A stretch of 64,000 bases of DNA, taken from positions 3,947,365-4,011,364 of the forward strand of contig NZ_MWQN01000001.1 in assembly GCF_002024165.1 (NCBI RefSeq), written 5' to 3'. This document shows positions 1-64,000 of the stretch, piece by piece (within the stretch, counting starts at the first letter, position 1; each line of letters opens with the position of its first letter). Below the pieces are notes generated by a model, which did no database searches, had not been told where the DNA came from, and saw only the letters and a list, made by a program, of their open reading frames with translations. A program made the translations under genes and the position numbers. The DNA is from Embleya scabrispora. Lineage in GTDB: Bacteria; Actinomycetota; Actinomycetes; Streptomycetales; Streptomycetaceae.

Positions 1-119
1 GCGCTGAGCCCGCACCGGACGTGGGATCCTGTACGACCGGCCGCCGCGCCACGTCGACACCGCGCACCTCGGCGGTCGGTGGGTGGACCCGGGCAGACAT
101 CGGAAAGAAGGGCGCGTCC

Positions 120-1028
120 ATGACCGAGCAGACCCAGCAGCCTCTCGACGGCACCGACGCCGGCGACGCGTCGACGGGCGCCGGCCAGTACGTGCTCACG
201 CTGTCCTGTCCGGACAAGCGCGGCATCGTGCACGCGGTGGCCAGCTTCCTGATGATGACCGGCTGCAACATCGTGGACAGCCAGCAGTTCGGCGACCGCG
301 ACACCGGGCTGTTCTTCATGCGCGTGCACTTCACCGCCGAACCGGGCGTCGAGTTGGACGCGCTGCGGGCGGGCTTCACGGCGGTCGGCGCGTCCTTCCA
401 CATGGACTGGCAGATCCACGACGGGGACGCGCGGATGCGCGTGTTCGTGATGGTCAGCAAGTTCGGGCACTGCCTCAACGACCTGCTGTTCCGGAGCAGT
501 ATCGGCGCGCTGCCGATCGAGATCGTCGGCGTGGTGTCCAACCACCGCGACTTCGAGGAGTTGTCCCGCTCGTACGGGGTGCCCTTCCACCACATCCCGG
601 TCACCCGCGAGACCAAGCCCGAGGCGGAGGCGCGGCTGCTCGCGCTGGTGCACGAGCACGACGTGGAACTGGTGGTGCTGGCGCGCTACATGCAGGTCCT
701 GTCCAACGACCTGTGCAAGCAGCTCGAGGGCCGCGCGATCAACATCCACCACTCGTTCCTGCCGAGCTTCAAGGGCGCGAAGCCGTATCACCAGGCGCAC
801 GCGCGCGGGGTGAAGCTGATCGGCGCGACCGCGCACTACGTCACCGGCGACCTGGACGAGGGCCCGATCATCGAGCAGGAGGTCGAGCGGGTGGACCACG
901 CGGTCACCCCGGCGGGGCTGGTCGCGGTCGGTCGGGACGTGGAGTGTCAGGCGCTGGCGCGCGCGGTCAAGTGGCACTCGGAGCGGCGCGTGTTGCTCAA
1001 CGGGACCCGCACGGTCGTCTTCACCTGA
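120..1028 (+). CDS. purU: Formyltetrahydrofolate deformylase
   Basis: Hydrolyses 10-formyl-THF to THF and formate in the cytosol, balancing one-carbon pools and feeding formate-dependent purine synthesis. The 302-residue product has an N-terminal ACT domain (about 24-95, starting YVLTLSCPDKRGIVHAV) and a formyltransferase domain with the catalytic region INIHHSFLPSF (about 207-217) and HYVTGDLDEGPII (about 239-251). The length is normal for PurU. The ATG at 120 is chosen over an upstream in-frame ATG at 21 because a GAAAGAAGG ribosome site sits just before it and the extra N-terminal residues look non-coding. It stands alone; the next gene is convergent. Family assignment is firm. Confidence 0.93.
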   Translation: MTEQTQQPLDGTDAGDASTGAGQYVLTLSCPDKRGIVHAVASFLMMTGCNIVDSQQFGDRDTGLFFMRVHFTAEPGVELDALRAGFTAVGASFHMDWQIHDGDARMRVFVMVSKFGHCLNDLLFRSSIGALPIEIVGVVSNHRDFEELSRSYGVPFHHIPVTRETKPEAEARLLALVHEHDVELVVLARYMQVLSNDLCKQLEGRAINIHHSFLPSFKGAKPYHQAHARGVKLIGATAHYVTGDLDEGPIIEQEVERVDHAVTPAGLVAVGRDVECQALARAVKWHSERRVLLNGTRTVVFT

Positions 1029-1049
1029 CCCCGCCCGCCCCGGGGCGGT

Positions 1050-1268
1050 TCACCTGACGCTGAGGACGAACGCCGCCGAGCCGACCAGGGCCGCGGCGGC
1101 GCCGGCGATCCACCCGGCCCGGGCGGGTCGGGGGAACTCGGTGCGCTCCAAGGGTCCGTCGCCGTCGAAGTCGCGGACCACCGGAGGCACCCGCTGCCGA
1201 TGCCGATCGCGCCCGAACACGACACAGGCGACGGCGGTGATCCACGCGGCTACCCCGACGACGAACAT
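1050..1268 (-). CDS. Small membrane protein, unknown
   Basis: A 72-residue protein with two predicted membrane segments, one starting at the N-terminus (FVVGVAAWITAVACVVFG) and one near the C-terminus (AGWIAGAAAALVGSAAFVL), joined by a charged hydrophilic loop rich in Arg, Asp and Pro. It lies convergent to purU, its stop 22 bp from the purU stop. I do not recognise the family. The amphipathic layout with a polar loop between two hydrophobic helices is hard to get by chance in antisense GC-rich DNA, which is the main support. The start at 1268 has no strong ribosome site. Confidence 0.5.
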   Translation of the reverse strand: MFVVGVAAWITAVACVVFGRDRHRQRVPPVVRDFDGDGPLERTEFPRPARAGWIAGAAAALVGSAAFVLSVR

Positions 1269-1396
1269 GCATCGGGAATGTACGCCCGCCCGGGGCGGGT
1301 GTCACAGCGGCGCGCGGTGTGTCCCGGGGGCGTGCGCGGGGCTCGCCGCCCACGCCGGAAAACCCTTTGCGGGGTGCGGCGTTGCCGTGGCTTGAT

Positions 1397-1543
1397 GGAG
1401 GCCGAGCCAACGACGGGGCCTCCGTGTGTCCTGTCCCGTAGGGAGAGGAGCGAGCCGGTGCGGTTCCGTGACTTCGGCCGACGCCCCGCCAGGGGCGCCT
1501 CGGCCCGCCGCGTGTAACCCCTGCTTCGTTCCCGCTCCGCGGG
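1397..1543 (+). other. Hairpin-rich leader upstream of rtcB
   Basis: The 425 bases between 1268 and rtcB hold no convincing gene but a run of hairpins: GGAGGCC/GGCCTCC (1397-1403 with 1417-1423), TCCC/GGGA (1434-1437 with 1441-1444), a long stem with arms 1476-1487 and 1492-1505 broken only by a two-base bulge at 1498-1499 (GCCA loop), and CCCGC/GCGGG (1531-1535 with 1539-1543). Such density suggests a structured 5' leader or small RNA. Because RtcB acts on RNA ends it could be regulatory or a substrate, but that is inference. Confidence 0.35.
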
Positions 1544-1693
1544 TCCCGCAGTCGCCAACCCTGCGGTCCCCGCCACCGGCTGCCCCGTGGCGCACCCGGG
1601 CCCACTACCCGGCGTGCGCCGGGGCGGCCACCCGAGACTTCGAGCCGCCGTGCTCACGTTCGACCACCATCCACTCAGGAGAGTGACCCACCC

Positions 1694-2887
1694 ATGTCGT
1701 ACACCGAGGTCCCCGGCACCCGGGTACCGATTCGCATGTGGACCGACCCGGCCGCGGTCGAGAGCCAGGCCATGGAGCAGCTCCGCAACATCACCACCCT
1801 GCCGTGGCTGCACGGCCTCGCCGTGATGCCCGACGTGCACTACGGCCGCGGCGCCACGGTCGGCTCGGTCATCGCCATGCGCGACGCCGTCTGCCCGGCA
1901 GCGGTCGGCGTGGACATCGGCTGCGGGATGAGCGCGGTGAAGACCTCGCTCACCGCCGCCGACCTGCCCGACGACCTGTCCCGGGTGCGGTCCGAGATCG
2001 AGCGGGCCATTCCGGTCGGGATGGGGATGCACGGCGAGGAGGTTGACCCGAGCAGGCTGTACGGCCTCGGGTCGGCCGGCTGGGCCGACTTCTGGGGGCG
2101 CTTCGACGACGTCGCGGACGCGGTGAAGTTCCGTCGGGACCGGGCCGCGAAGCAGATGGGCTCGCTTGGCGGAGGAAACCACTTTGTAGAGCTTTGTGTC
2201 GATACATCCGATTCTGTATGGCTCATGCTGCACTCGGGCTCGCGCAACATCGGCAAGGAACTGGCCGACCACCACATGTCGGTGGCCAGGTCGCTGCCGC
2301 ACAACCAGGGCATCGTCGACCGCGACCTCGCGGTGTTCGTGAGCGACACCCCGGAGATGGCGGCGTACCGCTCCGACCTGTACTGGGCGCAGGAGTACGC
2401 GGCGCGGAACCGGGCGATCATGATGGCCCTGTACCAGGAGGTGATCCGGCGCGAGTTCCGCAAGGCGCGGGTGACCTTCGAGGAGACGATCAGCTGCCAC
2501 CACAACTACGTCTCGGAGGAGACGTACGACGGGGTGGACCTGCTGGTGACCCGTAAGGGCGCGATCCGCGCGGGGGCCGGCGACCTCGGCATCATCCCGG
2601 GGTCGATGGGCACGCGCTCCTACATCGTCCGCGGTCTGGGCAACGAGGCCGCGTTCAACTCCGCGTCGCACGGCGCCGGTCGCCGGATGAGCCGCAACGC
2701 GGCCAAGAAGCGGTTCACCGTCGCCGACCTCGCCGCGCAGACCGAGGGCGTCGAGTGCCGCAAGGACTCCGGCGTCGTGGACGAGATCCCGGGCGCGTAC
2801 AAGAAGATCGAGCATGTCATGCGGCAGCAGCAGGATCTGGTCGAGGTGGTCGCGGAACTGCGTCAGGTGGTCTGCGTCAAGGGCTGA
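1694..2887 (+). CDS. rtcB: RtcB-family RNA ligase
   Basis: GTP- and Mn-dependent ligase joining RNA 2',3'-cyclic phosphate or 3'-phosphate ends to 5'-OH ends. The 397-residue product carries the RtcB signature blocks in order: MPDVHYGRGATVGS (about 44-57), VGVDIGCGM with the metal-binding Cys, GSLGGGNHFVEL, HSGSRNIG, CHHNY, RKGAIRAGAGDLGIIPGSMG and SHGAGRRMSR with the histidine that takes GMP. All metal and guanylation residues look intact. An AGGAGAG ribosome site lies upstream of ATG 1694. No archease gene is adjacent. Bases 2171-2220 are only about 44% GC and use rare codons (TTT, GTA, CTT, TGT, ACA) inside an otherwise very GC-rich gene. Confidence 0.93.
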   Translation: MSYTEVPGTRVPIRMWTDPAAVESQAMEQLRNITTLPWLHGLAVMPDVHYGRGATVGSVIAMRDAVCPAAVGVDIGCGMSAVKTSLTAADLPDDLSRVRSEIERAIPVGMGMHGEEVDPSRLYGLGSAGWADFWGRFDDVADAVKFRRDRAAKQMGSLGGGNHFVELCVDTSDSVWLMLHSGSRNIGKELADHHMSVARSLPHNQGIVDRDLAVFVSDTPEMAAYRSDLYWAQEYAARNRAIMMALYQEVIRREFRKARVTFEETISCHHNYVSEETYDGVDLLVTRKGAIRAGAGDLGIIPGSMGTRSYIVRGLGNEAAFNSASHGAGRRMSRNAAKKRFTVADLAAQTEGVECRKDSGVVDEIPGAYKKIEHVMRQQQDLVEVVAELRQVVCVKG

Positions 2888-2931
2888 GACCCGGGTCCGC
2901 CGCCGTGAGGTGAGAGACGGAGCGCGAGACG

Positions 2932-2967
2932 GCCGAAGGCCCGCCCGGGATCGGGCGGGCCTTCGGC
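2932..2967. terminator. Bidirectional terminator after rtcB
   Basis: Perfect 15-bp stem (2932-2946 pairs with 2953-2967) with a six-base GGGATC loop, placed between the converging rtcB and DUF1772 genes. Confidence 0.85.
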
Positions 2968-2982
2968 GTGCGGCGGATGGGC

Positions 2983-3522
2983 TCAGGTGGTGCGGGTGGT
3001 GCGGGCGAAGAGGTGGGTGGCTCTGGTGAGGGTGGCCAGGGCGGCGGTGGTGAACAAGGTGCGGGCTATGTTCCAGGCTATCCAGGTGTTTTCGACGTCT
3101 TCGCGGAGCTTGGCCGGGTCGGCGATCTTCGCGGGGTCGCCGGCGTCGTCGATCTTGTTGTTGAGCGGGATGTTGCCGCCCATGGTGATCAGCATGCCGA
3201 CGAAGGCCAGGGCGACGCCGGCGATGATCCAGCGGGCGGCCTCGGGGGTGCCGAGCTTTCGGGTCCGCACGATGGAGACGACGCCCAGGACCGGGGCGCC
3301 GAAGAAGCAGGAGAAGAAGACCGGGTTCTCGATGCTCCTGTTGACCTGCTGGAGGAAGTCGATGAAGGTGCGGTCGTCGACGTGGGCCAGGCCCGGCATG
3401 ATCGCGACCGCGAAGCAGAAGTAGACGCCGGCGACGAGGCCGGTGGTGACCAGGGTCGCGCCCAGCACGATGGCGGCGGTGCGGGTCGATGGTGTGGACG
3501 AGTGCGTGGATGGCCGAGTCAT
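2983..3522 (-). CDS. DUF1772-family membrane protein
   Basis: A 179-residue integral membrane protein with about four hydrophobic segments: near 16-38, 70-87, 96-113 and at the C-terminus (TLFTTAALATLTRATHL). The N-terminal half with VYFCFAVAIMPGL and a DRTFIDFLQQVN stretch matches the DUF1772 (anthrone-oxygenase-like) family, members of which are often uncharacterised. The start MTRPSTHSS at 3522 follows a plausible ribosome site (ACCCCGG region is weak). It is the last gene of a three-gene minus-strand set with a DUF1772 paralogue and an NmrA-like reductase, suggesting a shared redox-related role. Function unknown. Confidence 0.75.
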   Translation of the reverse strand: MTRPSTHSSTPSTRTAAIVLGATLVTTGLVAGVYFCFAVAIMPGLAHVDDRTFIDFLQQVNRSIENPVFFSCFFGAPVLGVVSIVRTRKLGTPEAARWIIAGVALAFVGMLITMGGNIPLNNKIDDAGDPAKIADPAKLREDVENTWIAWNIARTLFTTAALATLTRATHLFARTTRTT

Positions 3523-3560
3523 GCCGGGGTCCCCGTTTTCGGATGGGCGGTGTCGAGAGG

Positions 3561-4040
3561 TCAGCGGGTGAGGGACAGGATCAGACAGACCGCGGCGGCG
3601 ATGCCGCCCAGTGCGCGCAGGTGGTTCGCCCGGGTCCACTCGGTCGAGAACGTGGCCCAAAGGCGCTCCTCCGCCCGCGAGTTCGGCTCGACCCGGTCCA
3701 GCGCGTCGTTGCGCGGCACGTGGTAGCCGGCGGTCAGCCCGAGCGGGCCGATCAGGTAGCACAGCGCGCCGGCGATCAGGTAGCCGGAGTACGCCCCGTC
3801 CCAGGAGACGAGCGCGGTCACGCCCAGACCCGCGCAGAGCAGGGAGGTGCCCAGCAGGCCGATCATCAGGGGCGGCTTCGGGGCCTCGACGTTGAGCGCA
3901 CGCATGGCCGCGGCCCCCTGGTTCGCCGGGAGCCGGCCCAGACCGGCCATCACGAAGGAGGAGAAGCCGTAGAAGACTCCGCCCATCGTGGCGCAGCCGA
4001 CGGCCGTGACCAGGGTCAGGACGAACAGGGGGCCGCTCAT
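3561..4040 (-). CDS. DUF1772-family membrane protein, second copy
   Basis: A 159-residue membrane protein distantly related to its downstream neighbour. It has four hydrophobic segments (about 5-25, 58-78, 86-105, 138-156) and the DUF1772-like motif VFYGFSSFVMAGLGRLP near the N-terminus, followed by QGAAAMRALNVEA. The stop is 38 bp from the next start, and its own start is 2 bp from the stop of the NmrA-like gene, so the three are very likely co-transcribed. The C-terminal half carries an Arg/Glu-rich loop before the last helix, typical of the family. No catalytic residues can be assigned. Confidence 0.75.
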   Translation of the reverse strand: MSGPLFVLTLVTAVGCATMGGVFYGFSSFVMAGLGRLPANQGAAAMRALNVEAPKPPLMIGLLGTSLLCAGLGVTALVSWDGAYSGYLIAGALCYLIGPLGLTAGYHVPRNDALDRVEPNSRAEERLWATFSTEWTRANHLRALGGIAAAVCLILSLTR

Positions 4041-4042
4041 GG

Positions 4043-4906
4043 TCACACCTTCCAGACACCGCGGGCGGCGGCGTCGCGCACGTAGTCGGAGAAGTCGCGG
4101 GGGTCGCGGCCGAGCGCGCGGCGCACCCCGTCGGCGACGTGCGCGTTGCGTCCGTCGAGGACCTCGCCGAACAGGAAGGCGAGGAGGTCGACGACCTCGG
4201 CGGGAACCCCGTGCTCGGTCAGCGCCGCGCAGTACGCCTCCAGGGGCACCTGGACATAGCCGATCTCGCGGCCGGACGCGCGGGCGATCTCGGCCACCGC
4301 GTCGGCGAAGGTCAGCAGTCGCGGCCCGGTCACCTCGTACACCTGCCCGGTGTGCCCGTCCTCGGTGAGCGCGGCGACCGCGACGTCGGCGATGTCCTCC
4401 ACGTCGATGAACGGCTCGCCCACCGCTCCCACGGGCAGCGCCAACTCGCCCTCCAGGAGCGGGCCGAGGAACTCGCCCTCGTCGAAGTTCTGGGCGAAGA
4501 AGGAGGCCCGCACGACGGTCCAGTGGGCGCCGGAGGCACGCACCCGGGCCTCGGCGTCCTGCGCCTCGGGCTCGCCCCGGCCGGACAGCAGGACCAGGTG
4601 CCGCACGCCGCTTTCGGCCGCGAGGTCGGCGAACGCGCCGACCGTGTCCGCGCCGCCGGGGGTGGCGATGTCCGGCTGGTAGGAGATGTACACCTTCTCG
4701 ACGTCGCGCAGCGCCGGGGCCCACGTGGTGCGGTCGGTCCAGTCGAAGGGGATCGGCGCGGAGCGCGAACCGAGGCGGACCGTGCGGCCCCGCTCGATCA
4801 GTTTGGCGGCGATCCGGCGGCCGGTCTTGCCGGTTCCGCCCACCACCAGCGTGGTGGTGTAGTCGGTGCCGGCGGTGTTCGCGAGGTGCTGCTCGTTCGT
4901 CGTCAT
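4043..4906 (-). CDS. NmrA-like NAD(P)-binding reductase
   Basis: A 287-residue atypical short-chain dehydrogenase. After about 16 residues it shows the Rossmann motif VVGGTGKTGRRIAAKL, then PFDWTDRTTW, VEKVYISYQPD and LVLLSGRGE, as in NmrA/azoreductase-like redox sensors. A catalytic Tyr-x3-Lys is not evident, which fits NmrA-type proteins that sense or use NAD(P). The ATG at 4906 is used instead of an upstream in-frame ATG because the first residues of the longer version look non-coding. It heads an operon with the two DUF1772 genes and is divergent from an AraC regulator 91 bp away, the likely regulator of the set. Confidence 0.85.
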   Translation of the reverse strand: MTTNEQHLANTAGTDYTTTLVVGGTGKTGRRIAAKLIERGRTVRLGSRSAPIPFDWTDRTTWAPALRDVEKVYISYQPDIATPGGADTVGAFADLAAESGVRHLVLLSGRGEPEAQDAEARVRASGAHWTVVRASFFAQNFDEGEFLGPLLEGELALPVGAVGEPFIDVEDIADVAVAALTEDGHTGQVYEVTGPRLLTFADAVAEIARASGREIGYVQVPLEAYCAALTEHGVPAEVVDLLAFLFGEVLDGRNAHVADGVRRALGRDPRDFSDYVRDAAARGVWKV

Positions 4907-4997
4907 GGCTCTATTCAAGGGCCTTGCGGTGAGAGTGAACATCGCTGAAGCGCCCAATAACATGTTTGATCGTCTCGATCTTCGCTAGGATTCGGGC

Positions 4998-6023
4998 ATG
5001 GATGCTCTCGCGAGCCTGCTCAACGGACCCCGGGCGCAGGGCGCCTTCCTGCTGCGTTCGATGCTCACCGCGCCGTGGTCCATGCGCATCCACGACGAGG
5101 CGCCGCTGACCGTCGTGGCGGTGGTGCGCGGCCACGCGTGGATCGCGCTGGACCGCGGCGAGTCGCAGCGACTGACCGCCGGCGACGTGGCGATCGTGCG
5201 CGGGCCCGACCACTACCGGGTCTCCGACGAGCCGGACACACAGCCGCAGATCATCATCCATCCCGGCCAGCGCTGCACCACCCCCGAGGGGCGGGACCTG
5301 GCCAAGGAGATGGCGCTCGGCGTGCGTACATGGGGCAACAACGCCGACGCCGAGACGATCATGCTGACCGGGACCTACCAACTGGCCGGCGAGGTCAGCC
5401 GTTCGCTCCTGGAGGCGCTGCCCGCCCTGGCGGTGATCCGGGCGGACGACGTGGACTGCCCGGTGATCCCGCTCCTGGCCACCGAGATCGTCAAGGACGA
5501 GGCGGGCCAGGAGGCGGTCCTGGACCGGCTCCTCGACCTGCTGCTGATCGCGATGTTGCGCTCGTGGTTCGCCCGTTCCGGGACGGACGCGCCGGGCTGG
5601 TACCGCGGCTACCGCGACCCGGTGATCGGCCACGTGTTGTGCCTGATCTACAACAACCCCGAACAGCCTTGGACGGTCGCGTCGTTGGCCGCGTCGGCCG
5701 GAGTCTCCCGGGCCGCGCTGGCGCGGCGGTTCAGCGAACTGATCGGCGAGCCGCCGATGGCCTTCCTCACCGCCTGGCGGCTCTCGCTGGCCGCGGACCT
5801 GCTGTGTCAACCGGAGGCCACGGTCGGGGCGGTCGCGGAAAAGGTGGGCTACGGCGACGCGTTCGCGCTCAGCACCGCGTTCAAGCGGGTTCGGGGGATG
5901 AGCCCGCGCGAACACCGCACCCGGGCCCTGCGCCGCGAGGGGGTGGGCATCGACGGATCGCGCCACCAGCGGGCCGAGGAGGGGCGGGCCACCCCCGCCG
6001 ATCCGGCGTCGCCGCCCCGGTGA
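4998..6023 (+). CDS. AraC-family transcriptional regulator
   Basis: A 341-residue regulator. Residues about 1-200 form a cupin-type sensing domain (Cupin_6 style, with SMRIHDEAPLT, VVRGHAWIALD and IHPGQRC), and about 215-315 hold the double helix-turn-helix with TVASLAASAGVSRAALARRF and VAEKVGYGDAFALSTAFKR followed by GMSPREHR. The Arg/Pro-rich tail of about 30 residues is extra. A TAGGAT -10-like hexamer at 4986-4991 lies only seven bases before the ATG, so the message may be leaderless. It is divergent from the NmrA/DUF1772 operon and probably controls it; the ligand is unknown. Confidence 0.88.
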   Translation: MDALASLLNGPRAQGAFLLRSMLTAPWSMRIHDEAPLTVVAVVRGHAWIALDRGESQRLTAGDVAIVRGPDHYRVSDEPDTQPQIIIHPGQRCTTPEGRDLAKEMALGVRTWGNNADAETIMLTGTYQLAGEVSRSLLEALPALAVIRADDVDCPVIPLLATEIVKDEAGQEAVLDRLLDLLLIAMLRSWFARSGTDAPGWYRGYRDPVIGHVLCLIYNNPEQPWTVASLAASAGVSRAALARRFSELIGEPPMAFLTAWRLSLAADLLCQPEATVGAVAEKVGYGDAFALSTAFKRVRGMSPREHRTRALRREGVGIDGSRHQRAEEGRATPADPASPPR

Positions 6024-6213
6024 AGCGCGGCCGGAACAGCGCGCCGCCGCCCGACGCGGCCTCGGCGGACCGATACCGGGTCTGCGGCCCAGGCCCGACG
6101 GCGACCCGCGGCCCGTGCCTCCGATCGGGTGATCGGCTGATCAGGCTGGGCGGGTACGAACTCCGCTGTACAGGCACTCGTATCGCACATCGAACGAACC
6201 GAACGGCACGCGC

Positions 6214-6771
6214 GTGACGACTCGCATCACGGTCGCCGAGACCGAACGACTGGTCCTGACCCGGCCCCACCCCGACGACGCGGCGGCGGTTTTCGCCGTG
6301 CACGGTGATCCCGAGACCAACCGCTACAACCCGACGGGGCCGATGCCGTCGGCCGAGGCGGGCGTCGAGTTCCTCCGGACGATGATCGAGGACTGGGAGC
6401 GGGACGGGATCGGCTATTGCGCGGTCGCGCCACGCGAGCGCCCGGGCGAGGTGTTCGGCTTCGCCGGGACCCGGTTGACCCGGCGGCTGCGTCCCGACGG
6501 GGTCCCGGTGTTCAACCTCTACTACCGCTTCTCGCCGGTCGCGTGGGGTCGGGGCCTGGCCCGGGAGGCGGTCGACGTCACCGTGGCGCTGGCCCGGCGT
6601 ACGCTGCCGACGATGCCGATCTTCGCGCTGATCGACGCGGACAACGTGCCGTCGCCGGCCCTGGCCCGCCGGGTCGGTTTCCGCCCGAGCGACGCGTTCG
6701 TCGACGTGGAGGGCCGGGACGTGTACCTGCTGCCTCGTCAGGACTCGGTCGCGGAGACGGTCGACGCCTGA
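6214..6771 (+). CDS. GNAT N-acetyltransferase (RimJ/RimL type)
   Basis: A 185-residue acetyltransferase of the ribosomal-protein/small-molecule type (Acetyltransf_3). It begins with the usual ETERLVLTRPHPDDAAAVFAVHGDPETNRY, has the AcCoA-binding strand followed by SPVAWGRGLAREAV (about 108-121), and the late motif DADNVPSPALARRVGF. GTG at 6214 is the start. The 190 bp before it look empty. Its last 34 bases overlap the end of the convergent carboxymuconolactone-decarboxylase-like gene. The substrate cannot be told from sequence. Confidence 0.88.
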   Translation: MTTRITVAETERLVLTRPHPDDAAAVFAVHGDPETNRYNPTGPMPSAEAGVEFLRTMIEDWERDGIGYCAVAPRERPGEVFGFAGTRLTRRLRPDGVPVFNLYYRFSPVAWGRGLAREAVDVTVALARRTLPTMPIFALIDADNVPSPALARRVGFRPSDAFVDVEGRDVYLLPRQDSVAETVDA

Positions 6772-7610
6772 CCGGCGGCCCGCTCGGCGAACACCGTGCG
6801 GGCGACGGCGATGCCGTTGAGCGCGGCGGGGAAGCCGGCGTAGCCGACCATCTGGGTGATCGTCTCGACCACCTCCTCCTCGGTGCCCCCGACGTTGAGC
6901 AGACCGTGGATGTGCACCGCGAGTTGCGGCGCGACCGTGCCGAGCGCGGTGCACATCGCGACCGTGGCGAGTTCGCGGGTGCGCAGGTCCAGGCCGGTGC
7001 GCGAGTAGACGTCGCCGAAGGCGAACTCGATGACGTAGCGGCCCAGATCGGGGGCGATGTCCTCGAGCGAGGCGATCACCTGCTCGCCGGCGTGCCCGTC
7101 GATCTCGGTGAGCGCGGTCAACCCGCGCCGGTAGCGGTCGGCGGTGGCCTCGGCGGCGTCCGGCCCCTCGGTGGCGACCTCGGCCTCCTCGGACACGGTG
7201 TCCGGGTACGCCTCGAACACCTCGCGTGCCACGCCCAGTCCGTTGAGGGCTGCCGGGAAGCCGGCGTAGAGGCAGACGTGGATCAGCGTCTCCACGATCT
7301 CGCGCCGCGTGCAGCCGACGTTGAGCGCGCCGGCCAGGTGGAAGCGCAACTGCGGCGCCGCGTTGCCGAGCGCGGCAAGCCCGGCGACGGTGGCCAACTG
7401 CCGCTCGCGCAGCGTCAGTCCGGGCCGTGTGTAGACGTCCCCGTAGCCGAACTCGACGACGAACCGGGTCAGGTCCGGCGCGATCTCGGCGAAGCCGTCG
7501 AGCACCGTCGACTGCTCGGGGCCGGCGACCTGCCGAAGGACGGCCAGGCCGCGCTCGTAGCGGTCGTTCGGGCCGGCGAGGGTGGCGGTGGTGTTTCCCG
7601 TGCTGTTCAT
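6738..7610 (-). CDS. Tandem carboxymuconolactone decarboxylase-domain protein
   Basis: A 290-residue protein with two alkylhydroperoxidase/CMD domains (about 15-135 and 160-285). Each carries the same core: NAAPQLRFHLAGALNVGCTR and later YAGFPAALNGLGVA in the first, APQLAVHIHGLLNVGGTE and YAGFPAALNGIAVA in the second. The first repeat keeps one Cys (VGCTR) but neither has the paired CxxC of AhpD, so a peroxidase role is doubtful; the form resembles gamma-CMD/lactone-type proteins. ATG 7610 (MNSTGN) is preferred to a longer version starting at 7688. Its 3' end overlaps the convergent GNAT gene. A divergent promoter region separates it from the gene at 7782. Confidence 0.85.
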   Translation of the reverse strand: MNSTGNTTATLAGPNDRYERGLAVLRQVAGPEQSTVLDGFAEIAPDLTRFVVEFGYGDVYTRPGLTLRERQLATVAGLAALGNAAPQLRFHLAGALNVGCTRREIVETLIHVCLYAGFPAALNGLGVAREVFEAYPDTVSEEAEVATEGPDAAEATADRYRRGLTALTEIDGHAGEQVIASLEDIAPDLGRYVIEFAFGDVYSRTGLDLRTRELATVAMCTALGTVAPQLAVHIHGLLNVGGTEEEVVETITQMVGYAGFPAALNGIAVARTVFAERAAGQASTVSATES

Positions 7611-7781
7611 GATCGGGAGCCTACGAGTTGGAGTGAACTCAAAGTCAAGGCGCGCACATGTGTCCGGTTCAGGTGTCCGTGCCGACAATGCTCCGTGTCC
7701 GCGAGATGCCGTTTCGGCGGCAAACCATGATCCGGGTCACATGCGCCCGGACCTGTCGGTTGGCGCGGATATCTTGCTCCG

Positions 7782-8963
7782 ATGTCTGATCAGAGGGGGA
7801 ACCGGGACGCAGGCGACGGCCGCGACCGGATGGATGGACAGGCGGGGGCCGGGTCGGGTGGGGCCGACCCGAACGACCCGTTCGCCGGGTACGTGTTCGA
7901 CGAGGACTTCGTCCGGGGCGCCACCACGACCGAGGGGTCCGCGCGGGCGCGCATGCTCGCCCGGAAGTGGGCGAACGAGCCGCCGCAGCACACCCCGTGG
8001 CGGGCCGACGGGCCGAGCCGCCCGCCGCGTCGGCGCCGGTGGAGGACCGTCCTGTTGACCGTCGCGGTGCTCGCGCTCGTGGCCTTCGCCGCCGCGCCGG
8101 ACCGGGTGTTCGGCTGGTTCGGCACGTCGAACACGGGCGCGTCCGATGATCCGATGGTGCAGCCGGCGGTCAGCGGGGTGGCCACCTCGGTGCCCTCGGC
8201 GGGGGGTCGCCGGGGTGTCGATCCGGACCGGCCCACCCGGAAGAATCCGTTCGCGGGCTCGCCGGCCGTGAACTACGCGGACAACGAGGCGGGCCTGACG
8301 CTGCCCGAGGTCAAGAAGGTGCCCGGGTACAGCGCGGCCGAGGTCACCGAGGCGCTGGACCTGACCCGGCGGCTGCTGATCGCCGGCAACCTGGACCGCG
8401 ACGTGCTCGCGGGCGGGCGTCCGGCCGGCTATCTCGCGCTCCTGGATCCGGCCGTCGGTGAGGTCGCACGGATCGAGGAGGCGCTGCGGGCGAACCGCTG
8501 GGAACCGGACAACCCGGTCTCGTGGGTGACCAGGTTCGATCCCAGGGAGATCGAGCAGGTCGGCGGGGTGGTCAAGGTCAACGGCATCACGAGCTACGAC
8601 GTCGACGGCGAGGGCACCCTGACGGTGCACGCCGACTACTCGTTCGTCTACCCGGTGGCCAAGGTCGGCAGCGGGGCCGACGCGACGGTGACCCGCTCGG
8701 TGGTGCGCCGGGTGCTGGAGACGAAGGTGTATCGCGGCCCCCGCTATCAGGCGACGCCGCGCGGCCGGATCGCGCCGGCGAGCGTCGGGTTCGACGCCGC
8801 GAACAGCTCGTGCACGCGCCTGGACGGCTTCGTGCGGCCGGAGTTCCCGGACGACGACTCGGCGGGGCCCTCGGGTACGTCGAAGACGGTCGACCCGTAC
8901 GACCGCAGCAAGCCCATCGAGGACGGGGTGCCGGGGGAGTGTGGTCGGGTGAGCCGGGTCTGA
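7782..8963 (+). CDS. Membrane-anchored protein, unknown
   Basis: A 393-residue protein with an acidic Gly-rich cytoplasmic N-terminus, an Arg-rich stop (PPRRRRWR, about 83-90), a single membrane helix (TVLLTVAVLALVAFAAA) and a large outer domain of about 280 residues. The outer part contains SAAEVTEALDLTRRLLIAGN and GVVKVNGITSYDVDGEG, resembling conserved uncharacterised streptomycete membrane proteins. FAGYVFDEDFVRGA near the N-terminus is a recognisable motif of the group. No enzymatic residues are visible. GTG/ATG choice: ATG at 7782 follows a CTCCG-containing weak ribosome site. It stands alone on the plus strand. Confidence 0.75.
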   Translation: MSDQRGNRDAGDGRDRMDGQAGAGSGGADPNDPFAGYVFDEDFVRGATTTEGSARARMLARKWANEPPQHTPWRADGPSRPPRRRRWRTVLLTVAVLALVAFAAAPDRVFGWFGTSNTGASDDPMVQPAVSGVATSVPSAGGRRGVDPDRPTRKNPFAGSPAVNYADNEAGLTLPEVKKVPGYSAAEVTEALDLTRRLLIAGNLDRDVLAGGRPAGYLALLDPAVGEVARIEEALRANRWEPDNPVSWVTRFDPREIEQVGGVVKVNGITSYDVDGEGTLTVHADYSFVYPVAKVGSGADATVTRSVVRRVLETKVYRGPRYQATPRGRIAPASVGFDAANSSCTRLDGFVRPEFPDDDSAGPSGTSKTVDPYDRSKPIEDGVPGECGRVSRV

Positions 8964-8995
8964 CGGTGTCGGGGGTCGGGTGTCGGCGGGGCGGT

Positions 8996-9903
8996 CTAGA
9001 ACAGGCCCTCCTGGATCGAGCCGTCCGGTGCGCGGCCGGTGTCCAGGGGTTTGAGGGTGAGGCCGGAGGGGGCGCCGCGGGCCGGGGTGAGGTGCCATCC
9101 GGTGAGCAGGCGCAGGTCCACGAACAGCGGGCCGGTGTCCGTGGTGATCAGTGCGTCGTGGCCCGCGACGCAGGTCAACTCGCCGTAGAGCAGCGCGTTT
9201 TCGGTGAGGCCGGTGACCTGGTCCCGGGTCGGCGGCGGGGCGTCGGTCAGGCCGTAGAAGCGGCTCAGGTCCTGCACGTCGCACGGGGCGGGGGTCATCG
9301 TGTCCGGGAGCAGAGGGGACAACCGGGCGTGGGCGGCGGTCAGTTCGGCCGGGGAGTCCAGCTCGCGCGGGCGCCACCAGGCGGTGGTCTTGGCGCGGTG
9401 GGGGATACGTTCGCGGACGGTGCCCGTGGCGGAGCACCGGCGTTCGGTGCCGCGAACCGGGATCAGCGGGCCGTGGCCGAGCCAGGTGAACATCGGCGCA
9501 CCCTGGTCGGCGAGGCGTGCCGCGCGGCGTTCGGTGGCGGTGAGGCCGACCTTGACCAGGCCGGGGCCGAACCAGGCGAGGTAGAGCGAGAACGGGCGCG
9601 GGTCGTCCATCGCCTGGTCGCGCGCGAGTTTGCGGCCGGGGTCGGCGAGCGCGCACGCCTCGCACTGCGAGCGGGGGCGGTCGCGGGCAGCGGGGCGAGG
9701 GTGGGGCAGGGGGTGCGGCCGGACTTGCGGCGGATGCCGACGCAGGTGCGGGGGCCGGTCAGGCGCCAGCCGGCGGGGGTGCCGAGGGGCAGCGGTTGAT
9801 GGGACTGTTCGTCGCCGGGGCCGGTCAGGGCGAGGTGGGCGCGGCCGTCGTGCCAGTGGATGCCGGTGGCGAGTAGGCCGGTTCGCTGGTGGGGGACGGT
9901 CAT
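8996..9903 (-). pseudogene. DUF2797 protein gene with a frameshift
   Basis: Two frames together make one DUF2797 protein of about 300 residues. The N-terminal part (9903 to about 9660) reads MTVPHQRTGLLATG, WRLTGPRTCVGIRR and a CPTLAP segment; the rest continues in another frame with QCEACALADPGRKLARDQ, LYLAWFGPGLVKVGLTA and ARLADQGAPMFTWLGHGPL. The switch falls at a run of five Gs (plus strand) near 9673, where one extra base would restore a single frame, so either a real one-base deletion or a sequencing error broke it. The Cys pairs suggest a metal site. Upstream lies the repeat array. Confidence 0.75.
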
Positions 9904-9936
9904 CGCCACACGATACGCGAAGGCGCAGGGGGCGGG

Positions 9937-10537
9937 TCCTCATGCGCCGGATGGGCTGGGTGGGGTCGGGGCGCGGTGTGGTTGCGTGGTGCGTTGGTGG
10001 CTCCGGGCCGGCCTGCGGCCCGCCTGTCCTCATGCGCCGGATGGGCTGGGTGGGTTCGGGGCGCGGTGTGGTTGCGTGGTGCATTGGTGGCTCCGGGCCG
10101 GCCTGCGGCCCGCTTGTCCTCAAGCGCCGGACGGGCTGGGGTTGGTTGGGTTGGGTGCTTTGGTGGTGGCCTGCCCGGTGCCCGGTGCCCGGTGGCTCCG
10201 GGCCGGCCTGCGGCCCGCTGTCCTCATGCGCCGGACGGGCTGGGAGGGTTCGGGGCGCGGTGTGGTTGCGTGGTGCGTTGGTGGCTCCGGGGCGGCCTGC
10301 GGCCTGCTTGTCCTCAAGCGCCGGACGGGCTGGGGTTGGTTGGGTTGGGTGCTTTGGTGGTGGCTCGACCGGTGGCCGGTGGCTCCGGGCCGGCCTGCGG
10401 GCCGCTGTCCTCATGCGCCGGACGGGCTGGCTTTGGTTGGGTTGGGTGCCTGGGTGCCTTGGTGGTGGTTTGGCCGGTGCCCGGTGGTTTCGGGGCCGGC
10501 CTGCGGGCTGCTTGTTCTCGGGCGCTGGATGGGCTGG
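9937..10537. repeat. Array of 90-107 bp GC-rich repeats
   Basis: Six full units plus a decayed seventh. Each starts with TCCTCATGCGCCGGATGGG or a close variant, at 9937, 10027, 10117, 10221, 10311, 10408 and (decayed) 10515, and each ends in a GGGCCG-GCCTG-CGGCCC inverted repeat. Units are of two kinds: A (exactly 90 bp; units 1, 2, 4) and B with GGTTGGTTGGG inner sequence (104, 97 and 107 bp; units 3, 5, 6), in the order A-A-B-A-B-B. The core resembles dispersed intergenic repeats of streptomycetes. The last unit ends six bases from the stop of the acyl-CoA ligase gene. Open frames through the array give a 30-residue periodicity and are not believable genes. Confidence 0.85.
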
Positions 10538-10542
10538 TGGGG

Positions 10543-12120
10543 TTAGGGGGTTGTTGTTTGGGCTGTGGATTTGGCCCAGCGGTAGTCCGGTTTGCCGGCT
10601 GGGGTGCGGGGGATTTCTGGGACTACCACCAGGTTGCGGGGGGTTTTGTAGCCGGCCAGGTGGGTTTGGGTGTGATTGGTGAGTTCTGTCAGGGTTAGGG
10701 TGTGCGCCGGGCGTAGGGAGACCACCGCGGTGACTCGTTCGCCGAATCTCGGGTCGGGGAGGCCGACCACCACCGCGTCGTAGATTGCCGGGTGGGCCTT
10801 GAGGACGCCCTCGACCTCTTCGGGGAAGACCTTTTCGCCGCCGGTGTTGATGCATACCGAGCCGCGGCCGAGCAGGGTTACGTCGCCGTCGTCCTCGACG
10901 CGGGCGTAGTCGCCGGGGATCACCCAGCGCACGCCGTCCGGGTCGACGTGGAAGGTGTCGGCGGTCTTGACCGGGTCCTTGTAGTAGCCGAGCGGGATGT
11001 GGCCGGTGCGGGCGATGCGTCCGGTCTCGCCCACCCCCACCGGGCGCAGGTCCTCACCCAGGATCGCGGTCTTCGGCTTCATCGGGAATCGGCCGCCGGG
11101 GGTCTGCGAACCGCCCGCGCCGAACTCCGAGGCGCCGAAGCTGTCGGCGATGTACAAGCCGGGGATCAGCCGGGTGAGTTGGGCCTTGACCGTGGGGGAG
11201 AGCAGGGCGCCGCCGGAGCCGATCACCTTGAGCGTGTCGACGGCGTACGCGCCGCTCTCCAACTCGTCCGCGATCGGGCGGGCCATCGCGTCGCCGACCA
11301 GCATCATCGTCACGCACCCCTCGCGGGCGACGGTGCGCAGGATCTCGGCCGGGTCGTAGCGCGGACCGGTCCACAGGACCGCGGTGCCCGCCCCGAACAA
11401 GGTGATCCAGGTGATCCACTGGCCGTTGCCGTGCATCAGCGGCGTGGTCAGCATCTGCACCAGCGGCGCGCCCCCGGCCTTCTCGGCGAGCAGTTCGGGG
11501 TCGGCGATCGGCTCGCCGCCGAAGTTCCCGCCGCCCATCGCCGCGCAGAAGATGTCGTGCGCACGCCATTCGACGCCCTTGGGGAAGCCGGTCGTGCCGC
11601 CGGTGTAGACCATGTAGCGGTCGTCGGGGGAGCGCGGCCCGAAGTCGCGGTCGGCGCTCTCGGCCGCGAGCGCCGCCTCGTAGTCGATCGTGGCGTCGAG
11701 CCGGTCGTCGTTCTCGTCGGCCAGCACGAACACCGGCCCGAGCGCGGGTGCGTCGGCCCGCACCGCGGCGACCTTGGGCAGATAGCCGCGCTCGACGACC
11801 AGGGCCGCCAGGTCGGCGTTGTCCACGATGTAGCGCAGTTCCTCTTCCACGTAGCGGAAGTTGATGTTGATCGGCACCATCCGCGCCTTGAACGCGCCGA
11901 TCATCGCCTCCATCCACTCGGCCCGGTTGCGCGAGTAGATGCCGATGTGCGCGCCCACCGGCAGACCCGCCGAGGCGAAGGCGTGTGCGGCCCGGTTGGC
12001 CCGCTCGTCCAGTTCGCGATAGGTCAGCCGTACCTCGCCCGCGACCAGCGCGAGCCGGTCCGGACACGCGTCGACCACCACCTCGAAGAGGTCGGCCAGG
12101 TTGAACACCCGCTGGGTCAT
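10543..12120 (-). CDS. Acyl-CoA synthetase, FadD19-like
   Basis: A 525-residue ATP-dependent acyl-CoA ligase. The P-loop motif YTGGTTGFPKGVEW (about 172-185), GDAMARP, the adenylate region SFGASEFGAGG, the hinge DYARVEDDGDVTLLGRG and the catalytic Lys in PRTPAGKPDYRWAK at the C-terminus are all present. NFRYVEEELRYIVDNADLAAL and the GDAMARP motif are close to mycobacterial FadD19, which activates sterol side chains, so a steroid or branched-acyl substrate is likely. It is the last gene of the four-gene catabolic operon, 2 bp after the SDR stop. Its 3' end abuts the repeat array. Confidence 0.88.
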   Translation of the reverse strand: MTQRVFNLADLFEVVVDACPDRLALVAGEVRLTYRELDERANRAAHAFASAGLPVGAHIGIYSRNRAEWMEAMIGAFKARMVPININFRYVEEELRYIVDNADLAALVVERGYLPKVAAVRADAPALGPVFVLADENDDRLDATIDYEAALAAESADRDFGPRSPDDRYMVYTGGTTGFPKGVEWRAHDIFCAAMGGGNFGGEPIADPELLAEKAGGAPLVQMLTTPLMHGNGQWITWITLFGAGTAVLWTGPRYDPAEILRTVAREGCVTMMLVGDAMARPIADELESGAYAVDTLKVIGSGGALLSPTVKAQLTRLIPGLYIADSFGASEFGAGGSQTPGGRFPMKPKTAILGEDLRPVGVGETGRIARTGHIPLGYYKDPVKTADTFHVDPDGVRWVIPGDYARVEDDGDVTLLGRGSVCINTGGEKVFPEEVEGVLKAHPAIYDAVVVGLPDPRFGERVTAVVSLRPAHTLTLTELTNHTQTHLAGYKTPRNLVVVPEIPRTPAGKPDYRWAKSTAQTTTP

Positions 12121-12122
12121 TG

Positions 12123-13010
12123 TCAGTTCCCTTCCGCGACGATGCCGCGCAGGCCGTCCGCACCGAAGACCGGCTCCAGGAAGGTCCGGAAGTCGGGGCC
12201 GCGGCGCAGGTGGTGGCCGCCGTCCACGTTGATGTTCTGGCCGGTGATCCAGGTCGACTCGGGGCCCACCAGGAACGCCGCGAGCGCGGCGATGTCCTCG
12301 ACCCGGCCGACCCGCTCCAGCGGGGTGCAGGCGAGGTAGTCGTCCAGCACCGGGCCGCCGGCGGTGACCGCGCCGACCATGTCGGTGGCCACCAGGCCGG
12401 GCAGGATGCCGTTCACCCGCACGCCGCTCGCGCCGAGTTCGTCGGCCGCGAGCCGGACCAGGTGGTCGATGCCGGCCTTGCTCACCCCGTACGCGCCGAA
12501 CCAGCGGTGCGTGACGGCGGAGGCGATCGAGGAGATGGCCACGAACGAGCCGCCGCCGGCCGCCGCCATCAGCCGGGCCGTGTGCTTGAGCACGAGCATC
12601 GTGCCGGTCAGGTTCAACTCGACCGTCTCACGCCACTTGGCGGTGTCGATCCGGGTCAGCGGACCCATCGTCGAGTTGCCCCCGGCGGAGGCCAACACCG
12701 CGCGCAGCGGGCCCAGTTCGGCCGCCGCCGCCACCGCCGCCTCGACCTGCGCCTCGTCGGTCACATCGGTCACCGCGTACCCGACGCGCGCGCCGGCCGC
12801 GGCCACCTTCTCCAGTTCGGCCACCGCGCCGCGCAGTCGGTCCTCGCTGCGGCCGGCGATCAGCACGTGCGCCCCGTCGGCGGCGAACCGCTGCGCACAG
12901 CCGAGCCCGATCCCGCTGCCACCGCCCGTCACCAGCGCCACCGAACCCCGCAGCGGCGGCTCGGCACGTGTCACCGCGCCCTCCGCGCCCACCGCACTCT
13001 CCGCGCTCAT
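12123..13010 (-). CDS. Short-chain dehydrogenase/reductase
   Basis: A 295-residue classical SDR using NAD(P). Cofactor motif TGGGSGIGLGCAQRF (about 30-44), strand ASAGGN in place of NNAG, catalytic Ser in AISSIAS, YGVSKAG with the active Tyr and Lys, and PGLVATDM. Related enzymes in actinobacterial sterol catabolism oxidise 17-beta-hydroxy or side-chain hydroxyacyl groups; the exact substrate here is inferred from neighbours. Its ATG overlaps the TGA of the nitroreductase gene (ATGA), so translation is coupled, and the ligase gene follows after 2 bp. Residues from about 260 onward form an extension beyond the usual SDR end. Confidence 0.87.
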   Translation of the reverse strand: MSAESAVGAEGAVTRAEPPLRGSVALVTGGGSGIGLGCAQRFAADGAHVLIAGRSEDRLRGAVAELEKVAAAGARVGYAVTDVTDEAQVEAAVAAAAELGPLRAVLASAGGNSTMGPLTRIDTAKWRETVELNLTGTMLVLKHTARLMAAAGGGSFVAISSIASAVTHRWFGAYGVSKAGIDHLVRLAADELGASGVRVNGILPGLVATDMVGAVTAGGPVLDDYLACTPLERVGRVEDIAALAAFLVGPESTWITGQNINVDGGHHLRRGPDFRTFLEPVFGADGLRGIVAEGN

Positions 13011-13711
13011 CGGCCGGCTCCTTCCACGTCGGTGGGGGTGTACGCCGCGCCCGCCGCGGGCCACAGCGGTGCGGGCACCTCGAAGCCGACCGGCTCGCCC
13101 CACGTGTTGCGATAGGCCACCTCGTGCGCCGGGGTGCGCGGTGCGATGCCCCACGTGCCCGTCGGGTAGCCGAACGACACGCAGCACGCCATGTGCCAGC
13201 CCTCGCCGCCCGGCACGCCCAGTACCTCCGCCACGGCGTCGCGGTGCGCGATCCCGAGCACCGCCGTCAGCGCGCCGCCCACCCCTTCGGCGCGCGCCGC
13301 CAGCATCGCGCTCCACACCGCCGGGAAGATCGAGCCGCCGGTGGGGTCGTGCCGGGCGAAGCCGAACAGGAACAGCGGAACCTGCTCGAAGTTGTCCGCG
13401 AGCCACTGCGAGGAGCGGCGCATCCGGACGAACGACCGGCTTTCCGCGCTGTCCGGATCCGCCTCGGCGGCGGCCACGCGCGGCGCGTACACGGTCGTCC
13501 ACAGCGCGTCCATCGCCTCCCGGTACAGCGGTCCGAGCCGGCCCTTGACGCCCGGGTCGTCCACCAGGAGGAAGCGCCAGGCCTGGGCGTTGCCGCCGCT
13601 GGGCGCGCGCACGGCCGCGTCCAGGATCCGGGCCTGGACCGTTGTCGGGATCGTGTCCGGGGCCACCCGGCGCATCGCGCGAGTGCTGTACAGCGCCTCG
13701 TGTAGTTCCAT
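13007..13711 (-). CDS. Nitroreductase-family flavoprotein
   Basis: A 234-residue FMN-dependent oxidoreductase. The typical start ELHEALYSTRAMRRVAPDTI, then RILDAAVRAPSGGNAQAWRF (FMN-binding), SIFPAVWSAMLAARAEGVG and GYPTGTWG near the C-terminus define the family. Here it sits inside a CoA-dependent catabolic operon, where such enzymes may saturate or desaturate enone intermediates; that role is inferred. ATG 13711 was chosen, with an in-frame ATG 12 bases upstream as an alternative. It is coupled to the SDR by a 4-base overlap and separated by 35 bp from the CoA-transferase gene. Confidence 0.85.
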   Translation of the reverse strand: MELHEALYSTRAMRRVAPDTIPTTVQARILDAAVRAPSGGNAQAWRFLLVDDPGVKGRLGPLYREAMDALWTTVYAPRVAAAEADPDSAESRSFVRMRRSSQWLADNFEQVPLFLFGFARHDPTGGSIFPAVWSAMLAARAEGVGGALTAVLGIAHRDAVAEVLGVPGGEGWHMACCVSFGYPTGTWGIAPRTPAHEVAYRNTWGEPVGFEVPAPLWPAAGAAYTPTDVEGAGR

Positions 13712-13746
13712 GAAATCCCTTACCTGTACTGGGTGGTGATGCGGCG

Positions 13747-14922
13747 TCAGACGACCGCGCCGGCGTTCCGGAAGCGCTCGACCTCGGTCGGGGACAGGCC
13801 CCACGCGGCGAGCGCGGCATCGGTGTCGCCACCGGCGGCGGCCGGGCCCGGGTGCACCGGGCGGGCGGGCACGGCGGCGGCGGTGCGGGAGAACCTCGGC
13901 GCGGGAGCCGGTTCGGGCAGACCGTCGGCGTGCAGGAACGTGCCGCGGGCCACGTGGTGCGGGTGGGCCGGCGCCTCGCCGGGCGAGAGCACGGGCGCGA
14001 AGCAGGTCTCGGTCCCCTCCAGGAGCGCGCACCACGCGTCCCGGGTCCGGGTCGCGAACACCTCGGCGAGCCGGGCCTTCATCGCGGGCCAGTGCGCCGG
14101 ATCGTGTTGCCGGGAGAGGTCGGCGAACACGGGGTCCTCGGCCAATCCGAGCCGGTGGATCAACTCGGCCCAGAACCTCGGCTCGATCGCGCCGACCGCG
14201 ATGTAGGCCCCGTCCTCGGTCGCGTACACGTCGTAGAACGGCGCGCCGCCGTCGAGCATGTTGGTGCCGCGCGGACCGAGCATGCCGGCGGCGCCCATGG
14301 TGAACCAGGTCGCGCCGAGCGTCGCGGCGCCGTCGATCATCGCCGCGTCCACCACCTGCCCCCGCCCCGAACGGCCGGCCTCGACCAGCGCGGCGACCAG
14401 GCCGAACGCGAGCAGCATTCCGCCGCCGCCGAAGTCGCCGACCAGATTGAGCGGAATGCTCGGCGGTTGCCCGGCCCGGCCGATCGGCTCCAGCATCCCG
14501 GCCAGCGCGATGTAGTCGATGTCGTGCCCGGCGGCGGACGCGAGCGGGCCGGTCTGTCCCCAGCCGGTGAGCCGGCCGTACACCAGCCGCGGATTGGCCG
14601 CGGCGACCACGTCCGGGCCCAGGCCCAGGCGCTCCATCACGCCCGGCCGGAACGGCTCGATCAGCGCGTCGGCGTCCGCGCACAACCGCAGCGCCAAGGC
14701 GACGCCGTCCGGGTGCTTGAGGTCGAGCGCGATCGAGTGTTTGCCCCGGTTCATCGGGTTGCGCGGCGGCTTGGCGTAGCCCTTGCGGGCCTCGGCGGCG
14801 CGGTCGATCCGCAACACGTCGGCGCCGAGATCGGCGAGCAACATGCCGCAGAACGGGCCCGGCCCGAGGCCGACGAACTCCACGACGCGGATTCCCGCGA
14901 GCGGTCCTGCGGTGGCGGTCAC
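13747..14922 (-). CDS. CaiB/BaiF family CoA-transferase (or acyl-CoA racemase)
   Basis: A 391-residue family III CoA-transferase. N-terminal [27 protein letters not shown] is the family hallmark; the catalytic Asp lies in [11 protein letters not shown], and [15 protein letters not shown] and [11 protein letters not shown] bind CoA. Members include formyl-CoA transferases and alpha-methylacyl-CoA racemase; the latter converts 2-methyl stereocentres of sterol side chains and fits the neighbouring FadD19-like and CYP142-like genes. GTG at 14922 is the start. It heads the minus-strand operon and shares its promoter region with the divergent TetR gene. Confidence 0.85.
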
Positions 14923-14979
14923 GGCGGCTCCGGCGTCGATCGCATGCGGAAGCGGGTCCGAAACGGGCCCGGAAATTAC

Positions 14980-14993
14980 TGGAACACGTTCTC
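14980..14993. promoter_or_regulatory. KstR-type box (AAC-N2-GTT)
   Basis: TGGAACACGTTCTC matches the KstR consensus T-N2-AAC-N2-GTT-N2-A except for the last base. It lies in the shared promoter of the CoA-transferase operon and the KstR-like TetR gene, where an autoregulated repressor site is expected. Confidence 0.55.
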
Positions 14994-14999
14994 AGTGGA

Positions 15000-15016
15000 T
15001 CTGACGAGACGTCAGA
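15000..15016. promoter_or_regulatory. Perfect 17-bp palindrome, second operator candidate
   Basis: Arms TCTGACG and CGTCAGA around AGA, seven bases after the KstR-type box. It has the size and symmetry of a TetR-family operator. Partly overlapping inverted arms GAGACG (15006-15011) and CGTCTC (15026-15031) follow. Confidence 0.5.
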
Positions 15017-15134
15017 CTAGACTTCCGTCTCATCCGTGGGCAAGATCGCCGCGGAACGAGTCGGCACCCGATCCGACCGCCCGCGAACATCCCGCCCGAC
15101 CCGCGTGCACGACTCCCACAGGACAGGCTCACCG

Positions 15135-15761
15135 GTGGCCGAACCCCGTACCGAATCGACGATCACCCTCACCAGATCGCTCACCCGCGACCAGCAGGCG
15201 CGGCGCGAGCGACTGGTGCGCGCCGCGTGCGATCTCGCCCTGGAAGGGGGCTACGCCGCGGTGACGATGCATGACGTCGCCGACCGCGCGGGGGTGGCGC
15301 GGGCCACCGTGTACCGCTACTTCACCTCGAAGAACCACCTGCTCAGCGAGGTTTCGGCGCTGTGGATCGGCGAGTTGTCCGACGAACTCGCCCGTCGACC
15401 GCTGCCCGCGGACCCGGCCGGGCGACTGGCCGCGCTGCTGTGTCGGATCGTCGAGGTCAGCGCGGAGAACCGCCTGCTGACCGAGGCGGTGGTGCAGGCC
15501 GCGACCGCGCCGGACCCGTCCGCCGGACAGTCCCAGGAGAACTTCCACCAGAGCATCCACCGGATCACCGGCCTGGCCTTCGGCGAGCCCGGCGAGGACG
15601 CGGACGGCGCCGTGGCGGCCCGACGGCACGACATCGAGACGGTGCTCGGCCACGTCCTGCTCTCCGGTCTGGTCAGCCTCACCGCCCGCGGTCGCGCACT
15701 CGACGAGGTCCAGGACCTGATGCGCACCGCCGTCCGCCTGTTCGTACCGCTCGACACGTGA
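15135..15761 (+). CDS. TetR-family regulator, KstR-like
   Basis: A 208-residue repressor. The DNA-binding part, SLTRDQQARRERLVRAACDL, then GYAAVTMHDVADRAG and ARATVYRYFTSKNHLL (about 18-70), is close to KstR, the cholesterol-catabolism repressor whose effectors are steroid acyl-CoAs; the C-terminal ligand domain includes SGLVSLTARGRALDEVQ. A GTG at 15135 preceded by AGGACAGG is preferred to a longer version from 15036. Eighteen bases separate it from the P450 gene, and it is divergent from the CoA-transferase operon across a region with two palindromic operators. Regulation of both sides is inferred. Confidence 0.85.
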   Translation: MAEPRTESTITLTRSLTRDQQARRERLVRAACDLALEGGYAAVTMHDVADRAGVARATVYRYFTSKNHLLSEVSALWIGELSDELARRPLPADPAGRLAALLCRIVEVSAENRLLTEAVVQAATAPDPSAGQSQENFHQSIHRITGLAFGEPGEDADGAVAARRHDIETVLGHVLLSGLVSLTARGRALDEVQDLMRTAVRLFVPLDT

Positions 15762-15779
15762 TCACCCCGGAGGCCTGCC

Positions 15780-16952
15780 GTGACGACTCCCGCGATCCGC
15801 GACATCCATCTGCTCGACCGGGACTGGTACGCCGGTGACCCCTACGCCGACTACGCGTGGCTGCGCGAGCACGCGCCGGTGTACTACAGCGAACGCGCCG
15901 GCGTCTGGGGACTGTCCCGGCACGCCGACCTGTCCTGGGCCGAGCGCAACCCGGAACTGTTCTCCTCGGCCAAGGGCTCGCGCCCGCTCGGCTACCCGCA
16001 GCCGTCGATGATCGACTCCGACGACCCGCTGCACTACCGCCGCCGCAAGCTGGTCTCGAAGGGCTTCACGCCCCGGCAGATCGCCGCGATGGAGGACCAC
16101 GTCCGGGACATCGTGACCTCGCTGATCGACGCGATGCTCGCCGGCGGGCGCAGCGCGGAGTTGGTCCGCGCCTTCTCCGCGCCGCTGCCGATGACGCTGA
16201 TCGGCGAACTGCTCGGCGTCGGCGCCGAACACCGCGACCAACTCCAGCACTGGGCCGACGTGATGGTGATGCTCTCCGACGGCGGCGAACTCAGCCACAA
16301 GGCCGGCGAGGCGTTCACCGAATACGTCGCCTACACGACCCAGGTGATCGAGGACCGGCGCAAGACCCCCTCCGACGACCTGATCGGGATCCTGGTCGAC
16401 GCCGAGATCGACGGCGGGAAGTTGTCCTTCGAGGAACTGATCGGCGAGTCCCTGCTGCTGCTCGTCGGCGGCAACGAGACCACCCGCAACGTGATATCCG
16501 GCGGCATCGCCGCACTGCTCGCCCACCCCGGGCAACTGTCCCGATTGCGCGAGGACCCGGCGCTGATCCCCACCGCCGTGGAGGAGTCGCTGCGCTGGGT
16601 GTCGCCGGTGGTCAACATGGCCCGGCACACGACACGTGAGGTGGAGCTGCACGGGACGGTGATCCCGGCCGACTCGACGGTGATGATGCTCTACGGGGCG
16701 GCCAACCGGGACGCCGAGGTGTTCGCCGACCCGGAGCGCTTCGACGCCTTCCGCTCGCCCAACCCGCACATCGCCTTCGGAAGCGGACCGCACTTCTGCC
16801 TCGGATCCTCGCTGGCCAGGCTGGAGATCCGGGTGGCCTTCGAGGAACTGCTGCGGCGCCTGCCGGACCTGCGGTTGGCGCCCGGCGCCACGCTCGCGCA
16901 CGGGCCGTCGTCGTTCATCCGGGGGCTGGTCGAGCTGCACGTGGAGTACTGA
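15780..16952 (+). CDS. Cytochrome P450, CYP142-like
   Basis: A 390-residue soluble P450. I-helix LLLLVGGNETTRN (about 236-248), ExxR in VEESLRWVSP, and heme ligand motif FGSGPHFCLGSSLAR (Cys about 341). MMIDSDDPLHYRRRKLVSKGFT-like spacing, here split as SMIDSDDPLHYRRRK and LVSKGFTPRQI, plus PLPMTLIGELLGV, closely parallels CYP142, which oxidises the terminal carbon of the sterol side chain. GTG 15780 follows a CGGAGG ribosome site. It is co-transcribed with the TetR gene. No ferredoxin gene is nearby, so it must borrow redox partners. The sterol substrate is inferred from family and neighbours. Confidence 0.88.
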   Translation: MTTPAIRDIHLLDRDWYAGDPYADYAWLREHAPVYYSERAGVWGLSRHADLSWAERNPELFSSAKGSRPLGYPQPSMIDSDDPLHYRRRKLVSKGFTPRQIAAMEDHVRDIVTSLIDAMLAGGRSAELVRAFSAPLPMTLIGELLGVGAEHRDQLQHWADVMVMLSDGGELSHKAGEAFTEYVAYTTQVIEDRRKTPSDDLIGILVDAEIDGGKLSFEELIGESLLLLVGGNETTRNVISGGIAALLAHPGQLSRLREDPALIPTAVEESLRWVSPVVNMARHTTREVELHGTVIPADSTVMMLYGAANRDAEVFADPERFDAFRSPNPHIAFGSGPHFCLGSSLARLEIRVAFEELLRRLPDLRLAPGATLAHGPSSFIRGLVELHVEY

Positions 16953-16954
16953 GC

Positions 16955-16987
16955 CGACGGCGGCCCGCCTCCCCGGCCCGGCCGTCG
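16955..16987 (+). terminator. Possible terminator after the P450 gene
   Basis: CGACGGC (16955-16961) pairs with GCCGTCG (16981-16987) around a 19-base GC-rich loop, three bases after the P450 stop. There is no T-run, so strength is uncertain. Confidence 0.4.
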
Positions 16988-17140
16988 TCGCGCCTTTTGC
17001 CCCCGCTCCGGCCCGGGGTCGGTCCGGGTCCCGGTGCGAGGGAAGCACCTCGGATCCGGGCCGGACCGCTCGTGATTCGCCCGCGCAAAGTGGACACCCG
17101 CGTATTCTCGGGCCAACTGCCGGACGACGAGGGGGGCGCC

Positions 17141-18910
17141 GTGAAACGGCTCGAACCCGCGGATCCGCGGCGGATCGGCGGATATCGAGTGCTTCGCGTG
17201 CTGGGGGCGGGCGGAATGGGCCGGGTCTACCTCGGCCGCAACCCGGGCGGCCGGGTGGTCGCGATCAAGGTGGTGCGCTCCGAGTGGGCCGACGACCCGG
17301 GATTTCGCGAGCGCTTCCGGCGCGAGGTGGACGCCGCGCGACGGGTCGGCGGCGCGTGGACCGCGCCGGTCCTGGACGCGGACACCGAGGCGGACACGCC
17401 CTGGGTGGTCACCGGCTACGTGGCCGGACCCAGCGTGTACGAGGCGGTGTCGGGCCGCGGGCCGCTGCCCGAGGAGACCTTACGCACGCTGGGCGCGGGC
17501 CTGGCCGAGGCGCTGACCGCGATCCACGCGGCGGGCCTGGTGCACCGCGACATCAAACCGTCGAACGTGCTGCTGTCCCTGGACGGGCCGCGCGTGATCG
17601 ACTTCGGCATCTCGCGCGCGATGGACGCCTCGGTGCTCACCCGGACCGGGCACACCGTCGGCTCGCCGGGCTTCATGTCGCCGGAGCAGGTCGACGGGCG
17701 CGACATCGGGCCGGCCAGCGACGTGTTCTCGCTCGGCTCGGTCCTGGTGTTCGCGGCGACCGGTGCCGGGCCGTTCGGCGAAGGCAGCGGTCAGGCGCTG
17801 ATGTACCGGATCGTGGCCCAGGAGCCGCGCCTGGACGACCTGCCGGGGTGGTTGCGCGAGGTGGTCGCGGCGTGCCTGACCAAGCACGCCGGATCCCGGC
17901 CGGCCCCGGCCGAGGTGCTGGCGGCGTTGGCGCCGGCGGGAACCGGTGAACTGGTCGCGGGGAACTGGCTGCCGGCGGACCTGACCACCGCGCTGTCCCG
18001 CCGCGCGGTCGAACTCCTGGAACTGGACGAGGACGGGCCGCAGGACGCGGGCGGATTCGTGGCGACCGGCAGCGGGTCGCCCACGTGGGACGACCGGCCG
18101 GCGGGGGCGCCGGCGGAGCCGACCGAGGGGACGGACGGCCCGGCGGAGCCGACCGGTGCGGCGTACCCTCCGCCGGGGCTCCCGCCGCCGTCCCCGTCCC
18201 CGGTGCCGGCAGCGCCGGCAGCACAGCCCGCGATCCCACGGTCTCCGAATGCGTCCGCGCTCCCCGGGGCGCCCGAGACGTACGTGCCCGACCGTACGCC
18301 GTCGCCGAAGCACTCGCGCCGGAGCGCCCCGTGGGTGTACGCGCTCGTCGTCGTGCTGCTGCTCGCCGGCGGCACCACGGCGGCGCTGCTGTGGCACGGG
18401 GGTGGCGACAAGGACACGCCGGCGGCCGCACGCGAGTCCGGTTCGGGGCCGTCGTCCGCGTCGGAGTCGTCGCCGAGCCCGTCCTCCTCGGGGCAGGCGT
18501 CCCCGAACCCCTCGTCCCCCGGCAGGGTGTCGCCCGGCTCCACGACGGACACCGTCCCGGTGTCCTACTACGGCACCTGGACCGGCAGCACGACCTCGGA
18601 CTACGGCAGTGTCACGCAGATCGTCGTCACGCTGACCGGCGGCAAGGTGGGGGACAGGAAGGTCGGCGTCACCAAGTTGACCGGCACACCGGTGGGCGGC
18701 CCCCCGGCCGACTGCGACGCCGACCTGGAACTGCTGTCGGTGTCCGCGGACAAGGGCGTCGAACTGACCAGCCATCTGACCCGCAACCAGGGCTGTGTGG
18801 ACGGTCGCGTCTTCGTCAAACAGCTGACGCCGACCACCTTGTCCTACGAGTCACCCGGTGACAGCCCGTGGACCTCGTCCTCCAAGGGACAACTGACGAA
18901 GAAGGGCTGA
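17141..18910 (+). CDS. Transmembrane Ser/Thr protein kinase
   Basis: A 589-residue PknB-type kinase. Glycine loop LGAGGMGRVYLG (21-32), Lys43 in VAIKVV, HRDIKPSN (135-142, catalytic Asp137), DFG (154-156) and SPGFMSPEQ give a complete active kinase. A Pro/Ser-rich linker follows, then one membrane helix (YALVVVLLLAGGTTAALLW) and an outer Ser/Pro stalk leading to a domain of about 110 residues starting YYGTWTGSTT with two Cys that may form a disulfide. No PASTA repeats. GTG 17141 with GAGGGGGG before it is preferred to a start at 16997. Codon 114 (17480-17482) is TTA, so translation may need the bldA tRNA. The following gene also encodes an anchored outer protein. Confidence 0.9.
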   Translation: MKRLEPADPRRIGGYRVLRVLGAGGMGRVYLGRNPGGRVVAIKVVRSEWADDPGFRERFRREVDAARRVGGAWTAPVLDADTEADTPWVVTGYVAGPSVYEAVSGRGPLPEETLRTLGAGLAEALTAIHAAGLVHRDIKPSNVLLSLDGPRVIDFGISRAMDASVLTRTGHTVGSPGFMSPEQVDGRDIGPASDVFSLGSVLVFAATGAGPFGEGSGQALMYRIVAQEPRLDDLPGWLREVVAACLTKHAGSRPAPAEVLAALAPAGTGELVAGNWLPADLTTALSRRAVELLELDEDGPQDAGGFVATGSGSPTWDDRPAGAPAEPTEGTDGPAEPTGAAYPPPGLPPPSPSPVPAAPAAQPAIPRSPNASALPGAPETYVPDRTPSPKHSRRSAPWVYALVVVLLLAGGTTAALLWHGGGDKDTPAAARESGSGPSSASESSPSPSSSGQASPNPSSPGRVSPGSTTDTVPVSYYGTWTGSTTSDYGSVTQIVVTLTGGKVGDRKVGVTKLTGTPVGGPPADCDADLELLSVSADKGVELTSHLTRNQGCVDGRVFVKQLTPTTLSYESPGDSPWTSSSKGQLTKKG

Positions 18911-18918
18911 CCCCCGGC

Positions 18919-18936
18919 CGGGAACCATCGTTCCCG
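18919..18936 (+). terminator. Short hairpin after the kinase gene
   Basis: CGGGAAC (18919-18925) pairs with GTTCCCG (18930-18936) around CATC, nine bases beyond the kinase stop; no T-run follows. Confidence 0.45.
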
Positions 18937-19009
18937 ACCCATGCGTCAAACTGGACACCTGTCGAATGCGGAACGGCCGTCGGGCCGGTAATGCCCGGTC
19001 GAGTGGGGG

Positions 19010-19885
19010 ATGGCGAGTTCGGACATGCGGCACAGCCCTGAGAACGCGGACGACGAGCACGGCGCCGACGTGCTCGACGAGCGTTTTCGCGAACTCGTGG
19101 TCGACCTCGCCCCGCAGGTGCCGCTGCCGCCCGTCGCCGGGATCCACCGGGTGGTGCGCCGCCGGCGGCTGCGCAACCGGGTCCTGGCCGGAGTCGCCTC
19201 GCTGGTGGTGGTCGCGGGTGGGGTGACCCTGGCGAGCACCGGATTCGGCGGCGACGACGCGAAGCCGACGCACCGGGAACAGGCGGCCGTGACCCCGAGC
19301 ATGCCCCCGTCCCCGGCGGTGACGTCGGTCGGCCCGCCCACGACGTTGAGCGAGACGTTCTACCCGACCGCCCAGGAGTTCCCGGCCGTGGCCGGGATCT
19401 ACGACAACTGGCGGGTGGTGGAGACCCGGGAGGCGATGGGCGAGGAACTGGGCCCGTGTACCTCCGAGACGATCGCCGGCCTCGGCGCGGTACAGACCGA
19501 GGAGCGGCTGTACCGGCACGACGGACAGGGCGGCGGCCTGGTGCGGCTGGTCCGCTACCCGGACGAGCGCACCGCCGTGGCGGCGGTGGCCGACTTCACC
19601 GGCGGGCTCGCCGGGCCCTGCCCCGCGAGCAACCGACCCAACGCGATGGCCGACGGCACGTTGCGGATCACGGCGCTGAACGCGGACGGCTCCGCCTGGC
19701 GGATCCAGGGCCTGGTCAGCGGCGAGGACCAGTACGCGGACTTCGGCGTCGTGCGCAACGGCCCGGTGGTGGCGGTGGCGCAGGAGACGACCATCGGTCC
19801 GGCGAAGGCGCCGCCCACGGACGGGTTCCTCCTGTTGGTCGACACCCTCCGGAAACGGCTGGGAAAGCCCGGGTCCGGGCCCTGA
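19010..19885 (+). CDS. Membrane-anchored outer protein, unknown
   Basis: A 291-residue protein with a 60-residue cytoplasmic start ending in VRRRRLRNR, one membrane helix (VLAGVASLVVVAGGVTLAS, about 63-81) and an outer domain of about 200 residues. The outer part has two widely spaced Cys (GPCTSETI and LAGPCPAS) and the segment LVRLVRYPDERTAVAAVADF, reminiscent of kinase-associated sensor domains, but I cannot name the family. ATG 19010 is taken; ATG 19025 is possible. Its position just after a receptor kinase suggests a functional link, which is inference. The 309 bp after it contain only the tandem repeat described below. Confidence 0.7.
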   Translation: MASSDMRHSPENADDEHGADVLDERFRELVVDLAPQVPLPPVAGIHRVVRRRRLRNRVLAGVASLVVVAGGVTLASTGFGGDDAKPTHREQAAVTPSMPPSPAVTSVGPPTTLSETFYPTAQEFPAVAGIYDNWRVVETREAMGEELGPCTSETIAGLGAVQTEERLYRHDGQGGGLVRLVRYPDERTAVAAVADFTGGLAGPCPASNRPNAMADGTLRITALNADGSAWRIQGLVSGEDQYADFGVVRNGPVVAVAQETTIGPAKAPPTDGFLLLVDTLRKRLGKPGSGP

Positions 19886-20115
19886 TGTTCCGAATTCCAG
19901 CCTTTCGCCGGCCAATACCGCGGGCAATAGGCGAGCCCGGTCGTCGAATGCTGCGAACGGGTGAGCGACACGGCAATCCGACACCTGGCTATTCGCCACT
20001 CGCGCGCCGGCCGGATTTCACGCGTACGGCCCAGGGGGTATGCAACGCCGTGGCCGACAACAGGCGCTAAGCTGTGCGCGCGCCCTCGAAGTCGGTCAAC
20101 CCGCAGAGGTGTCCA

Positions 20116-20145
20116 CCCTGCATGGAATCACCCTGCACGGAATCA
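20116..20145. repeat. Tandem 15-bp repeat upstream of the DUF397 gene
   Basis: CCCTGCATGGAATCA is followed directly by CCCTGCACGGAATCA (14 of 15 identical), 50 bp before the DUF397 start. It may be a binding site for the nearby XRE regulator; the rest of 19886-20194 shows no gene. Confidence 0.6.
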
Positions 20146-20194
20146 TCCGGCTGCCGGCTCACCTATTCTCATCGGCTCTTTTCGGAGGCAATGC

Positions 20195-20383
20195 ATGGCG
20201 GAGTTCGAGCCGCTGGGAAGCGCATGGCGCAAGAGCACCAAGAGCGCGGACGTGAACTGTGTCGAGGCCAGGCACCGGGACGAGGTCGAGGTCAGGGACT
20301 CGAAGGCGCCGGTGTCGCGGCTGGCGTTCGGGGCCCGGTCCTGGGGTTCGTTTCTGCATGCAACCGGTCGTTCGGCGAACTGA
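20195..20383 (+). CDS. DUF397 protein
   Basis: A 62-residue DUF397 protein: AWRKSTKSADVNCVEARH, VEVRDSKAP and the Phe/Trp-containing end LAFGARSWGSFLHA. These small proteins normally pair with an XRE-DUF5753 regulator; such pairs control differentiation and behave somewhat like toxin-antitoxin sets, though the mechanism is open. ATG 20195 has CGGAGGC upstream (the ATG at 20191 is in another frame). Unusually the partner regulator is 620 bp away on the opposite strand, with a micropeptide gene and two terminators between. The usual SSYS motif is changed to STKSAD. Confidence 0.85.
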   Translation: MAEFEPLGSAWRKSTKSADVNCVEARHRDEVEVRDSKAPVSRLAFGARSWGSFLHATGRSAN

Positions 20384-20422
20384 TCCGGTTGCTCCCGGCG
20401 ACTGTGCGCGCCGATACGTGAG

Positions 20423-20446
20423 GCGGCCTGCCGTTCGGCAGGCCGC
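20423..20446. terminator. Terminator between the DUF397 gene and the micropeptide gene
   Basis: Perfect 11-bp stem, 20423-20433 with 20436-20446, around TT; it can serve both converging genes. Confidence 0.75.
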
Positions 20447-20488
20447 GATTGATATGGGCGCAGGGCCCGAGGACGGGTTTGGTATCCG

Positions 20489-20611
20489 TTACCCGATGAG
20501 GGTGAGCAGTCCGGCGGCCCGGAGCGTGTAATAAAGCGCTCCCGCTGTCACCGCGGCCACGGCTACCAGCAGAAAGATCACGCGGAGCATCCTCTCGAAG
20601 TCGTCCTGCAC
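20489..20611 (-). CDS. 40-residue membrane micropeptide
   Basis: Reads MQDDFERMLR, then a hydrophobic helix IFLLVAVAAVTAGALYY, then TLRAAGLLTLIG and TAA. The GTG start (20611) follows a near-perfect ribosome site, AGGAGGTGA with six bases of spacing, much stronger than most in this window. Flanked downstream by the terminator at 20423-20446. The acidic start, a single membrane helix and a short basic/hydrophobic tail suggest a small membrane-bound regulator. It is too short for standard gene calls and I know no homologue. Confidence 0.65.
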   Translation of the reverse strand: MQDDFERMLRVIFLLVAVAAVTAGALYYTLRAAGLLTLIG

Positions 20612-20775
20612 GAGTTCACCTCCTTTCCCCGATCAGGCGTCCTTTCGTTTCGACGGTGTGTACCGTGCAAGGGCGGGGAGGACGGCGTTGTTGCCCTCAT
20701 CTGTGATTGTGCATGCGGATGTCCGCTTTCGCCAGAGTGAGTCGAGTCTGCTATGCGTGGTCCCACGCAAAAAAG

Positions 20776-20824
20776 AACGAGTTGTCCCGAGAAGTCATAA
20801 AAACTGACCTCGGGACAACTCGTT
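20776..20824 (-). terminator. Strong intrinsic terminator for the XRE gene
   Basis: A perfect 16-bp stem (20776-20791 with 20809-20824) with a 17-base AT-rich loop. On the minus strand it is followed by CTTTTTTG (20775-20768), giving a classical Rho-independent terminator 182 bases after the XRE stop. The rest of 20612-21005 shows no convincing gene. Confidence 0.85.
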
Positions 20825-21005
20825 CGAAGCCTCGCAGTGGCCGCTGCGAAACCGTGCTGCTCATCGACATCGAGCAACGGATACGTACCTGTCATTATGC
20901 GCAGGGATGTGCAATCAGCCAAGTGGCTCTTGGCATGTAATCAACTCGCGTCCTGGCTGCGCGCGTGCTGTCGGCCGGCCTGCTGCCACAACGCCCGGTA
21001 CACCC

Positions 21006-21917
21006 CTACTCGGGGGGATCGATGCCGGTGGGCGGCGGGGTCGAGCCCGGTGCGAAGCGTTCGAGCGCGGCGTCCAGCATCGCCGGCGCCTGCTCTCGCG
21101 ACGCGAGTTGTTCGAGGCCCCAGAACGTCTCCAGGTAGGAGAGCGGGGAAACGGTCGGCGGATCCTCCGGGTTGCCCTCGCGGATGACGATGTTGCCGGA
21201 GGGCGTTTCGATGAACAGCACCGCCTCGTCCTCGAGGTCGGGGAACTCCATGAGCTGGTAGGCGATGCGGGCCCGGTGGTACAACCCGGACTCGAACGGC
21301 ACCACGCGGATCGTGATGTTGGGCCACTCCGCGTACTTGCGGATGCGGCGGATCTGGTTCCGCATGACCGCCGGGCTGCCGACCGCGCGATGCATCACGC
21401 TCTCGTCGACGATGAAGTGCAGTGTGGGTCCGTCCGGGCGCATCAGCCGCTCCTGCCGGTCCATCCGCAGGGCGACGTTCTCGTCCAGCGCGGGACCGGC
21501 CGGCGTCATCACCCGGAGCACCTCGCGCGAGTACTCCTCGGTCTGCAACAGGCCCGGGACCAGGATCGGTTCGAAGTTGCGGATGACCGTGGCCGAGGAC
21601 TCGTAGCCGAGGAAGACCTTCGCCTCCGCGGTGAGGATGTTCCGGTAGGCGTACCACCAACTGCGTTGCTTCGACGCCCTCGCCATGTCGATGAACTCGG
21701 CGACTCGGGCCGGCTCCACCACACCGTAGTGCTGGAGCAGGGCCTTGAGGTCGGTGGTCGAGATGTTGACCTGACCGGTTTCGATCCGGATCAGCTTGGA
21801 GAGCGACCAATCCATCTCCAGCGCAACGTCCCTTTGGATGTAACCGCAGGCCTCGCGCGTCTGCCGCAGCAGGGCGCGGAGCCTGCGTCCCTGGAACATC
21901 GGGTCCCGTGTACCCAT
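21006..21917 (-). CDS. XRE-family regulator with DUF5753 domain
   Basis: A 303-residue regulator. N-terminal helix-turn-helix (about 8-65): LRALLRQTREACGYIQRDVA and MDWSLSKLIRIETGQVNISTTDL. DUF5753 domain from about 100: EPILVPGLLQTEEYSREVLR, RQERLMRPDGPTLHFIVDE, QIRRIRKYAEWPNITIRVVPF and LETFWGLEQLA near the end. Normally paired with a DUF397 gene; the nearest one is 20195-20383 on the other strand. ATG 21917 gives MGTRDPMFQG. Transcription ends at the hairpin 20776-20824. Targets unknown. Confidence 0.9.
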   Translation of the reverse strand: MGTRDPMFQGRRLRALLRQTREACGYIQRDVALEMDWSLSKLIRIETGQVNISTTDLKALLQHYGVVEPARVAEFIDMARASKQRSWWYAYRNILTAEAKVFLGYESSATVIRNFEPILVPGLLQTEEYSREVLRVMTPAGPALDENVALRMDRQERLMRPDGPTLHFIVDESVMHRAVGSPAVMRNQIRRIRKYAEWPNITIRVVPFESGLYHRARIAYQLMEFPDLEDEAVLFIETPSGNIVIREGNPEDPPTVSPLSYLETFWGLEQLASREQAPAMLDAALERFAPGSTPPPTGIDPPE

Positions 21918-22056
21918 CGGCCGCCCCCCAAAGGTTGTCGGCAGCGATCTCGCATCCAGCGAGGGCGCAGAACGGGTGGTGCACAAATGCCACCCGGAGA
22001 ACAGCATCGCGTCGAATCGGCCGACGCGACAAGCCCTCACCGAGGTCCGAAGCACG

Positions 22057-22096
22057 CGGATCCGGCGCCTGGTCGGTCGACGCGGCGCCGGATCCG
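22057..22096 (-). terminator. Terminator after the TauD-like gene
   Basis: Perfect 13-bp arms (22057-22069 with 22084-22096), lying 46 bases past the dioxygenase stop on the minus strand. Confidence 0.7.
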
Positions 22097-22141
22097 GGGG
22101 ATGTCCGCACAAGGGGGTCGAGCGCTGCCCGCAGGGGCCGA

Positions 22142-23080
22142 TCAGCCCTCCAGCGCGAAGGACTCGGCGCCGTCCGGGCCGACCGGCTTCGAGCCCTGGA
22201 GGGTCACCCGCTGCATGGAACGGCGCATGCCCGGCGGCACGTCGGTGGGCACGAGGTGCACCGTCGCGCGGTTGTCCCAGAACGCGATGCTGCCCGGCTG
22301 CCACCGGAAGCGCACGCTGAACTCGGCGTCGGCGATGTGCGCGTAGAGCATCTCCAGGACGTGGGCGCTCTCCTGGCGGGTCAACTCCCGGATGTGACTG
22401 GTGAAGTTCGGGTTGACGAACAACACCTTCTCGCCCGTCTCCGGGTGCACCCGCACCACCGGGTGCACCGCGCGCAGCCCGTCGCCCAGGAACTGTTTGC
22501 CCAGCTTGCTCTGCATCTCGCCGCGCTTGATCGGCAGCGCGTTGTGGTGCACCGCGTGCAGGCCGTCGACCAACTCCTTGAGCGGGTCGGACAGTCGCTC
22601 GTAGGCCAGGGCGAGGTTGGCCCACTGGGTGTCGCCGCCGTACGGTGGCACGATCACCCCGCGCAGGATGGACGCGGTCGGCGGGTCGGGGATGAACGTC
22701 ACGTCGGTGTGCCAGCGGCTCTCCACGAAGCTGCCGCCGCCGCCCATGCCCAACTGCTGGTTGTCCAGCAGCAGGATCTCCGGGTGTTCGGGGAAGGCGG
22801 CGGGCAACGTGGGGTGTCCGGGGGCGAGTTCGCCGAAGGCGAGGGCGAACGCCTTGTGCTGTTCCTGGGTCAGGTGCTGGTCGCGGAAGAACACCACCTT
22901 CCACTTCAGCCAGATCGCCCTGATCTCGGCGACCAGCTCGGCGCTCAACGGCCGGGCCAGGTCGACGCCGAAGATCTCGGCGCCGATGTGCCCGGCCATC
23001 GGCCGCACTTCCAGGCCGAGCGCGGCGGCCGCGGCGGGGGTGGGGTCCTCGTACGTGGGCTGGTCGATGATGCTCGTCAT
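22142..23080 (-). CDS. TauD/TfdA-family 2-oxoglutarate dioxygenase
   Basis: A 312-residue Fe(II)/2-oxoglutarate-dependent oxygenase. HxD iron motif in RWHTDVTFIPDPPTAS (about 123-138), distal His in NRATVHLVPTDV, and the 2-oxoglutarate Arg in RRSMQRVTLQG. FFRDQHLTQEQHKAFALAFG and the GAEIFGVDLARPLS start are typical of TauD, which releases sulfite from taurine; alkyl sulfatases and other members look alike, so the substrate is open. AGGAGG precedes ATG 23080. Forty-two bases upstream lies the TetR gene in the same direction, its likely regulator. Confidence 0.88.
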   Translation of the reverse strand: MTSIIDQPTYEDPTPAAAAALGLEVRPMAGHIGAEIFGVDLARPLSAELVAEIRAIWLKWKVVFFRDQHLTQEQHKAFALAFGELAPGHPTLPAAFPEHPEILLLDNQQLGMGGGGSFVESRWHTDVTFIPDPPTASILRGVIVPPYGGDTQWANLALAYERLSDPLKELVDGLHAVHHNALPIKRGEMQSKLGKQFLGDGLRAVHPVVRVHPETGEKVLFVNPNFTSHIRELTRQESAHVLEMLYAHIADAEFSVRFRWQPGSIAFWDNRATVHLVPTDVPPGMRRSMQRVTLQGSKPVGPDGAESFALEG

Positions 23081-23122
23081 GGCCGAACCTCCTGAGCGAA
23101 GCGAAGTCCCGTGGCGGGACCG

Positions 23123-23812
23123 CTATGCGGACGGGTCGAGCGCGGCCGCGGTCCGGGCGGAGACCGGGGCCAGGTAGAGCGCGACGGCGGTGTCGGTCAA
23201 ACCCGCCAAAAAGAGCTCCCGAGCGGTCGGGGTGTGCCGGCCGGGGTGGTGCAGCGCCATCTCGCGGTCGGCGAGGGCGTGGGTGAGGTAGGACGACATC
23301 AGCAGCCAGCGGTCGTCGCGCAGGTGCGCGGGCAACTCGGCGAGCAGGCCGAGCATGCGCTCGCGCACGGTGTGGATGCCGCGCGTCCACTCCTCGCGGG
23401 CGAGATCGCGGACGGCGGTGCCCTCCAGGAACGCCGCGTGCACACAAAAGCGCAGATACCAACTGGGCTTGCCGACCTCGCCGAGGGTGTCGGCGAGCGG
23501 GTACAGGAACGCCTCGACCAGACCTCGGGCGTCGTATCCGCGCCCGGCGGCGTCGAGTTCGTCCAACATCGCCAGGCGCCGCGCGTTCACCGGCTCCATA
23601 CGATGCCGGAAGACCGCGTCCACCAGGGCCTCCTTCGACCCGAAGTGGTAGCGCGCGGCGGCGGTGTTGCGCTGCCCGGCCTGGGCGCCGATCTCGCGCA
23701 GCGAGACCCCGTTGATGCCGCGTTCGGCGAACAGCCGCTCCGCCGCCTCGATCATCAAAAGGCGTGCGCCGGCGCCGCGGTCCGACGCCGAAGCGCCGTG
23801 CGTCCCTGTCAT
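23123..23812 (-). CDS. TetR-family regulator
   Basis: A 229-residue repressor. HTH at about 17-65: LLMIEAAERLFAERGINGVS, LREIGAQAGQRNTAAARYHF and GSKEALVDAVF. The C-terminal half, with a TetR_C-type core (WYLRFCVHAAFLEGTA), binds an unknown ligand. It leads a two-gene unit with the TauD-like dioxygenase. A 35-bp inverted repeat lies 10 bases before the start and is probably its own operator, so the operon should be self-repressed. Confidence 0.88.
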   Translation of the reverse strand: MTGTHGASASDRGAGARLLMIEAAERLFAERGINGVSLREIGAQAGQRNTAAARYHFGSKEALVDAVFRHRMEPVNARRLAMLDELDAAGRGYDARGLVEAFLYPLADTLGEVGKPSWYLRFCVHAAFLEGTAVRDLAREEWTRGIHTVRERMLGLLAELPAHLRDDRWLLMSSYLTHALADREMALHHPGRHTPTARELFLAGLTDTAVALYLAPVSARTAAALDPSA

Positions 23813-23821
23813 GGCCGCACG

Positions 23822-23856
23822 TTAAACCGCGTGAGTGAATAACTCAAGTGGGTTAA
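23822..23856. promoter_or_regulatory. TetR operator palindrome
   Basis: Arms TTAAACCGCGTGAGT and ACTCAAGTGGGTTAA around GAATA match at 12 of 15 positions. The site is AT-rich and sits directly before the TetR start. Confidence 0.65.
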
Positions 23857-23905
23857 TCAAGCTCGTCCGTCGAGCCCGGGTCCGCCGCACCGCGGCGGCG
23901 GGCGC

Positions 23906-24331
23906 TCAGGAGTGCATCAGGCAGTACAACTGGTGCCCCGCGTGGTGCAGATCGCGGGCGAACTTGGTCCAGTCGTGCAACATCCGATACAGCAGATACG
24001 CGTCGCGCGGCACCCGACGGTCCGGGAACGTCGACCAGATGAAGGCCGCCGCGCCCAACTCCTCCTCGGTGGCGTTGCGCAGCACGTCCATCAGCATCGG
24101 CGGCAACTGCATCACCGCGTGCGCGGGATGCAGCACGACCAGCTCCAGCGGCGGCGTCGCGTCGGGCGGGGTGTCCCCGAGCAGCGACAACACCATCGCG
24201 CTGACCGTCTCCGGCTTTACGATCGACACGTAGGAATTGGTGGGGCGTTCGACCGTGTCGGTCGGATCGATCAGTGGTGGCACCCGCGCGGCGGTCGCGC
24301 GATCGGGTGCGCCGAAGTACTCATATGTCAC
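23906..24331 (-). CDS. Conserved hypothetical protein
   Basis: A 141-residue acidic soluble protein starting MTYEYFGAPDRATAARV (GTG 24331). It contains TNSYVSIVKPETVSAMVLSL and a C-terminal stretch YLLYRMLHDWTKFARDLHHA rich in aromatic and His residues. No signal, membrane helix or catalytic motif is seen. The opening resembles small streptomycete proteins of unknown role that I cannot name. It stands alone: 93 bp from the TetR start (divergent ends) and 227 bp from the lipoprotein gene, an interval in which I see nothing. Confidence 0.6.
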   Translation of the reverse strand: MTYEYFGAPDRATAARVPPLIDPTDTVERPTNSYVSIVKPETVSAMVLSLLGDTPPDATPPLELVVLHPAHAVMQLPPMLMDVLRNATEEELGAAAFIWSTFPDRRVPRDAYLLYRMLHDWTKFARDLHHAGHQLYCLMHS

Positions 24332-24558
24332 GCCCACGTGTGCACCTCCCGACCATGGTCGGTTCCGTGACACGTGCGCACACCCGTGGCGCCCGACGCC
24401 ATCGCTCCCTGCTCGCTTGTCTCGGTCTGCTCGCTTGTTTCGATCCGAGGGGGATCGAGGGGGACTCGTTGAAGATCGTCGCAGGTCGCGCGGGCTTCCC
24501 ATACCGCGGTTGGGTAACAGGTGTGCACCACTCGGAACCGGTGCCGCGCCGGCATGCG

Positions 24559-25656
24559 TCAGGACTCCCGGCCAGGCGGCCCGCCCGCGAGGATCCGCGC
24601 GAGCGACATGTCGTTCAACGCCTTGACGAAGACCCCTGTTCGCACCGAACCCGCCGAACGCGCGGTGATCTTCACCACGTTCGCCCCGACCACCTCGGCC
24701 CGGACGTCGGCGAGCATCGCGTTCCACGGCACACCCTGCGCGGTCGGCTCGCCGCCGGTGAACACCCCGTGCAGCCGATCGGCCTCGGCCCGGGCGGCCT
24801 GTTCCGACTCGCGGGCCACGCACAGCACGTTCGTCCCGGGCACCCCGGCCTTGCCCGTCACACCCACCGCGATCCGGGGCCCGCTCGGCTGCTCGCCACC
24901 GCCGGCGCGGTCGGTGAGCACCGCGGCCAGCGGCCGGTCCAGGCAGTCGGCCAGCGCGCGCACGGTCGGGTCGGCGCCGAGCCGGGTGCCGCCCCGGGAG
25001 AGGTCGGCGCCAAGCAGGGTCGAGCCGTAGCCGATCTGCCGGTCGGCGACCCGCACCGCGTTGAAGTGGTCCACCCCCGACGGCAGTTTGCGCGCCAACG
25101 CGTCGTCGACGGACAACTCGTTGTCGGCGCGCAGGCGGTACACGCTCGCCGCGGTCGGGTCCGGCTTGCCGCCCAACTCCTTCAGCTTGCCGACCACCGC
25201 GCCCTTGTCGAAGCCGCCGGCGATCACCCCGCCCTGCTGCGGCGGCCGGCCCGCCGACCACGCCTCGTTCGTCTTCGCCGGATCGAACCCGAGCGCCGGC
25301 GCCACCTGGGGCCCCATCGCGGCCAGATCGGGATAGCCGGTGCCGAGCAGCGCGCCGTACGGTCCGGTCGCGGCGGTGCCGCCGTTGGCCTTGGCGATCG
25401 CGGCGGTGTCGCCGTATTCGAACCAGCCCCGGGTCGACGCGTCGTCGCGCACCCCGTCCAGCGCACCGCGCAGGCCCGTGGATCCGGCGTCGTGGGAGTC
25501 GCCGCCGCACGCCGCCGTCCCGGCCAGCATCAGCAGCGTCGCCAGTGTCGGAACGAGGCCGCCGGCTATCCGCCCGCGTCGCCCGGACCGCCCACTCCGA
25601 CGTGTTCTCGCCGCCACGCGCGCACCCCGATCGTCGTGCTGCACCCCACCGGACAT
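24559..25656 (-). CDS. Lipoprotein, unknown
   Basis: A 365-residue exported lipoprotein. Basic N-terminus with many Arg, hydrophobic core (LVPTLATLLMLAG) and lipobox LAGTAAC at about 45-51, so the mature protein would start at Cys51. The mature part is soluble and includes WFEYGDTAAIAKANGG, VAPALGFDPAKTNEAW and VAVGVTGKAG-like Gly-rich segments. The C-terminal VVKITARSAGSVRTGVFVKA suggests a beta-rich end. I do not recognise a domain. It is divergent from hemL (185 bp apart). Confidence 0.75.
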   Translation of the reverse strand: MSGGVQHDDRGARVAARTRRSGRSGRRGRIAGGLVPTLATLLMLAGTAACGGDSHDAGSTGLRGALDGVRDDASTRGWFEYGDTAAIAKANGGTAATGPYGALLGTGYPDLAAMGPQVAPALGFDPAKTNEAWSAGRPPQQGGVIAGGFDKGAVVGKLKELGGKPDPTAASVYRLRADNELSVDDALARKLPSGVDHFNAVRVADRQIGYGSTLLGADLSRGGTRLGADPTVRALADCLDRPLAAVLTDRAGGGEQPSGPRIAVGVTGKAGVPGTNVLCVARESEQAARAEADRLHGVFTGGEPTAQGVPWNAMLADVRAEVVGANVVKITARSAGSVRTGVFVKALNDMSLARILAGGPPGRES

Positions 25657-25841
25657 GCCTCACCCGTGGGCACGAGTCCGGGTGGTCCGATCATACTGCG
25701 CCATACCCCCGGTTTCGCTTCCCGGATCCCCGGGAACCAACGCGAATCCGCGCACACCCGCTCCGGTCGTCGTAGGCCGGCGGCGCCCGGCGCCGCGGCG
25801 GGGAGCGGAGCGGGTCCGGATTTGTTTGAGAGCATGACCGG

Positions 25842-27158
25842 GTGAGCTCTGCCAACGAGAACCCCGCACCCGCCTCCGCCGCCCTGTTCGCACGCGCCCG
25901 GGCCGTCACCCCCGGTGGCGTCAACTCGCCGGTACGCGCCTTCCGCGCGGTCGGCGGCACCCCCCGCTTCATGGTCTCCGGCACCGGCCCGTACCTGACC
26001 GACGCGGACGGCCGCGAGTACGTGGACCTGGTCTGCTCGTGGGGCCCGATGATCCTGGGCCACGCGCACCCCGCCGTCCAGGAGGCCGTCCGCGAGGCGG
26101 TCGCGCGCGGCACGTCCTTCGGCACCCCCGGGGCCGGCGAGGTCGAACTCGCGGAGGAGATCGTCTCCCGGATCGCCCCGGTCGAGCAGGTCCGCCTGGT
26201 CAGCTCCGGCACCGAGGCGACCATGTCCGCGATCCGGCTGGCGCGCGGCTTCACCGGCCGGGCCAAGGTGGTGAAGTTCGCCGGGTGTTACCACGGTCAC
26301 GTCGACGCGCTGCTCGCCGCGGCCGGCTCCGGCCTGGCCACCTTCGCGCTGCCCGACACGCCCGGGGTCACCGGCGCCTCGGCCGCCGACACCATCGTGC
26401 TGCCGTACAACGACCTCGTCGCGGTCGAGTCGGCCTTCGCCGCGCACGGCGACGAGATCGCCTGCGTGATCACCGAGGCCGCGCCGGGCAACATGGGCGT
26501 GGTCACCCCGCGTCCGGGCTTCAACGCCGGGATCAAGGCGCTGTGCGAGCGGCACGGCGCGCTGTTCGTCTCCGACGAGGTGATGACCGGCTTCCGGGTG
26601 TCCAAGGCGGGCTGGTTCGGTCTGGAGGGTGTGGTCCCGGACCTGATCACCTTCGGCAAGGTGATGGGCGGCGGCTTCCCGGCGGCGGCCTTCGGCGGGC
26701 GCTCCGACGTGATGTCCCAGCTGGCCCCGCTGGGCCCGGTGTACCAGGCCGGCACGCTGTCGGGGAACCCGGTCGCCACCGCCGCCGGCGTGACCACGCT
26801 GCGGCACTGCACCGACGCGGTGTACAAGCACCTGGACCGAACCTCGCTCGCGCTGCGCACGGAGGTGTCGGCGGCGCTGGCCAAGGAGGGCGTGGCACAC
26901 ACGGTGTCCACCGCCGGGAACATGTTCTCGATCTTCTTCACCGACGCGCCGGTACACGACTACGACCAGGCGCGCACCCAGGAGTCGTTCCGCTTCGGCC
27001 CGTTCTTCCACGCGATGCTGGACGCGGGCGTGTACCTGCCGCCGAGCGCCTTCGAGGCGTGGTTCCTCTCGGCCGCCCACGACGACGCGGCCGTGAACCG
27101 TATCCTCGACGCGCTGCCGGCCGCAGCCCGCGCCGCAGCGAGTGCCCAGGAGAACTGA
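25842..27158 (+). CDS. hemL: Glutamate-1-semialdehyde 2,1-aminomutase
   Basis: PLP enzyme converting glutamate-1-semialdehyde to 5-aminolevulinate in C5-pathway heme, siroheme and cobalamin synthesis. The 438-residue product shows [17 protein letters not shown] (start), [42 protein letters not shown] (Asp holding the PLP ring) and [19 protein letters not shown] with the PLP Lys (about 270). Length is normal. GTG 25842 gives [11 protein letters not shown]. It leads the plus-strand tetrapyrrole/cytochrome c block; the phosphatase gene follows after 2 bp. Confidence 0.95.
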
Positions 27159-27160
27159 CG

Positions 27161-27841
27161 ATGGCTCAGAAGCCGCAGACCAACCGCGACGTGACGATCG
27201 TCCACCTCATGCGCCACGGCGAGGTGCACAATCCGCACGGCATCCTGTACGGCCGCCTGCCCGACTACCACCTGTCGGAACTGGGCCTGAAGATGGCCGA
27301 GCGGGTGGCCGACCACCTCGCCGGGCGCGATATCACCCACGTGGTGTCCTCGCCGCTGGAGCGCGCCCAGGAGACCGCCGCGCCGATCGCCGGCCGGCAC
27401 TCCCTGGAGATCGCCACCGACGATCGCCTGATCGAGGCGGAGAACATCTTCCAGGGCAAGACCTTCGGGGTCGGCGACGGTTCGCTGCGCAACCCGGGGC
27501 ACTGGAAGCACCTCACCAACCCGTTCAAGCCCTCGTGGGGCGAGCCGTACATCGAGCAGGTGGTCCGGATGATGGGCGCGCTCGGCGCTGCCCGAGACGC
27601 CGCGCGCGGGCACGAGGCGGTGTGCGTCAGCCACCAGTTGCCGATCTGGGTGACCCGCTCGTTCGTCGAGCGGCGGCGCCTGTGGCACGACCCGCGCAAC
27701 CGGCAGTGCTCGCTCGCCTCGCTCACCACGTTCACCTACGAGGGCGACAAGATCGTCTCCGTCGGCTACAGCGAGCCCGCTCGGGACCTGCTGCCGGCCA
27801 AGCTCGCGGGCAAGAAGCAAAACAAGAGCTTCGGGGCATAG
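27161..27841 (+). CDS. Histidine phosphatase family protein
   Basis: A 226-residue phosphoglycerate-mutase-like phosphatase. The catalytic motif LMRHGEVHNPHGILYGRLPD (His about 18), SSPLERAQETAAPIAGRHSL and CVSHQLPIWVTRS with the second His are intact. Sister proteins next to hemL are widespread in actinobacteria but their substrate is unknown. It starts 2 bp after the hemL stop, with CCAGGAGAACTG upstream, so the two are translated together. The 100 bp after it contain an AT-rich stretch (27848-27875) that may hold the promoter of the next gene. Confidence 0.88.
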   Translation: MAQKPQTNRDVTIVHLMRHGEVHNPHGILYGRLPDYHLSELGLKMAERVADHLAGRDITHVVSSPLERAQETAAPIAGRHSLEIATDDRLIEAENIFQGKTFGVGDGSLRNPGHWKHLTNPFKPSWGEPYIEQVVRMMGALGAARDAARGHEAVCVSHQLPIWVTRSFVERRRLWHDPRNRQCSLASLTTFTYEGDKIVSVGYSEPARDLLPAKLAGKKQNKSFGA

Positions 27842-27941
27842 CCCCCTATTTATTTGGGACGAATCGGGATGATTTAAAGCAGTGTCGGTGGCACGACGGA
27901 CCCCGAGTGGAGCGGTCGTGAGGGCATGCGAAACTTTTCAC

Positions 27942-28541
27942 ATGCTCACACGCCGCCTCCCTCGTCGTGCCGCACTGCTCACCGCCGCGGCCCTGCTCGC
28001 TCTCACCGGTTGCAGCGGGATGAGCGCGGGCGGCAAGAGCGGCGGCGACGGCAAGGGCTATGTCGACAGCGACAAGAGCGGCATCGCCCGGGCGAAGCCG
28101 GCCGACCGCAAGATGGCCCCGGCGGTCTCCGGCAAGACGCTGGACGGCAAGGACATCAGCCTCGCCGAGTTCAAGGGCAAGGTCGTGGTCCTGAACGTGT
28201 GGGGCTCGTGGTGCAATCCCTGCCGGGCCGAGGCCGCCGACTTCCAGCGCGCGTACGTCGAGAACGCGGACAAGGGCGTGCAGTTCCTCGGGATCAACAC
28301 CCGCGACGGCAGCCAGGAGAACGCGCTCGCCTTCGTGAGCAGCAAGGGCATCACCTATCCGAGCCTGTGGGATCCGGACGCGCGCGAGATCCTGAAGTTC
28401 ACTGGCAACCTGAACCCCAACGCGATCCCCAGCACGCTGGTCATCGACCGTGAGGGCCGGATCGCGGCCCGGGTGCTGCGCGGGATCGACATCGACCAGC
28501 TGCGCTCGATGATCGACCCCGTGTTGAACGAGAAGGCCTGA
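27942..28541 (+). CDS. TlpA/ResA-like thiol-disulfide lipoprotein
   Basis: A 199-residue exported thioredoxin-like protein. Lipobox LALTGC follows a basic N-terminus (LTRRLPRRAALL), so it is membrane-tethered. The redox motif WGSWCNPCRAEAADFQRAY has the WCxxC of ResA/CcsX, the enzyme that keeps apocytochrome c CxxCH thiols reduced; NPNAIPSTLVIDREGRIAAR holds the cis-Pro. ATG 27942 is favoured over one at 27882. It is first in a four-gene set with ccdA, resB and ccsB, six bases before ccdA, which supplies its electrons. Confidence 0.9.
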   Translation: MLTRRLPRRAALLTAAALLALTGCSGMSAGGKSGGDGKGYVDSDKSGIARAKPADRKMAPAVSGKTLDGKDISLAEFKGKVVVLNVWGSWCNPCRAEAADFQRAYVENADKGVQFLGINTRDGSQENALAFVSSKGITYPSLWDPDAREILKFTGNLNPNAIPSTLVIDREGRIAARVLRGIDIDQLRSMIDPVLNEKA

Positions 28542-28546
28542 TCGAG

Positions 28547-29302
28547 GTGCTTCTCGCAGCCCAGGGGATGAACGACACGGTCTACACGGGGTCGCTGTTC
28601 GCGGCGATGCCGATCGCCCTGCTCGCGGGGTTGATCTCGTTCTTCTCGCCGTGTGTGCTCCCGCTGGTGCCGGGCTACCTCAGCTATGTCACCGGAGTCT
28701 CCGGTGCCGACCTGAAGGACGCCCGACGCGGTCGGCTCTTCCTCGGCGTGCTGCTGTTCGTGCTCGGCTTCACCGCCGTCTTCGTCTCCATGGGCGCCGC
28801 CTTCGGCTACTTCGGTCAGACCCTGACCGAACACCAGTCGACGCTCACCAAGGTCTTCGGCGGCGTCACGATCGTGCTGGGTCTGTCGTTCATGGGCGTA
28901 CTGCCCGGACTCCAGCGCGAGTTCCGCGTGCACAAACGACCGACCATAGGTCTGGTCGGGGCACCCCTCCTGGGCGTGGTGTTCGGCCTCGGCTGGACCC
29001 CGTGCATCGGCCCGACGTTGTCGGCCGTACTCACCCTGTCCACCAGTGAGGCGAGTGCCAATCGGGGAGCGCTGCTCACGGTCGCGTATTGCCTGGGCCT
29101 CGGCGTTCCGTTCCTGCTCACCGCGGTCGCGTTCCGCAAGGCCCTCGGTGCGTTCGGGTGGGTCAAGAAGCACTACGTCTGGGTGATGCGCCTGGGCGGC
29201 GGCATGCTCGTGCTGCTCGGGGTGCTCATGCTCAGCGGGGCGTGGGACCACCTGATGCGCGAGATGCAGTCGTGGGCCCAGCAATACACGATCGGATTCT
29301 GA
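28547..29302 (+). CDS. ccdA: Cytochrome c biogenesis protein CcdA
   Basis: A 251-residue, six-helix membrane protein that passes electrons from cytoplasmic thioredoxin to ResA-like proteins outside. Conserved Cys in SFFSPCVLPLVPGYLSYVTG (about 37) and GLGWTPCIGPTLSAVL (about 152) form the redox pair. GTG 28547 starts the gene. Its TGA overlaps the resB ATG by one base (TGATG). Confidence 0.93.
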   Translation: MLLAAQGMNDTVYTGSLFAAMPIALLAGLISFFSPCVLPLVPGYLSYVTGVSGADLKDARRGRLFLGVLLFVLGFTAVFVSMGAAFGYFGQTLTEHQSTLTKVFGGVTIVLGLSFMGVLPGLQREFRVHKRPTIGLVGAPLLGVVFGLGWTPCIGPTLSAVLTLSTSEASANRGALLTVAYCLGLGVPFLLTAVAFRKALGAFGWVKKHYVWVMRLGGGMLVLLGVLMLSGAWDHLMREMQSWAQQYTIGF

Positions 29303-31026
29303 TGAGCATCGAGACCCACAGCGACGACGTCGTCCGGGCCGACCCCGGACCGGACGACGACCCCGAGCGGGTCGCGGCGACCGAGGCGCGAGCCGGCGCC
29401 GGGATGTCCACGGCGCCCGTACAGGACAGTGGCGACGAGGAGATCCGCCAACCGCAGTTGGGCGCGGTCGGCTGGCTGCGCTGGCTCTGGCGGCAGTTGA
29501 CCTCGATGCGCGTCGCGCTGATCCTGCTGTTCCTGCTGTCGATCGCGGCGACGCCGCCGACGCTGATCCCGCAGCGGCCGGTCAGCCCGATCAAGGTCAG
29601 CCAGTATTTCCGCGACCATCCGACCCGCGCGAAGATCATGGACAAGTTCCAGCTCTTCGACGTGTTCTCGTCGTGGTGGTTCGCCTCGATCTACATCCTG
29701 CTGTTCGTCTCGCTCCTGGGCTGCATCGTGCCGCGCTGCTGGGCGCACGCGAAGACGCTGCGGGCCAAGCCGCCGGAGGCGCCGCGCAACCTCTCCCGGA
29801 TGCCCGCGTACGCCCGGTGGGAGACCTCGGCGGACCCCGACGCGGTGTTGGCCGCGGCGCGCGCCACGCTGAAGAAGCGGCGCTTTCGGCTCAACCCGGG
29901 CAGCGACACGATCGCGGCGGAGAAGGGCTACGCGCGCGAGACCGGCAACCTGCTCTTCCACATCGCGCTGTTCGGCATTCTGGTCGCGTTCGCCCTGGGC
30001 AGCCTGTACAGCGTCAAGGGCGGCAAGATCGTGGTCGAGGGCGGCAGCTTCGCCAACGTGCTCACCCAGTACGACGACCGCCAGTTCGGCGCGCTGGTCG
30101 ACGAGGACAACCTGGAGCCGTTCGGATTCCGGCTGAAATCGGTCGACCAGACCTTCCAGCCGACCGGGGCCAAGCGCGGCGAGCCGCGCTCGTTCACCGC
30201 GCACATCGAGTCCTGGTACGGGCACGAGGGCAAGGACAAGTCGGGCACGATCCGGGTCAACCACCCGCTCCAAGTGGGCGACACCAAGGTCTTCATGATC
30301 GCCACGGGCTACGCGCCCGAGGTGACCGTGCGCGACGCCAAGGGCAAGATCGCCTACAAGGGCCCGACCGTGTTCCTGCCGCAGGACGGCAACCGCACCT
30401 CGACCGGCGTGATCAAGGTCCCGGACGTCAGCGCCGGCCTCAAGCAGCTCGGCTTCGACGCGCAGTTCCTGCCCAGCGCGCCGATGGACCAGGACGGCAA
30501 CCTCCTGGTGGACCCGAAGCGCGGTCCGATCTCGGTGTTCCCGTCGCTGCTCAACCCCCGGTTGATGATCAGCGGTTACGAGGGCGACCTGGGCATGGAC
30601 TCGGGCGTGCCGCAGAACTACTACGCGCTCAAGGCGAACAAGATGTCGAAGTTCATGGACGGCAACGACATCTGGCGCAAGGCGCTCAAGGTCGGCGACA
30701 CCGTGGACCTGCCCAACGGCGCCGGCACGATCACCTTCGACGGCGTCAAGACCTGGGCCAACTTCCAGGTCGCCAGCGAGCCCGGCAAGGGGCTCGCGCT
30801 GATCAGCACGATCGCCGCGATCGTCGGTCTCGTATTGTCACTGTTCGTACGCCGCCGCCGGATGTGGGTGCGCGCGGCGGAAGGCCCCGACGGTCACACG
30901 GTCGTCGAGGTCGGCGGGCTCGCCCGCACCGAGGGTGGGGGCCTCGGCGATGAGGTACAGGAGTTCGTGGACGCGTTGCGCGAGGCCGCGCCGGCGAACT
31001 CTCCCGGCACCAAGGTCAAGGAGTGA
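29302..31026 (+). CDS. resB: Cytochrome c biogenesis protein ResB
   Basis: A 574-residue membrane protein of the System II heme-delivery synthase. An acidic N-terminal extension of about 50 residues precedes the first helix (MRVALILLFLLSIAATPPTL) and second helix (WFASIYILLFVSLLGC); the third is at ETGNLLFHIALFGILVAF, and a long outer domain (about 235-500) leads to the last helix (ALISTIAAIVGLVLSLF). It partners CcsB/ResC to bring heme out for covalent attachment. The start overlaps ccdA by one base and the stop overlaps ccsB by four bases, so the three are tightly coupled. Confidence 0.92.
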   Translation: MSIETHSDDVVRADPGPDDDPERVAATEARAGAGMSTAPVQDSGDEEIRQPQLGAVGWLRWLWRQLTSMRVALILLFLLSIAATPPTLIPQRPVSPIKVSQYFRDHPTRAKIMDKFQLFDVFSSWWFASIYILLFVSLLGCIVPRCWAHAKTLRAKPPEAPRNLSRMPAYARWETSADPDAVLAAARATLKKRRFRLNPGSDTIAAEKGYARETGNLLFHIALFGILVAFALGSLYSVKGGKIVVEGGSFANVLTQYDDRQFGALVDEDNLEPFGFRLKSVDQTFQPTGAKRGEPRSFTAHIESWYGHEGKDKSGTIRVNHPLQVGDTKVFMIATGYAPEVTVRDAKGKIAYKGPTVFLPQDGNRTSTGVIKVPDVSAGLKQLGFDAQFLPSAPMDQDGNLLVDPKRGPISVFPSLLNPRLMISGYEGDLGMDSGVPQNYYALKANKMSKFMDGNDIWRKALKVGDTVDLPNGAGTITFDGVKTWANFQVASEPGKGLALISTIAAIVGLVLSLFVRRRRMWVRAAEGPDGHTVVEVGGLARTEGGGLGDEVQEFVDALREAAPANSPGTKVKE

Positions 31027-32090
31027 GCGTGGGCGTCAACGAAAACCTCGCCCAATTCAGCAATGTGCTGATGTATTCGGCGATCGCCGTCTACCTGATG
31101 GCGTTCTTCGCCTATTGCATGGAATGGACCTTCGGCAGCAGCGGGACGGTGGCCAAACGCTCCGCCGACCTGACCGTCGAGGTGCTGGAACCGGCCGCCG
31201 CCGAGGGCGCGGGCGGCGGGGTCGCGCTGGCCGAGCGGCCGGTGGTGGTGCTGCGCGACGGCGCGGACACCGGCGCCGGCGCCGAGGACGAGGGCAACGT
31301 GGCGGGCGGCAGCGAACGGGCCGACCGCATCGGCCGGGTGGCGGTCTCGCTGACCGTACTGGCCTTCCTGCTGCACGCCGGGTCCGTGCTGACGCGCGGC
31401 ATCTCGGTGGAGCGGGCGCCGTGGGGCAACATGTACGAGTTCTCCACGTCGGTCGCGCTGATGGTGGTCACCGCGTTCCTGGCGCTGCTGTGGAAGTACC
31501 CGGTGCGCTGGCTGGGCCTGTTCGTCACGCTGCCGGTGCTCACCACGCTCGGCGTGGCGGTGACGGTGCTGTACACCGACTCCGAGCAACTGGTCCCGGC
31601 GCTGGACTCGTACTGGCTGTGGATCCACGTCGCGTCCGCGATCGTGTCGTTCGGCGCCTTCCACATCGGCGCGCTCGCCTCGATCCTGTTCCTGTTCAAG
31701 CAGCGCTACGAGCGCCGGCAGGCCGACCCGGCCGACACCAAGCGGGGCCGCTTCGACGACCAACTGGCCCGTCTGCCCAGCGCTTCCTCGCTGGACAAGA
31801 CCGCCTACCGGGTCAACGCGATCATCTTCCCGCTGTGGACGTTCGCGATCGTGTGCGGCGCGATCTGGGCGGAGAACGCGTGGGGCCGCTACTGGGGCTG
31901 GGACCCCAAGGAGGTCTGGTCCTTCATCACGTGGGTGGCCTACGCGGCCTACCTGCACGCGCGCGCCACGGCCGGCTGGAAGGGCTCGAAGGCGGCGGTG
32001 GTCTCGCTGGTGGCCTTCTCGTGCTTCCTGTTCAACTACTACGGGGTCAACATCTTCGTGAACGGGCTGCACTCGTACGCGGGGGTGTGA
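31023..32090 (+). CDS. ccsB: Cytochrome c biogenesis protein CcsB
   Basis: A 355-residue polytopic protein, the catalytic partner of ResB. The heme-handling WWD domain reads WGRYWGWDPKEVWSFITW (about 287-304), with conserved His in ASAIVSFGAFHIGALAS and YAAYLHARA. Helix LTVLAFLLHAGSVLTRGI carries the first external His. A variable, Glu/Ala/Gly-rich loop (about 55-100) follows the first helix. GTG 31023 overlaps the resB stop (GTGA type). A very stable terminator 14 bases after the stop ends the operon. Confidence 0.93.
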   Translation: MSVGVNENLAQFSNVLMYSAIAVYLMAFFAYCMEWTFGSSGTVAKRSADLTVEVLEPAAAEGAGGGVALAERPVVVLRDGADTGAGAEDEGNVAGGSERADRIGRVAVSLTVLAFLLHAGSVLTRGISVERAPWGNMYEFSTSVALMVVTAFLALLWKYPVRWLGLFVTLPVLTTLGVAVTVLYTDSEQLVPALDSYWLWIHVASAIVSFGAFHIGALASILFLFKQRYERRQADPADTKRGRFDDQLARLPSASSLDKTAYRVNAIIFPLWTFAIVCGAIWAENAWGRYWGWDPKEVWSFITWVAYAAYLHARATAGWKGSKAAVVSLVAFSCFLFNYYGVNIFVNGLHSYAGV

Positions 32091-32104
32091 TTCGCACATT
32101 CCTC

Positions 32105-32151
32105 GACGGGTCCGCCCCGTTGCCCCGACCGGGCAACGGGGCGGACCCGTC
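32105..32151 (+). terminator. 21-bp terminator stem after ccsB
   Basis: Perfect arms 32105-32125 and 32131-32151 with a CGACC loop, the longest simple stem of the window, closing the hemL-ccs block. Confidence 0.85.
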
Positions 32152-32227
32152 TCGGCGTTCGCCGCCCCGTGGGAACTGGCCGATTTCCTCGGTGTCCGAG
32201 TGGTCACACAGCGCTATGGTGGCGACC

Positions 32228-33112
32228 ATGGCAGTGGACGAATACTCGGAAAGTGCCCAGGCCGCTCCCACTCCCGAAGAAGTCGGCGCCTCCTACGACG
32301 AGTTCGGTGATCTGTACGGTCTGATCCTCGGCGACGCCGCCATCCACGTCGGCATGTGGGTGACGCCGGGCGCACGGACTCGGGCCGCCGGCCTGACCGA
32401 CCTGGCCAACCTCGCCATGGATCGGCAGACCGACCACTACATCGCCGCCCTGGACCTCGGGCCGGACGATCAACTGCTCGACATCGGCTGCGGCACCGGC
32501 GGCCCGGCCCTGCGGGCCGCGCGCGCGACGGGGGCCCGGGTCACCGGCATCACCGTCAGCGGCTCCCAGGTGGAACTGTGCCGGGCCCGCGCCGACGAGG
32601 CCGGACTCGCCGACCGGGTGGGCTTCGCCCTCGCCGACGCGATGGACCTCGGCAAGGAGTACGAGGACGAGTCGTACGACGCCGCCTGGGCCATCGACTC
32701 GTTCGCCCACATGGACAATCGCCTCGCCGTGCTGCGCCAGGCATGGCGCGTACTGCGTCCCGGCGGACGGCTGTTGTTCACCGAGTTCACCAAACGCGGC
32801 GAGCCGACCCCGGAACACCTGGCCGTATGGCGCGCGGTGTGGACGTCCCCACCGCCCCAGGCACCCGCGGCCCTGCTCGAACGCGTCACCACCGAGGCCG
32901 GGTTCGACCTCGAACGCCTCGAGAACCACACCGACAGCTTCGTGGTCACCGGCGACCTGATGGACATCTTCTACCGCGAGCACCACGAGCGGATCCTGGC
33001 CCGTTACGGCGCGGAGACGACCGCGAGCATGGACGCGGCGATGCCGAAGCTCCGCGAGTTGATCGACGAATACATGGGCTACTACGTCTTCGTGGTCCGC
33101 AAACCACACTGA
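32228..33112 (+). CDS. SAM-dependent class I methyltransferase
   Basis: A 294-residue small-molecule methyltransferase. SAM motif LLDIGCGTGGPALRAA (about 81-96), DAMDLGKEYEDESYDAAWAID (motif II region, split across about 140-160) and LRPGGRLLFTEFT. The N-terminal VGASYDEFGDLYGLILGD and GMWVTPGARTRAAGLTDL resemble sterol/tocopherol and secondary-metabolite C- or O-methyltransferases of the UbiE group. ATG 32228 is used; ATG 32216 is possible. It stands alone downstream of the terminator. The substrate is unknown. Confidence 0.85.
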   Translation: MAVDEYSESAQAAPTPEEVGASYDEFGDLYGLILGDAAIHVGMWVTPGARTRAAGLTDLANLAMDRQTDHYIAALDLGPDDQLLDIGCGTGGPALRAARATGARVTGITVSGSQVELCRARADEAGLADRVGFALADAMDLGKEYEDESYDAAWAIDSFAHMDNRLAVLRQAWRVLRPGGRLLFTEFTKRGEPTPEHLAVWRAVWTSPPPQAPAALLERVTTEAGFDLERLENHTDSFVVTGDLMDIFYREHHERILARYGAETTASMDAAMPKLRELIDEYMGYYVFVVRKPH

Positions 33113-33180
33113 CCCCCGGCACGCCGACGGTCCATACTGTGGCCCGTGGCGGCATCACGTGCCGCCGGGGAGGGTGGAGC

Positions 33181-33804
33181 ATGTCATCCCGCATATCCAT
33201 ATCGGGAGTTCGCGACGCGGTCCTGATCACCGGCGTGCTGATCGGCGCCGTCTGGGTGGTCCAGGCGATCAACTACGCGACCGACGACTCGCTGCTGACG
33301 CACGGGGTGACACCGCGCCGGGCGGACGAACTGCCCGACATCCTCACCGCGCCGTTCCTGCACTTCGGGATCGGGCACATCGTGTCCAACACGCTTCCGC
33401 TGATGGTGCTCGGCTTCCTGGCCGCGCTGCGCGGGGTCGCCCGGTTCCTGCTCGTGCTGCTCACCATCACCGTGGTCGGCGGCTTCGGGGTGTGGCTCAC
33501 CGCGCACTCGGGGTCGAACACGGCGGGCGCGAGCATCCTGGTCTTCGGCCTGTTCGGGTATCTGATCGTGCGCGGCTTCGCCGACCGGCGACTGCTCGAC
33601 GTGCTGATCGGTTTCGCGGTGGTGGCCCTGTACGGCAGCTCGTTCGCGACGGGAGTCCTCCCGCTCGCGGAGGGCGTCTCGTGGCAGGGCCACCTGTTCG
33701 GCCTGATCGGCGGAGTGATCGCGGCGGTTGCTTTCCGTCGCCGCCGCCCCACCGCCCACCGCGACACGCCACAGCCCTCCCCCGACGGGCTGCCGATCAT
33801 CTGA
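33181..33804 (+). CDS. Rhomboid-family intramembrane protein
   Basis: A 207-residue membrane protein with six hydrophobic helices. TAPFLHFGIGHIVSNTLPL is the rhomboid His/Asn helix, SNTAGASILVFGLFGYLIV carries the expected active Ser in GAS, and SWQGHLFGLIGG the catalytic His. Ser and His are in place, but the Gly after the Ser is Ile (GASI for GASG), a rare change next to the nucleophile. It cleaves membrane helices if active. Sixty-eight bases after the methyltransferase stop; ATG 33181 follows GGGAGGGTGG. Confidence 0.85.
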   Translation: MSSRISISGVRDAVLITGVLIGAVWVVQAINYATDDSLLTHGVTPRRADELPDILTAPFLHFGIGHIVSNTLPLMVLGFLAALRGVARFLLVLLTITVVGGFGVWLTAHSGSNTAGASILVFGLFGYLIVRGFADRRLLDVLIGFAVVALYGSSFATGVLPLAEGVSWQGHLFGLIGGVIAAVAFRRRRPTAHRDTPQPSPDGLPII

Positions 33805-33877
33805 GGGCCGCCGCCACGGAACCGGCCACCCGTACGCCTTCGCGACCGAGTCGCCGCCATCCGCCGCCGAAGGCGAG

Positions 33878-33917
33878 GGTGAAGGTCACCGGCCGGGGTG
33901 GGTCGGTGGCCTTCACC
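33878..33917. repeat. Palindromic element, copy 1
   Basis: GGTGAAGG-T-CACCG pairs with CGGTG-G-CCTTCACC across 33878-33917 in the gap between the rhomboid and D-aminoacylase genes. A stronger version recurs inverted at 44185-44236, again beside the end of a D-aminoacylase sequence. Confidence 0.7.
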
Positions 33918-33941
33918 GTCGATCCCTCTTGTCCCGCAAAG

Positions 33942-34251
33942 GGCCGCCGGGTGTGGGTCAGCGGGCGCCGCGGATCAGGCGGCCGGGGCGGGCGCCGGTG
34001 TCTTGGCCGTTGCGGCGGGTGATCTGGCCGGCGACGATCGTGGCTATGTAGCCCGTGGCCTGCTGGAGCATGCGGCCGCCGCCGGCGGGGAGGTCGTGGA
34101 CCATGCGGGGGCGGTGCAGGGTGAGGGTGTCCGGGTCGATCACGTTCAGGTCGGCGCGTTTGCCCTCGGCGATCACGCCCCGGTCGGTCAGGCCGTACAG
34201 CGCGGCGGTGTCCATCGTCTGCTTGCGGACGAGGAACTCCAGCGGCAGCCG
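33942..34251. repeat. Inverted duplication, copy 1 (intact gene)
   Basis: These 310 bases (the last 98 codons of the D-aminoacylase gene and a few bases beyond) recur in opposite orientation at 43858-44167 with three mismatches within the 294 coding bases and no gap. Weaker similarity runs on to about 33819. Confidence 0.95.
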
Positions 34252-35775
34252 CTCGCCGCGGGTGCGGTCCCTGGCCCAGTGGGTGAGCAGGAACGTGGGC
34301 TGGGACGCGTCGCAGATCATCGAGCAGTGCGCGCCGCCGTCGGCCAGGCCGAACACGCTCGCCGGGTGGGTCAACATCTCCCGGATCGCCTCGTGGTCGC
34401 CGTCGGAGTAGTTGAACATCGGCACCATCAGCGTGGTCCGCGCGTCGTCGGCCAGTTGCAGGTCGTACAGCGTCGCCAACGGCTCCTCGCCCCGGGCCCG
34501 CGCGATCGCGACCACGGTCCGGTCCGGCAGCGGCTCGTAGTCCGGGACGGGGTCCATCGGGTACATCCGGTCGAGCATGTACTGCATCGCCAGATTGACC
34601 GAGTCACCGGGGACGTTCGGGTCGCTGGGCAGGTCCGCCTCGGCCAGAATCGCCGCCTTGACCTCCGGCCGGGCCAATTCGGCCGCGAACGCCGCGTCGT
34701 CCAACTCGCCCGCCACGCGCCGGTCGTCCAGCGCCCGGAAGGTCGGTCGTTTGCTGAACGCGTTGCGGGTGCCGAACCCGGTCAGCATCCCGAACGGACG
34801 TCCCGCGATCTGCGGATGCAGTTGCGCGCCCGCCTCGTTCGCCGCCTGCGACTCGGCCATCAACTCCCGCCACAACTGCGGCGCCGCGTTCACCTGGAGC
34901 AGCGCGAACGACACCGGCATGCCGATCTCGGCGGCGAGTCGACGCATCCAGGCCACCTCCGAGGCGGGCTTGACGATGTCCTCGCCGGACGAGCCGGTCG
35001 GCGCCAGTTCGAACACGGCCCGCCCGCCCGCGGCCATCGCCCGGCCCAGGCCGAAGAGTTCGTCCTCCGTGGCGAAGGTGCCCGGCACCGGCTCGCCGCC
35101 CATCGCCTTGTGCGCGACGGTGCGCGAGGTGGAAAAGCCCAGCGCGCCGGCCTCGATCGCCTCGGTGACGATCGCCGCCATCGCCGCGATGTCCTCGGGC
35201 GTGGCCGGTTCGTTGCGCGCGCCCCGCTCGCCCATCGCGTACGCCCGCACCGCGCCGTGCGCGACCTGGACGCCGATGTCGGCGGCGAAGGTACGCCGCT
35301 CCAGCACGTCCAGGTATTCGGGGAAGGTCTCCCAACCCCACGTCATGCCCTCGGCCAGCGCGGTGCCGGGGATGTCCTCGACGCCCTCCATCAACCGGAT
35401 CAGCCAGTCCTCGCGACCCGGCCGCACCGGGGCGAAGCCGACCCCGCAGTTCCCGGAGACCACCGTGGTCACCCCGTGCGAGGTGGACGGGTCGAGCACC
35501 TCGTCCCAGGTGGCCTGGCCGTCGTAGTGGGTGTGGATGTCCACGAAGCCCGGCGTGACCAGCCGGCCGGCCGCGTCGATCGTCTCGGCCGCGGCGCCGT
35601 CCAGGGCCGGATCCGGGCCGTCGTGCCGGCGCACCGCGACGATCAGTCCGTCCCGGATCCCGATGTCGCCGGCGAACCGATCCGCGCCGGTGCCGTCGAC
35701 GATCGTGGCGTTGACGATCTTGAGGTCGTAGACGGGGGTCCCGACGTCGTGCACAGGAGTTTCGAGGTCGTTCAC
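33958..35775 (-). CDS. N-acyl-D-amino-acid deacylase-type amidohydrolase
   Basis: A 605-residue zinc amidohydrolase. The metal motif DIHTHYDGQATWDEVLDPS (about 78-96) and GVTTVVSGNCGVGFAP match D-aminoacylase/dihydroorotase-like enzymes, as do GALGFSTSRTV, VSFALLQVN and GGAHCSMICDASQPTF with the catalytic Asp region. The end (KRADLNVIDPDTL) is the amidohydrolase beta-domain. It likely splits N-acyl-D-amino acids or a related amide; the substrate is unproven. An IclR regulator is divergent with a repeated operator between them. The last third of the gene exists again as an inverted fragment at 43858-44167. Confidence 0.85.
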   Translation of the reverse strand: MNDLETPVHDVGTPVYDLKIVNATIVDGTGADRFAGDIGIRDGLIVAVRRHDGPDPALDGAAAETIDAAGRLVTPGFVDIHTHYDGQATWDEVLDPSTSHGVTTVVSGNCGVGFAPVRPGREDWLIRLMEGVEDIPGTALAEGMTWGWETFPEYLDVLERRTFAADIGVQVAHGAVRAYAMGERGARNEPATPEDIAAMAAIVTEAIEAGALGFSTSRTVAHKAMGGEPVPGTFATEDELFGLGRAMAAGGRAVFELAPTGSSGEDIVKPASEVAWMRRLAAEIGMPVSFALLQVNAAPQLWRELMAESQAANEAGAQLHPQIAGRPFGMLTGFGTRNAFSKRPTFRALDDRRVAGELDDAAFAAELARPEVKAAILAEADLPSDPNVPGDSVNLAMQYMLDRMYPMDPVPDYEPLPDRTVVAIARARGEEPLATLYDLQLADDARTTLMVPMFNYSDGDHEAIREMLTHPASVFGLADGGAHCSMICDASQPTFLLTHWARDRTRGERLPLEFLVRKQTMDTAALYGLTDRGVIAEGKRADLNVIDPDTLTLHRPRMVHDLPAGGGRMLQQATGYIATIVAGQITRRNGQDTGARPGRLIRGAR

Positions 35776-35811
35776 AGCAGCCTCCCCGGTAAGGTGGGCA
35801 GACCGTACGGC

Positions 35812-35846
35812 TGCGCACTGTGCGAGTCAAGATGTGCACTATGCGA
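35812..35846. promoter_or_regulatory. Paired 14-bp operator for the IclR regulator
   Basis: TGCGCACTGTGCGA (35812-35825) and TGTGCACTATGCGA (35833-35846) agree at 12 of 14 positions and are spaced exactly 21 bp, two helix turns. The first contains the perfect palindrome CGCAC-T-GTGCG. It lies in the shared promoter of the amidohydrolase and IclR genes. Confidence 0.65.
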
Positions 35847-35880
35847 AAAGATCGGCGGATCGATCCGATATGGTCCCGCC

Positions 35881-36783
35881 ATGGCCCCACGCCCCTCGCC
35901 ACAGACCGACCGACTCGTCTCGCTGATCGACGCGATCGCCGAACGGCCCGCCGAGGGGCTGACCCTGTCCGAGATCGCCCGGCACCTCGCGGTGACCCCC
36001 GCGACCTGCCATCCGATGCTGGCGAGCCTGACCTCACTGGGCTGGCTGATCCGCCACCCCACCCGGCGCACCTACCGACTGGGTCCGGCCCTGGTCGCGG
36101 TCGGGCGCGCCGCCGCGCGCGGGCTCGGCGTGCTCGACGTGGCCCGGCCGGTGATGCGCCGGCTGCGTGACGAGACCGGGCTGACCTGCTTCGCGATGAC
36201 CCCCGGGGAGCGGCACGTGGCCATCGCGGAGGTGGTGCGCGCGCCGGGCGCGGAACCGCACCGGCCCAACATCGGTGCCCAGGCCCCGATCACCCCGCCG
36301 CTCGGCATCGGCTACGTGCCCTGGGCCGACGAGCAGACGGTCCGCCGCTGGTTGGACGAGGCCGACGGCCCCGTCGCGCGGACCCGGATGGAGCATGCCA
36401 TCGACAACGCGCGGCGCGGCGGGTTCGCGATCGAGCTGGTCACCGATGTGGAGACCCGGCTGGGCGAGACGCTGGGCGAGTTGGACGAGCACCTGGAGGG
36501 CCTGGATACGCTCGGCGCGGGCGCGTCGGCGGCCCGGCTGCGCACCCTGCTGGAGGAGATCGCGGCCGAGATCGGCGGCTCCGACGGTGGCCAGATCGAC
36601 GAGCTGGAGGCCGATCGGGACTACCGGGTGGGCGCGATCAGCGCACCGGTGCACGCCCCGGACGGCGACCTCGTACTGATCCTGAGCCTGCGCGGCTTCG
36701 CGCCGCGCACCGACGGCCGCACTCTGGAGCGCACCGGCCGACTGCTCGCGGACGCGGCGGCCGAGGTGGCCGCCGCACTGTAG
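35881..36783 (+). CDS. IclR-family transcriptional regulator
   Basis: A 300-residue regulator. Winged HTH at about 10-70 (RLVSLIDAIAERPAEGLTLS, EIARHLAVTPATCHPMLASL) followed by a ligand-binding GAF-like domain with VLDVARPVMRRLRDETGLTC. It is divergent from the D-aminoacylase gene 105 bp away and probably controls it through the paired 14-bp site. ATG 35881 starts the gene; the 5' extension of the open frame is chance. The central linker (about 200-240) is longer than usual. Confidence 0.88.
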   Translation: MAPRPSPQTDRLVSLIDAIAERPAEGLTLSEIARHLAVTPATCHPMLASLTSLGWLIRHPTRRTYRLGPALVAVGRAAARGLGVLDVARPVMRRLRDETGLTCFAMTPGERHVAIAEVVRAPGAEPHRPNIGAQAPITPPLGIGYVPWADEQTVRRWLDEADGPVARTRMEHAIDNARRGGFAIELVTDVETRLGETLGELDEHLEGLDTLGAGASAARLRTLLEEIAAEIGGSDGGQIDELEADRDYRVGAISAPVHAPDGDLVLILSLRGFAPRTDGRTLERTGRLLADAAAEVAAAL

Positions 36784-36825
36784 ACACCGTCGCCACGGCG
36801 ACGAGCGATACACCGCCACCACGGC

Positions 36826-36861
36826 GACGAGCGCCGGCCGGATCGCCGGCCGGCGCTCGTC
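36826..36861. terminator. Bidirectional terminator after the IclR gene
   Basis: Perfect 16-bp stem (36826-36841 with 36846-36861) with an ATCG loop between converging genes. The sequence CCACGGCGACGAGCG occurs twice just before and into the stem. Confidence 0.85.
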
Positions 36862-36891
36862 CACACGGCACGCGCGGTCCCCGCGCCGCGC

Positions 36892-37341
36892 TCAGTCCTT
36901 GTCCTTCGCGTCCTTGTCCTTCGCGCGGCCTTCCGGGTTGTCCCGGTCGGGGCTGCGCAGGTCGTCCTCGCGGTGCTTGAGGTCTTCCTCCCAGCGCCGC
37001 AACATCTCGTCCTCGTCGGTGCCGGGCTTGGGCGCGTCGCCCGGCTTGCGCTCGTTCCTGGCCAGCGACGCCAGGAACTCGGGGTCGTCGTCGGGGGCCA
37101 TCTGCCGGCCCCGGCCCCGGCTCACGAACCCGCCACCGGAGCCGGGGACGTGCTCGTTCCTGGGACGTCCGGCGACGAACCAGCCGATCGGTCCGAGGAA
37201 GACCGGCCAGAACAACAACAGAATGAAGACCCAGGCGATCTTGGGCAGGCTGCGGACCTTGCGTTCATCAGTGGTCAGACAGTCGATGAACGCGTAGATC
37301 CCGACGGCCAGGGGCAGCAGCAACAGCAGGACCCTGATCAT
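36892..37341 (-). CDS. PLDc_N-domain membrane protein
   Basis: A 149-residue protein with two N-terminal helices (RVLLLLLPLAVGIYAFIDCL and AWVFILLLFWPVFLGPIGWF) that form a PLDc_N domain (about 1-55), including KVRSLPKIAW between them, then a charged cytoplasmic tail of about 95 residues rich in Asp, Glu, Arg and Lys (DEMLRRWEEDLKHREDDLRS, possibly coiled coil) ending KDKDAKDKD. No phospholipase residues are present; only the short N-terminal domain is shared. ATG 37341 is chosen over a start at 37395. Conserved next to heme/cytochrome genes in streptomycetes; role unknown. Confidence 0.85.
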   Translation of the reverse strand: MIRVLLLLLPLAVGIYAFIDCLTTDERKVRSLPKIAWVFILLLFWPVFLGPIGWFVAGRPRNEHVPGSGGGFVSRGRGRQMAPDDDPEFLASLARNERKPGDAPKPGTDEDEMLRRWEEDLKHREDDLRSPDRDNPEGRAKDKDAKDKD

Positions 37342-37432
37342 GTGGCGGTCTCCCAGGCAGGTACTCGGCGCTCGGTACTCGGACGCGTCTCCCATCCAGC
37401 GTAAACGGTCGGCTTCATGAACACCGGATCGC

Positions 37433-39082
37433 TCACAACCCGGTGACCTTGCCCGACGCGTGCAGCTCGTACACCAGCGTCAGCCGCCGCCGCTCGCCGG
37501 CCGACAACGCCACGTCGTAGCGCACGATCCCCTGGTCGTCGATCGCGTCCGGGGCCGGCTCCGACAGGTCGCGGCGCACCTTGACCTCGACCGCCGACAC
37601 CTCCGACACCGGCACCCGCTCGCGCAGCACCACCGTCCCGGGCGCCTCGGCTCCCGGCGCCGCGATGTGCGAGACGAAGACGGTCACGGTACGGGTGATC
37701 ACCGTGCGCCCGGTGAGCGCCGCCGTGGTGCGCGACTCGGTGACCTCGCGGACCACCCGGAAGTCGTCCTCGCTCCCGAAGGGCAACCGCACCTCCTCGC
37801 CCGGCGCGGCGAAGTCGAGCCGCCCGCGGCCGACGTAGCCGCTGCCGCGCACCAACTCCACCGGGCCCGCGAGCAGCACGTGCCCCGCGTCGTTGGCGAA
37901 CCGCACGACCTGGCTCACGTACTCCGACAACTCCGGCGCGCACGCGGCCTCGGGCGCGCAGTCGGCGGAGAAGGTGGTCAGCCGGACCCGGTGCGGCCGG
38001 CCGTCGCCGGGCACGTCCACCGGCCCGGGCGCGGCCAGTACCCGGACCTCGCCGCCGTCGTCCACGCCGGGCAATTCGGCGGTGCCCGAGGGGGCGGCCG
38101 CGACCTTGCCGACCGCGGCGATGTCCTCCTCGCGCAGGTCCACCTCGACCTGCTTCTTCTCCTCCTGGGTGCGCTCGCGCAGGGTGAGCCGGTCCTCGAC
38201 CAGGCTCGGCGGCCGTGCGGCAAGGGTCGGCCGCGCGGTGGACAGGGACAGTGCGATCCCGGACCAGTCCTCGCCGGTGCGCTGCCAGACCATGGCGTCG
38301 CACTCCAGCTCGATCGAGCGACGGTCGGGAGCCAGCGTCGCGCGGTAGGCCGGTCGCCACAGCGCGCAGGGCACCAGGTGCGTCACGCGCAGCTCGGCCG
38401 AACCCGCCCGCTCCGCGTCGATCACCACCTCGACGGTCGCGGTCAGCTCCTCCGGCGCCCGCTCGGCGAGGTCGAGAGCCGCCTGCGCGTCGCGCGACCG
38501 GCGGACCAGCGCGCTCTTCTCCTCGGTCAACGTGTGCAGGTCGGCAAACCGCAGTTCGGCCTCGGCGGAGAGCCGGTCGAGTTCGCCGGCCCAGCGCTGC
38601 GGATCGGTGCTTCCGTAGCCGGTGTGCTCGACGATCTCGCGGCGCAACTCGTGTTCGGCCTGCGTGATCAGCGCGAGTCGGCCGCGCAACCGCTCCTCGC
38701 GCCGGGTCAGTTCGATGTCCTTGGTATGCAACTCGTGGACCAGTCGGCGCAGTTCGGATGCGTCCGGACCCGGACCGTTCGCGGGTTCGGGGGTGTACGT
38801 GCGTACCACCCGTGCGTCGATCGCGGTCGCGGTGCCGTCGTCGGCGACCACCTCGGCGCGCAGCGACCGGTCCACCGCGAGGGGGGTCACCGGCCCGATC
38901 AGGACCCGCTGTACCCCCTCGGTCAGGCCGAGCCGGCCGGACCGGGTCACCTGGGCCCGGTCCTCCAGGCAGGTCACCGCGGTGATCGGCAGCGTCTGCG
39001 GCTTGGGATCGGCCGGCGTGCCCTGCGTGCGTGTCGACCGAGCCGTCGGTTGCGTCGTCGGCCGAGCCATCGGCTGCGTCAT
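37433..39082 (-). CDS. DUF4139 (MuiA-like) protein A
   Basis: A 549-residue protein with an N-terminal DUF4140 region (about 30-140, including VTCLEDRAQVTRSGRLGL), a coiled coil with many Glu/Arg (about 100-190) and a C-terminal DUF4139 domain with VTHLVPCALWRPAYRATL, WQRTGEDWSGIALSLSTARP and VFVSHIAAPGAE-type beta strands. It belongs with mucoidy-inhibitor MuiA homologues of unknown mechanism. It follows a longer paralogue by 1 bp, so the two are made together and may form a complex. No signal peptide or membrane helix is seen, so it is probably cytoplasmic. Confidence 0.87.
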   Translation of the reverse strand: MTQPMARPTTQPTARSTRTQGTPADPKPQTLPITAVTCLEDRAQVTRSGRLGLTEGVQRVLIGPVTPLAVDRSLRAEVVADDGTATAIDARVVRTYTPEPANGPGPDASELRRLVHELHTKDIELTRREERLRGRLALITQAEHELRREIVEHTGYGSTDPQRWAGELDRLSAEAELRFADLHTLTEEKSALVRRSRDAQAALDLAERAPEELTATVEVVIDAERAGSAELRVTHLVPCALWRPAYRATLAPDRRSIELECDAMVWQRTGEDWSGIALSLSTARPTLAARPPSLVEDRLTLRERTQEEKKQVEVDLREEDIAAVGKVAAAPSGTAELPGVDDGGEVRVLAAPGPVDVPGDGRPHRVRLTTFSADCAPEAACAPELSEYVSQVVRFANDAGHVLLAGPVELVRGSGYVGRGRLDFAAPGEEVRLPFGSEDDFRVVREVTESRTTAALTGRTVITRTVTVFVSHIAAPGAEAPGTVVLRERVPVSEVSAVEVKVRRDLSEPAPDAIDDQGIVRYDVALSAGERRRLTLVYELHASGKVTGL

Positions 39083-39083
39083 C

Positions 39084-41228
39084 TCAAACCCTCCTGTTGC
39101 CGCCGACCACGGCCTTCGCCGCCGGGATCCGGATCTCGTAGCCGCCGGTCAGGTCCTTGCGCTCGCCCGGGGCGAGCTCGACGTGCCACACCCGCGCGCC
39201 CGCGACGTGGCGTCCGTCGCGCAGCTCGGTGTCCTCGACCCAGCGCGGGGCGCCGTCGTGCTCCTCGATCCGCACGTCCTTGTCGTCGGTGACCGGGACC
39301 CGCTCCAGGATGTCGAGCCGGATCGGGCGGGCGAGGTGGTTGACCGCCTCCACCTCGATGCGGTGGTCGAGCACGACGGTGCCGCCGCGAAGACCCGCGG
39401 TCGACTCGCGCATGTGCGCGTTGCGCGAGACCTGCACGCTCTCCACCACGCCCACCCCGACCCGCTCGCGCGCACCCGGCGCCAGCGTCGGCAGCGGCAC
39501 GGTCATCAGGAATTCGCCCGCCACCGACACGTCGGCCGGCCCCGCGAGCAGCGCGTGGGGGGAGGCGTTGGCGAGTACGACGGTGCCGAACACCGCGTCG
39601 TCCAGGGCGGGCACACAGACGAACTCGGGGTCGAGGCCGATCTCGATCTCGCACACCGGGATGGTGTGCCACGCGCCGTCCGCGGCCACCTCGGCCGGGG
39701 CCGCGGTGTCGAAGCGGTAGTCGTACGACCCGGCCGCGTCGCGCGGCGCGAGCGCGTGCTCGGGCAGGGTGAGCCGGGTGACCTCGTCGGCGCGCCGGCG
39801 GTACTCCGCCGCCACGCCCCCGGGTTCGGACGCCGCGGCGCGCAACCGGCCCCGGGCCTGCGGTTCGTCGTCGGCGCCGCGCAGTTCGAGCGCGGCGTAG
39901 TCGAGCAGGTCGGCGCCCGGCTCGGTCGGGACCGACGGGTCCTCGTCGGTGTCGACGAAGCGCGCGTCGGCCTCGGGGGCGAAACCGGACTCCTGGAACG
40001 CGGCGAAGCCGGCGCCCCCGTACGTGTCGCCTCCGTACGCGTCGCCCCCGGCCGCCTCGGCCGAGGCACCGCGGCGGAAGCGGCTGCGCGGGGCGGGGCG
40101 GGCGGCGGCGGGCGGGGGCGGGCCGCCGTAGCCGCCGGGTGCCATCGGCGCGGCCAGGGGTGCCGGGGCCGCGGTCACCGGGGCGGGCGGCGGGGCGGCC
40201 CGGTACACGATCCGGTCCTCGTCGTCCATCGTTTCGCTCGCCACGGCCATCTCCACCGCGCCGGCCGCCGCCCCGGGCCCGGGCCGGCTCGATCGCGCCC
40301 GCTCGGCCCGGCTCGCGTCGTACCCCGCGAACAGGTCGGCCAGCCCGGTCGGCGGCTCGCGCCACCCCGCGTGCGCGGGCGCGCTCTGCCGCCGGCCCAG
40401 CCGCAGCGACTTGAGCTCGGGCAGGTCGGCGCCGCGGGCCAGGTCGGCGGTGGACAGCCCGAGCCGGACGTCGGACCAGTCCTCGCCGGTGCGCTGCGCG
40501 ACGCAGGCCCGCATCACCAGCGTGCCGCCGGTCATCGCCTCGTCCAGGCGCAGTTGGTACATCGGCGCCCAGCGCGCGCCGGGCACGTGGTACTCCACCG
40601 CGAGTTCGACCGGGCCGGCCCCGCCGGTGTGCTCCAGGGTGACCACGGCGGTCCCGGACGCCTGGGCCCGCTCGGTCCGCTCGGCGCCGGACCCGGCGTT
40701 GAGCCGGAACCGGTACACGTCCACGTCGCGCATCGCCTCGCGGATCTCCGCGTCGCAGGCGGTGATCCGCTCGTGCAGCGCCGCCGACCGCTCGTCCGCG
40801 AACGCGGCCAACTCGAGCAGCGCGGACACCGGCGCGGTGCGCGGCGGGTCGCCGCGGCGCACGGGCGGCGACACCGGCTCCAGGCCGGCGATCCGGCCCA
40901 GTTCCGCGTCGAGACGGGCGCGTCGCTCGCGCAGCGCCCGCAGCCGCGACTCGGCGGCCTCCAGGTCCCGCAGGACGTCCGGCAGATCCGCGTCGTCGAC
41001 CACCTCGACGTCGACCGCGGGCCGCACATCCGTGACCCGTACGCCGGCACCACCCGCGACCACCCGCGCCCGCAACCGGTCGCCGTACGCGGTCAACGGG
41101 AAACCGGTGATCCGCACCCGTACCGGCCCCGACGCCTCCGCCGGCAGGTCCACCTCGCAATTTCGTACGCATACCGCCCCGACGGCGTGAACGACCACCG
41201 AACGCAATTCCGAAGCGACCGTGAGCAT
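39084..41228 (-). CDS. DUF4139 (MuiA-like) protein B
   Basis: A 714-residue paralogue of the downstream gene. An N-terminal DUF4140 region (about 1-75) and a coiled coil (about 80-150, LRDLEAAESRLRALRERRAR) lead to the DUF4139 start (VPGARWAPMYQLRLDEAM and QRTGEDWSDVRLGLSTADL). A disordered, Ala/Pro/Gly-rich insert of about 150 residues (about 295-440) then interrupts the DUF4139 domain, which resumes to the C-terminus. Three exact 10-bp repeats (41236-41265) sit just before the start and create the purine-rich ribosome site. The 115 bp to divergent mqnL form the shared promoter. Confidence 0.87.
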   Translation of the reverse strand: MLTVASELRSVVVHAVGAVCVRNCEVDLPAEASGPVRVRITGFPLTAYGDRLRARVVAGGAGVRVTDVRPAVDVEVVDDADLPDVLRDLEAAESRLRALRERRARLDAELGRIAGLEPVSPPVRRGDPPRTAPVSALLELAAFADERSAALHERITACDAEIREAMRDVDVYRFRLNAGSGAERTERAQASGTAVVTLEHTGGAGPVELAVEYHVPGARWAPMYQLRLDEAMTGGTLVMRACVAQRTGEDWSDVRLGLSTADLARGADLPELKSLRLGRRQSAPAHAGWREPPTGLADLFAGYDASRAERARSSRPGPGAAAGAVEMAVASETMDDEDRIVYRAAPPPAPVTAAPAPLAAPMAPGGYGGPPPPAAARPAPRSRFRRGASAEAAGGDAYGGDTYGGAGFAAFQESGFAPEADARFVDTDEDPSVPTEPGADLLDYAALELRGADDEPQARGRLRAAASEPGGVAAEYRRRADEVTRLTLPEHALAPRDAAGSYDYRFDTAAPAEVAADGAWHTIPVCEIEIGLDPEFVCVPALDDAVFGTVVLANASPHALLAGPADVSVAGEFLMTVPLPTLAPGARERVGVGVVESVQVSRNAHMRESTAGLRGGTVVLDHRIEVEAVNHLARPIRLDILERVPVTDDKDVRIEEHDGAPRWVEDTELRDGRHVAGARVWHVELAPGERKDLTGGYEIRIPAAKAVVGGNRRV

Positions 41229-41235
41229 GTACCCC

Positions 41236-41265
41236 TCCCTGCCCGTCCCTGCCCGTCCCTGCCCG
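41236..41265. repeat. Three 10-bp tandem repeats at the DUF4139 B start
   Basis: TCCCTGCCCG three times in perfect tandem. On the minus strand each gives CGGGCAGGGA, so the ribosome-binding region itself is repeated. Confidence 0.8.
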
Positions 41266-41342
41266 GCACGAAGGCACCAACGTAGCCCGAGGGGGCGGGT
41301 GCGCGTGCGGGTCCGGCGAGTCCGTATCGGATACTGGCACGC

Positions 41343-42794
41343 ATGGCATACGGGACCTTGCGCGCTTTCCTGAAGGCACTGGAGAAGCGCGGTGACCTCA
41401 AGCGCGTGCGCGCCGAGGTCGATCCGCATCTCGAGGTCGGCGAGATCACCGATCGGGTGAACAAGGCCAAGGGCCCGGCGCTGCTCTTCGAGAACGTCAA
41501 GGGCAGTTCGATGCCGCTGGCGATGAACGTCTACGGCACCGACGAGCGCATGCTGATGGCGCTCGGGCTGAAGAGCTACGACGAGTTGTCGGAGAAGATC
41601 GGCGGCCTGCTCAAGCCCGAACTGCCGCAGGGTTTCGGCGGGATCCGCGAGGCGTTCGGCAAGCTCGGCGCGGTCGCGCACATCCCGCCGAAGAAGATCA
41701 AGGACGCGCCGTGCCAGCAGGTGGTGTACAAGGGCGACGAGGTCGACCTGGACACCATCCCGGCGCTGTTCACCTGGCCCGAGGACGGCGGCTCGTTCTA
41801 CAACCTGGGCCTGACCCACACCAAGGACCCGGACACGGGCGTGCGCAACCTGGGCCTGTACCGCCTCCAGCGGCACGACAAGCGCACCATCGGGATGCAC
41901 TGGCAGATCCACAAGGACAGCCGCAACCACTACCAGGTGGCCGCCAAGCGCGGTGAGCGGCTGCCGGTGGCGATCGCGTTCGGGTGTCCGCCGGCGGTGA
42001 CGTACGCGTCCACCGCGCCGCTGCCCGGGGACATCGACGAATACCTGTTCGCCGGCTTCATCGGCGGCAAGCGGATCGAGATGGTCGACTGCGTGAGCGT
42101 GCCGCTCCAGGTCCCGGCCGAGGCCGAGGTGGTGCTCGAAGGCTGGTTGACCCCGGGCGAGATGTTGCCCGAGGGCCCGTTCGGCGACCACACCGGCTTC
42201 TACACGCCGCAGGAGCCGTTCCCGGCACTGACCATCGACTGCGTGACGATGCGCGAGAAGCCCCTGCTCCAGTCGATCGTGGTGGGCCGGCCGCCGACCG
42301 AGGACGGGCCGCTGGGCAAGGCGACCGAGCGGTTCTTCCTGCCGCTGCTCAAGATCATCGTGCCGGACATCGTGGACTACGACCTGCCCGAGGCGGGCGG
42401 CTTCCACAACTGCGCGATCGTCTCGATCGACAAGAAGTACCCCAAGCACGCGCAAAAGGTGATGAGCGCCATCTGGGGCGCGCACATGATGTCGCTGACC
42501 AAGCTGATCGTGGTGGTGGACGCCGACTGCGACGTGCACGACTATCACGAGGTTGCCTGGCGGGCTTTCGGCAACACCGACTACGCGCGCGACCTGATGC
42601 TGGTCGAGGGGCCCGTGGACCATCTCGACCACGCGTCCTACCAACAGTTCTGGGGCGGCAAGGCGGGCATCGACGCGACCCGCAAGCTGCCCGAGGAGGG
42701 CTACACCCGCGACGGCGGCTGGCCGGAGATGGTCGTGTCGGATCCGGAGACCGCCGCCAAGGTGACCCGCCGATGGAAGGAATACGGGCTGTGA
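41343..42794 (+). CDS. mqnL: Menaquinone biosynthesis decarboxylase (UbiD family)
   Basis: A 483-residue prenyl-FMN-dependent decarboxylase acting on the prenylated 6-naphthoate intermediate of the futalosine menaquinone pathway. LRAFLKALEKRGDLKRV starts it; PALLFENVKGS and GMHWQIHKDSRNHY bind the cofactor and metal, and EGPFGDHTGFYTPQEPFP (about 279-296) contains the catalytic Glu. Length and motifs match the streptomycete MqnL. It overlaps mqnP by four bases (GTGA). Its cofactor comes from the flavin prenyltransferase MqnM, encoded nearly 10 kb away in this genome although usually next door. Confidence 0.92.
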   Translation: MAYGTLRAFLKALEKRGDLKRVRAEVDPHLEVGEITDRVNKAKGPALLFENVKGSSMPLAMNVYGTDERMLMALGLKSYDELSEKIGGLLKPELPQGFGGIREAFGKLGAVAHIPPKKIKDAPCQQVVYKGDEVDLDTIPALFTWPEDGGSFYNLGLTHTKDPDTGVRNLGLYRLQRHDKRTIGMHWQIHKDSRNHYQVAAKRGERLPVAIAFGCPPAVTYASTAPLPGDIDEYLFAGFIGGKRIEMVDCVSVPLQVPAEAEVVLEGWLTPGEMLPEGPFGDHTGFYTPQEPFPALTIDCVTMREKPLLQSIVVGRPPTEDGPLGKATERFFLPLLKIIVPDIVDYDLPEAGGFHNCAIVSIDKKYPKHAQKVMSAIWGAHMMSLTKLIVVVDADCDVHDYHEVAWRAFGNTDYARDLMLVEGPVDHLDHASYQQFWGGKAGIDATRKLPEEGYTRDGGWPEMVVSDPETAAKVTRRWKEYGL

Positions 42795-43705
42795 CGTCCG
42801 CTGCTCTACCCGCTCCCGGAGCACCGTCGGAGGTCGGCCGGGTCAAGGCGTTCCTGCGTCTGGTGCTGATCGAGCACTCGGTGTTCGCGTTGCCGTTCGC
42901 GTACATCGCGGCCTTCACCGCGATGTACGAGACCAACGAACGCCTGCACTACTGGGAGCTTTTCCTGGTCACCGTGGCGATGGTCGGGCTGCGCACGTTC
43001 GCGATGGCCTGCAACCGGATCATCGACCGGGAGATCGACGCGCGCAATCCGCGCACCGCCACGCGGGAGTTGGTCACCGGCGCGGTCTCGGTACGCACCG
43101 CGTGGATCGGCGCACTGGTCGCGCTGTTCTTCTACCTGCTGGCCGCCGCGCTGCTGAACCCGCTGTGCCTGGCGCTCGCGCCGGTGGCGGTGATCCCGAT
43201 GGTGATCTATCCGTACGGCAAACGCTTCACCAACGTCCCCCACGCGATCCTGGGCATCGCGCAGGCGATCGGCCCGGTCGGCGCGTGGTTGGCGATCACC
43301 GGCTCGTGGTCGTGGGAGGCGGTGGTCCTGGGCCTGGCGGTGGGCACCTGGATCGGCGGCTTCGACCTGATCTTCGGCTGCCAGGACGTCGCCGCCGACC
43401 GCGCGCACGGCGTCAAGAGCGTGCCGGCCAAGTGGGGCATCGCCGCCGCGCTGAACGCCTCCAAGATCAGCCACGTGGGAACCACGCTGCTGCTCGTCTG
43501 GTTCGGCGCCCTCACCGGCGCGGGCTTCTTCTGGTGGCTGGGCCTGCTGATCGTGGCGGCGGCCTTCGTCTACGAACACAGCCTGCTCAAGCCGGACGAC
43601 CTGAGCAAACTCAACCGAGCCTTCTTCACCACGAACGGCTTCATCGGCATCGCCCTGTTCGTCTGCGCCCTGCTGGACCTCGGCATCCGCGGCCTGCGCC
43701 CGTAG
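42791..43705 (+). CDS. mqnP: Menaquinone prenyltransferase (UbiA family)
   Basis: A 304-residue membrane prenyltransferase attaching the polyprenyl tail to 1,4-dihydroxy-6-naphthoate. The two Asp-rich Mg/diphosphate sites, AMACNRIIDREIDARNPRTA (about 78-97) and FGCQDVAADRAHGVKS (about 195-210), are intact, and eight to nine membrane helices are apparent. GTG 42791 overlaps the mqnL stop. Downstream, where mqnM follows in streptomycetes as I recall, lies instead a stretch of broken genes. Confidence 0.92.
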   Translation: MTSAALPAPGAPSEVGRVKAFLRLVLIEHSVFALPFAYIAAFTAMYETNERLHYWELFLVTVAMVGLRTFAMACNRIIDREIDARNPRTATRELVTGAVSVRTAWIGALVALFFYLLAAALLNPLCLALAPVAVIPMVIYPYGKRFTNVPHAILGIAQAIGPVGAWLAITGSWSWEAVVLGLAVGTWIGGFDLIFGCQDVAADRAHGVKSVPAKWGIAAALNASKISHVGTTLLLVWFGALTGAGFFWWLGLLIVAAAFVYEHSLLKPDDLSKLNRAFFTTNGFIGIALFVCALLDLGIRGLRP

Positions 43706-43805
43706 CCCACCATCCGGCCACCGCAACACCGCCCCGGACCACAGCCACCCCAGGAGCACCGCGGGCGTGCCATCCGCACGACGCGGCCGACCGGACCACG
43801 GGAAG

Positions 43806-44151
43806 CTCACGGCCGAGTTGGCCCGGCCCAAGGTCGAGGCGGCGATCCCGGCCGAGACGGCTGCCGCTGGAGTTCCTCGTCCGCAAGCAGACGATGGACA
43901 CCGCCGCGCTGTACGGCCTGACCGACCGGGGCGTGATCGCCGAGGGCAAACGCGCCGACCTGAACGTGATCGACCCGGACACCCTCACCCTGCACCGCCC
44001 CCGCATGGTCCACGACCTCCCCGCCGGCGGCGGCCGCATGCTCCAGCAGGCCACGGGCTACCTGGCCACGATCGTCGCCGGCCAGATCACCCGCCGCAAC
44101 GGCCAAGACACCGGCGCCCGCCCCGGCCGCCTGATCCGCAGCGCCCGCTGA
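43806..44151 (+). pseudogene. Fragment of a D-aminoacylase gene, inverted copy
   Basis: Two pieces of an amidohydrolase. Bases about 43811-43858 encode TAELARPKVEAAIPAE, matching AAELARPEVKAAILAE of the intact gene at 33958-35775; then about 130 codons are missing and, in another frame, 43858-44151 encode the last 97 residues (LPLEFLVRKQTMDTAALYG to the end). The second piece is 99% identical to the intact gene, in reverse orientation; the first is clearly more diverged. No start or metal site remains, so it is dead. Confidence 0.9.
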
Positions 44152-44167
44152 CCCACACCCGGCGGGC
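43858..44167. repeat. Inverted duplication, copy 2 (fragment)
   Basis: Aligns without gaps to 34251-33942; only three mismatches occur between 43858 and 44151 (at the Ile/Leu and Gly/Ser codons). Weaker similarity continues to about 44290. The pair of copies flanks 9.6 kb. Confidence 0.95.
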
Positions 44168-44184
44168 TCGTTATGGGGCAAGGG

Positions 44185-44236
44185 GACGATGGTGAAGGTC
44201 ACCGGCCCATGTCGGCCGATGACCTTCACCATCGTC
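44185..44236. repeat. Palindromic element, copy 2 (strong hairpin)
   Basis: Perfect 17-bp arms (44185-44201 with 44220-44236) continue, after one mismatch, into a further CGGCC/GGCCG pairing. It corresponds to the imperfect element at 33878-33917 and may act as a terminator. Confidence 0.85.
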
Positions 44237-44289
44237 GTTCAGCGGCGGATGGCGGTTACTCGGTCGCGAAGGCGTACGTCGGTGATGCT

Positions 44290-44655
44290 TTCGGTACCGC
44301 CACGCGGCGTCGGCGACCTCGTCGTCCTCGCCCTTGCCCGCGTTGGCGGGGATGGAGTGGATGTCGATGTGCACAGGATCGTCCCGGAGCGGAACGACGA
44401 GATCGAAACGGATACCCGTCTCCTCGGCGAGCTCCCGCATGGCCGCACCGATCAGGGTGGTGCCGGTGGGCTCCGGATGACCACCGGGAAGGAGCCACGC
44501 GTCGAGGGCGAGGTGGCGGACGAACAGGACCTGCCGGCGGCGTCGGTCAGGATCGCGCCGGCGGTGGCGTGCCCTCGGAATTCCTTGCGGTCGGTGGCAC
44601 GGGGAAGGCGCCGCAATCTCGGATGCCCACGTGACGGAGGCCCGCCGTCCGGCAT
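44290..44655 (-). pseudogene. Frameshifted NUDIX hydrolase gene
   Basis: Minus-strand frames together read GHATAGAILTDAAGR, then after a one-base shift near 44539 VLFVRHLALDAWLLPGGHPE and AAMRELAEETGI, then PVHIDIHSIPANAGKGED. This is a NUDIX hydrolase with a decayed NUDIX box (the expected Glu after GGHxEP is lost) and no proper C-terminus; the remaining sequence runs into the duplicated intergenic region. It is one of several broken genes between mqnP and the diiron operon. Confidence 0.7.
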
Positions 44656-44680
44656 CCAGGTGAAGTCCTCTGGCAGGCGG

Positions 44681-44869
44681 CTATTCGCGCAGCTCCGCGA
44701 CCAGGGCCGCCCACGCGCGGGCGCGCAGTGGAATGACAGGGGACGCCGCCAGCTTGCTGTCGCGTACGCCCATCGCCCGGTCGTCGAAGGTGGCCACCTC
44801 GACGCAGCTCTCCCCCTCGGTGTAGGAGGACTTCCGCCACTTCACAGGCTCGTCTCGATCGCCGTGCAT
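44681..44869 (-). CDS. DUF397 protein, second locus
   Basis: A 62-residue DUF397 protein: VKWRKSSYTEGESCVEVATF, GVRDSKLAASPVIPL and WAALVAELRE. It keeps the usual W-K-S-S-Y-S-type start better than the copy at 20195. Its start overlaps the end of a truncated XRE-DUF5753 gene, the normal order for these pairs. With the regulator broken it may be an orphan. ATG 44869. Confidence 0.8.
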   Translation of the reverse strand: MHGDRDEPVKWRKSSYTEGESCVEVATFDDRAMGVRDSKLAASPVIPLRARAWAALVAELRE

Positions 44870-45243
44870 GCTTCCCGCCTCTTCCTGTCGATCAACTCGA
44901 GCGAGGCAGCCGGGTCGAGCGCCGCCCCCTCCAAACGCTCGAACAGCACCCGCAGTTCGGCCGTATCGTCGGGGCCGGTCACCAGGGCCGACCCTGATCG
45001 CATGTCGATCCAGGCCACCATCTTGCCGGGCGAGGATTCCAACAGATAGAGCGGAATCGAAGACGCTACGGGAGAACTGGAGGGCAGGACCTGGATCCGC
45101 ACCGACTCGAAGCGCGCGGCAAGGTCGAGGAGGTGTTCGAGTTGCTCGGCGAGCGTGGCCAATCCACCGACCGCACGACAGGCCCCATGAGCTTGCGGGC
45201 ACTGACAAGACACATCGGGCATGGCTTTCCGGCCGGCTACCAC
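44842..45243 (-). pseudogene. Truncated DUF5753 regulator
   Basis: Only the C-terminal third of an XRE-DUF5753 regulator remains: LAEQLEHLLDLAARFESVRI, QVLPSSSPVASSIPLYLLES and FERLEGAALDPAASLELIDR. The helix-turn-helix and the first part of DUF5753 (about 190 residues) are missing; upstream codons are unrelated. The end overlaps the DUF397 start in the normal way, so the intact pair once existed here. Confidence 0.75.
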
Positions 45244-45415
45244 CGATGCACGTCGGCGCGGAGCGACGTGATGAGCCGGCCGGCCCGAGCAGGTCCCGGA
45301 TGGCTGCTCGCGTCGTGGCCGCCGCCGGTCGACCGGTCAGGTGCTCGGCAGCCCGTCGGGCGAAAGTCGTGTCGCGTCGCGGTGGCGTTCCGCGGCGCAA
45401 GGCCACGGCCGCCGA

Positions 45416-45560
45416 GACGACATCGACGCCGCGCTGACGACCTGGAACGATTTCCTGGTCACCGCCGAGGGCATCCGGTCGATCAAGGTTACCGAGGCCG
45501 TCGCGAAAATGCGGGCTCGCCTGCAGCGGCTCGAGCACGTGCCCGCCGCTACTCCGTGCC
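45416..45560 (+). pseudogene. Remnant of a TPR-type regulator C-terminus
   Basis: In the frame ending DIDAALTTWNDFLVTAEGIR and SIKVTEAVAKMRARLQRL the sequence resembles the last helices of streptomycete helix-turn-helix/TPR regulators. No start or preceding domain is found; it abuts the diiron gene on the other strand. The stretch 45244-45415 shows nothing else recognisable. Confidence 0.4.
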
Positions 45561-46652
45561 CAGTTCCATTGCCGCGTCGATCTCTGCCTTGCGGGTGGCG
45601 AGTTCGGTGGCGGCTCGGGCTTTGTCGTATTGGTCGGCGATTTCCTCGTCCTGGCGCATCAGGGCCAGGAGGTCGGACTTGGCGTGGTCAAGGACGCCCA
45701 TGGACTCGTAGGCGGAGCGGACGCCGTCGCCCCACAGGCCGATGTCGCGGACCACCGGCACGATGCGGCTGAACAGGTGGGAGCGGTAGAGGTGGAACAT
45801 CTCCGACGACTCGACGCACTCCATGCACTCGTCGACCGGCATGTCCAGCGTCTCGAACACCTCGCGGCCGGTGAAGCGGTCGCGCATCAGCAGGCTGCCC
45901 TCGATCACGAACTCCTCGCGCTCGGCCCGCTCCCGGTCGGTCAGTTCGCGGTAGTAGTCCTTGAGCGCGAGGCGGCCGAACGCCACGTGTCGGGCCTCGT
46001 CCTGCATCACGTAGGCGAGGAGGTGCTTGACCAGCGGCGCGGTGGCCAGGTCCCGGTACAGGCCGAAGGCCGCGAGCGCGAGGCCCTCGATCAGTACCTG
46101 CATGCCGAGGTAGGGCAGGTCCCAGCGGCTGTCCTCCAGCGACTCGGCCAGCAGCTTGGCCAGGTCCTGGTTGACCGGGTAGTACATGCCGATCTTCTCG
46201 TGCACGAAGCGGCCGAACAGCTCCACGTGCCGCGCCTCGTCCATGGTCTGCGTCGCGGCGTAGAACTTGGAGTCCATGTCCGGCACCGACTGCACGATCC
46301 GGGCGGAGACGGTCAGCGCGCCCTGCTCTCCGTGCAGGAACTGGCTGAACAGCCAGGAGCCCTGGTGGCGGTCCACCTCGTCGCGGTCGCGCTGCGACAT
46401 CCGGCCCCACAGGTCGGAGCCGTGCAGCGGGTTGAACTCGTCGGGCAGGCCGGCCACGTTGATCGGGTCGATCTCCAGGTCCCAGTCGATCCGGTCCCGG
46501 GCGTCCCACTGCTTGTCCTTGCCCTTTTGGTACAGCGCGAGCAGCCGCTCCCGACCTCCGTCGTATTCCCAGGAGAAGCGGGCGGACCCGGCCATCGGCA
46601 CGTTCCAGGTGTCGGCGGACACCGGGGTGGAGTAGAGCGGGAACGACGTCAC
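45549..46652 (-). CDS. Ferritin-like diiron oxidase
   Basis: A 367-residue helical protein with a full diiron ligand set in two pairs: Glu109 (FLHGEQGAL), Glu139 and His142 (MDEARHVELF), Glu189 (LIEGLALAAF), Glu219 and His222 (QDEARHVAFG). This E/ExxH/E/ExxH pattern is that of ribonucleotide-reductase-like and multicomponent-monooxygenase-like oxidases. It is large for a ferritin, so an O2-activating oxygenase or desaturase acting on a small molecule is more likely; the substrate is unknown. It is last in a six-gene operon, 49 bp after the acyl-CoA-dehydrogenase-like gene. Confidence 0.82.
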   Translation of the reverse strand: MTSFPLYSTPVSADTWNVPMAGSARFSWEYDGGRERLLALYQKGKDKQWDARDRIDWDLEIDPINVAGLPDEFNPLHGSDLWGRMSQRDRDEVDRHQGSWLFSQFLHGEQGALTVSARIVQSVPDMDSKFYAATQTMDEARHVELFGRFVHEKIGMYYPVNQDLAKLLAESLEDSRWDLPYLGMQVLIEGLALAAFGLYRDLATAPLVKHLLAYVMQDEARHVAFGRLALKDYYRELTDRERAEREEFVIEGSLLMRDRFTGREVFETLDMPVDECMECVESSEMFHLYRSHLFSRIVPVVRDIGLWGDGVRSAYESMGVLDHAKSDLLALMRQDEEIADQYDKARAATELATRKAEIDAAMELGTE

Positions 46653-46701
46653 GACAGTCCCTTCGTGGTCGGATCGGTGGTCGGATCGGTCGGGTCCACG
46701 G

Positions 46702-47967
46702 TCAGATCAACCCCTCCGCCGCCAGGGGGTTCCTGGTCAGGGCCCGTTCGACGCCCAGCCACATCGCGCCCGCCATCTCCAGAATCTTGGGCTGGCCCAT
46801 CAGGTGCTGACTGATCGTGGTGAGGTCGCGCAGGTGGCGCTCGATCGGGCAACCACGGTAGATCGAGGCGCTGCCGACCGCGTCGGACAACACGCCGGCG
46901 GCGTCGCGGCAGGTCCGGATGGTGTGCATGTAGCCGCCGACCAGGGCCGCGCGCAGCCGCAACGACGGTTCGGCGCCCTGCTCCAGCGCCGACCACAACT
47001 CGCCCAGCACGTCGTACAGATGGCTGCGCGCCGCGCCGACCATCGCGTGCGCCTGGGCGACGCCGGTCCGGACCCGGGGGTCCTCCCGGGCCGGGCGCAT
47101 CTCGGGCACCGCGATCTTGTCCGCCAGCAGGTCCTCGGCCGCTTCCAGCGCCGCCCGGGCGATGCCGAGCGGCACGCCGGGGAGGTTGGCGAAGAACATG
47201 CCCGGCCAGGCGTACAGGACCCCCTCGCGGCGGCGTTCGCGCAGGTCGCGGAAGCGGAAGGTCTGCTCGGCCGGGACGAATACGTCGTCGATCCGGTAGT
47301 CGTGGCTGCCGCTGCCCGCCAGGCCGGTGGTGTACCAGGTGTCCAGGATCTCGAACCGCTCGGCGCGCAGGAGGGCGACCCGGGTCTCGGGCCGGCCGTC
47401 GTCGGTGTGCGCGGGGGCGCCGTCCTCGTACACGATCGCGCCGCCGATGATCACGTCGGCGTGGGTGCAGCCGCTGCCGAACTGCCAGCGGCCGGTCAGG
47501 CGATAGCCGCCCTCGACGCGGTGGAGCCGACCCGCCGGCACGATCCAGCCCGCGGTGACCGCATCCAGGTCGGGGTAGAGCTTGCGGCCCACGGCGTCGT
47601 CCAGCGCGGAGCTGTAGTAGCCGCCGTCCGAGCCGATCATGGCGCACCACCCGGCCGCCCCGTCGGCCGCGGACAACTCCTCCACGATCCGGGTCTGGGT
47701 ACGGATGTCCACCTCGGGCCCGCCCCACGCCCGGGGCATCGGCATGCGGAACACCCCGGTCGAGCGCAGCGCGTCGACGGCCCGGGGGGTCAGCCGGCGA
47801 CCCCGCTCGTTCGCGTCGGCCTCCTCGCGCAGCACCGGGGCCACGGCCCGGGCGTTGGCCAGGATCGCGGCACCGTCGACGGGCCTGCCGCAGACGGGCC
47901 TGCCGCCACCGGGCCTGCCGTCGACGGAGCCGCCGTCGACGCCGGTCGGGTCAATCGTGCGGGACAT
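46702..47967 (-). CDS. Acyl-CoA-dehydrogenase-fold flavin monooxygenase
   Basis: A 421-residue flavoprotein of the HsaA/DszC/IBAH type. LRSTGVFRMPMPRAWGGPEV, LSAADGAAGWCAMIGSDGG, YRLTGRWQFGSGCTHAD and TWYTTGLAGSGSHDYRIDDV are diagnostic of group D two-component monooxygenases, which lack the acyl-CoA-dehydrogenase catalytic Glu and use reduced flavin and O2 to hydroxylate carbon, nitrogen or sulfur. No flavin reductase gene is adjacent. The N-terminus holds VDGRP-like pentapeptide repeats encoded by 15-bp repeats (about 47870-47940). The gene is 15 bp after the O-methyltransferase. Confidence 0.83.
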   Translation of the reverse strand: MSRTIDPTGVDGGSVDGRPGGGRPVCGRPVDGAAILANARAVAPVLREEADANERGRRLTPRAVDALRSTGVFRMPMPRAWGGPEVDIRTQTRIVEELSAADGAAGWCAMIGSDGGYYSSALDDAVGRKLYPDLDAVTAGWIVPAGRLHRVEGGYRLTGRWQFGSGCTHADVIIGGAIVYEDGAPAHTDDGRPETRVALLRAERFEILDTWYTTGLAGSGSHDYRIDDVFVPAEQTFRFRDLRERRREGVLYAWPGMFFANLPGVPLGIARAALEAAEDLLADKIAVPEMRPAREDPRVRTGVAQAHAMVGAARSHLYDVLGELWSALEQGAEPSLRLRAALVGGYMHTIRTCRDAAGVLSDAVGSASIYRGCPIERHLRDLTTISQHLMGQPKILEMAGAMWLGVERALTRNPLAAEGLI

Positions 47968-47982
47968 GATCGATACCCCTTC

Positions 47983-49044
47983 TCAGGCCGGCGTCGCTTC
48001 GATCACCCGGAAGTCGAAGCGGGGGAGTGCGGTGATCCGGGTCGTCGCGAAGCCCGTCGCGTGCAACAGGCGCCGAAACTCCTCCTCGGTACGCTCGCGG
48101 CCGCCGGTGGCGACCAGCATGTGCAGGTCCAGCAGGAGTGCGGCGGCCTCGGACCGGCTGCCGGGGGTGACCGTCTCGGGCAGCGCGCGCTCCAGCAGGA
48201 ACAGCCGGCCCGCCGGGGGGATCACCGCGCGGATGTTGCGCAGGATGGCGCCTGCTTCCTTGTCGTCCCAGTCGTGCAGGATCTGCTTGAGCAGATAGGC
48301 GTCGCAGCCCGAGGGCACCGCGGCGAAGAAGTCCCCGCTCACCACCCGCGCCCGGGCCGCCACCCCGGCGGCGGCGAGTGTGTCGGCGGTGGCGGCCAGA
48401 CCGGTGGGCACGTCGAACACCACACCCTCGACCTCGGGATGGGCCCGCAACACGTGCGCGAGGAGGGTGCCGTCGCCGCCGCCGAGGTCGACCACGGTAC
48501 GAAACCGCCCCAGGTCGGCGGCGGCGAGCGCCTCGGGCGCCACGTCGCGGGTGTGCTCGGCCATGGCCAGGTTGAACGTCTCGGCGGCGTCGGGATGGGC
48601 CGCGTAGTACTCGGTCCACCCCATGCCGTGGGCCAGCTCCCACGGCGGCTCGCCGGTACGCACCCCCGCGACCAACTCGCCCCAGCTCCGCCAGACTTCG
48701 GGCCCGCACATCATCCGCATCAAGCCGCGGATCGAGTCCGGCGCGTCGGTGCGCAGCGGTTGTCCCAGCTCGGCCAGCTCGAAGCGGTCCGCGCCGACCG
48801 GGGTCAGCACCCCCATCCCGGCCAAGGCCAGCAACAGGCGGTGCAGGGACGGCCCGTGCGCACCGATCCGTTCGGCCAACTCGGCGCTGCTCCGCGGCCC
48901 TCCGGCGAGCAGGTCGGGGATGCCCAACTCGGCCGCCGCGTGGACCGCCTTGCCGGCCAGCACCTGCACGATCATCGCGGAGAGCCGGGCCGAGGGCGGC
49001 GGTTTTCGCCCGTCCCCGCCCACGGCGTCAGCCGCGGAGCGCAT
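47983..49044 (-). CDS. SAM-dependent O-methyltransferase
   Basis: A 353-residue member of the Methyltransf_2 family used in natural-product synthesis. A dimerisation winged-helix (about 20-95, VLAGKAVHAAAELGIPDLLA and LHRLLLALAGMGVLT) is followed by the SAM domain with VVDLGGGDGTLLAHVLRAHP (about 187-206), GDFFAAVPSGCDAYLLKQIL and the catalytic HDWDD (His about 261). It likely methylates a hydroxyl or N-hydroxyl on a small molecule. Its ATG lies inside the end of the FeeM-like gene (17-bp overlap), indicating strong coupling. Confidence 0.87.
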   Translation of the reverse strand: MRSAADAVGGDGRKPPPSARLSAMIVQVLAGKAVHAAAELGIPDLLAGGPRSSAELAERIGAHGPSLHRLLLALAGMGVLTPVGADRFELAELGQPLRTDAPDSIRGLMRMMCGPEVWRSWGELVAGVRTGEPPWELAHGMGWTEYYAAHPDAAETFNLAMAEHTRDVAPEALAAADLGRFRTVVDLGGGDGTLLAHVLRAHPEVEGVVFDVPTGLAATADTLAAAGVAARARVVSGDFFAAVPSGCDAYLLKQILHDWDDKEAGAILRNIRAVIPPAGRLFLLERALPETVTPGSRSEAAALLLDLHMLVATGGRERTEEEFRRLLHATGFATTRITALPRFDFRVIEATPA

Positions 49045-49756
49045 CGGTCGGACACAACGTCGATTCGGCCACGTCGGCGGCGATTTGCTTCATGGTGACC
49101 TTTCGATGGAAATAGTGGTAGCTCCGGGAGACCGCGTAATCGACGTGTTCTTTCCGGTCGGTCATGAAGTAGGTCACGTAGTCGCAGATGGCCTCGTCGC
49201 CCAGAAGATGCAGGGGCGCGTGACGCACCGGAATCGTCCCGAAGTCCACGAACATGGGCAGGATCTCGTGCCGAATCAGCCCGGCGACGTAGTCGAAGCC
49301 CTTGGCGTGCGAGAGCAGCGCACAGTTGCGCATGATGATGCCGAGCAGGAGGTCGCCCTTGAAGGAATGTTCGATCGCGACATTGTTGACCTCGATGATC
49401 CGCCGGCCTGCGGCTCCCGGTATCACCTCGTGATAGATCGAATCGGGCGCGGCCGGGGTCAACCTGAAGATGGCCGCCATTCGGCCGTCGAAGGTGACCT
49501 TGTAACAACTCGACGCCACTCCGGGGAGGAACTTCTCGCGATAGATGCCGAGCGGCCTGAGCGCTTTCTCCAGGAAGTCGCGGTATTCTTCGCGTTCCTG
49601 GGTCTCGGTGATCATGCACGTCTGGTACTTGCGCACCTCGGCCAGGACGGATTCGTCCTTCGGCGCGGCCACGAACGCCACCGGTGAGGTCGCCATCGCG
49701 TGGTCGGTCGGAATACCGTCGTCCTCGGGCCGCAGCTCTTCCCGTACGCTCCTCAT
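49028..49756 (-). CDS. FeeM-like N-acyltransferase
   Basis: A 242-residue protein with a GNAT-like core related to N-acyl amino acid synthases and autoinducer synthases. MAAIFRLTPAAPDSIYHEVI, GRRIIEVNNVAIEHSFKGD, LLLGIIMRNCALLSHAKGFD and FVDFGTIPVRHAPLHLL define the fold; enzymes of this group take acyl chains from acyl-ACP and join them to an amine. An amine substrate is inferred, not shown. The gene is less GC-rich than its surroundings, consistent with transfer. It lies 18 bp after the heme-oxygenase-like gene and overlaps the O-methyltransferase. Confidence 0.65.
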   Translation of the reverse strand: MRSVREELRPEDDGIPTDHAMATSPVAFVAAPKDESVLAEVRKYQTCMITETQEREEYRDFLEKALRPLGIYREKFLPGVASSCYKVTFDGRMAAIFRLTPAAPDSIYHEVIPGAAGRRIIEVNNVAIEHSFKGDLLLGIIMRNCALLSHAKGFDYVAGLIRHEILPMFVDFGTIPVRHAPLHLLGDEAICDYVTYFMTDRKEHVDYAVSRSYHYFHRKVTMKQIAADVAESTLCPTDALRG

Positions 49757-49774
49757 CCCGTCGGATCCTCGACT

Positions 49775-50443
49775 CTAGGACGGGATGGGAGTGGTCAGCA
49801 CATCGTCGAACATCCGACTGTAGTAATGGATCGTCATCCTCCTGCCCTGGATGACGTCGGCCATGTCGGATTCCTTCACCAACAACTCGTTGACGGCGCG
49901 CTTCACGTCCTCGATGTGCTTGGCGTCGAACCCGCCGTGGCTCTTGATGAATGTCACCTGGTTGCGTTCGAGGCCGTACTGGTCCCGGAGCACCTGCGCC
50001 ATGACCTTGCCCAGTTCCGCGCCGAGGCCCTCGGTCAGACTGGCCACGCCGAGGATGCCCACGGGGTTGCCGTAGGTGGCCATGTAGTAGTTCTGCGAGA
50101 CCAGTCCCCAGGACCCGGGCTTCGGCGGCACGGCGAGCACCCGTGCCACGTCCTCACCCAGGTTCCGCAGGTCGTTCATACAGAATTGGTCGTGATTGTT
50201 CTCTTCCTGGACCTGCTCGAAGAACCAGTCGCGCAGACCCCGGTAGTCGTCGCCGAGCCGCGCGCCGGCCAGCGACAACATCCGCGAGGTGTGTCGCACC
50301 ATGTGGTACGTCTCGCGCAGGTAGCTCACGTAATGCTCGCGTTTCATCGCGCCCCCGAGTACGAGCTCGATCAGCCCGTTCTTTTCGATCGAGGCCTTGT
50401 AGTCCTCTTCCGTCGCGGCGAGCAGGTCGTCGAAGTTGCTCAT
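49775..50443 (-). CDS. Heme-oxygenase-like diiron enzyme (PqqC/TenA fold)
   Basis: A 222-residue helical protein annotated elsewhere as iron-containing redox enzymes. Candidate iron ligands match heme-oxygenase-like diiron oxidases such as UndA: Glu81 and His84 (QEENNHDQFC), Glu138 (SLTEGLGAELG) and His169, Asp173, His176 (HGGFDAKHIED). Such enzymes perform N-oxygenation, oxidative decarboxylation or C-C cleavage. TTG-like alternatives are unlikely; ATG 50443 is clear. It precedes the FeeM-like gene by 18 bp and is separated from the thioesterase gene by the purine-rich repeat tract. Confidence 0.78.
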   Translation of the reverse strand: MSNFDDLLAATEEDYKASIEKNGLIELVLGGAMKREHYVSYLRETYHMVRHTSRMLSLAGARLGDDYRGLRDWFFEQVQEENNHDQFCMNDLRNLGEDVARVLAVPPKPGSWGLVSQNYYMATYGNPVGILGVASLTEGLGAELGKVMAQVLRDQYGLERNQVTFIKSHGGFDAKHIEDVKRAVNELLVKESDMADVIQGRRMTIHYYSRMFDDVLTTPIPS

Positions 50444-50533
50444 GATCGGTGCTCCATTCGTTCCGGCGGGCTGACGGACGGTGGTGGCGACAATCCGGCC
50501 GAGGCGGGGTTCGACCGCGGTGCGAGAGCGATG

Positions 50534-50632
50534 ACGAAAAGCGGAACCGGGAGCGGGAACCGAGAGCGGAAACGGAAACGGGAAAGGAAGCGGGAACGGG
50601 AAAGGAAGCGGGAAAGGAGCGGAAGCGAGAGC
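50534..50632. repeat. Purine-rich repeat tract inside the diiron operon
   Basis: About 100 bp of G/A with a C roughly every six bases (GGGAAC, GGAAAC units). ACGGGAAAGGAAGCGGGA occurs twice in perfect tandem (50578-50595 and 50596-50613). It fills the gap between the thioesterase and heme-oxygenase-like genes; transcribed RNA would be C/U-rich. Confidence 0.8.
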
Positions 50633-50671
50633 CGGGTCGGCAGCGCGAACGGCGGCCGGGCGACCCGGCGA

Positions 50672-51118
50672 TCAACGGGTTTTCGGCGGCGGCTTCGGGA
50701 ACGGGAGCAGCCGGTAGGTGCCGATCGCCCGGGCCAGGATCCGGCCCTCGGTATCGGTCAACCTGGCCTCCAGAAAGGCGGAGCTGTTGCCCCGCGACGT
50801 GATGTGCCCCGTACCCAGGAGCCGACCCACGGAAATCGGTTTCACGAAGTCGGTGGACAGGGAGACGGTAACCGGCATGAACTCCGCGTCGGTGAGACCG
50901 ACGATGGCCGAACCCATGCACTCGTCGAGCATGGCGACAATGAACCCGCCGTGCACGTTGCCGGCCGGGTTGGTGAACTCGGGCAGGGCGGTGAAGGAAA
51001 GGTGGATCGAATCCGATTTCTTGTCGAGTTCGAGCAGCGTCCAGTCGACGAGAGCGGCCACCTGCGGCAGATCCCCCAGGCGGTCGAAAACCGTCTCTTC
51101 GACGTTCGTATTCGGCAC
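50672..51118 (-). CDS. PaaI-family hotdog thioesterase
   Basis: A 148-residue hotdog-fold acyl-CoA or acyl-ACP thioesterase. The central helix NPAGNVHGGFIVAMLDECMG (about 52-71) with HGG and the acidic Asp is the PaaI signature, and strands VTVSLSTDFVKPISVGRLLG and GRILARAIGTYRLLP complete the fold. First gene of the minus-strand operon; it may release or proofread the acyl group handled by the FeeM-like enzyme. The 409 bp upstream (51119-51527) hold its promoter region and the lipoprotein terminator, and no gene that I can see. Confidence 0.85.
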   Translation of the reverse strand: MPNTNVEETVFDRLGDLPQVAALVDWTLLELDKKSDSIHLSFTALPEFTNPAGNVHGGFIVAMLDECMGSAIVGLTDAEFMPVTVSLSTDFVKPISVGRLLGTGHITSRGNSSAFLEARLTDTEGRILARAIGTYRLLPFPKPPPKTR

Positions 51119-51448
51119 CGGCGATTCTTCTTTCCTCGATTTTGCCGGACATTTCGCGGCTCGACTCGAGCGGCTCGCCCATGCGTCCGACCTCCGAACA
51201 TTCGGCCGCGCTTGTCAGCATGGTGAGGTCGGAGGGCGAATGTCAACCACTCCGACAAGATCATGCGAGAGCGACGGGCGATTAGCACCCGACCGGGTGA
51301 AGGCAAATGGATCGGTGGCCAAGATCGCGAATGGAGATCAAATATCGGCCGCCGGACCAGCGAATCGTGGGCCGTCGATCCGGCCGATTCCCGCGAGTTC
51401 GCGCCCCGCATACGGGCGCCCGCGTACGGCTCCCGACCCCGAACGCGA

Positions 51449-51481
51449 CTCGGCCGCCCCGCGCGATGCGGGACGGCCGAG
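51449..51481 (-). terminator. Terminator after the lipoprotein gene
   Basis: 14-bp stem with one mismatch (51449-51462 with 51468-51481, loop GCGAT), 46 bases past the stop of the minus-strand lipoprotein gene. Confidence 0.7.
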
Positions 51482-51527
51482 GACGTGTGTCCGCGCCGGG
51501 AACGCGCGGGGTCGAACGGGTCGGGGC

Positions 51528-52478
51528 TCAGGCGGCCTTGTCGTCGCCGAACAGGCCGCCGCCGAAGGACTTCAGCAGGCCGTTCAGGTCGATCGTCTCA
51601 CCGGCCGGGGGCGCCTTGGGCGAGACGCCGCCGGAGAGCTTGGAGTACTTGAGGTCGATGGTCACCTCGTTGGTGCCGTCGCCCTTGTCGTCGGCGGTCA
51701 CCCGCACCGGGAACGGCGTGCCGTTGGCCGCCACGTAGATCGTGGAGACGGTGCCGTCCTCGTCCTTCGAGATCAGCGGGATCGTCTTGACCCCGTTGAT
51801 GTCGGTGATCGGGCCCTTGGTCAGCTTCGGCTTGTCGGTCGGGTCGGACGAGTCGGAATCCGAGTCGGAGTCCGAGCCGAAGAGGTTGTCGAGCGACGGA
51901 GTGCCGCCGCCCTTCAGCAGATCCTGGCCGAACTTGCTCGCGTCGGTGTCGCCGAACTTGACATATTTGCCCTCGACCAGCTTGGCGGCCTCGGTGAACA
52001 TCGTGTCGAATCGGTCCCCCGACTGCTTGTCACCGCGGGAGGAGGAACCGGACTTGCCGGACGGGGATGCCGCCTCGGCCCGCTTGCCCAGGTCGACGAC
52101 GGTCTGGATGGTGCCGGGCGCGAGCCGGACGTAGAACGCCTTGTCGACCGCGATCAGGTCGAGCGCCTTGCCCTGGACGGTCACCTTGCCCTCGGCCCGG
52201 TTCTCGGTGCCGATGCGCAGGTCCACGCCGACCGGCGCGTCGTAGACCTTCCCCGTTCCCTCGATGTGCAGGTTCGTGAGGTCCTTGTAACCGTTCTCGG
52301 CCTGCTTGGACAACGCCTCCACGCTCAGGCCCTCGTTCGAAGGACCCTTCGGGTCGAGCGCGTTGCCGCCGGCGGCAACGGACTCGAAGGGGTCTTTCGA
52401 GGACGACTCGCCACAACCGGCGGCGAGCAGGACCAGCGGAACGGTCAGGGCCGCGGCGGATATCCGGATCGGACGCAC
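51528..52478 (-). CDS. LppX/LprG-like lipoprotein
   Basis: A 316-residue exported lipoprotein. Signal peptide RPIRISAAALTVPLVLLAAG ends in lipobox LLAAGC (Cys about 22). The mature domain, with NGYKDLTNLHIEGTGKVYDA, EGKVTVQGKALDLIAVDKAF and VRVTADDKGDGTNEVTIDLK, matches the LppX/LprAFG family, which binds lipids in a hydrophobic cavity. A DSDSDSDSS run (about 202-210) forms an acidic loop. GTG 52478 with GGGAG upstream is preferred to a start at 52535. It is divergent from mqnM (170 bp). Confidence 0.8.
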   Translation of the reverse strand: MRPIRISAAALTVPLVLLAAGCGESSSKDPFESVAAGGNALDPKGPSNEGLSVEALSKQAENGYKDLTNLHIEGTGKVYDAPVGVDLRIGTENRAEGKVTVQGKALDLIAVDKAFYVRLAPGTIQTVVDLGKRAEAASPSGKSGSSSRGDKQSGDRFDTMFTEAAKLVEGKYVKFGDTDASKFGQDLLKGGGTPSLDNLFGSDSDSDSDSSDPTDKPKLTKGPITDINGVKTIPLISKDEDGTVSTIYVAANGTPFPVRVTADDKGDGTNEVTIDLKYSKLSGGVSPKAPPAGETIDLNGLLKSFGGGLFGDDKAA

Positions 52479-52648
52479 AGTTGAACTCCCGGTCGAGGAA
52501 CGATCGATGGCATTCCGAAGGATGCCTACCCGCATGGTAGGCAGCTTTGTCCACTCGATTGCGCCACGGGTGGCGCGTCGGGTCGAACGACCCGAGCCAC
52601 ACCCCTCCCCTGCGGGAGTCGCCCACCCCGCGACGCGACAATGGGGGC

Positions 52649-53314
52649 ATGGACGCGGAGCGCAGCAATAGGGGAGAACGACGTCCGTGGCTCGTCGGTG
52701 TGTCGGGGGCCTCGGGTACGCCGTACGCCGCCGCGGTGCTGCGCGCGCTGCTGGACGCCGGGGAGGCGGTGGACCTCGTGGTCAGCCGGGCCGCCCGGCT
52801 GACCCTGCTCGACGAGACCGGCATCGCGTTCCGGGACGCGCACTGGCGCGACGACCTCACCGCGTGGACCGGGCTCGACGAAGCCGCGCTCGACCGGGTC
52901 CGCTACTGGTCGGCAGGCGACCTGGGCGCGGGGCCGGCGAGCGGTTCGTACCCGGCCAAGGGCATGGTCGTGGTCCCGGCCAGCACCGCCTCGGTCGCGG
53001 GCATCGCCATCGGCCTGTCCAAGGACCTGCTCCAGCGCGCCGCCGACGTCACGCTCAAGGAGCGCCGTCCACTCGTGGTGGTGCCGCGCGAGACACCGCT
53101 CACCGGCACCACGCTGCGCCACCTGGTCCGCCTCGACGACGCCGGCGCGGTGATCCTGCCGGCCTCGCCGGCCTTCTACGCGGGTGCGCGGGACGTACAG
53201 CGCCTGGTCGACTTCGTCGCGGGCAAGGTGCTGGACGTGCTCGGCGTCCACCACGACCTGTACCGGCGCTGGGACGGCGAACTCGGCGGCGCCCGACGCG
53301 AGGCGACCGGATGA
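52649..53314 (+). CDS. mqnM: Flavin prenyltransferase (UbiX family)
   Basis: A 221-residue enzyme making prenyl-FMN for the MqnL decarboxylase. FMN-binding GVSGASGTPYAAAVLRALLD (about 17-36), the Ser-rich VVVPASTASVAGIAIGLSKD (about 110-129) and LVVVPRETPLTGTTLRHL carry the catalytic residues. UbiX members are usually a little shorter; a Trp-rich insert (DLTAWTGLDEAALDRVRYWS) lengthens this one. ATG 52649 is used; an open frame from 52547 has no support. In S. coelicolor, as I recall, this gene directly follows mqnP; here 8.9 kb intervene. Confidence 0.88.
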   Translation: MDAERSNRGERRPWLVGVSGASGTPYAAAVLRALLDAGEAVDLVVSRAARLTLLDETGIAFRDAHWRDDLTAWTGLDEAALDRVRYWSAGDLGAGPASGSYPAKGMVVVPASTASVAGIAIGLSKDLLQRAADVTLKERRPLVVVPRETPLTGTTLRHLVRLDDAGAVILPASPAFYAGARDVQRLVDFVAGKVLDVLGVHHDLYRRWDGELGGARREATG

Positions 53315-53357
53315 GCCCGACCCGACGACCGCGGCCGTTCCCGCATCCGCAACCAAA

Positions 53358-53383
53358 AAGGCCCCCGTGAGAACGGGAGCCTT
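53358..53383 (-). terminator. Terminator for the small gene at 53413
   Basis: AAGGC-C-CCCGT pairs with ACGGG-A-GCCTT around GAGA; the A-run 53355-53359 gives a T tail on the minus strand. Confidence 0.75.
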
Positions 53384-53412
53384 GGCGGGTCGTGCCGGAT
53401 CTGCCGAGATGA

Positions 53413-53547
53413 TCAGCGAGCGGTCTTGCGGCGGCCGACCAGGCGCTTCACACGCTTGAGCGTGCTCGACGGCTGGGTGGCTCGTGAGCGTTCCGCGATC
53501 TCATGCAGTTCCTGCATATGGGCGCGGGCCATCTCCAGGGTGTACAC
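53413..53547 (-). CDS. 44-residue basic protein
   Basis: Reads MYTLEMARAHMQELHEIAER, SRATQPSSTLKRVKRLVG and RRKTAR, with GTG start 53547 behind GGGAG and TGA stop, followed 30 bases on by a terminator with a T tail. The N-terminal half is an amphipathic helix, the C-terminus strongly basic (net positive), suggesting nucleic-acid or membrane-surface binding. Short proteins opening with a similar MY-x-E-x-x-R-A-H helix occur in streptomycetes, but I know no function. It is divergent from the Lrp gene with a perfect palindrome between. Confidence 0.65.
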   Translation of the reverse strand: MYTLEMARAHMQELHEIAERSRATQPSSTLKRVKRLVGRRKTAR

Positions 53548-53600
53548 GGTGTCGTCTCCCAACGAATCGTCATCAGAGGCTTGTGGCTTCTGATGCCTTT

Positions 53601-53619
53601 GATTCTAAGGGTTAGAATC
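53601..53619. promoter_or_regulatory. Perfect 19-bp AT-rich palindrome
   Basis: GATTCTAA-GGG-TTAGAATC in the shared promoter of the small basic protein gene and the Lrp gene. It is the most AT-rich perfect palindrome in the window and fits a dimeric regulator, possibly the Lrp protein itself. Confidence 0.6.
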
Positions 53620-53727
53620 GAAACCGTCCAATGAATTACAGGCATGACGAGGGTTTGTGCCTGCGTCATGTCGTAGTCCCCTGGCGGACCCCCGGTGGAC
53701 ACCATCGAATACCTGGAGGAAACGGAC

Positions 53728-54186
53728 ATGGATGCCGTCGACCGCAAGCTGATCCAGGCGCTGCGCGGCAACGGACGGGCCTCGTACGCCGAGCTGGGCC
53801 GGCTGGTGGGCCTGTCCGGACCGAGCGTCACCGATCGCATCAACCGCCTCGAACAGGCCGGCGTGATCACCGGCTACCGCGCCTCCGTCGACCCGGTCTC
53901 GCTCGGCCTGGGCGTGACCGCGCTGATCGGGATCCAGCTCTCCGACGCGGCCGACCACGACGACGTCAGCCGCCGACTGCGCGACCTGGACGAGATCGAG
54001 GACTGCTGGTTCATCGCCGGCGACGACTCCTTCATGCTCAAGGTCCGGGTCTCGGACATGGAGGGCCTGGAGAACGTGGTCCGGCGCCTGTCCGGCACGC
54101 GCGGCGTGGCCCGCACCCGAACCACCGTGGTGCTCTCCACCAAATGGGAGTACCGCGCCGCCGAGCTGCCCGAACCCACCGAATAG
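53728..54186 (+). CDS. Lrp/AsnC-family regulator
   Basis: A 152-residue feast/famine regulator. HTH in about 1-60 (MDAVDRKLIQALRGNGRASY, AELGRLVGLSGPSVTDRINR) and a RAM ligand domain in about 68-145 (GLGVTALIGIQLSDAADHDD, VRVSDMEGLENVVRRLSG). ATG 53728 has GGAGGA eight bases before it; GTG 53695 would add 11 residues. In S. coelicolor an AsnC-type gene sits at this place between ubiX/mqnM and mqnE, so the order is ancestral. It may respond to an amino acid made or used by the dehydratase that follows 55 bp later. Confidence 0.9.
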   Translation: MDAVDRKLIQALRGNGRASYAELGRLVGLSGPSVTDRINRLEQAGVITGYRASVDPVSLGLGVTALIGIQLSDAADHDDVSRRLRDLDEIEDCWFIAGDDSFMLKVRVSDMEGLENVVRRLSGTRGVARTRTTVVLSTKWEYRAAELPEPTE

Positions 54187-54241
54187 CGCACCCCGACCGG
54201 CATCCGAGTGCTCGTCGAGGTGCCCTCGTAGGGTGGCGGAC

Positions 54242-55201
54242 ATGACGAATCCGGTGACACTCGAAGACCTCCGGGCCGCACAAAAGCGCATCGCGGGCAC
54301 GGCCGTACGCACCCCCCTGCTGCCGCCCCCGCACGGCGACGTCGACCGGCCGCTGTGGCTCAAGCCGGAGAGCCTGCAGCCGATCGGCGCGTTCAAGATC
54401 CGCGGCGCGTACAACGCGATCGCGGCGCTGACCGACGCCGAACGCTCGCGCGGGGTCGTCGCACACTCCAGCGGCAACCACGCGCAGGCGGTGGCCTACG
54501 CGGCCCGCCTGTTCGGCGCCAAGGCGGTGATCGTGATGCCGGACACCACCCCGCGCGTCAAGATCGACGCCACCCACGCGCTGGGCGCCGAAGTGGTGAT
54601 CGTCACCCCGGAGCGGCGCGACACCGCCGCCGTGGAGCTGGCCGAGGAGCACGGCTACGCGTTCGTACCGCCCTACGACGACGCGCGGATCATCGCCGGC
54701 CAGGGCACCACCGGCCTGGAGATCACCGAGGACCTGCCCACCGTCGACACCGTGCTCGTCCCGGTCAGCGGCGGCGGCCTGATCTCCGGCATCGCCGCCG
54801 CGGTCAAGCTGACCAGCCCGCACACCAAGGTGATCGGCGTCGAGCCCGAACTGGCCGCCGACGCCGCCGAGTCCTTCCGTACCGGCGTGCGCACCACGTG
54901 GTCCACCACGCGGACCTACCGCACCATCGCCGACGGCCTGCGCACCACGTCCGTGGGCGTGCTCCCGTTCGTGCACATCCAGGCGTACGTGGACGACATC
55001 GTCACCGTCACCGAGGACCAGATCCGCGAGGCGATGCGCTTTCTGGGCCTGCGCGCCCGCCTGGTCGCCGAACCCGCCGGTGCCGTGGCCACCGCTGCCT
55101 ACCTCTTCCGCCAGGACGTGCTCCCGGCCGGACGCGAACACGTCGCCGTGGTCAGCGGCGGCAACGTCGACCCCGCGCTCTACGCCGAGGTGATGGCCTG
55201 A
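54242..55201 (+). CDS. PLP-dependent threonine/serine dehydratase
   Basis: A 319-residue fold-type II PLP enzyme lacking the C-terminal regulatory ACT domain of biosynthetic IlvA, so catabolic threonine/serine dehydratase or serine racemase-like. The PLP Lys is in QPIGAFKIRGAYNAIAAL (about 47), with SSGNHAQAVAYAARLFGAKA and the phosphate loop SGGGLISGIAAAV. It deaminates Thr to 2-oxobutyrate or Ser to pyruvate. It shares a promoter-proximal operon-like layout with the Lrp gene and mqnE. ATG 54242; a GTG nine bases upstream is possible. Confidence 0.88.
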   Translation: MTNPVTLEDLRAAQKRIAGTAVRTPLLPPPHGDVDRPLWLKPESLQPIGAFKIRGAYNAIAALTDAERSRGVVAHSSGNHAQAVAYAARLFGAKAVIVMPDTTPRVKIDATHALGAEVVIVTPERRDTAAVELAEEHGYAFVPPYDDARIIAGQGTTGLEITEDLPTVDTVLVPVSGGGLISGIAAAVKLTSPHTKVIGVEPELAADAAESFRTGVRTTWSTTRTYRTIADGLRTTSVGVLPFVHIQAYVDDIVTVTEDQIREAMRFLGLRARLVAEPAGAVATAAYLFRQDVLPAGREHVAVVSGGNVDPALYAEVMA

Positions 55202-55281
55202 GCGGGCGCGTCCGGTGCCGGGCGTAACCTCGTACAAGCCGCGCAGCGGCGGACAAGAAGACCAAGAGGGAGTACTCACGC

Positions 55282-56445
55282 ATGGACGCGGGCCTGCGCA
55301 GGGAGATCGAGGACAAGGTTTTCGCCGGGGAGCGCCTGAGCCGTGAGGACGGCATCGCGCTCTACGCGAGCGACGACCTGGCGTGGCTCGGCGGGCTCGC
55401 GCACCACGTGCGGACGGTGAAGAACGCCGACAAGGTGCACTTCAACGTCAACCGCCACCTCAACATGACCAACGTGTGCAACGCGTCGTGCGCCTACTGC
55501 TCGTTCCAGCGCAAGCCGGGCGAGAAGGACGCGTACACGATGCGCATCGAGGAGGCCGTGCGGCTCGCGAAGGAGATGGAGCCGGACGGGATCACCGAAC
55601 TGCACATCGTCAACGGCCTGCACCCGACCCTGCCGTGGCGCTACTACCCGAGGTCGCTCAGCGCGCTCAAGGAGGTGCTGCCGAACGTCGCGCTCAAGGC
55701 GTTCACCGCGACCGAGATCCACTGGTTCGAGAAGATCTCCGGCCTGTCCGCCTCGGACATCCTCGACGAGTTGATGGACGCGGGCCTGGAGTCGCTGACC
55801 GGCGGCGGCGCGGAGATCTTCGACTGGGAGGTCCGGCAGCACATCGTCGACCACGACACCCACTGGGAGGACTGGTCGCGGATCCACCGGCTCGCCCATT
55901 CGAAGGGCCTCAAGACCCCCAGCACGATGCTCTACGGCCACATCGAGGAGCCGAGGCACCGGGTCGACCACGTGATCCGGCTGCGCGAACTCCAGGACGA
56001 GACCGGCGGCTTCCAGGTCTTCATCCCGCTGCGCTACCAGCACGACTTCCACGACAGCAGGGACGGCATCGTCCGCAACCGGCTCCAGGCCCGGACCACG
56101 ATGGCCACCGGCGCCGAGGCGCTGAAGGTGTTCGCGGTCTCGCGGCTGATGTTCGACAACGTCCCGCACGTGAAGTGCTTCTGGGTGATGCACGGCCTGG
56201 CCACCGCGCAACTCGCGCTCAACCACGGCGCGGACGACCTCGACGGCTCGGTGGTGGAGTACAAGATCACCCACGACGCCGACGACTTCGGCACGCCGAA
56301 CAAGATGACCCGCGACGACCTGCTCGAACTGATCCGGGACGCGGGCTTTCGCCCGGTGGAGCGCAACACGCGCTACGAGACGCTGCGCGAGTACGAGGGT
56401 CCGGACCCGGCCCGGCGCGACACGCCGCAGCCGATGAAGCTCTGA
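55282..56445 (+). CDS. mqnE: Aminodeoxyfutalosine synthase (radical SAM)
   Basis: A 387-residue radical SAM enzyme forming 6-amino-6-deoxyfutalosine from 3-carboxyvinyloxybenzoate and SAM in the futalosine menaquinone pathway. The [4Fe-4S] motif CNASCAYCSF (Cys at about 68, 72, 75) lies in NRHLNMTNVCNASCAYC, with LHIVNGLHPTLPWRYYP and GGGAEIF typical of MqnE. GGGAGTA precedes ATG 55282. Length and motifs are standard. With mqnL, mqnP and mqnM it confirms that this organism makes menaquinone without the MenF-MenD route; mqnA, mqnB, mqnC and mqnD are outside the window. Confidence 0.94.
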   Translation: MDAGLRREIEDKVFAGERLSREDGIALYASDDLAWLGGLAHHVRTVKNADKVHFNVNRHLNMTNVCNASCAYCSFQRKPGEKDAYTMRIEEAVRLAKEMEPDGITELHIVNGLHPTLPWRYYPRSLSALKEVLPNVALKAFTATEIHWFEKISGLSASDILDELMDAGLESLTGGGAEIFDWEVRQHIVDHDTHWEDWSRIHRLAHSKGLKTPSTMLYGHIEEPRHRVDHVIRLRELQDETGGFQVFIPLRYQHDFHDSRDGIVRNRLQARTTMATGAEALKVFAVSRLMFDNVPHVKCFWVMHGLATAQLALNHGADDLDGSVVEYKITHDADDFGTPNKMTRDDLLELIRDAGFRPVERNTRYETLREYEGPDPARRDTPQPMKL

Positions 56446-56487
56446 ACCGACGCGGCCCCGGCCGATCGGCGACGGGGGAGCGGGGCG

Positions 56488-56868
56488 GTGCGGGACGGCG
56501 TGCGCGCGGACGCGGCGGCGTTCCCGCGCCGGTTCGGCCCCCTCGCCGAGGCCGCGCTGCCGGTGGGGCCGCCGCCATATGCGCCGGCGGCCGGGCGGGA
56601 CGGGTTGCGACTGGGGTTCACGCACGAGGTCTCGGCCGGTGACCTCGGTCCGGGGCGGGTGGCGCCGATCGGCTCGGGGAACATCCCCGACGTGCTCGAC
56701 TCCCACGCGCCGTCCCGGCGCCTTCTCCGCGACGTCGGATTGGTCGACGCGCCGCCGGTGCGGCTCGGCGGCGTGGGTGCGGACGTCGACCTGCTCGTGG
56801 ACGCCGACGACGGCCGGGTGCACGGCTGGTATCGCGACGACGAGGCGGGAGGACTGCTGTATGGCTGA
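56488..56868 (+). CDS. SUKH-like domain protein, single unit
   Basis: A 126-residue protein resembling SUKH-4-type immunity domains: HAPSRRLLRDVGLVDAPPVR and GVGADVDLLVDADDGRVHGW match the repeated core of the following gene (HEPTRRFLAEVGL). GTG 56488. The last eight bases overlap the start of the next gene (ATGGCTGA), so the two are coupled. SUKH proteins often neutralise toxins, but no toxin gene is nearby. Assignment is by motif likeness and moderate. Confidence 0.55.
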   Translation: MRDGVRADAAAFPRRFGPLAEAALPVGPPPYAPAAGRDGLRLGFTHEVSAGDLGPGRVAPIGSGNIPDVLDSHAPSRRLLRDVGLVDAPPVRLGGVGADVDLLVDADDGRVHGWYRDDEAGGLLYG

Positions 56869-57946
56869 CGCGTTGCGGATCGTGATCACCCGGCGCGACG
56901 TCGAGGAGTGGTTCGGGTCCGACGAGGTGGTCCGGTACGACCTGCCCGCGATCGCCCACGAGCCCACCCGGCGCTTCCTGGCCGAGGTCGGCCTCCCCCG
57001 CCGGGCGGCGCTGATCGGCTTCGCGCCCGACGCCGAGCCCGCCCCCGGCCGGGACGGGCGCATCGTGCTCGGCGCCTACGGCTCGCTGCGCACGGCCGAC
57101 CAGGCGGTGCTGCTCGACGGCGCGACCGGCCGGGTGTACGCCGAGGAGCGCTATGGCGACCCGGCGCTGATGTCCGTCGACGTGTCCACGCTGGTGCGCA
57201 ACTGCGCCCTGGCCGAGGCGATCCGCCCCGGCCGCGGTCCGGTGCGCACCGCCGAGGAACTGATCGACCTGCTCGGCGAGACCGAACCCGAGTTGAACCC
57301 GGGGCACTCGTTCTGGCACACCTCCTTCGCGCTGTGGCAACTGCGCCGCGCGGCGCTCCCGGGAGAGGGCCTGGCGGTGCGGATCACGCCCGCGATGCTC
57401 GACCTGGTCTACGAGAACGAGTTCTCCGGCTACGACGAGCGGCAACTGCCGGCCGCGATCACGCACGAGCCGACCCGACGGTTCCTGCTCGACGTCGGGC
57501 TGATCGACGCATGGGCGTATCTGGACATGCGCAGCGACGGCAAGCCGCTGCCGACCCTGGCGGAGCTGGCCGCCGAGCGCCGGGCGGACTGGGACGACGA
57601 GCCGGAGCCGCCGGCCGACGCGGAGCACCTGGTGGTGCTCGGCTACGTCAGCGAGGACGGCGATCTGCTCGTGGACGGCCGTACCGGCGTGGTCCGGCGC
57701 TGGAACACCGGCGGCGACGAGCCGTTCCTCGACACGCTCGACACCGACCTGTCCACACTCGCCTTCACGATGTGGGTGATCGGCCGGATGCACCGGCAGG
57801 GCGAGCGGTTCGGGATCGGCATCCACGACGTGTGGGAGTCGATCGCGGTCGACCTGCTGTCGTCGGTGGACCCGCTCGCCTGGGCCGAGCCGGGCAGCTA
57901 TTGGGAGGAGATGATCCTCGACGGCATCAACGGGCTGGGTCCCTGA
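56861..57946 (+). CDS. Tandem SUKH-like domain protein
   Basis: A 361-residue cytoplasmic protein built from two related units. Unit 1 (about 1-165) has YDLPAIAHEPTRRFLAEVGL and VLLDGATGRVYAEERYG; unit 2 (about 175-350) has LPAAITHEPTRRFLLDVGLI and GYVSEDGDLLVDGRTGVVRR. The SUKH-4 core of a helix with HEPTRRFL followed by a Gly-rich sheet recurs with the upstream small protein, giving three copies in a row. Very acidic overall. Possibly a cytoplasmic immunity or regulatory protein; no partner is visible. ATG 56861 overlaps the preceding gene by eight bases. Confidence 0.65.
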   Translation: MADALRIVITRRDVEEWFGSDEVVRYDLPAIAHEPTRRFLAEVGLPRRAALIGFAPDAEPAPGRDGRIVLGAYGSLRTADQAVLLDGATGRVYAEERYGDPALMSVDVSTLVRNCALAEAIRPGRGPVRTAEELIDLLGETEPELNPGHSFWHTSFALWQLRRAALPGEGLAVRITPAMLDLVYENEFSGYDERQLPAAITHEPTRRFLLDVGLIDAWAYLDMRSDGKPLPTLAELAAERRADWDDEPEPPADAEHLVVLGYVSEDGDLLVDGRTGVVRRWNTGGDEPFLDTLDTDLSTLAFTMWVIGRMHRQGERFGIGIHDVWESIAVDLLSSVDPLAWAEPGSYWEEMILDGINGLGP

Positions 57947-58090
57947 CCCGGACGGGCCTCGCGTCGAAAGGATCGCCGATTCGGGGCCGGGATCCGGGTC
58001 CGAAACGGGAGATGCTTGACTGGTGGTGGCGGCCCGGGTTCGCGCCCGCGGCCTCTCGTACCGCGTCCGCCAGTGGAACCGAAGGTGACC

Positions 58091-58396
58091 ATGTCGAATC
58101 CCGCGCTGCGTTACTCGCTCTACCGGCTCGGCATCTTCGCCGCGCTGTTCGCGGCGGCCATGGGCGTGTTCAGCCTGTTCGACATGGAAGGCGGCGGCAA
58201 CGTCTTCATCGCGATCGCCATCGCCGCGGGGCTGTCGGCGGTGATCAGCTACCGGTTCCTCAACACGCAGCGCGAGGCCATGTCCGAGGCCCTGTACAAC
58301 CGGGTGCAGGCGGCCAAGGACCGGATCGCCGAGGACAACCGCGCCGAGGACGAGGCGACGGGCGCGATCTCACCGCGCGCCCGGGAGGCCTCCTAG
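58091..58396 (+). CDS. DUF4229 membrane protein
   Basis: A 101-residue protein with two helices (YSLYRLGIFAALFAAAMGVF and NVFIAIAIAAGLSAVISYRF) and a charged cytoplasmic tail rich in Glu, Asp and Arg (EALYNRVQAAKDRIAEDNRA). This is the DUF4229 layout, conserved near mqnE in streptomycetes; function unknown. ATG 58091 follows AAGGTGACC. The 144 bp before it show nothing. Confidence 0.85.
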   Translation: MSNPALRYSLYRLGIFAALFAAAMGVFSLFDMEGGGNVFIAIAIAAGLSAVISYRFLNTQREAMSEALYNRVQAAKDRIAEDNRAEDEATGAISPRAREAS

Positions 58397-58530
58397 GTTT
58401 TGTCCGGCGGATCTCGGCGGGGCGCCGCGCGTGCGGGACGGGTCGAGCGCGTCGTGCCCTGGGACGTCGGGTAAGCGAGGTGTGGCCGGCGGTGTCCCTC
58501 GGTGTCCACCGGTGTCCGTTCCGTAATTCT

Positions 58531-58560
58531 TTGCGTTTATCGGTTTGCTGTCGCTATCCT
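58531..58560 (+). promoter_or_regulatory. Promoter for the leader peptide and symporter
   Basis: TTGCGT (58531-58536) and TATCCT (58555-58560) are spaced by 18 bp in an unusually AT-rich stretch. Transcription would start at about 58567, the A of the leader-peptide ATG, so the leader would be read from a leaderless message. Confidence 0.6.
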
Positions 58561-58566
58561 CGCCTC

Positions 58567-58677
58567 ATGATCGGTGCAGGCGACACGCAGATGACACACG
58601 GTGCGGTGGGTTTCCCGCTCGTGTCACGTCGTCATGTCGACCTGGGCCGTTGCGCCACCGCGCTGTGTTGCGGCTGA
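58567..58677 (+). CDS. Cys-rich putative leader peptide
   Basis: A 36-residue ORF: MIGAGDTQMTHGAVGFPLVS then RRHVDLGRCATALCCG and TGA. The RRHVDLGR core followed by clustered Cys codons at the end matches, from memory, short actinobacterial peptides annotated as putative leader peptides upstream of sulfur and cysteine genes, where ribosome stalling on Cys codons controls downstream expression. ATG 58591 is an alternative start (28 residues). It lies 205 bp upstream of the symporter, with a terminator hairpin between. The region 58397-58530 shows nothing else. Confidence 0.7.
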   Translation: MIGAGDTQMTHGAVGFPLVSRRHVDLGRCATALCCG

Positions 58678-58793
58678 CCGCTGCCGTGCCCCTGTCGGGC
58701 CGACGCCCTCACGCTCGTCGTCCCGACCGCCCGCACGTCGGCCTTTTGCGGCCGTTCTGCGCGAAGTAACGCTTCCTCGTAGTTCTTCCTGCG

Positions 58794-58811
58794 GGCACTC
58801 GGGTGCCTTTT
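58794..58811 (+). terminator. Intrinsic terminator/attenuator before the symporter gene
   Basis: GGCAC (58794-58798) and GTGCC (58803-58807) around TCGG, then TTTT (58808-58811). It lies between the leader peptide and the symporter start. Alternative upstream pairings, GTCGGG/CCCGAC and CGGCC/GGCCG around 58696-58755, could compete with it. Confidence 0.6.
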
Positions 58812-58882
58812 GATGCGCAGGTTCACGGCCGCTCCGTACCGCCACTCTCCGTCCCCCACGGTGCCCGTTCAGGAGCCCTGCC

Positions 58883-60217
58883 TTGTCATCAGCAGTCGAT
58901 TCCCTCAAGACATTGAAGCGAACGCCCTTTTGGGCGCAGATAGCCGCCGGCCTCGTGCTCGGTGTGGTCCTCGGCTTCATCGCCAAGGAGTACAGCGTCT
59001 CGTGGCTGACCGAGACGCTCGACCAGATCGGCACGATCTTCGTCCAGCTGCTCAAGCTGGCCGTACCGCCGCTGGTGTTCACCGCGATCCTGGTCAGCGT
59101 GGTCAACCTGCGCAACGTGAACAACGCGGCCCGGCTCGCCGCCCGCACGCTGATGTGGTTCCTGATCACGTCGCTGATCGCGGTCGCCATCGGCCTGACC
59201 ATCGGCCTGGTCACCAACCCGGGTGACGGCTTCAAGCTGCCGGCCGACCCGGGCAAGGCGCCGAAGACCAACGGCGACTGGCTCGACTTCCTCACCGGCA
59301 TCATCCCGACCAACATCGTCACCGCGTTCTCCGAGGTCAAGGTCCTGCAGATCGTGTTCCTCGCGGTCGTGCTCGGTTCCGCGATCCTGTCGGTCGGCGC
59401 CAAGGCCGAGCCGCTGGTCAAGGGCGCCGAGCTGGTTCTGGAGATCATCCAGAAGGCGCTGTGGTGGGTCATCAAGCTGTCCCCGCTGGGCACGCTCGGC
59501 CTGATCGGCACCTCGGTCGCCACCTACGGCTGGGACCTGATCAAGCCGCTGGGCACGTTCACCGCCGACATCTACATCGGTTGCGCGCTGGTGATGTTCG
59601 TGGTCTACCCGCTGCTGCTCTGGCTGGTCGGCAAGGTCAACCCGCTCAACTACTTCAAGGGCGCGTGGCCGGCCATCCAGCTCGCCTTCGTCTCGCGCTC
59701 CTCGGTCGGCACCATGCCGGTCACCCAGAAGGTCACCGAGCGCCTGGGCGTGCCGAAGGACTACGCGTCCTTCGCGGTGCCGTTCGGCGCCACCACCAAG
59801 ATGGACGGTTGCGCCGCGGTCTACCCGGCGATCGCCGCGATCTTCGTGGCCGAGGTCTACGGCGTGAACCTGGGCATCAAGGAATACCTGCTGATCGCGT
59901 TCGTCTCGGTGATCGGCTCGGCGGCCACCGCCGGTCTCACCGGCGCGATCATCATGCTGACCCTCACGCTCAGCACGGTGAACCTGCCGCTGGCCGGCGT
60001 CGCCCTGCTCCTGGCGATCGACCCGATCCTGGACATGATGCGCACCGCCACGAACGTGGCCGGCCAGGTGGTCGTGCCGATCCTGGTCTCCGCCCGGGAG
60101 AAGACGCTCGACCTGGAGATGTACAACAACCCGCGCGACCTGGAAGCCCCCGACGAGCCGGCCAAGCCCCACGTCCCGCTCCAGAAGACGCCGGACCGCG
60201 AACCGGTCTCGGTCTGA
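58883..60217 (+). CDS. Dicarboxylate/amino acid:cation symporter (DAACS)
   Basis: A 444-residue secondary transporter of the GltP/DctA/TcyP fold with eight helices and two re-entrant loops. The first loop has SRSSVGTMPVTQKVTERLGV (Ser-rich motif, about 272-291), helix 7 ATTKMDGCAAVYPAIAAIFV (the NMDGT motif is here KMDGC), helix 8 AIDPILDMMRTATNVAGQVV. The TTG start at 58883 follows AGGAG. The altered NMDGT, plus the Cys leader peptide upstream, points to a substrate other than the usual C4-dicarboxylates, possibly cystine; this is inference. Ends at a strong terminator. Confidence 0.9.
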   Translation: MSSAVDSLKTLKRTPFWAQIAAGLVLGVVLGFIAKEYSVSWLTETLDQIGTIFVQLLKLAVPPLVFTAILVSVVNLRNVNNAARLAARTLMWFLITSLIAVAIGLTIGLVTNPGDGFKLPADPGKAPKTNGDWLDFLTGIIPTNIVTAFSEVKVLQIVFLAVVLGSAILSVGAKAEPLVKGAELVLEIIQKALWWVIKLSPLGTLGLIGTSVATYGWDLIKPLGTFTADIYIGCALVMFVVYPLLLWLVGKVNPLNYFKGAWPAIQLAFVSRSSVGTMPVTQKVTERLGVPKDYASFAVPFGATTKMDGCAAVYPAIAAIFVAEVYGVNLGIKEYLLIAFVSVIGSAATAGLTGAIIMLTLTLSTVNLPLAGVALLLAIDPILDMMRTATNVAGQVVVPILVSAREKTLDLEMYNNPRDLEAPDEPAKPHVPLQKTPDREPVSV

Positions 60218-60230
60218 CCCACCCGAACCG

Positions 60231-60269
60231 ACGCCCCCGCTTCCCTCATGCCGAAGGGAGCGGGGGCGT
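60231..60269. terminator. Bidirectional terminator after the symporter
   Basis: Arms 60231-60246 and 60255-60269 pair over 15 bp with a one-base bulge; it lies between the symporter and the converging WYL gene. Confidence 0.8.
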
Positions 60270-60276
60270 TGTCGTG

Positions 60277-61290
60277 TCAGCCCCGGGACGCTTCCTCGGC
60301 CGGTTCGGGCTCGCGGTCGGGCTCGGGGGGCGGGGTTGGGGTGGCTGCCGTGTAGCGGCGGGCCAGGGTTTGGACGTATTCGACGAGTTCGGGTGGGTCC
60401 TGGATCTCGAAGTCGGCGTCGAGCAGGCTGATGTAGACGGCCAGGCTCTCGATGCTGGGGGCGGTGGTCTCGAAGACGCAGGTCTCGTCGTCGATCACCG
60501 CGAACGAGCCGAAGGCGGGCGGCACCCGGTCGGCGACCGTGCCGATCGGGGCGCGCACCAGGACCCGGGCCTGGAACTGCCCGCGCGCGTTCTGCACGCC
60601 CTGGTTGACGAAGGCGGCCACGTCGCCGTCGGCGGGCAACTCGCGCGGGGTGAAGCGCGGTCCGTGCGGCGGGCGCGGAGTGATCCGGTCCAGTCGGAAG
60701 GTGCGCCAGTCCGCGCGCTCCAGGTCCCACGCGACCAGGTACCAGCGGCCCATCCGGTGCACGAGGCGGTAGGGCTCGACCCGGCGCGAGGACTCCTTGC
60801 CGTCGTGCGAGCTGTAGCGGAAGCGCAGTTGCTCGTGGTCGCGGCAGGCACCGGCGAGTACGGTCATCACGTCCATGTCCACCGCCGGGCCGGCGGCGCG
60901 CACCGGCACGGTGTACTTCTGGAGCGCCTTCACCCGGCGGTGCAGCCGGGACGGGAGCACCTGGTCGAGCTTGCCGAGCGCGCGCACCATCGCCTCGTCC
61001 ATGCCGTCCCCCACGCTGCCCGCGGCGATCCGCAGACCGACCACGACGCTGACCGCCTCCTCGTCGTCGAGCAGCAGGGGTGGCAGCGCCTTGCCCGCGC
61101 CGAGCCGGTAGCCGCCGACCACCCCTCGACGTGCGTCGACCGGATAGCCCAGACTGCGCAGGCGTTCGATGTCGTAGCGGACCGTCCGCCCGCTCACCCC
61201 GAGCCGTTCGGCGAGTTCGGGGCCGGTCCAGTCGGGCCGTGTCTGCATCAGCGAGAGCATGCGCAACAGGCGCGCGGAGGTTTCCAGCAT
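60277..61290 (-). CDS. WYL-domain transcriptional regulator (YafY type)
   Basis: A 337-residue regulator. HTH_11 at about 5-60 (LLRMLSLMQTRPDWTGPELA, SGRTVRYDIERLRSLGYPVD) and a WYL domain at about 140-230 with RRVEPYRLVHRMGRWYLVAW, which binds nucleotides or nucleic acid. The C-terminal WCX-like part ends in an acidic Pro/Glu tail. It is divergent from an MFS exporter 74 bp away, the likely target. ATG 61290. Confidence 0.9.
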   Translation of the reverse strand: MLETSARLLRMLSLMQTRPDWTGPELAERLGVSGRTVRYDIERLRSLGYPVDARRGVVGGYRLGAGKALPPLLLDDEEAVSVVVGLRIAAGSVGDGMDEAMVRALGKLDQVLPSRLHRRVKALQKYTVPVRAAGPAVDMDVMTVLAGACRDHEQLRFRYSSHDGKESSRRVEPYRLVHRMGRWYLVAWDLERADWRTFRLDRITPRPPHGPRFTPRELPADGDVAAFVNQGVQNARGQFQARVLVRAPIGTVADRVPPAFGSFAVIDDETCVFETTAPSIESLAVYISLLDADFEIQDPPELVEYVQTLARRYTAATPTPPPEPDREPEPAEEASRG

Positions 61291-61364
61291 GAGCCGAAGT
61301 CTGCCGGCTCCGAGGCCGCCATACAGGAACGAACCTTGCCTGTTTCCACTCTAGTGTCGAAGAC

Positions 61365-63119
61365 GTGGAAAAGAGCCCGGAAATCAGCGGCGAGCAGACC
61401 CTCGCCACCCCGTCGTCCCCGTCCTCCCGGCCCGTTGTCGGCTCCCGGCAGCGCTGGCTCGGACTCCTGGTGGTGCTCGCCGCCACCTTGATGAACCTGC
61501 TCGACTCCAGCGTGGTGGGCGTCGCGGCACCGGCGATCCGCCGGGACCTGGGCGGCGGCTACTCCAGCCTCCAGTGGATCGCGGCCGGCTACACGCTGGC
61601 CCTCGCGGTGGGCCTGCTCACCGGCGCGCGGCTCGGCGACATGTACGGCCGCAAGCTCATGCTGATGGTCGGCGTGGTCGGCTTCGTGGCCCTGTCGGTG
61701 GCCTGCGCCGCGGCGTGGTCCCCGGAGACGCTGATCATGGCGCGGGTGCTTCAGGGGCTGTTCGGGGCGCTGATGATCCCGCAGACGTTCGGGCTGCTCC
61801 GGGACCTGTTCCCGCCGGCCGAGCTCGGCAAGGCGTTCGCGGTGTTCGGCCCGGCGATCGGGTTGTCCACGGTGCTCGGGCCGATCGTCGCGGGTGTGCT
61901 CGTGGACGGCGACGTGTTCGGCACCGGGTGGCGGATGATCTTCCTGATCAACCTCCCGCTGGGCGCCTTCGCGCTGTTCGTCGGTGGGCGGGTGTTGCCG
62001 AAGGTGGCGCCGAGCGAGTCCGGCGGGCGGCTGGACGTGGTCGGCATGGTGCTCGCCGGGGTCGGCACCTTCATGCTGGTGCACCCGCTGGTGCAGGGTC
62101 GCGAACTGGGCTGGCCGCTCTGGTCGTTGATCGAGTGCGGCGCGTCGCTGCCGGTGCTCGCCGGGTTCGCGGTGTACCAGCTGCGGCGGCAGGCGTCCGG
62201 TCGGACGCCGCTGATCGGGCTCGGAGTGTTCCGGCGCCGGTCGTACGCCTCGGGCGTCGGGTTCGTGATGGTGTTCTTCGGCGCGATCGTCGGCATCTCG
62301 ATGGCGATCGGACTGTTCCTGCAGATGGGCCTCGGGTACACGCCGACCCGGGCGAGCCTGACCATGGGCGCGTGGGCGGTCGGCGCGTTCGTGGGGTCCG
62401 GGTTCAGCGGTGTGGTGATGGGCAAGCTCGGTCGGCGCATCCTGCACATCGGGCTGACCGTGATGGCGGCGGGGACCGGCTGGCTCTACCTGGTCTTCAG
62501 GCAGGCCGAGACGGGCCCGGGCAGCGGCGATCTGCTCGGTCCGCTGGCGGTGTTCGGGCTCGGGATGGGCATGATCTTCGTCCCCGTCTTCGACATCATC
62601 ATGGGTGAGGTCGAGGACCACGAGGTCGGCTCGGCATCCGGTGCGCTGGAATCCCTGCAGCAACTCGGCGCCTCGCTGGGCATCGCGGTCCTGGGCACGG
62701 TGTTCTTCGGGGTGATCGGCGCGCAGGCCACGCACAACTTCGACACGTCGGCGGCGCCGAGGCTGCGCGCGGAAATGAGCGTCGCGGGCGTGCCGACCGG
62801 GACGCAGGACACGATCGTGGCCGGCCTGCGGGCCTGCCTGGACGACCGGGAGAACGCCACCGACCCGGACACCGTCCCGGCGAGCTGCCGCACCCTCCAG
62901 GTGCCGCCGGCCGCGACCGGCGCGGTCGCCGAGGCGAGCGCGGACACCCACACCCGCTCCTCGCTCGACGCGATCCGCCGCACCACCCTGCTGGCCCTCG
63001 CCCTGACCGCGGTCGCCTTCGCCCTGGGCTTCCTCCTCCCCAAGCGGGCAAGGGAGAACCAGCCCACCGAACCCACCTCGGAAACCTCCACCGCAACCCG
63101 CGAACCGGCCCTGGTCTGA
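61365..63119 (+). CDS. MFS drug exporter, 14-TM DHA2 (EmrB/QacA) type
   Basis: A 584-residue proton-driven exporter. Motif D1-like LMNLLDSSVVGVAAPAIRRD (helix 1), motif A GARLGDMYGRKLMLMVGVVG (about 87-106) and motif C GPAIGLSTVLGPIVAGVLVD (about 163-182) are typical of DHA2, and about 14 helices are present. A large outer loop (about 465-535) with several Cys precedes the last helix. GTG 61365. The divergent WYL regulator probably controls it. Likely effluxes a cationic or hydrophobic compound; no neighbouring biosynthetic gene points to a substrate. Confidence 0.9.
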   Translation: MEKSPEISGEQTLATPSSPSSRPVVGSRQRWLGLLVVLAATLMNLLDSSVVGVAAPAIRRDLGGGYSSLQWIAAGYTLALAVGLLTGARLGDMYGRKLMLMVGVVGFVALSVACAAAWSPETLIMARVLQGLFGALMIPQTFGLLRDLFPPAELGKAFAVFGPAIGLSTVLGPIVAGVLVDGDVFGTGWRMIFLINLPLGAFALFVGGRVLPKVAPSESGGRLDVVGMVLAGVGTFMLVHPLVQGRELGWPLWSLIECGASLPVLAGFAVYQLRRQASGRTPLIGLGVFRRRSYASGVGFVMVFFGAIVGISMAIGLFLQMGLGYTPTRASLTMGAWAVGAFVGSGFSGVVMGKLGRRILHIGLTVMAAGTGWLYLVFRQAETGPGSGDLLGPLAVFGLGMGMIFVPVFDIIMGEVEDHEVGSASGALESLQQLGASLGIAVLGTVFFGVIGAQATHNFDTSAAPRLRAEMSVAGVPTGTQDTIVAGLRACLDDRENATDPDTVPASCRTLQVPPAATGAVAEASADTHTRSSLDAIRRTTLLALALTAVAFALGFLLPKRARENQPTEPTSETSTATREPALV

Positions 63120-63136
63120 TGCCCGTTCCCCCATCC

Positions 63137-63180
63137 CGCCGCCCGGCCCGAGCCCCGAAAGGGGCCCGCGCCGGGCGGCG
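63137..63180. terminator. Two-level terminator after the MFS gene
   Basis: Outer arms 63137-63147 and 63170-63180 (11 bp) enclose an inner GCCCC-GAAA-GGGGC hairpin (63152-63165). The frame between 63196 and 63341 (minus strand, ending WTEFCTRLREA) has no start and is not called. Confidence 0.75.
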
Positions 63181-63341
63181 GCACGTCTTTCACGATCACG
63201 CCTCGCGGAGCCGGGTACAGAACTCCGTCCACCGATCCACGGCTTCCGGCAGCTCCAATGCCGCGACCTCCGCGGGGGCCAGGCCCACTGTGTGGATCAA
63301 CCGCTCGGCCGGCCAGTCCGGTTCCTGGAGCGGGACTGAGG

Positions 63342-63818
63342 TCAGCCGGCGACCCGCGCGGCGGTCTTCGCGTTCGCGCGGTTCAGGGCGCGGATGATCA
63401 GCCACTGGTCCGTCATCGCGCCGAACGTGGCGAACAGGCCCATCACGACGCCGACGACCACGTGGCCGGTCTGCGCGGCGAGTTCGAAGCCGACCAGGTG
63501 GATCAGCAGGCGCAGGCCGAAGCGGATGGCGACCAGGGCCAGCGCGAGCATCCGGGTGTGGCTGTTGCGCATCATCGCCTTGAAGAACTTCATCCGCGCC
63601 CGCATCACCGTGAACGAGACGACGACGTTCACCACCACGAGCGGGATCAGGTACGCCCACAGCGACGGGTAGCCCTGCGCCACGTCGCAGCCGCCGACCG
63701 ACACGCCCACCATCGCGAAGTACCACGCGGGCAGGCCCTTGGGGGCCTCGACCGGGGCGGGGTCGGCGACGGTGGTGGCGGTGGTGTTCTTCGTGAAGGC
63801 GATGGTGGCGATGCTCAT
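63342..63818 (-). CDS. Four-helix membrane protein, unknown
   Basis: A 158-residue membrane protein with helices at about 30-50 (WYFAMVGVSVGGCDVAQGYP), 52-74 (LWAYLIPLVVVNVVVSFTVM), 88-106 (MLALALVAIRFGLRLLIHLV) and 113-135 (GHVVVGVVMGLFATFGAMTD). MRARMKFFKAMMRNSHTRM forms a positive loop between helices 2 and 3. ATG 63818 (MSIATIAF) is chosen over an open frame from 63866. I do not recognise the family. The last 180 bases of the window hold only a terminator-like stem. Confidence 0.7.
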   Translation of the reverse strand: MSIATIAFTKNTTATTVADPAPVEAPKGLPAWYFAMVGVSVGGCDVAQGYPSLWAYLIPLVVVNVVVSFTVMRARMKFFKAMMRNSHTRMLALALVAIRFGLRLLIHLVGFELAAQTGHVVVGVVMGLFATFGAMTDQWLIIRALNRANAKTAARVAG

Positions 63819-63957
63819 GGTTCCCGGCTCCCCGATTTCGGCCCGTTCCGGCCCGTTCGCTGACATGCATCAGCCTGCCGCCCCGGGGCCGGCGGACAGG
63901 ACGACCGACCGACGTACACCGCCTGTCCACCGAACGGCTGACACGGGGCCGGCCACG

Positions 63958-64000
63958 GCGCGGGCGCGGCCATCGGTCGACCCGACGGCCGCGCCCGCGC
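63958..64000. terminator. 14-bp stem at the window end
   Basis: Perfect arms 63958-63971 and 63987-64000; the loop contains GGTCGACC. It probably ends a gene outside the window. Confidence 0.65.

What the first reader, a model, noticed from the sequence alone, without database searches (positions are those of the whole stretch)
45549..51118. Six-gene operon combining two diiron oxidases, an N-acyltransferase and an O-methyltransferase
On one strand, with gaps of 228, 18, -17, 15 and 49 bp, lie a PaaI thioesterase, a heme-oxygenase-like diiron enzyme, a FeeM-like N-acyltransferase, an O-methyltransferase, an HsaA/DszC-type flavin monooxygenase and a six-ligand ferritin-like diiron protein. Established: each fold occurs in natural-product or lipid oxidation chemistry. 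Inference: they build a small N-acylated, multiply oxidised and O-methylated compound without PKS or NRPS modules. I know no described pathway with this set. The FeeM-like and neighbouring genes are less GC-rich than their surroundings, and the operon sits in DNA inserted into the menaquinone locus.
Basis: partly seen in the sequence, partly recalled or inferred. Interest (0 to 1): 0.82.

Follow-up and report, generated by a model that had tools for sequence, protein, structure and literature searches.

The report
N-acyl metabolite gene cassette in actinomycetes
A rare set of four genes kept together in several soil bacteria probably attaches a fatty acid to an amine and then oxidises and methylates the product with an iron enzyme, which would make it an uncharted small-molecule pathway.

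Summary
The six genes are real, at the stated coordinates and gaps. The window lies in an Embleya genome. The heme-oxygenase-like protein (HDO) has all six diiron ligands.

The conserved unit is four genes (PaaI thioesterase, HDO, FeeM-like, O-methyltransferase), kept together in 7 of 7 genomes found with the FeeM-like gene, in four genera. The flavin monooxygenase is present in 3 of 7. The ferritin-like gene is adjacent in 3 of 7, but its close orthologue occurs in 58 of 60 Actinomadura, 57 of which or so lack the cassette (3 of 60 have it), so it is an accessory.

A divergent cluster pairs a related HDO with a true Pfam FeeM. In 6 of 8 opened proteobacterial loci the HDO follows a 'thermostable hemolysin' whose profile resembles the FeeM-like family. 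Pfam-FeeM genes otherwise rarely lie beside an HDO.

Best reading: an N-acyl amine (amino acid) pathway with HDO oxidation and phenol methylation. Product and HDO reaction are inferred. New variant of a known kind.

The parts
50672..51118 (-). core gene 1: PaaI-type hotdog thioesterase, 148 aa
   Evidence: Pfam 4HBT 2.4e-16; TIGR00369 above cut-off; in 7 of 7 cassette genomes
49775..50443 (-). core gene 2: heme-oxygenase-like diiron oxidase (HDO), 222 aa
   Evidence: Haem_oxygenas_2 4.9e-22; model pLDDT 84.5; Foldseek 3dde, CADD, TenA, UndA; E81, H84, E138, H169, D173, H176 invariant in 11 HDOs
49028..49756 (-). core gene 3: FeeM-like GNAT-fold acyltransferase, 242 aa
   Evidence: no family hit; Foldseek ranks 1-6 are FeeM 2g0b, best E 3.4e-6; found in 6 loci of a species-level genome scan
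47983..49044 (-). core gene 4: O-methyltransferase, 353 aa
   Evidence: Methyltransf_2 3.2e-46; nearest PDB sequences CalO6, 6c5b, AlpH, MmcR, DtpM; in 7 of 7 cassette genomes, though the Actinomadura KC06 ORF is short (277 aa)
46702..47967 (-). accessory: acyl-CoA-dehydrogenase-fold flavin monooxygenase, 421 aa
   Evidence: Acyl-CoA_dh_2 5.9e-21; nearest PDB Rv3094c, then HsaA-type hydroxylases; beside the cassette in 3 of 7 genomes
45549..46652 (-). accessory: ferritin-like diiron protein of the AurF superfamily, 367 aa
   Evidence: AurF 1.8e-16; E109, E139, H142, E189, E219, H222 invariant in 8 homologues; beside the cassette in 3 of 7 genomes
51119..51527 (-). 409-bp intergenic stretch upstream of the first gene, where an operon promoter would lie (inferred)
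   Evidence: gap between PaaI and the upstream same-strand gene; no sigma-70 consensus found

Best explanation
A rare biosynthetic cassette, probably acquired horizontally, that makes a small N-acylated metabolite. Step 1 (inferred from fold): the FeeM-like enzyme moves an acyl group from acyl-ACP or acyl-CoA onto the amino group of an amine, most likely an aromatic amino acid such as tyrosine. Step 2 (diiron ligands shown, reaction inferred): the HDO binds the carboxylate or amine of that compound at its diiron site and oxidises it; my first choice is desaturation or oxidative decarboxylation to a dehydroamino acid or enamide, as for UndA or MboA. Step 3 (inferred from family): the O-methyltransferase caps a phenol. 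The PaaI-type thioesterase edits or releases acyl thioesters. Embleya and Actinoallomurus add a flavin monooxygenase that would hydroxylate an aromatic ring. Embleya and Streptomyces WAC05374 also carry a ferritin-like diiron protein next to the cassette, role unknown. None of the six ORFs is a PKS, NRPS or carrier protein.
For: Core four kept in order and on one strand in 7 of 7 genomes in Embleya, Actinoallomurus, Streptomyces and Actinomadura. FeeM at Foldseek ranks 1-6. Complete 3H/3C HDO site with E-x2-H spacing and a following Asp, as reported for MboA. OMT nearest to natural-product phenol-type methyltransferases and flavin enzyme nearest to aromatic hydroxylases by sequence (their functions recalled). 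Purifying selection. A divergent cluster in G004 has Pfam FeeM, a ferritin-like protein, an HDO of the same clade (98/93) and a flavin enzyme in a row. Known N-acyl tyrosine pathways likewise pair an N-acyl amino acid synthase with an oxidase, a nitroreductase-type one there (passages).
Against: No biochemical data; the FeeM-like model is of low confidence (pLDDT 54) and PF21926 does not match it. The HDO reaction cannot be read from the ligands: HDOs with the same set differ in reaction (passages and parts of PMC13108848). In 150 relatives only 1 of 22 Pfam-FeeM matches lies beside an HDO that I could see (HDO list cut short). The flavin and ferritin-like genes are not part of the conserved unit. 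No promoter found.
Confidence: 0.5

Rival explanations
1. The HDO is an N-oxygenase that hydroxylates an amine, or the free amino acid before acylation; the FeeM-like enzyme then acylates the N-OH or a second amine, and the methyltransferase makes an N-methoxy or O-methyl group: a hydroxamate, oxime or nitro product.
For: Several HDOs are N-oxygenases (PMC13108848). E44 on the preceding helix is invariant in the cassette HDOs and the G004 one and could be an extra carboxylate ligand of the 3H/4C kind (untested).
Against: E44 is Gln in three of the 11 HDOs compared; whether it reaches the metal site was not tested. The ferritin-like protein lacks the AurF-type 3H/4C set.
Confidence: 0.2
2. The cassette makes a diffusible signal: the FeeM-like protein is a LuxI-type synthase and the other enzymes tailor the signal.
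For: Acyl-homoserine-lactone synthases BjaI and EsaI also match the model, below FeeM.
Against: No match to the autoinducer synthase family PF00765. No LuxR-type receptor was looked for or seen next to the cassette; flanks differ between genera.
Confidence: 0.1
3. It is a membrane aminolipid pathway and not a secreted metabolite: N-acyl amino lipids modified by the oxidases.
For: N-acyl amino acids are also membrane lipids (title and abstract start of PMC11631085 in listings). One related HDO locus (Deefgea) carries DUF3419 and a FeeM-like match below cut-off.
Against: Patchy distribution (3 of 60 Actinomadura; 2 of 199 relatives) and a methyltransferase nearest to antibiotic enzymes fit a secondary metabolite better.
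Confidence: 0.12
4. p-Aminobenzoate route: a CADD-like HDO makes p-aminobenzoate and the AurF-like protein oxidises it to a nitro compound.
For: CADD is the second-best fold match of the HDO and a profile hit; Pfam calls the last gene AurF.
Against: The sacrificed Tyr27 of CADD aligns with Ile25, invariant in the cassette HDOs. The AurF-like protein lacks the third His and is absent from the conserved unit.
Confidence: 0.02
5. The six genes are a chance neighbourhood at a rearrangement hotspot and not one pathway.
For: The interval is variable in Embleya and lies next to an inverted repeat; two of the six genes are not in the conserved core.
Against: The four core genes keep order and strand in 7 of 7 genomes of four genera with different flanks.
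Confidence: 0.06

Closest known systems
FeeM-type N-acyl amino acid synthases (fee cluster; PDB 2g0b)
   Same: predicted fold, six best PDB matches
   Different: no PF21926 match; 11-15% identity in the structural alignments; partner genes differ (fee cluster content recalled)
tyz/oxz and stieleriacine-type N-acyl tyrosine pathways (passages of PMC10404671 and PMC12479983)
   Same: acyltransferase for amino acids plus an oxidase acting on the N-acyl amino acid; a methyltransferase in stieleriacines
   Different: oxidase there is a nitroreductase-type flavoprotein with a ThiF-like partner; here a diiron HDO, no ThiF and no nitroreductase among the six genes
HDOs UndA, MboA and CADD
   Same: fold and 3H/3C ligands; E-x2-H spacing and following Asp as in MboA
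   Different: no known HDO is placed by the review passages seen with an N-acyl amino acid synthase; CADD's Tyr27 is missing
   Same: FeeM, ferritin-like protein, HDO and flavin enzyme in a row; HDO in the same clade
   Different: true PF21926 FeeM, AMP ligase and hydrolases; no PaaI or OMT seen in the ten genes scanned
Proteobacterial 'thermostable hemolysin'-AMP ligase-HDO-SDR operons (function unknown to me)
   Same: HDO of the same Pfam family next to a protein whose profile resembles the FeeM-like family (score 25.0, 0 of 60 shuffles reach it)
   Different: AMP ligase (fused to the HDO in 2 of 6) and SDR in place of PaaI and OMT; HDOs fall outside the cassette clade

Membership tests
HDO superfamily | heme-oxygenase-like all-helical fold | tested here: met
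   model pLDDT 84.5; TM 0.75-0.86 to 3dde, CADD and UndA
HDO superfamily | three His and three carboxylate ligands | tested here: met
   E81, H84, E138, H169, D173, H176 invariant in 11 sequences
HDO superfamily | O2-dependent oxidation by a dimetal site | not testable with these tools
   needs protein
CADD-type p-aminobenzoate synthase | sacrificed tyrosine (Tyr27) | tested here: not met
   Ile25 at that place; Tyr27
FeeM / N-acyl amino acid synthase | GNAT/FeeM fold | tested here: met
   Foldseek ranks 1-6, E 3.4e-6 to 3.8e-5, on a model of pLDDT 54
FeeM / N-acyl amino acid synthase | match to Pfam FeeM (PF21926) | tested here: not met
   no match at E up to 1; no match in the window genome
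FeeM / N-acyl amino acid synthase | acyl transfer to an amino acid | not testable with these tools
   needs enzyme assay
LuxI autoinducer synthase | match to PF00765 | tested here: not met
   no match at E up to 1
AurF-type N-oxygenase | AurF superfamily (PF11583) | tested here: met
   60.6 bits against a cut-off of 29.6
AurF-type N-oxygenase | 3 His / 4 carboxylate ligand set | tested here: not met
   only two His are invariant across 8 homologues; set of AurF from PMC13108848. AurF itself was not aligned
HsaA equivalog (flavin monooxygenase) | NCBIfam HsaA cut-off | tested here: not met
   160.7 bits against 450: same superfamily only
Small-molecule O-methyltransferase | Methyltransf_2 and dimerisation domains | tested here: met
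   157.8 and 45.2 bits, both over cut-off

The most novel reading that the evidence does not exclude
A recurrent, undescribed biosynthetic logic: a LuxI/FeeM-fold acyltransferase builds an N-acyl amine and a dedicated HDO oxidises it. It would appear in this actinomycete cassette, in a divergent actinomycete cluster with a true FeeM, and in proteobacterial operons whose 'thermostable hemolysin' would then be an acyltransferase that makes a lytic N-acyl lipid rather than a pore-forming protein. The HDO here would be the first known to act on N-acyl amino acids.
Probability: 0.25. Interest if true: 0.8.

Novelty: new variant of a known kind. Interest (0 to 1): 0.6.

Why it matters
It gives a compact, four-gene test of a new HDO reaction and of a new acyltransferase family, in a field where about a dozen HDOs have known functions (PMC13108848). 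If the link to the 'thermostable hemolysin' operons holds, a proteobacterial gene family would gain a chemical function in place of a misleading name.

Tried and rejected
Rejected: that the ferritin-like gene co-occurs specifically with the cassette. Searches (73-78% orthologue in 5 of 5 other cassette genomes; at most 66% in the 98 relatives other than the window genome and E. hyalina) made it look specific; the Actinomadura control removed this (58 of 60 genomes with a 75-80% orthologue; 3 of 60 with the FeeM-like gene). Rejected: CADD-like p-aminobenzoate synthesis (Ile25 in place of Tyr27). Rejected: a general FeeM-HDO pairing in actinomycetes (1 of 22 PF21926 matches in 150 relatives, with the HDO list cut short).

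Led nowhere: plasmids and viral contigs searched with the FeeM-like protein; profile search of 296 genomes (the window genome and three matches at E 0.02-0.09); PDB searches with the hemolysin profile and the G004 FeeM; Rfam and tRNA scans; a promoter and terminator scan. Literature: nine searches for a described pathway of this kind and one for strain WAC05374 (one paper, listing only). Profile comparisons that did not help: A1 with the Methylibium protein (18 of 60 shuffles reach the score), A1 with the Deefgea protein (4 of 60, the same as the unrelated HDO control), the hemolysin profile with the G004 FeeM (4 of 60). The first HDO tree held wrong-strand translations for 8 of 13 outgroup rows and was discarded; one search uses 17 correctly read rows.
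Full report
What is there. The window is part of a 10.96-Mb genome. The genome of the same genus with the closest cassette is Embleya hyalina NBRC 13850 (G001 contig 30 and the named contig have the same length), so I call the host Embleya. Families: hotdog thioesterase, Haem_oxygenas_2, Methyltransf_2 O-methyltransferase, acyl-CoA-dehydrogenase-fold flavin monooxygenase (far below the HsaA cut-off) and AurF superfamily. The FeeM-like protein had no hit in Pfam, NCBIfam, PHROGs or by single-sequence PDB search. AlphaFold2 with six sequences gave mean pLDDT 54, best blocks 70-78. Foldseek put six FeeM chains at ranks 1-6, then GNAT and acyl-homoserine-lactone synthases. A profile of the family matched one acetyltransferase in the PDB at E 0.008.

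Conservation. The FeeM-like gene is rare. It was found in 2 of 199 genomes among relatives, the window genome included, in 1 of 396 across the phylum, the window genome itself, and in 3 of 60 Actinomadura. A pattern scan of the species-level genome collection gave 29 pattern stretches, of which 6 encode a relative: E. hyalina, Actinoallomurus soli, Streptomyces sp. WAC05374 and three Actinomadura. Such a scan with one protein finds close relatives only. In all six, PaaI, HDO, FeeM-like and OMT follow in the same order on one strand; in Actinomadura KC06 the OMT ORF is short (277 aa). With the window genome the core is 7 of 7. The flavin monooxygenase is beside it in 3 of 7 (both Embleya, Actinoallomurus). 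The ferritin-like gene is beside it in 3 of 7 (both Embleya; divergent in WAC05374). A second PaaI paralogue lies next to the cassette in WAC05374 and two Actinomadura. dN/dS between the window and E. hyalina is 0.06-0.23 for the six genes, 0.06 and 0.39 for two control genes; among Actinomadura it is 0.12-0.21 for HDO and FeeM-like and about 0.4 for PaaI and OMT.

The ferritin-like gene. All five non-Embleya cassette genomes carry an orthologue at 73-78%, beside the cassette only in WAC05374. No copy above 66% was seen in the other 98 of 100 relatives. This looked like linkage until the control: 58 of 60 Actinomadura have a 75-80% orthologue, though only 3 have the cassette. In three Actinomadura and Actinoallomurus it sits in another neighbourhood with a shared regulator-like gene. 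The two Embleya without the cassette have a 58-59% copy that the two with it lack. The site residues are 4 Glu and 2 His.

The HDO. E81, H84, E138, H169, D173 and H176 are invariant among 11 HDOs, 5 from actinomycetes and 6 from proteobacteria, matching the 3H/3C rule of a 2026 review (PMC13108848; I read its outline, two of six parts and passages). The E-x2-H spacing, and the Asp after the His in the cassette and G004 proteins, are as reported for the alkyne-forming MboA (passages of PMC13185094). The model (pLDDT 84.5) matches 3dde and CADD best, then TenA proteins and UndA. CADD's sacrificed tyrosine is replaced by Ile25.

Parallels. A genome of the same family, G004, has in a row a Pfam FeeM (1.2e-10), a halogenase-like flavin enzyme, a carboxymuconolactone-decarboxylase-type protein, a protein with weak DUF455, AurF and PaaA_PaaC matches below their cut-offs, an HDO at 35% identity and an AMP ligase. 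Its HDO groups with the cassette HDOs (98/93) apart from 17 other actinomycete HDOs (long branches, so with care). Of 29 plasmid records with an HDO relative I opened 8. In 6 of 8 the order is thermostable hemolysin, AMP ligase, HDO, SDR, with ligase and HDO fused in 2; all six hemolysins match PF12261. The other two are Deefgea, where the gene before the HDO matches FeeM at E 0.004, below cut-off, and Methylibium, where it matches nothing and a ferritin-like protein follows two genes after the HDO. The hemolysin profile aligns with the FeeM-like family over 141 columns, score 25.0; 0 of 60 column shuffles reach it (mean 13.9, maximum 19.1). The control against the unrelated HDO profile is reached by 4 of 60. 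hhalign's own probability for the pair is 5.7%, and the hemolysin profile does not recognise the G004 FeeM (4 of 60), so this is a lead, not a proof. Against generality: among 150 relatives, 22 Pfam-FeeM matches in 21 genomes include only the G004 one beside an HDO that I could see; the HDO list was cut short.

Site. The flanks are menaquinone genes: SCO4490-type decarboxylase, MqnP, UbiX family and MqnE. FeeM-like, HDO and PaaI are GC-poor; OMT and the flavin enzyme are not. In the cassette-free Embleya G003, 3.6 kb of other DNA lies between the MqnP gene and the unnamed gene next to UbiX; in G002 the decarboxylase-MqnP segment is inverted. A 432-bp copy (94%) of an amidohydrolase gene end lies inverted at 43847-44278 against 33831-34262, a possible cause of the inversion (inference).

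Mechanism. Shown: gene set, predicted folds, diiron ligands. Inferred: acylation by the FeeM-like enzyme, HDO oxidation of the product, phenol methylation, ring hydroxylation by the flavin enzyme. Known N-acyl tyrosine pathways use nitroreductase-type oxidases with ThiF partners (passages of PMC10404671 and PMC12479983). I found no paper that places an HDO in this role in nine searches of open-licence papers; listings only, apart from the papers named here and PMC10849742 (passages).

Verdict. A real, rare and conserved cassette that I could not find described; a new variant of N-acyl amino acid-type biosynthesis. The six-gene reading should be cut to four core genes plus two accessories.

Noticed in passing
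33831-34262 and 43847-44278: 432-bp inverted repeat (94%) made of an amidohydrolase gene end and a stray copy; it flanks a 9.6-kb segment that is inverted in a cassette-free Embleya genome.
   Followed up: partly
L066-L076 series: L069, L071, L072, L073, L075, L076: Proteobacterial operons of PF12261 'thermostable hemolysin', AMP ligase, HDO and SDR; the hemolysin profile resembles the FeeM-like family. A paper listed (PMC5643525, title only) reports a hemolytic N-acyl glycine from Bacteroidales, so hemolysis could come from a lipid product.
   Followed up: partly
L023 5465-15656 (G004): Separate uncharacterised cluster with Pfam FeeM, halogenase-like flavin enzyme, HDO, AMP ligase, two hydrolases, TauD-type dioxygenase, racemase and DUF6025.
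   Followed up: partly
L030 6255-8386, L031 5395-7469, L032 5940-8046: A P450 gene and a PF04672 methyltransferase gene lie divergently upstream of the cassette in all three Actinomadura loci (88-94% identical; families checked in L030 only); they may belong to the pathway there.
   Followed up: no
45549-46652 and G002, G003: The two Embleya genomes with the cassette lack the 58-59% ferritin-like copy that the two without it have, as if the operon copy had replaced it.
   Followed up: no
50444-50671: The 228-bp gap between PaaI and HDO holds a pyrimidine-rich, repeat-like stretch; the gap is shorter in the other loci (48-180 bp).
   Followed up: no
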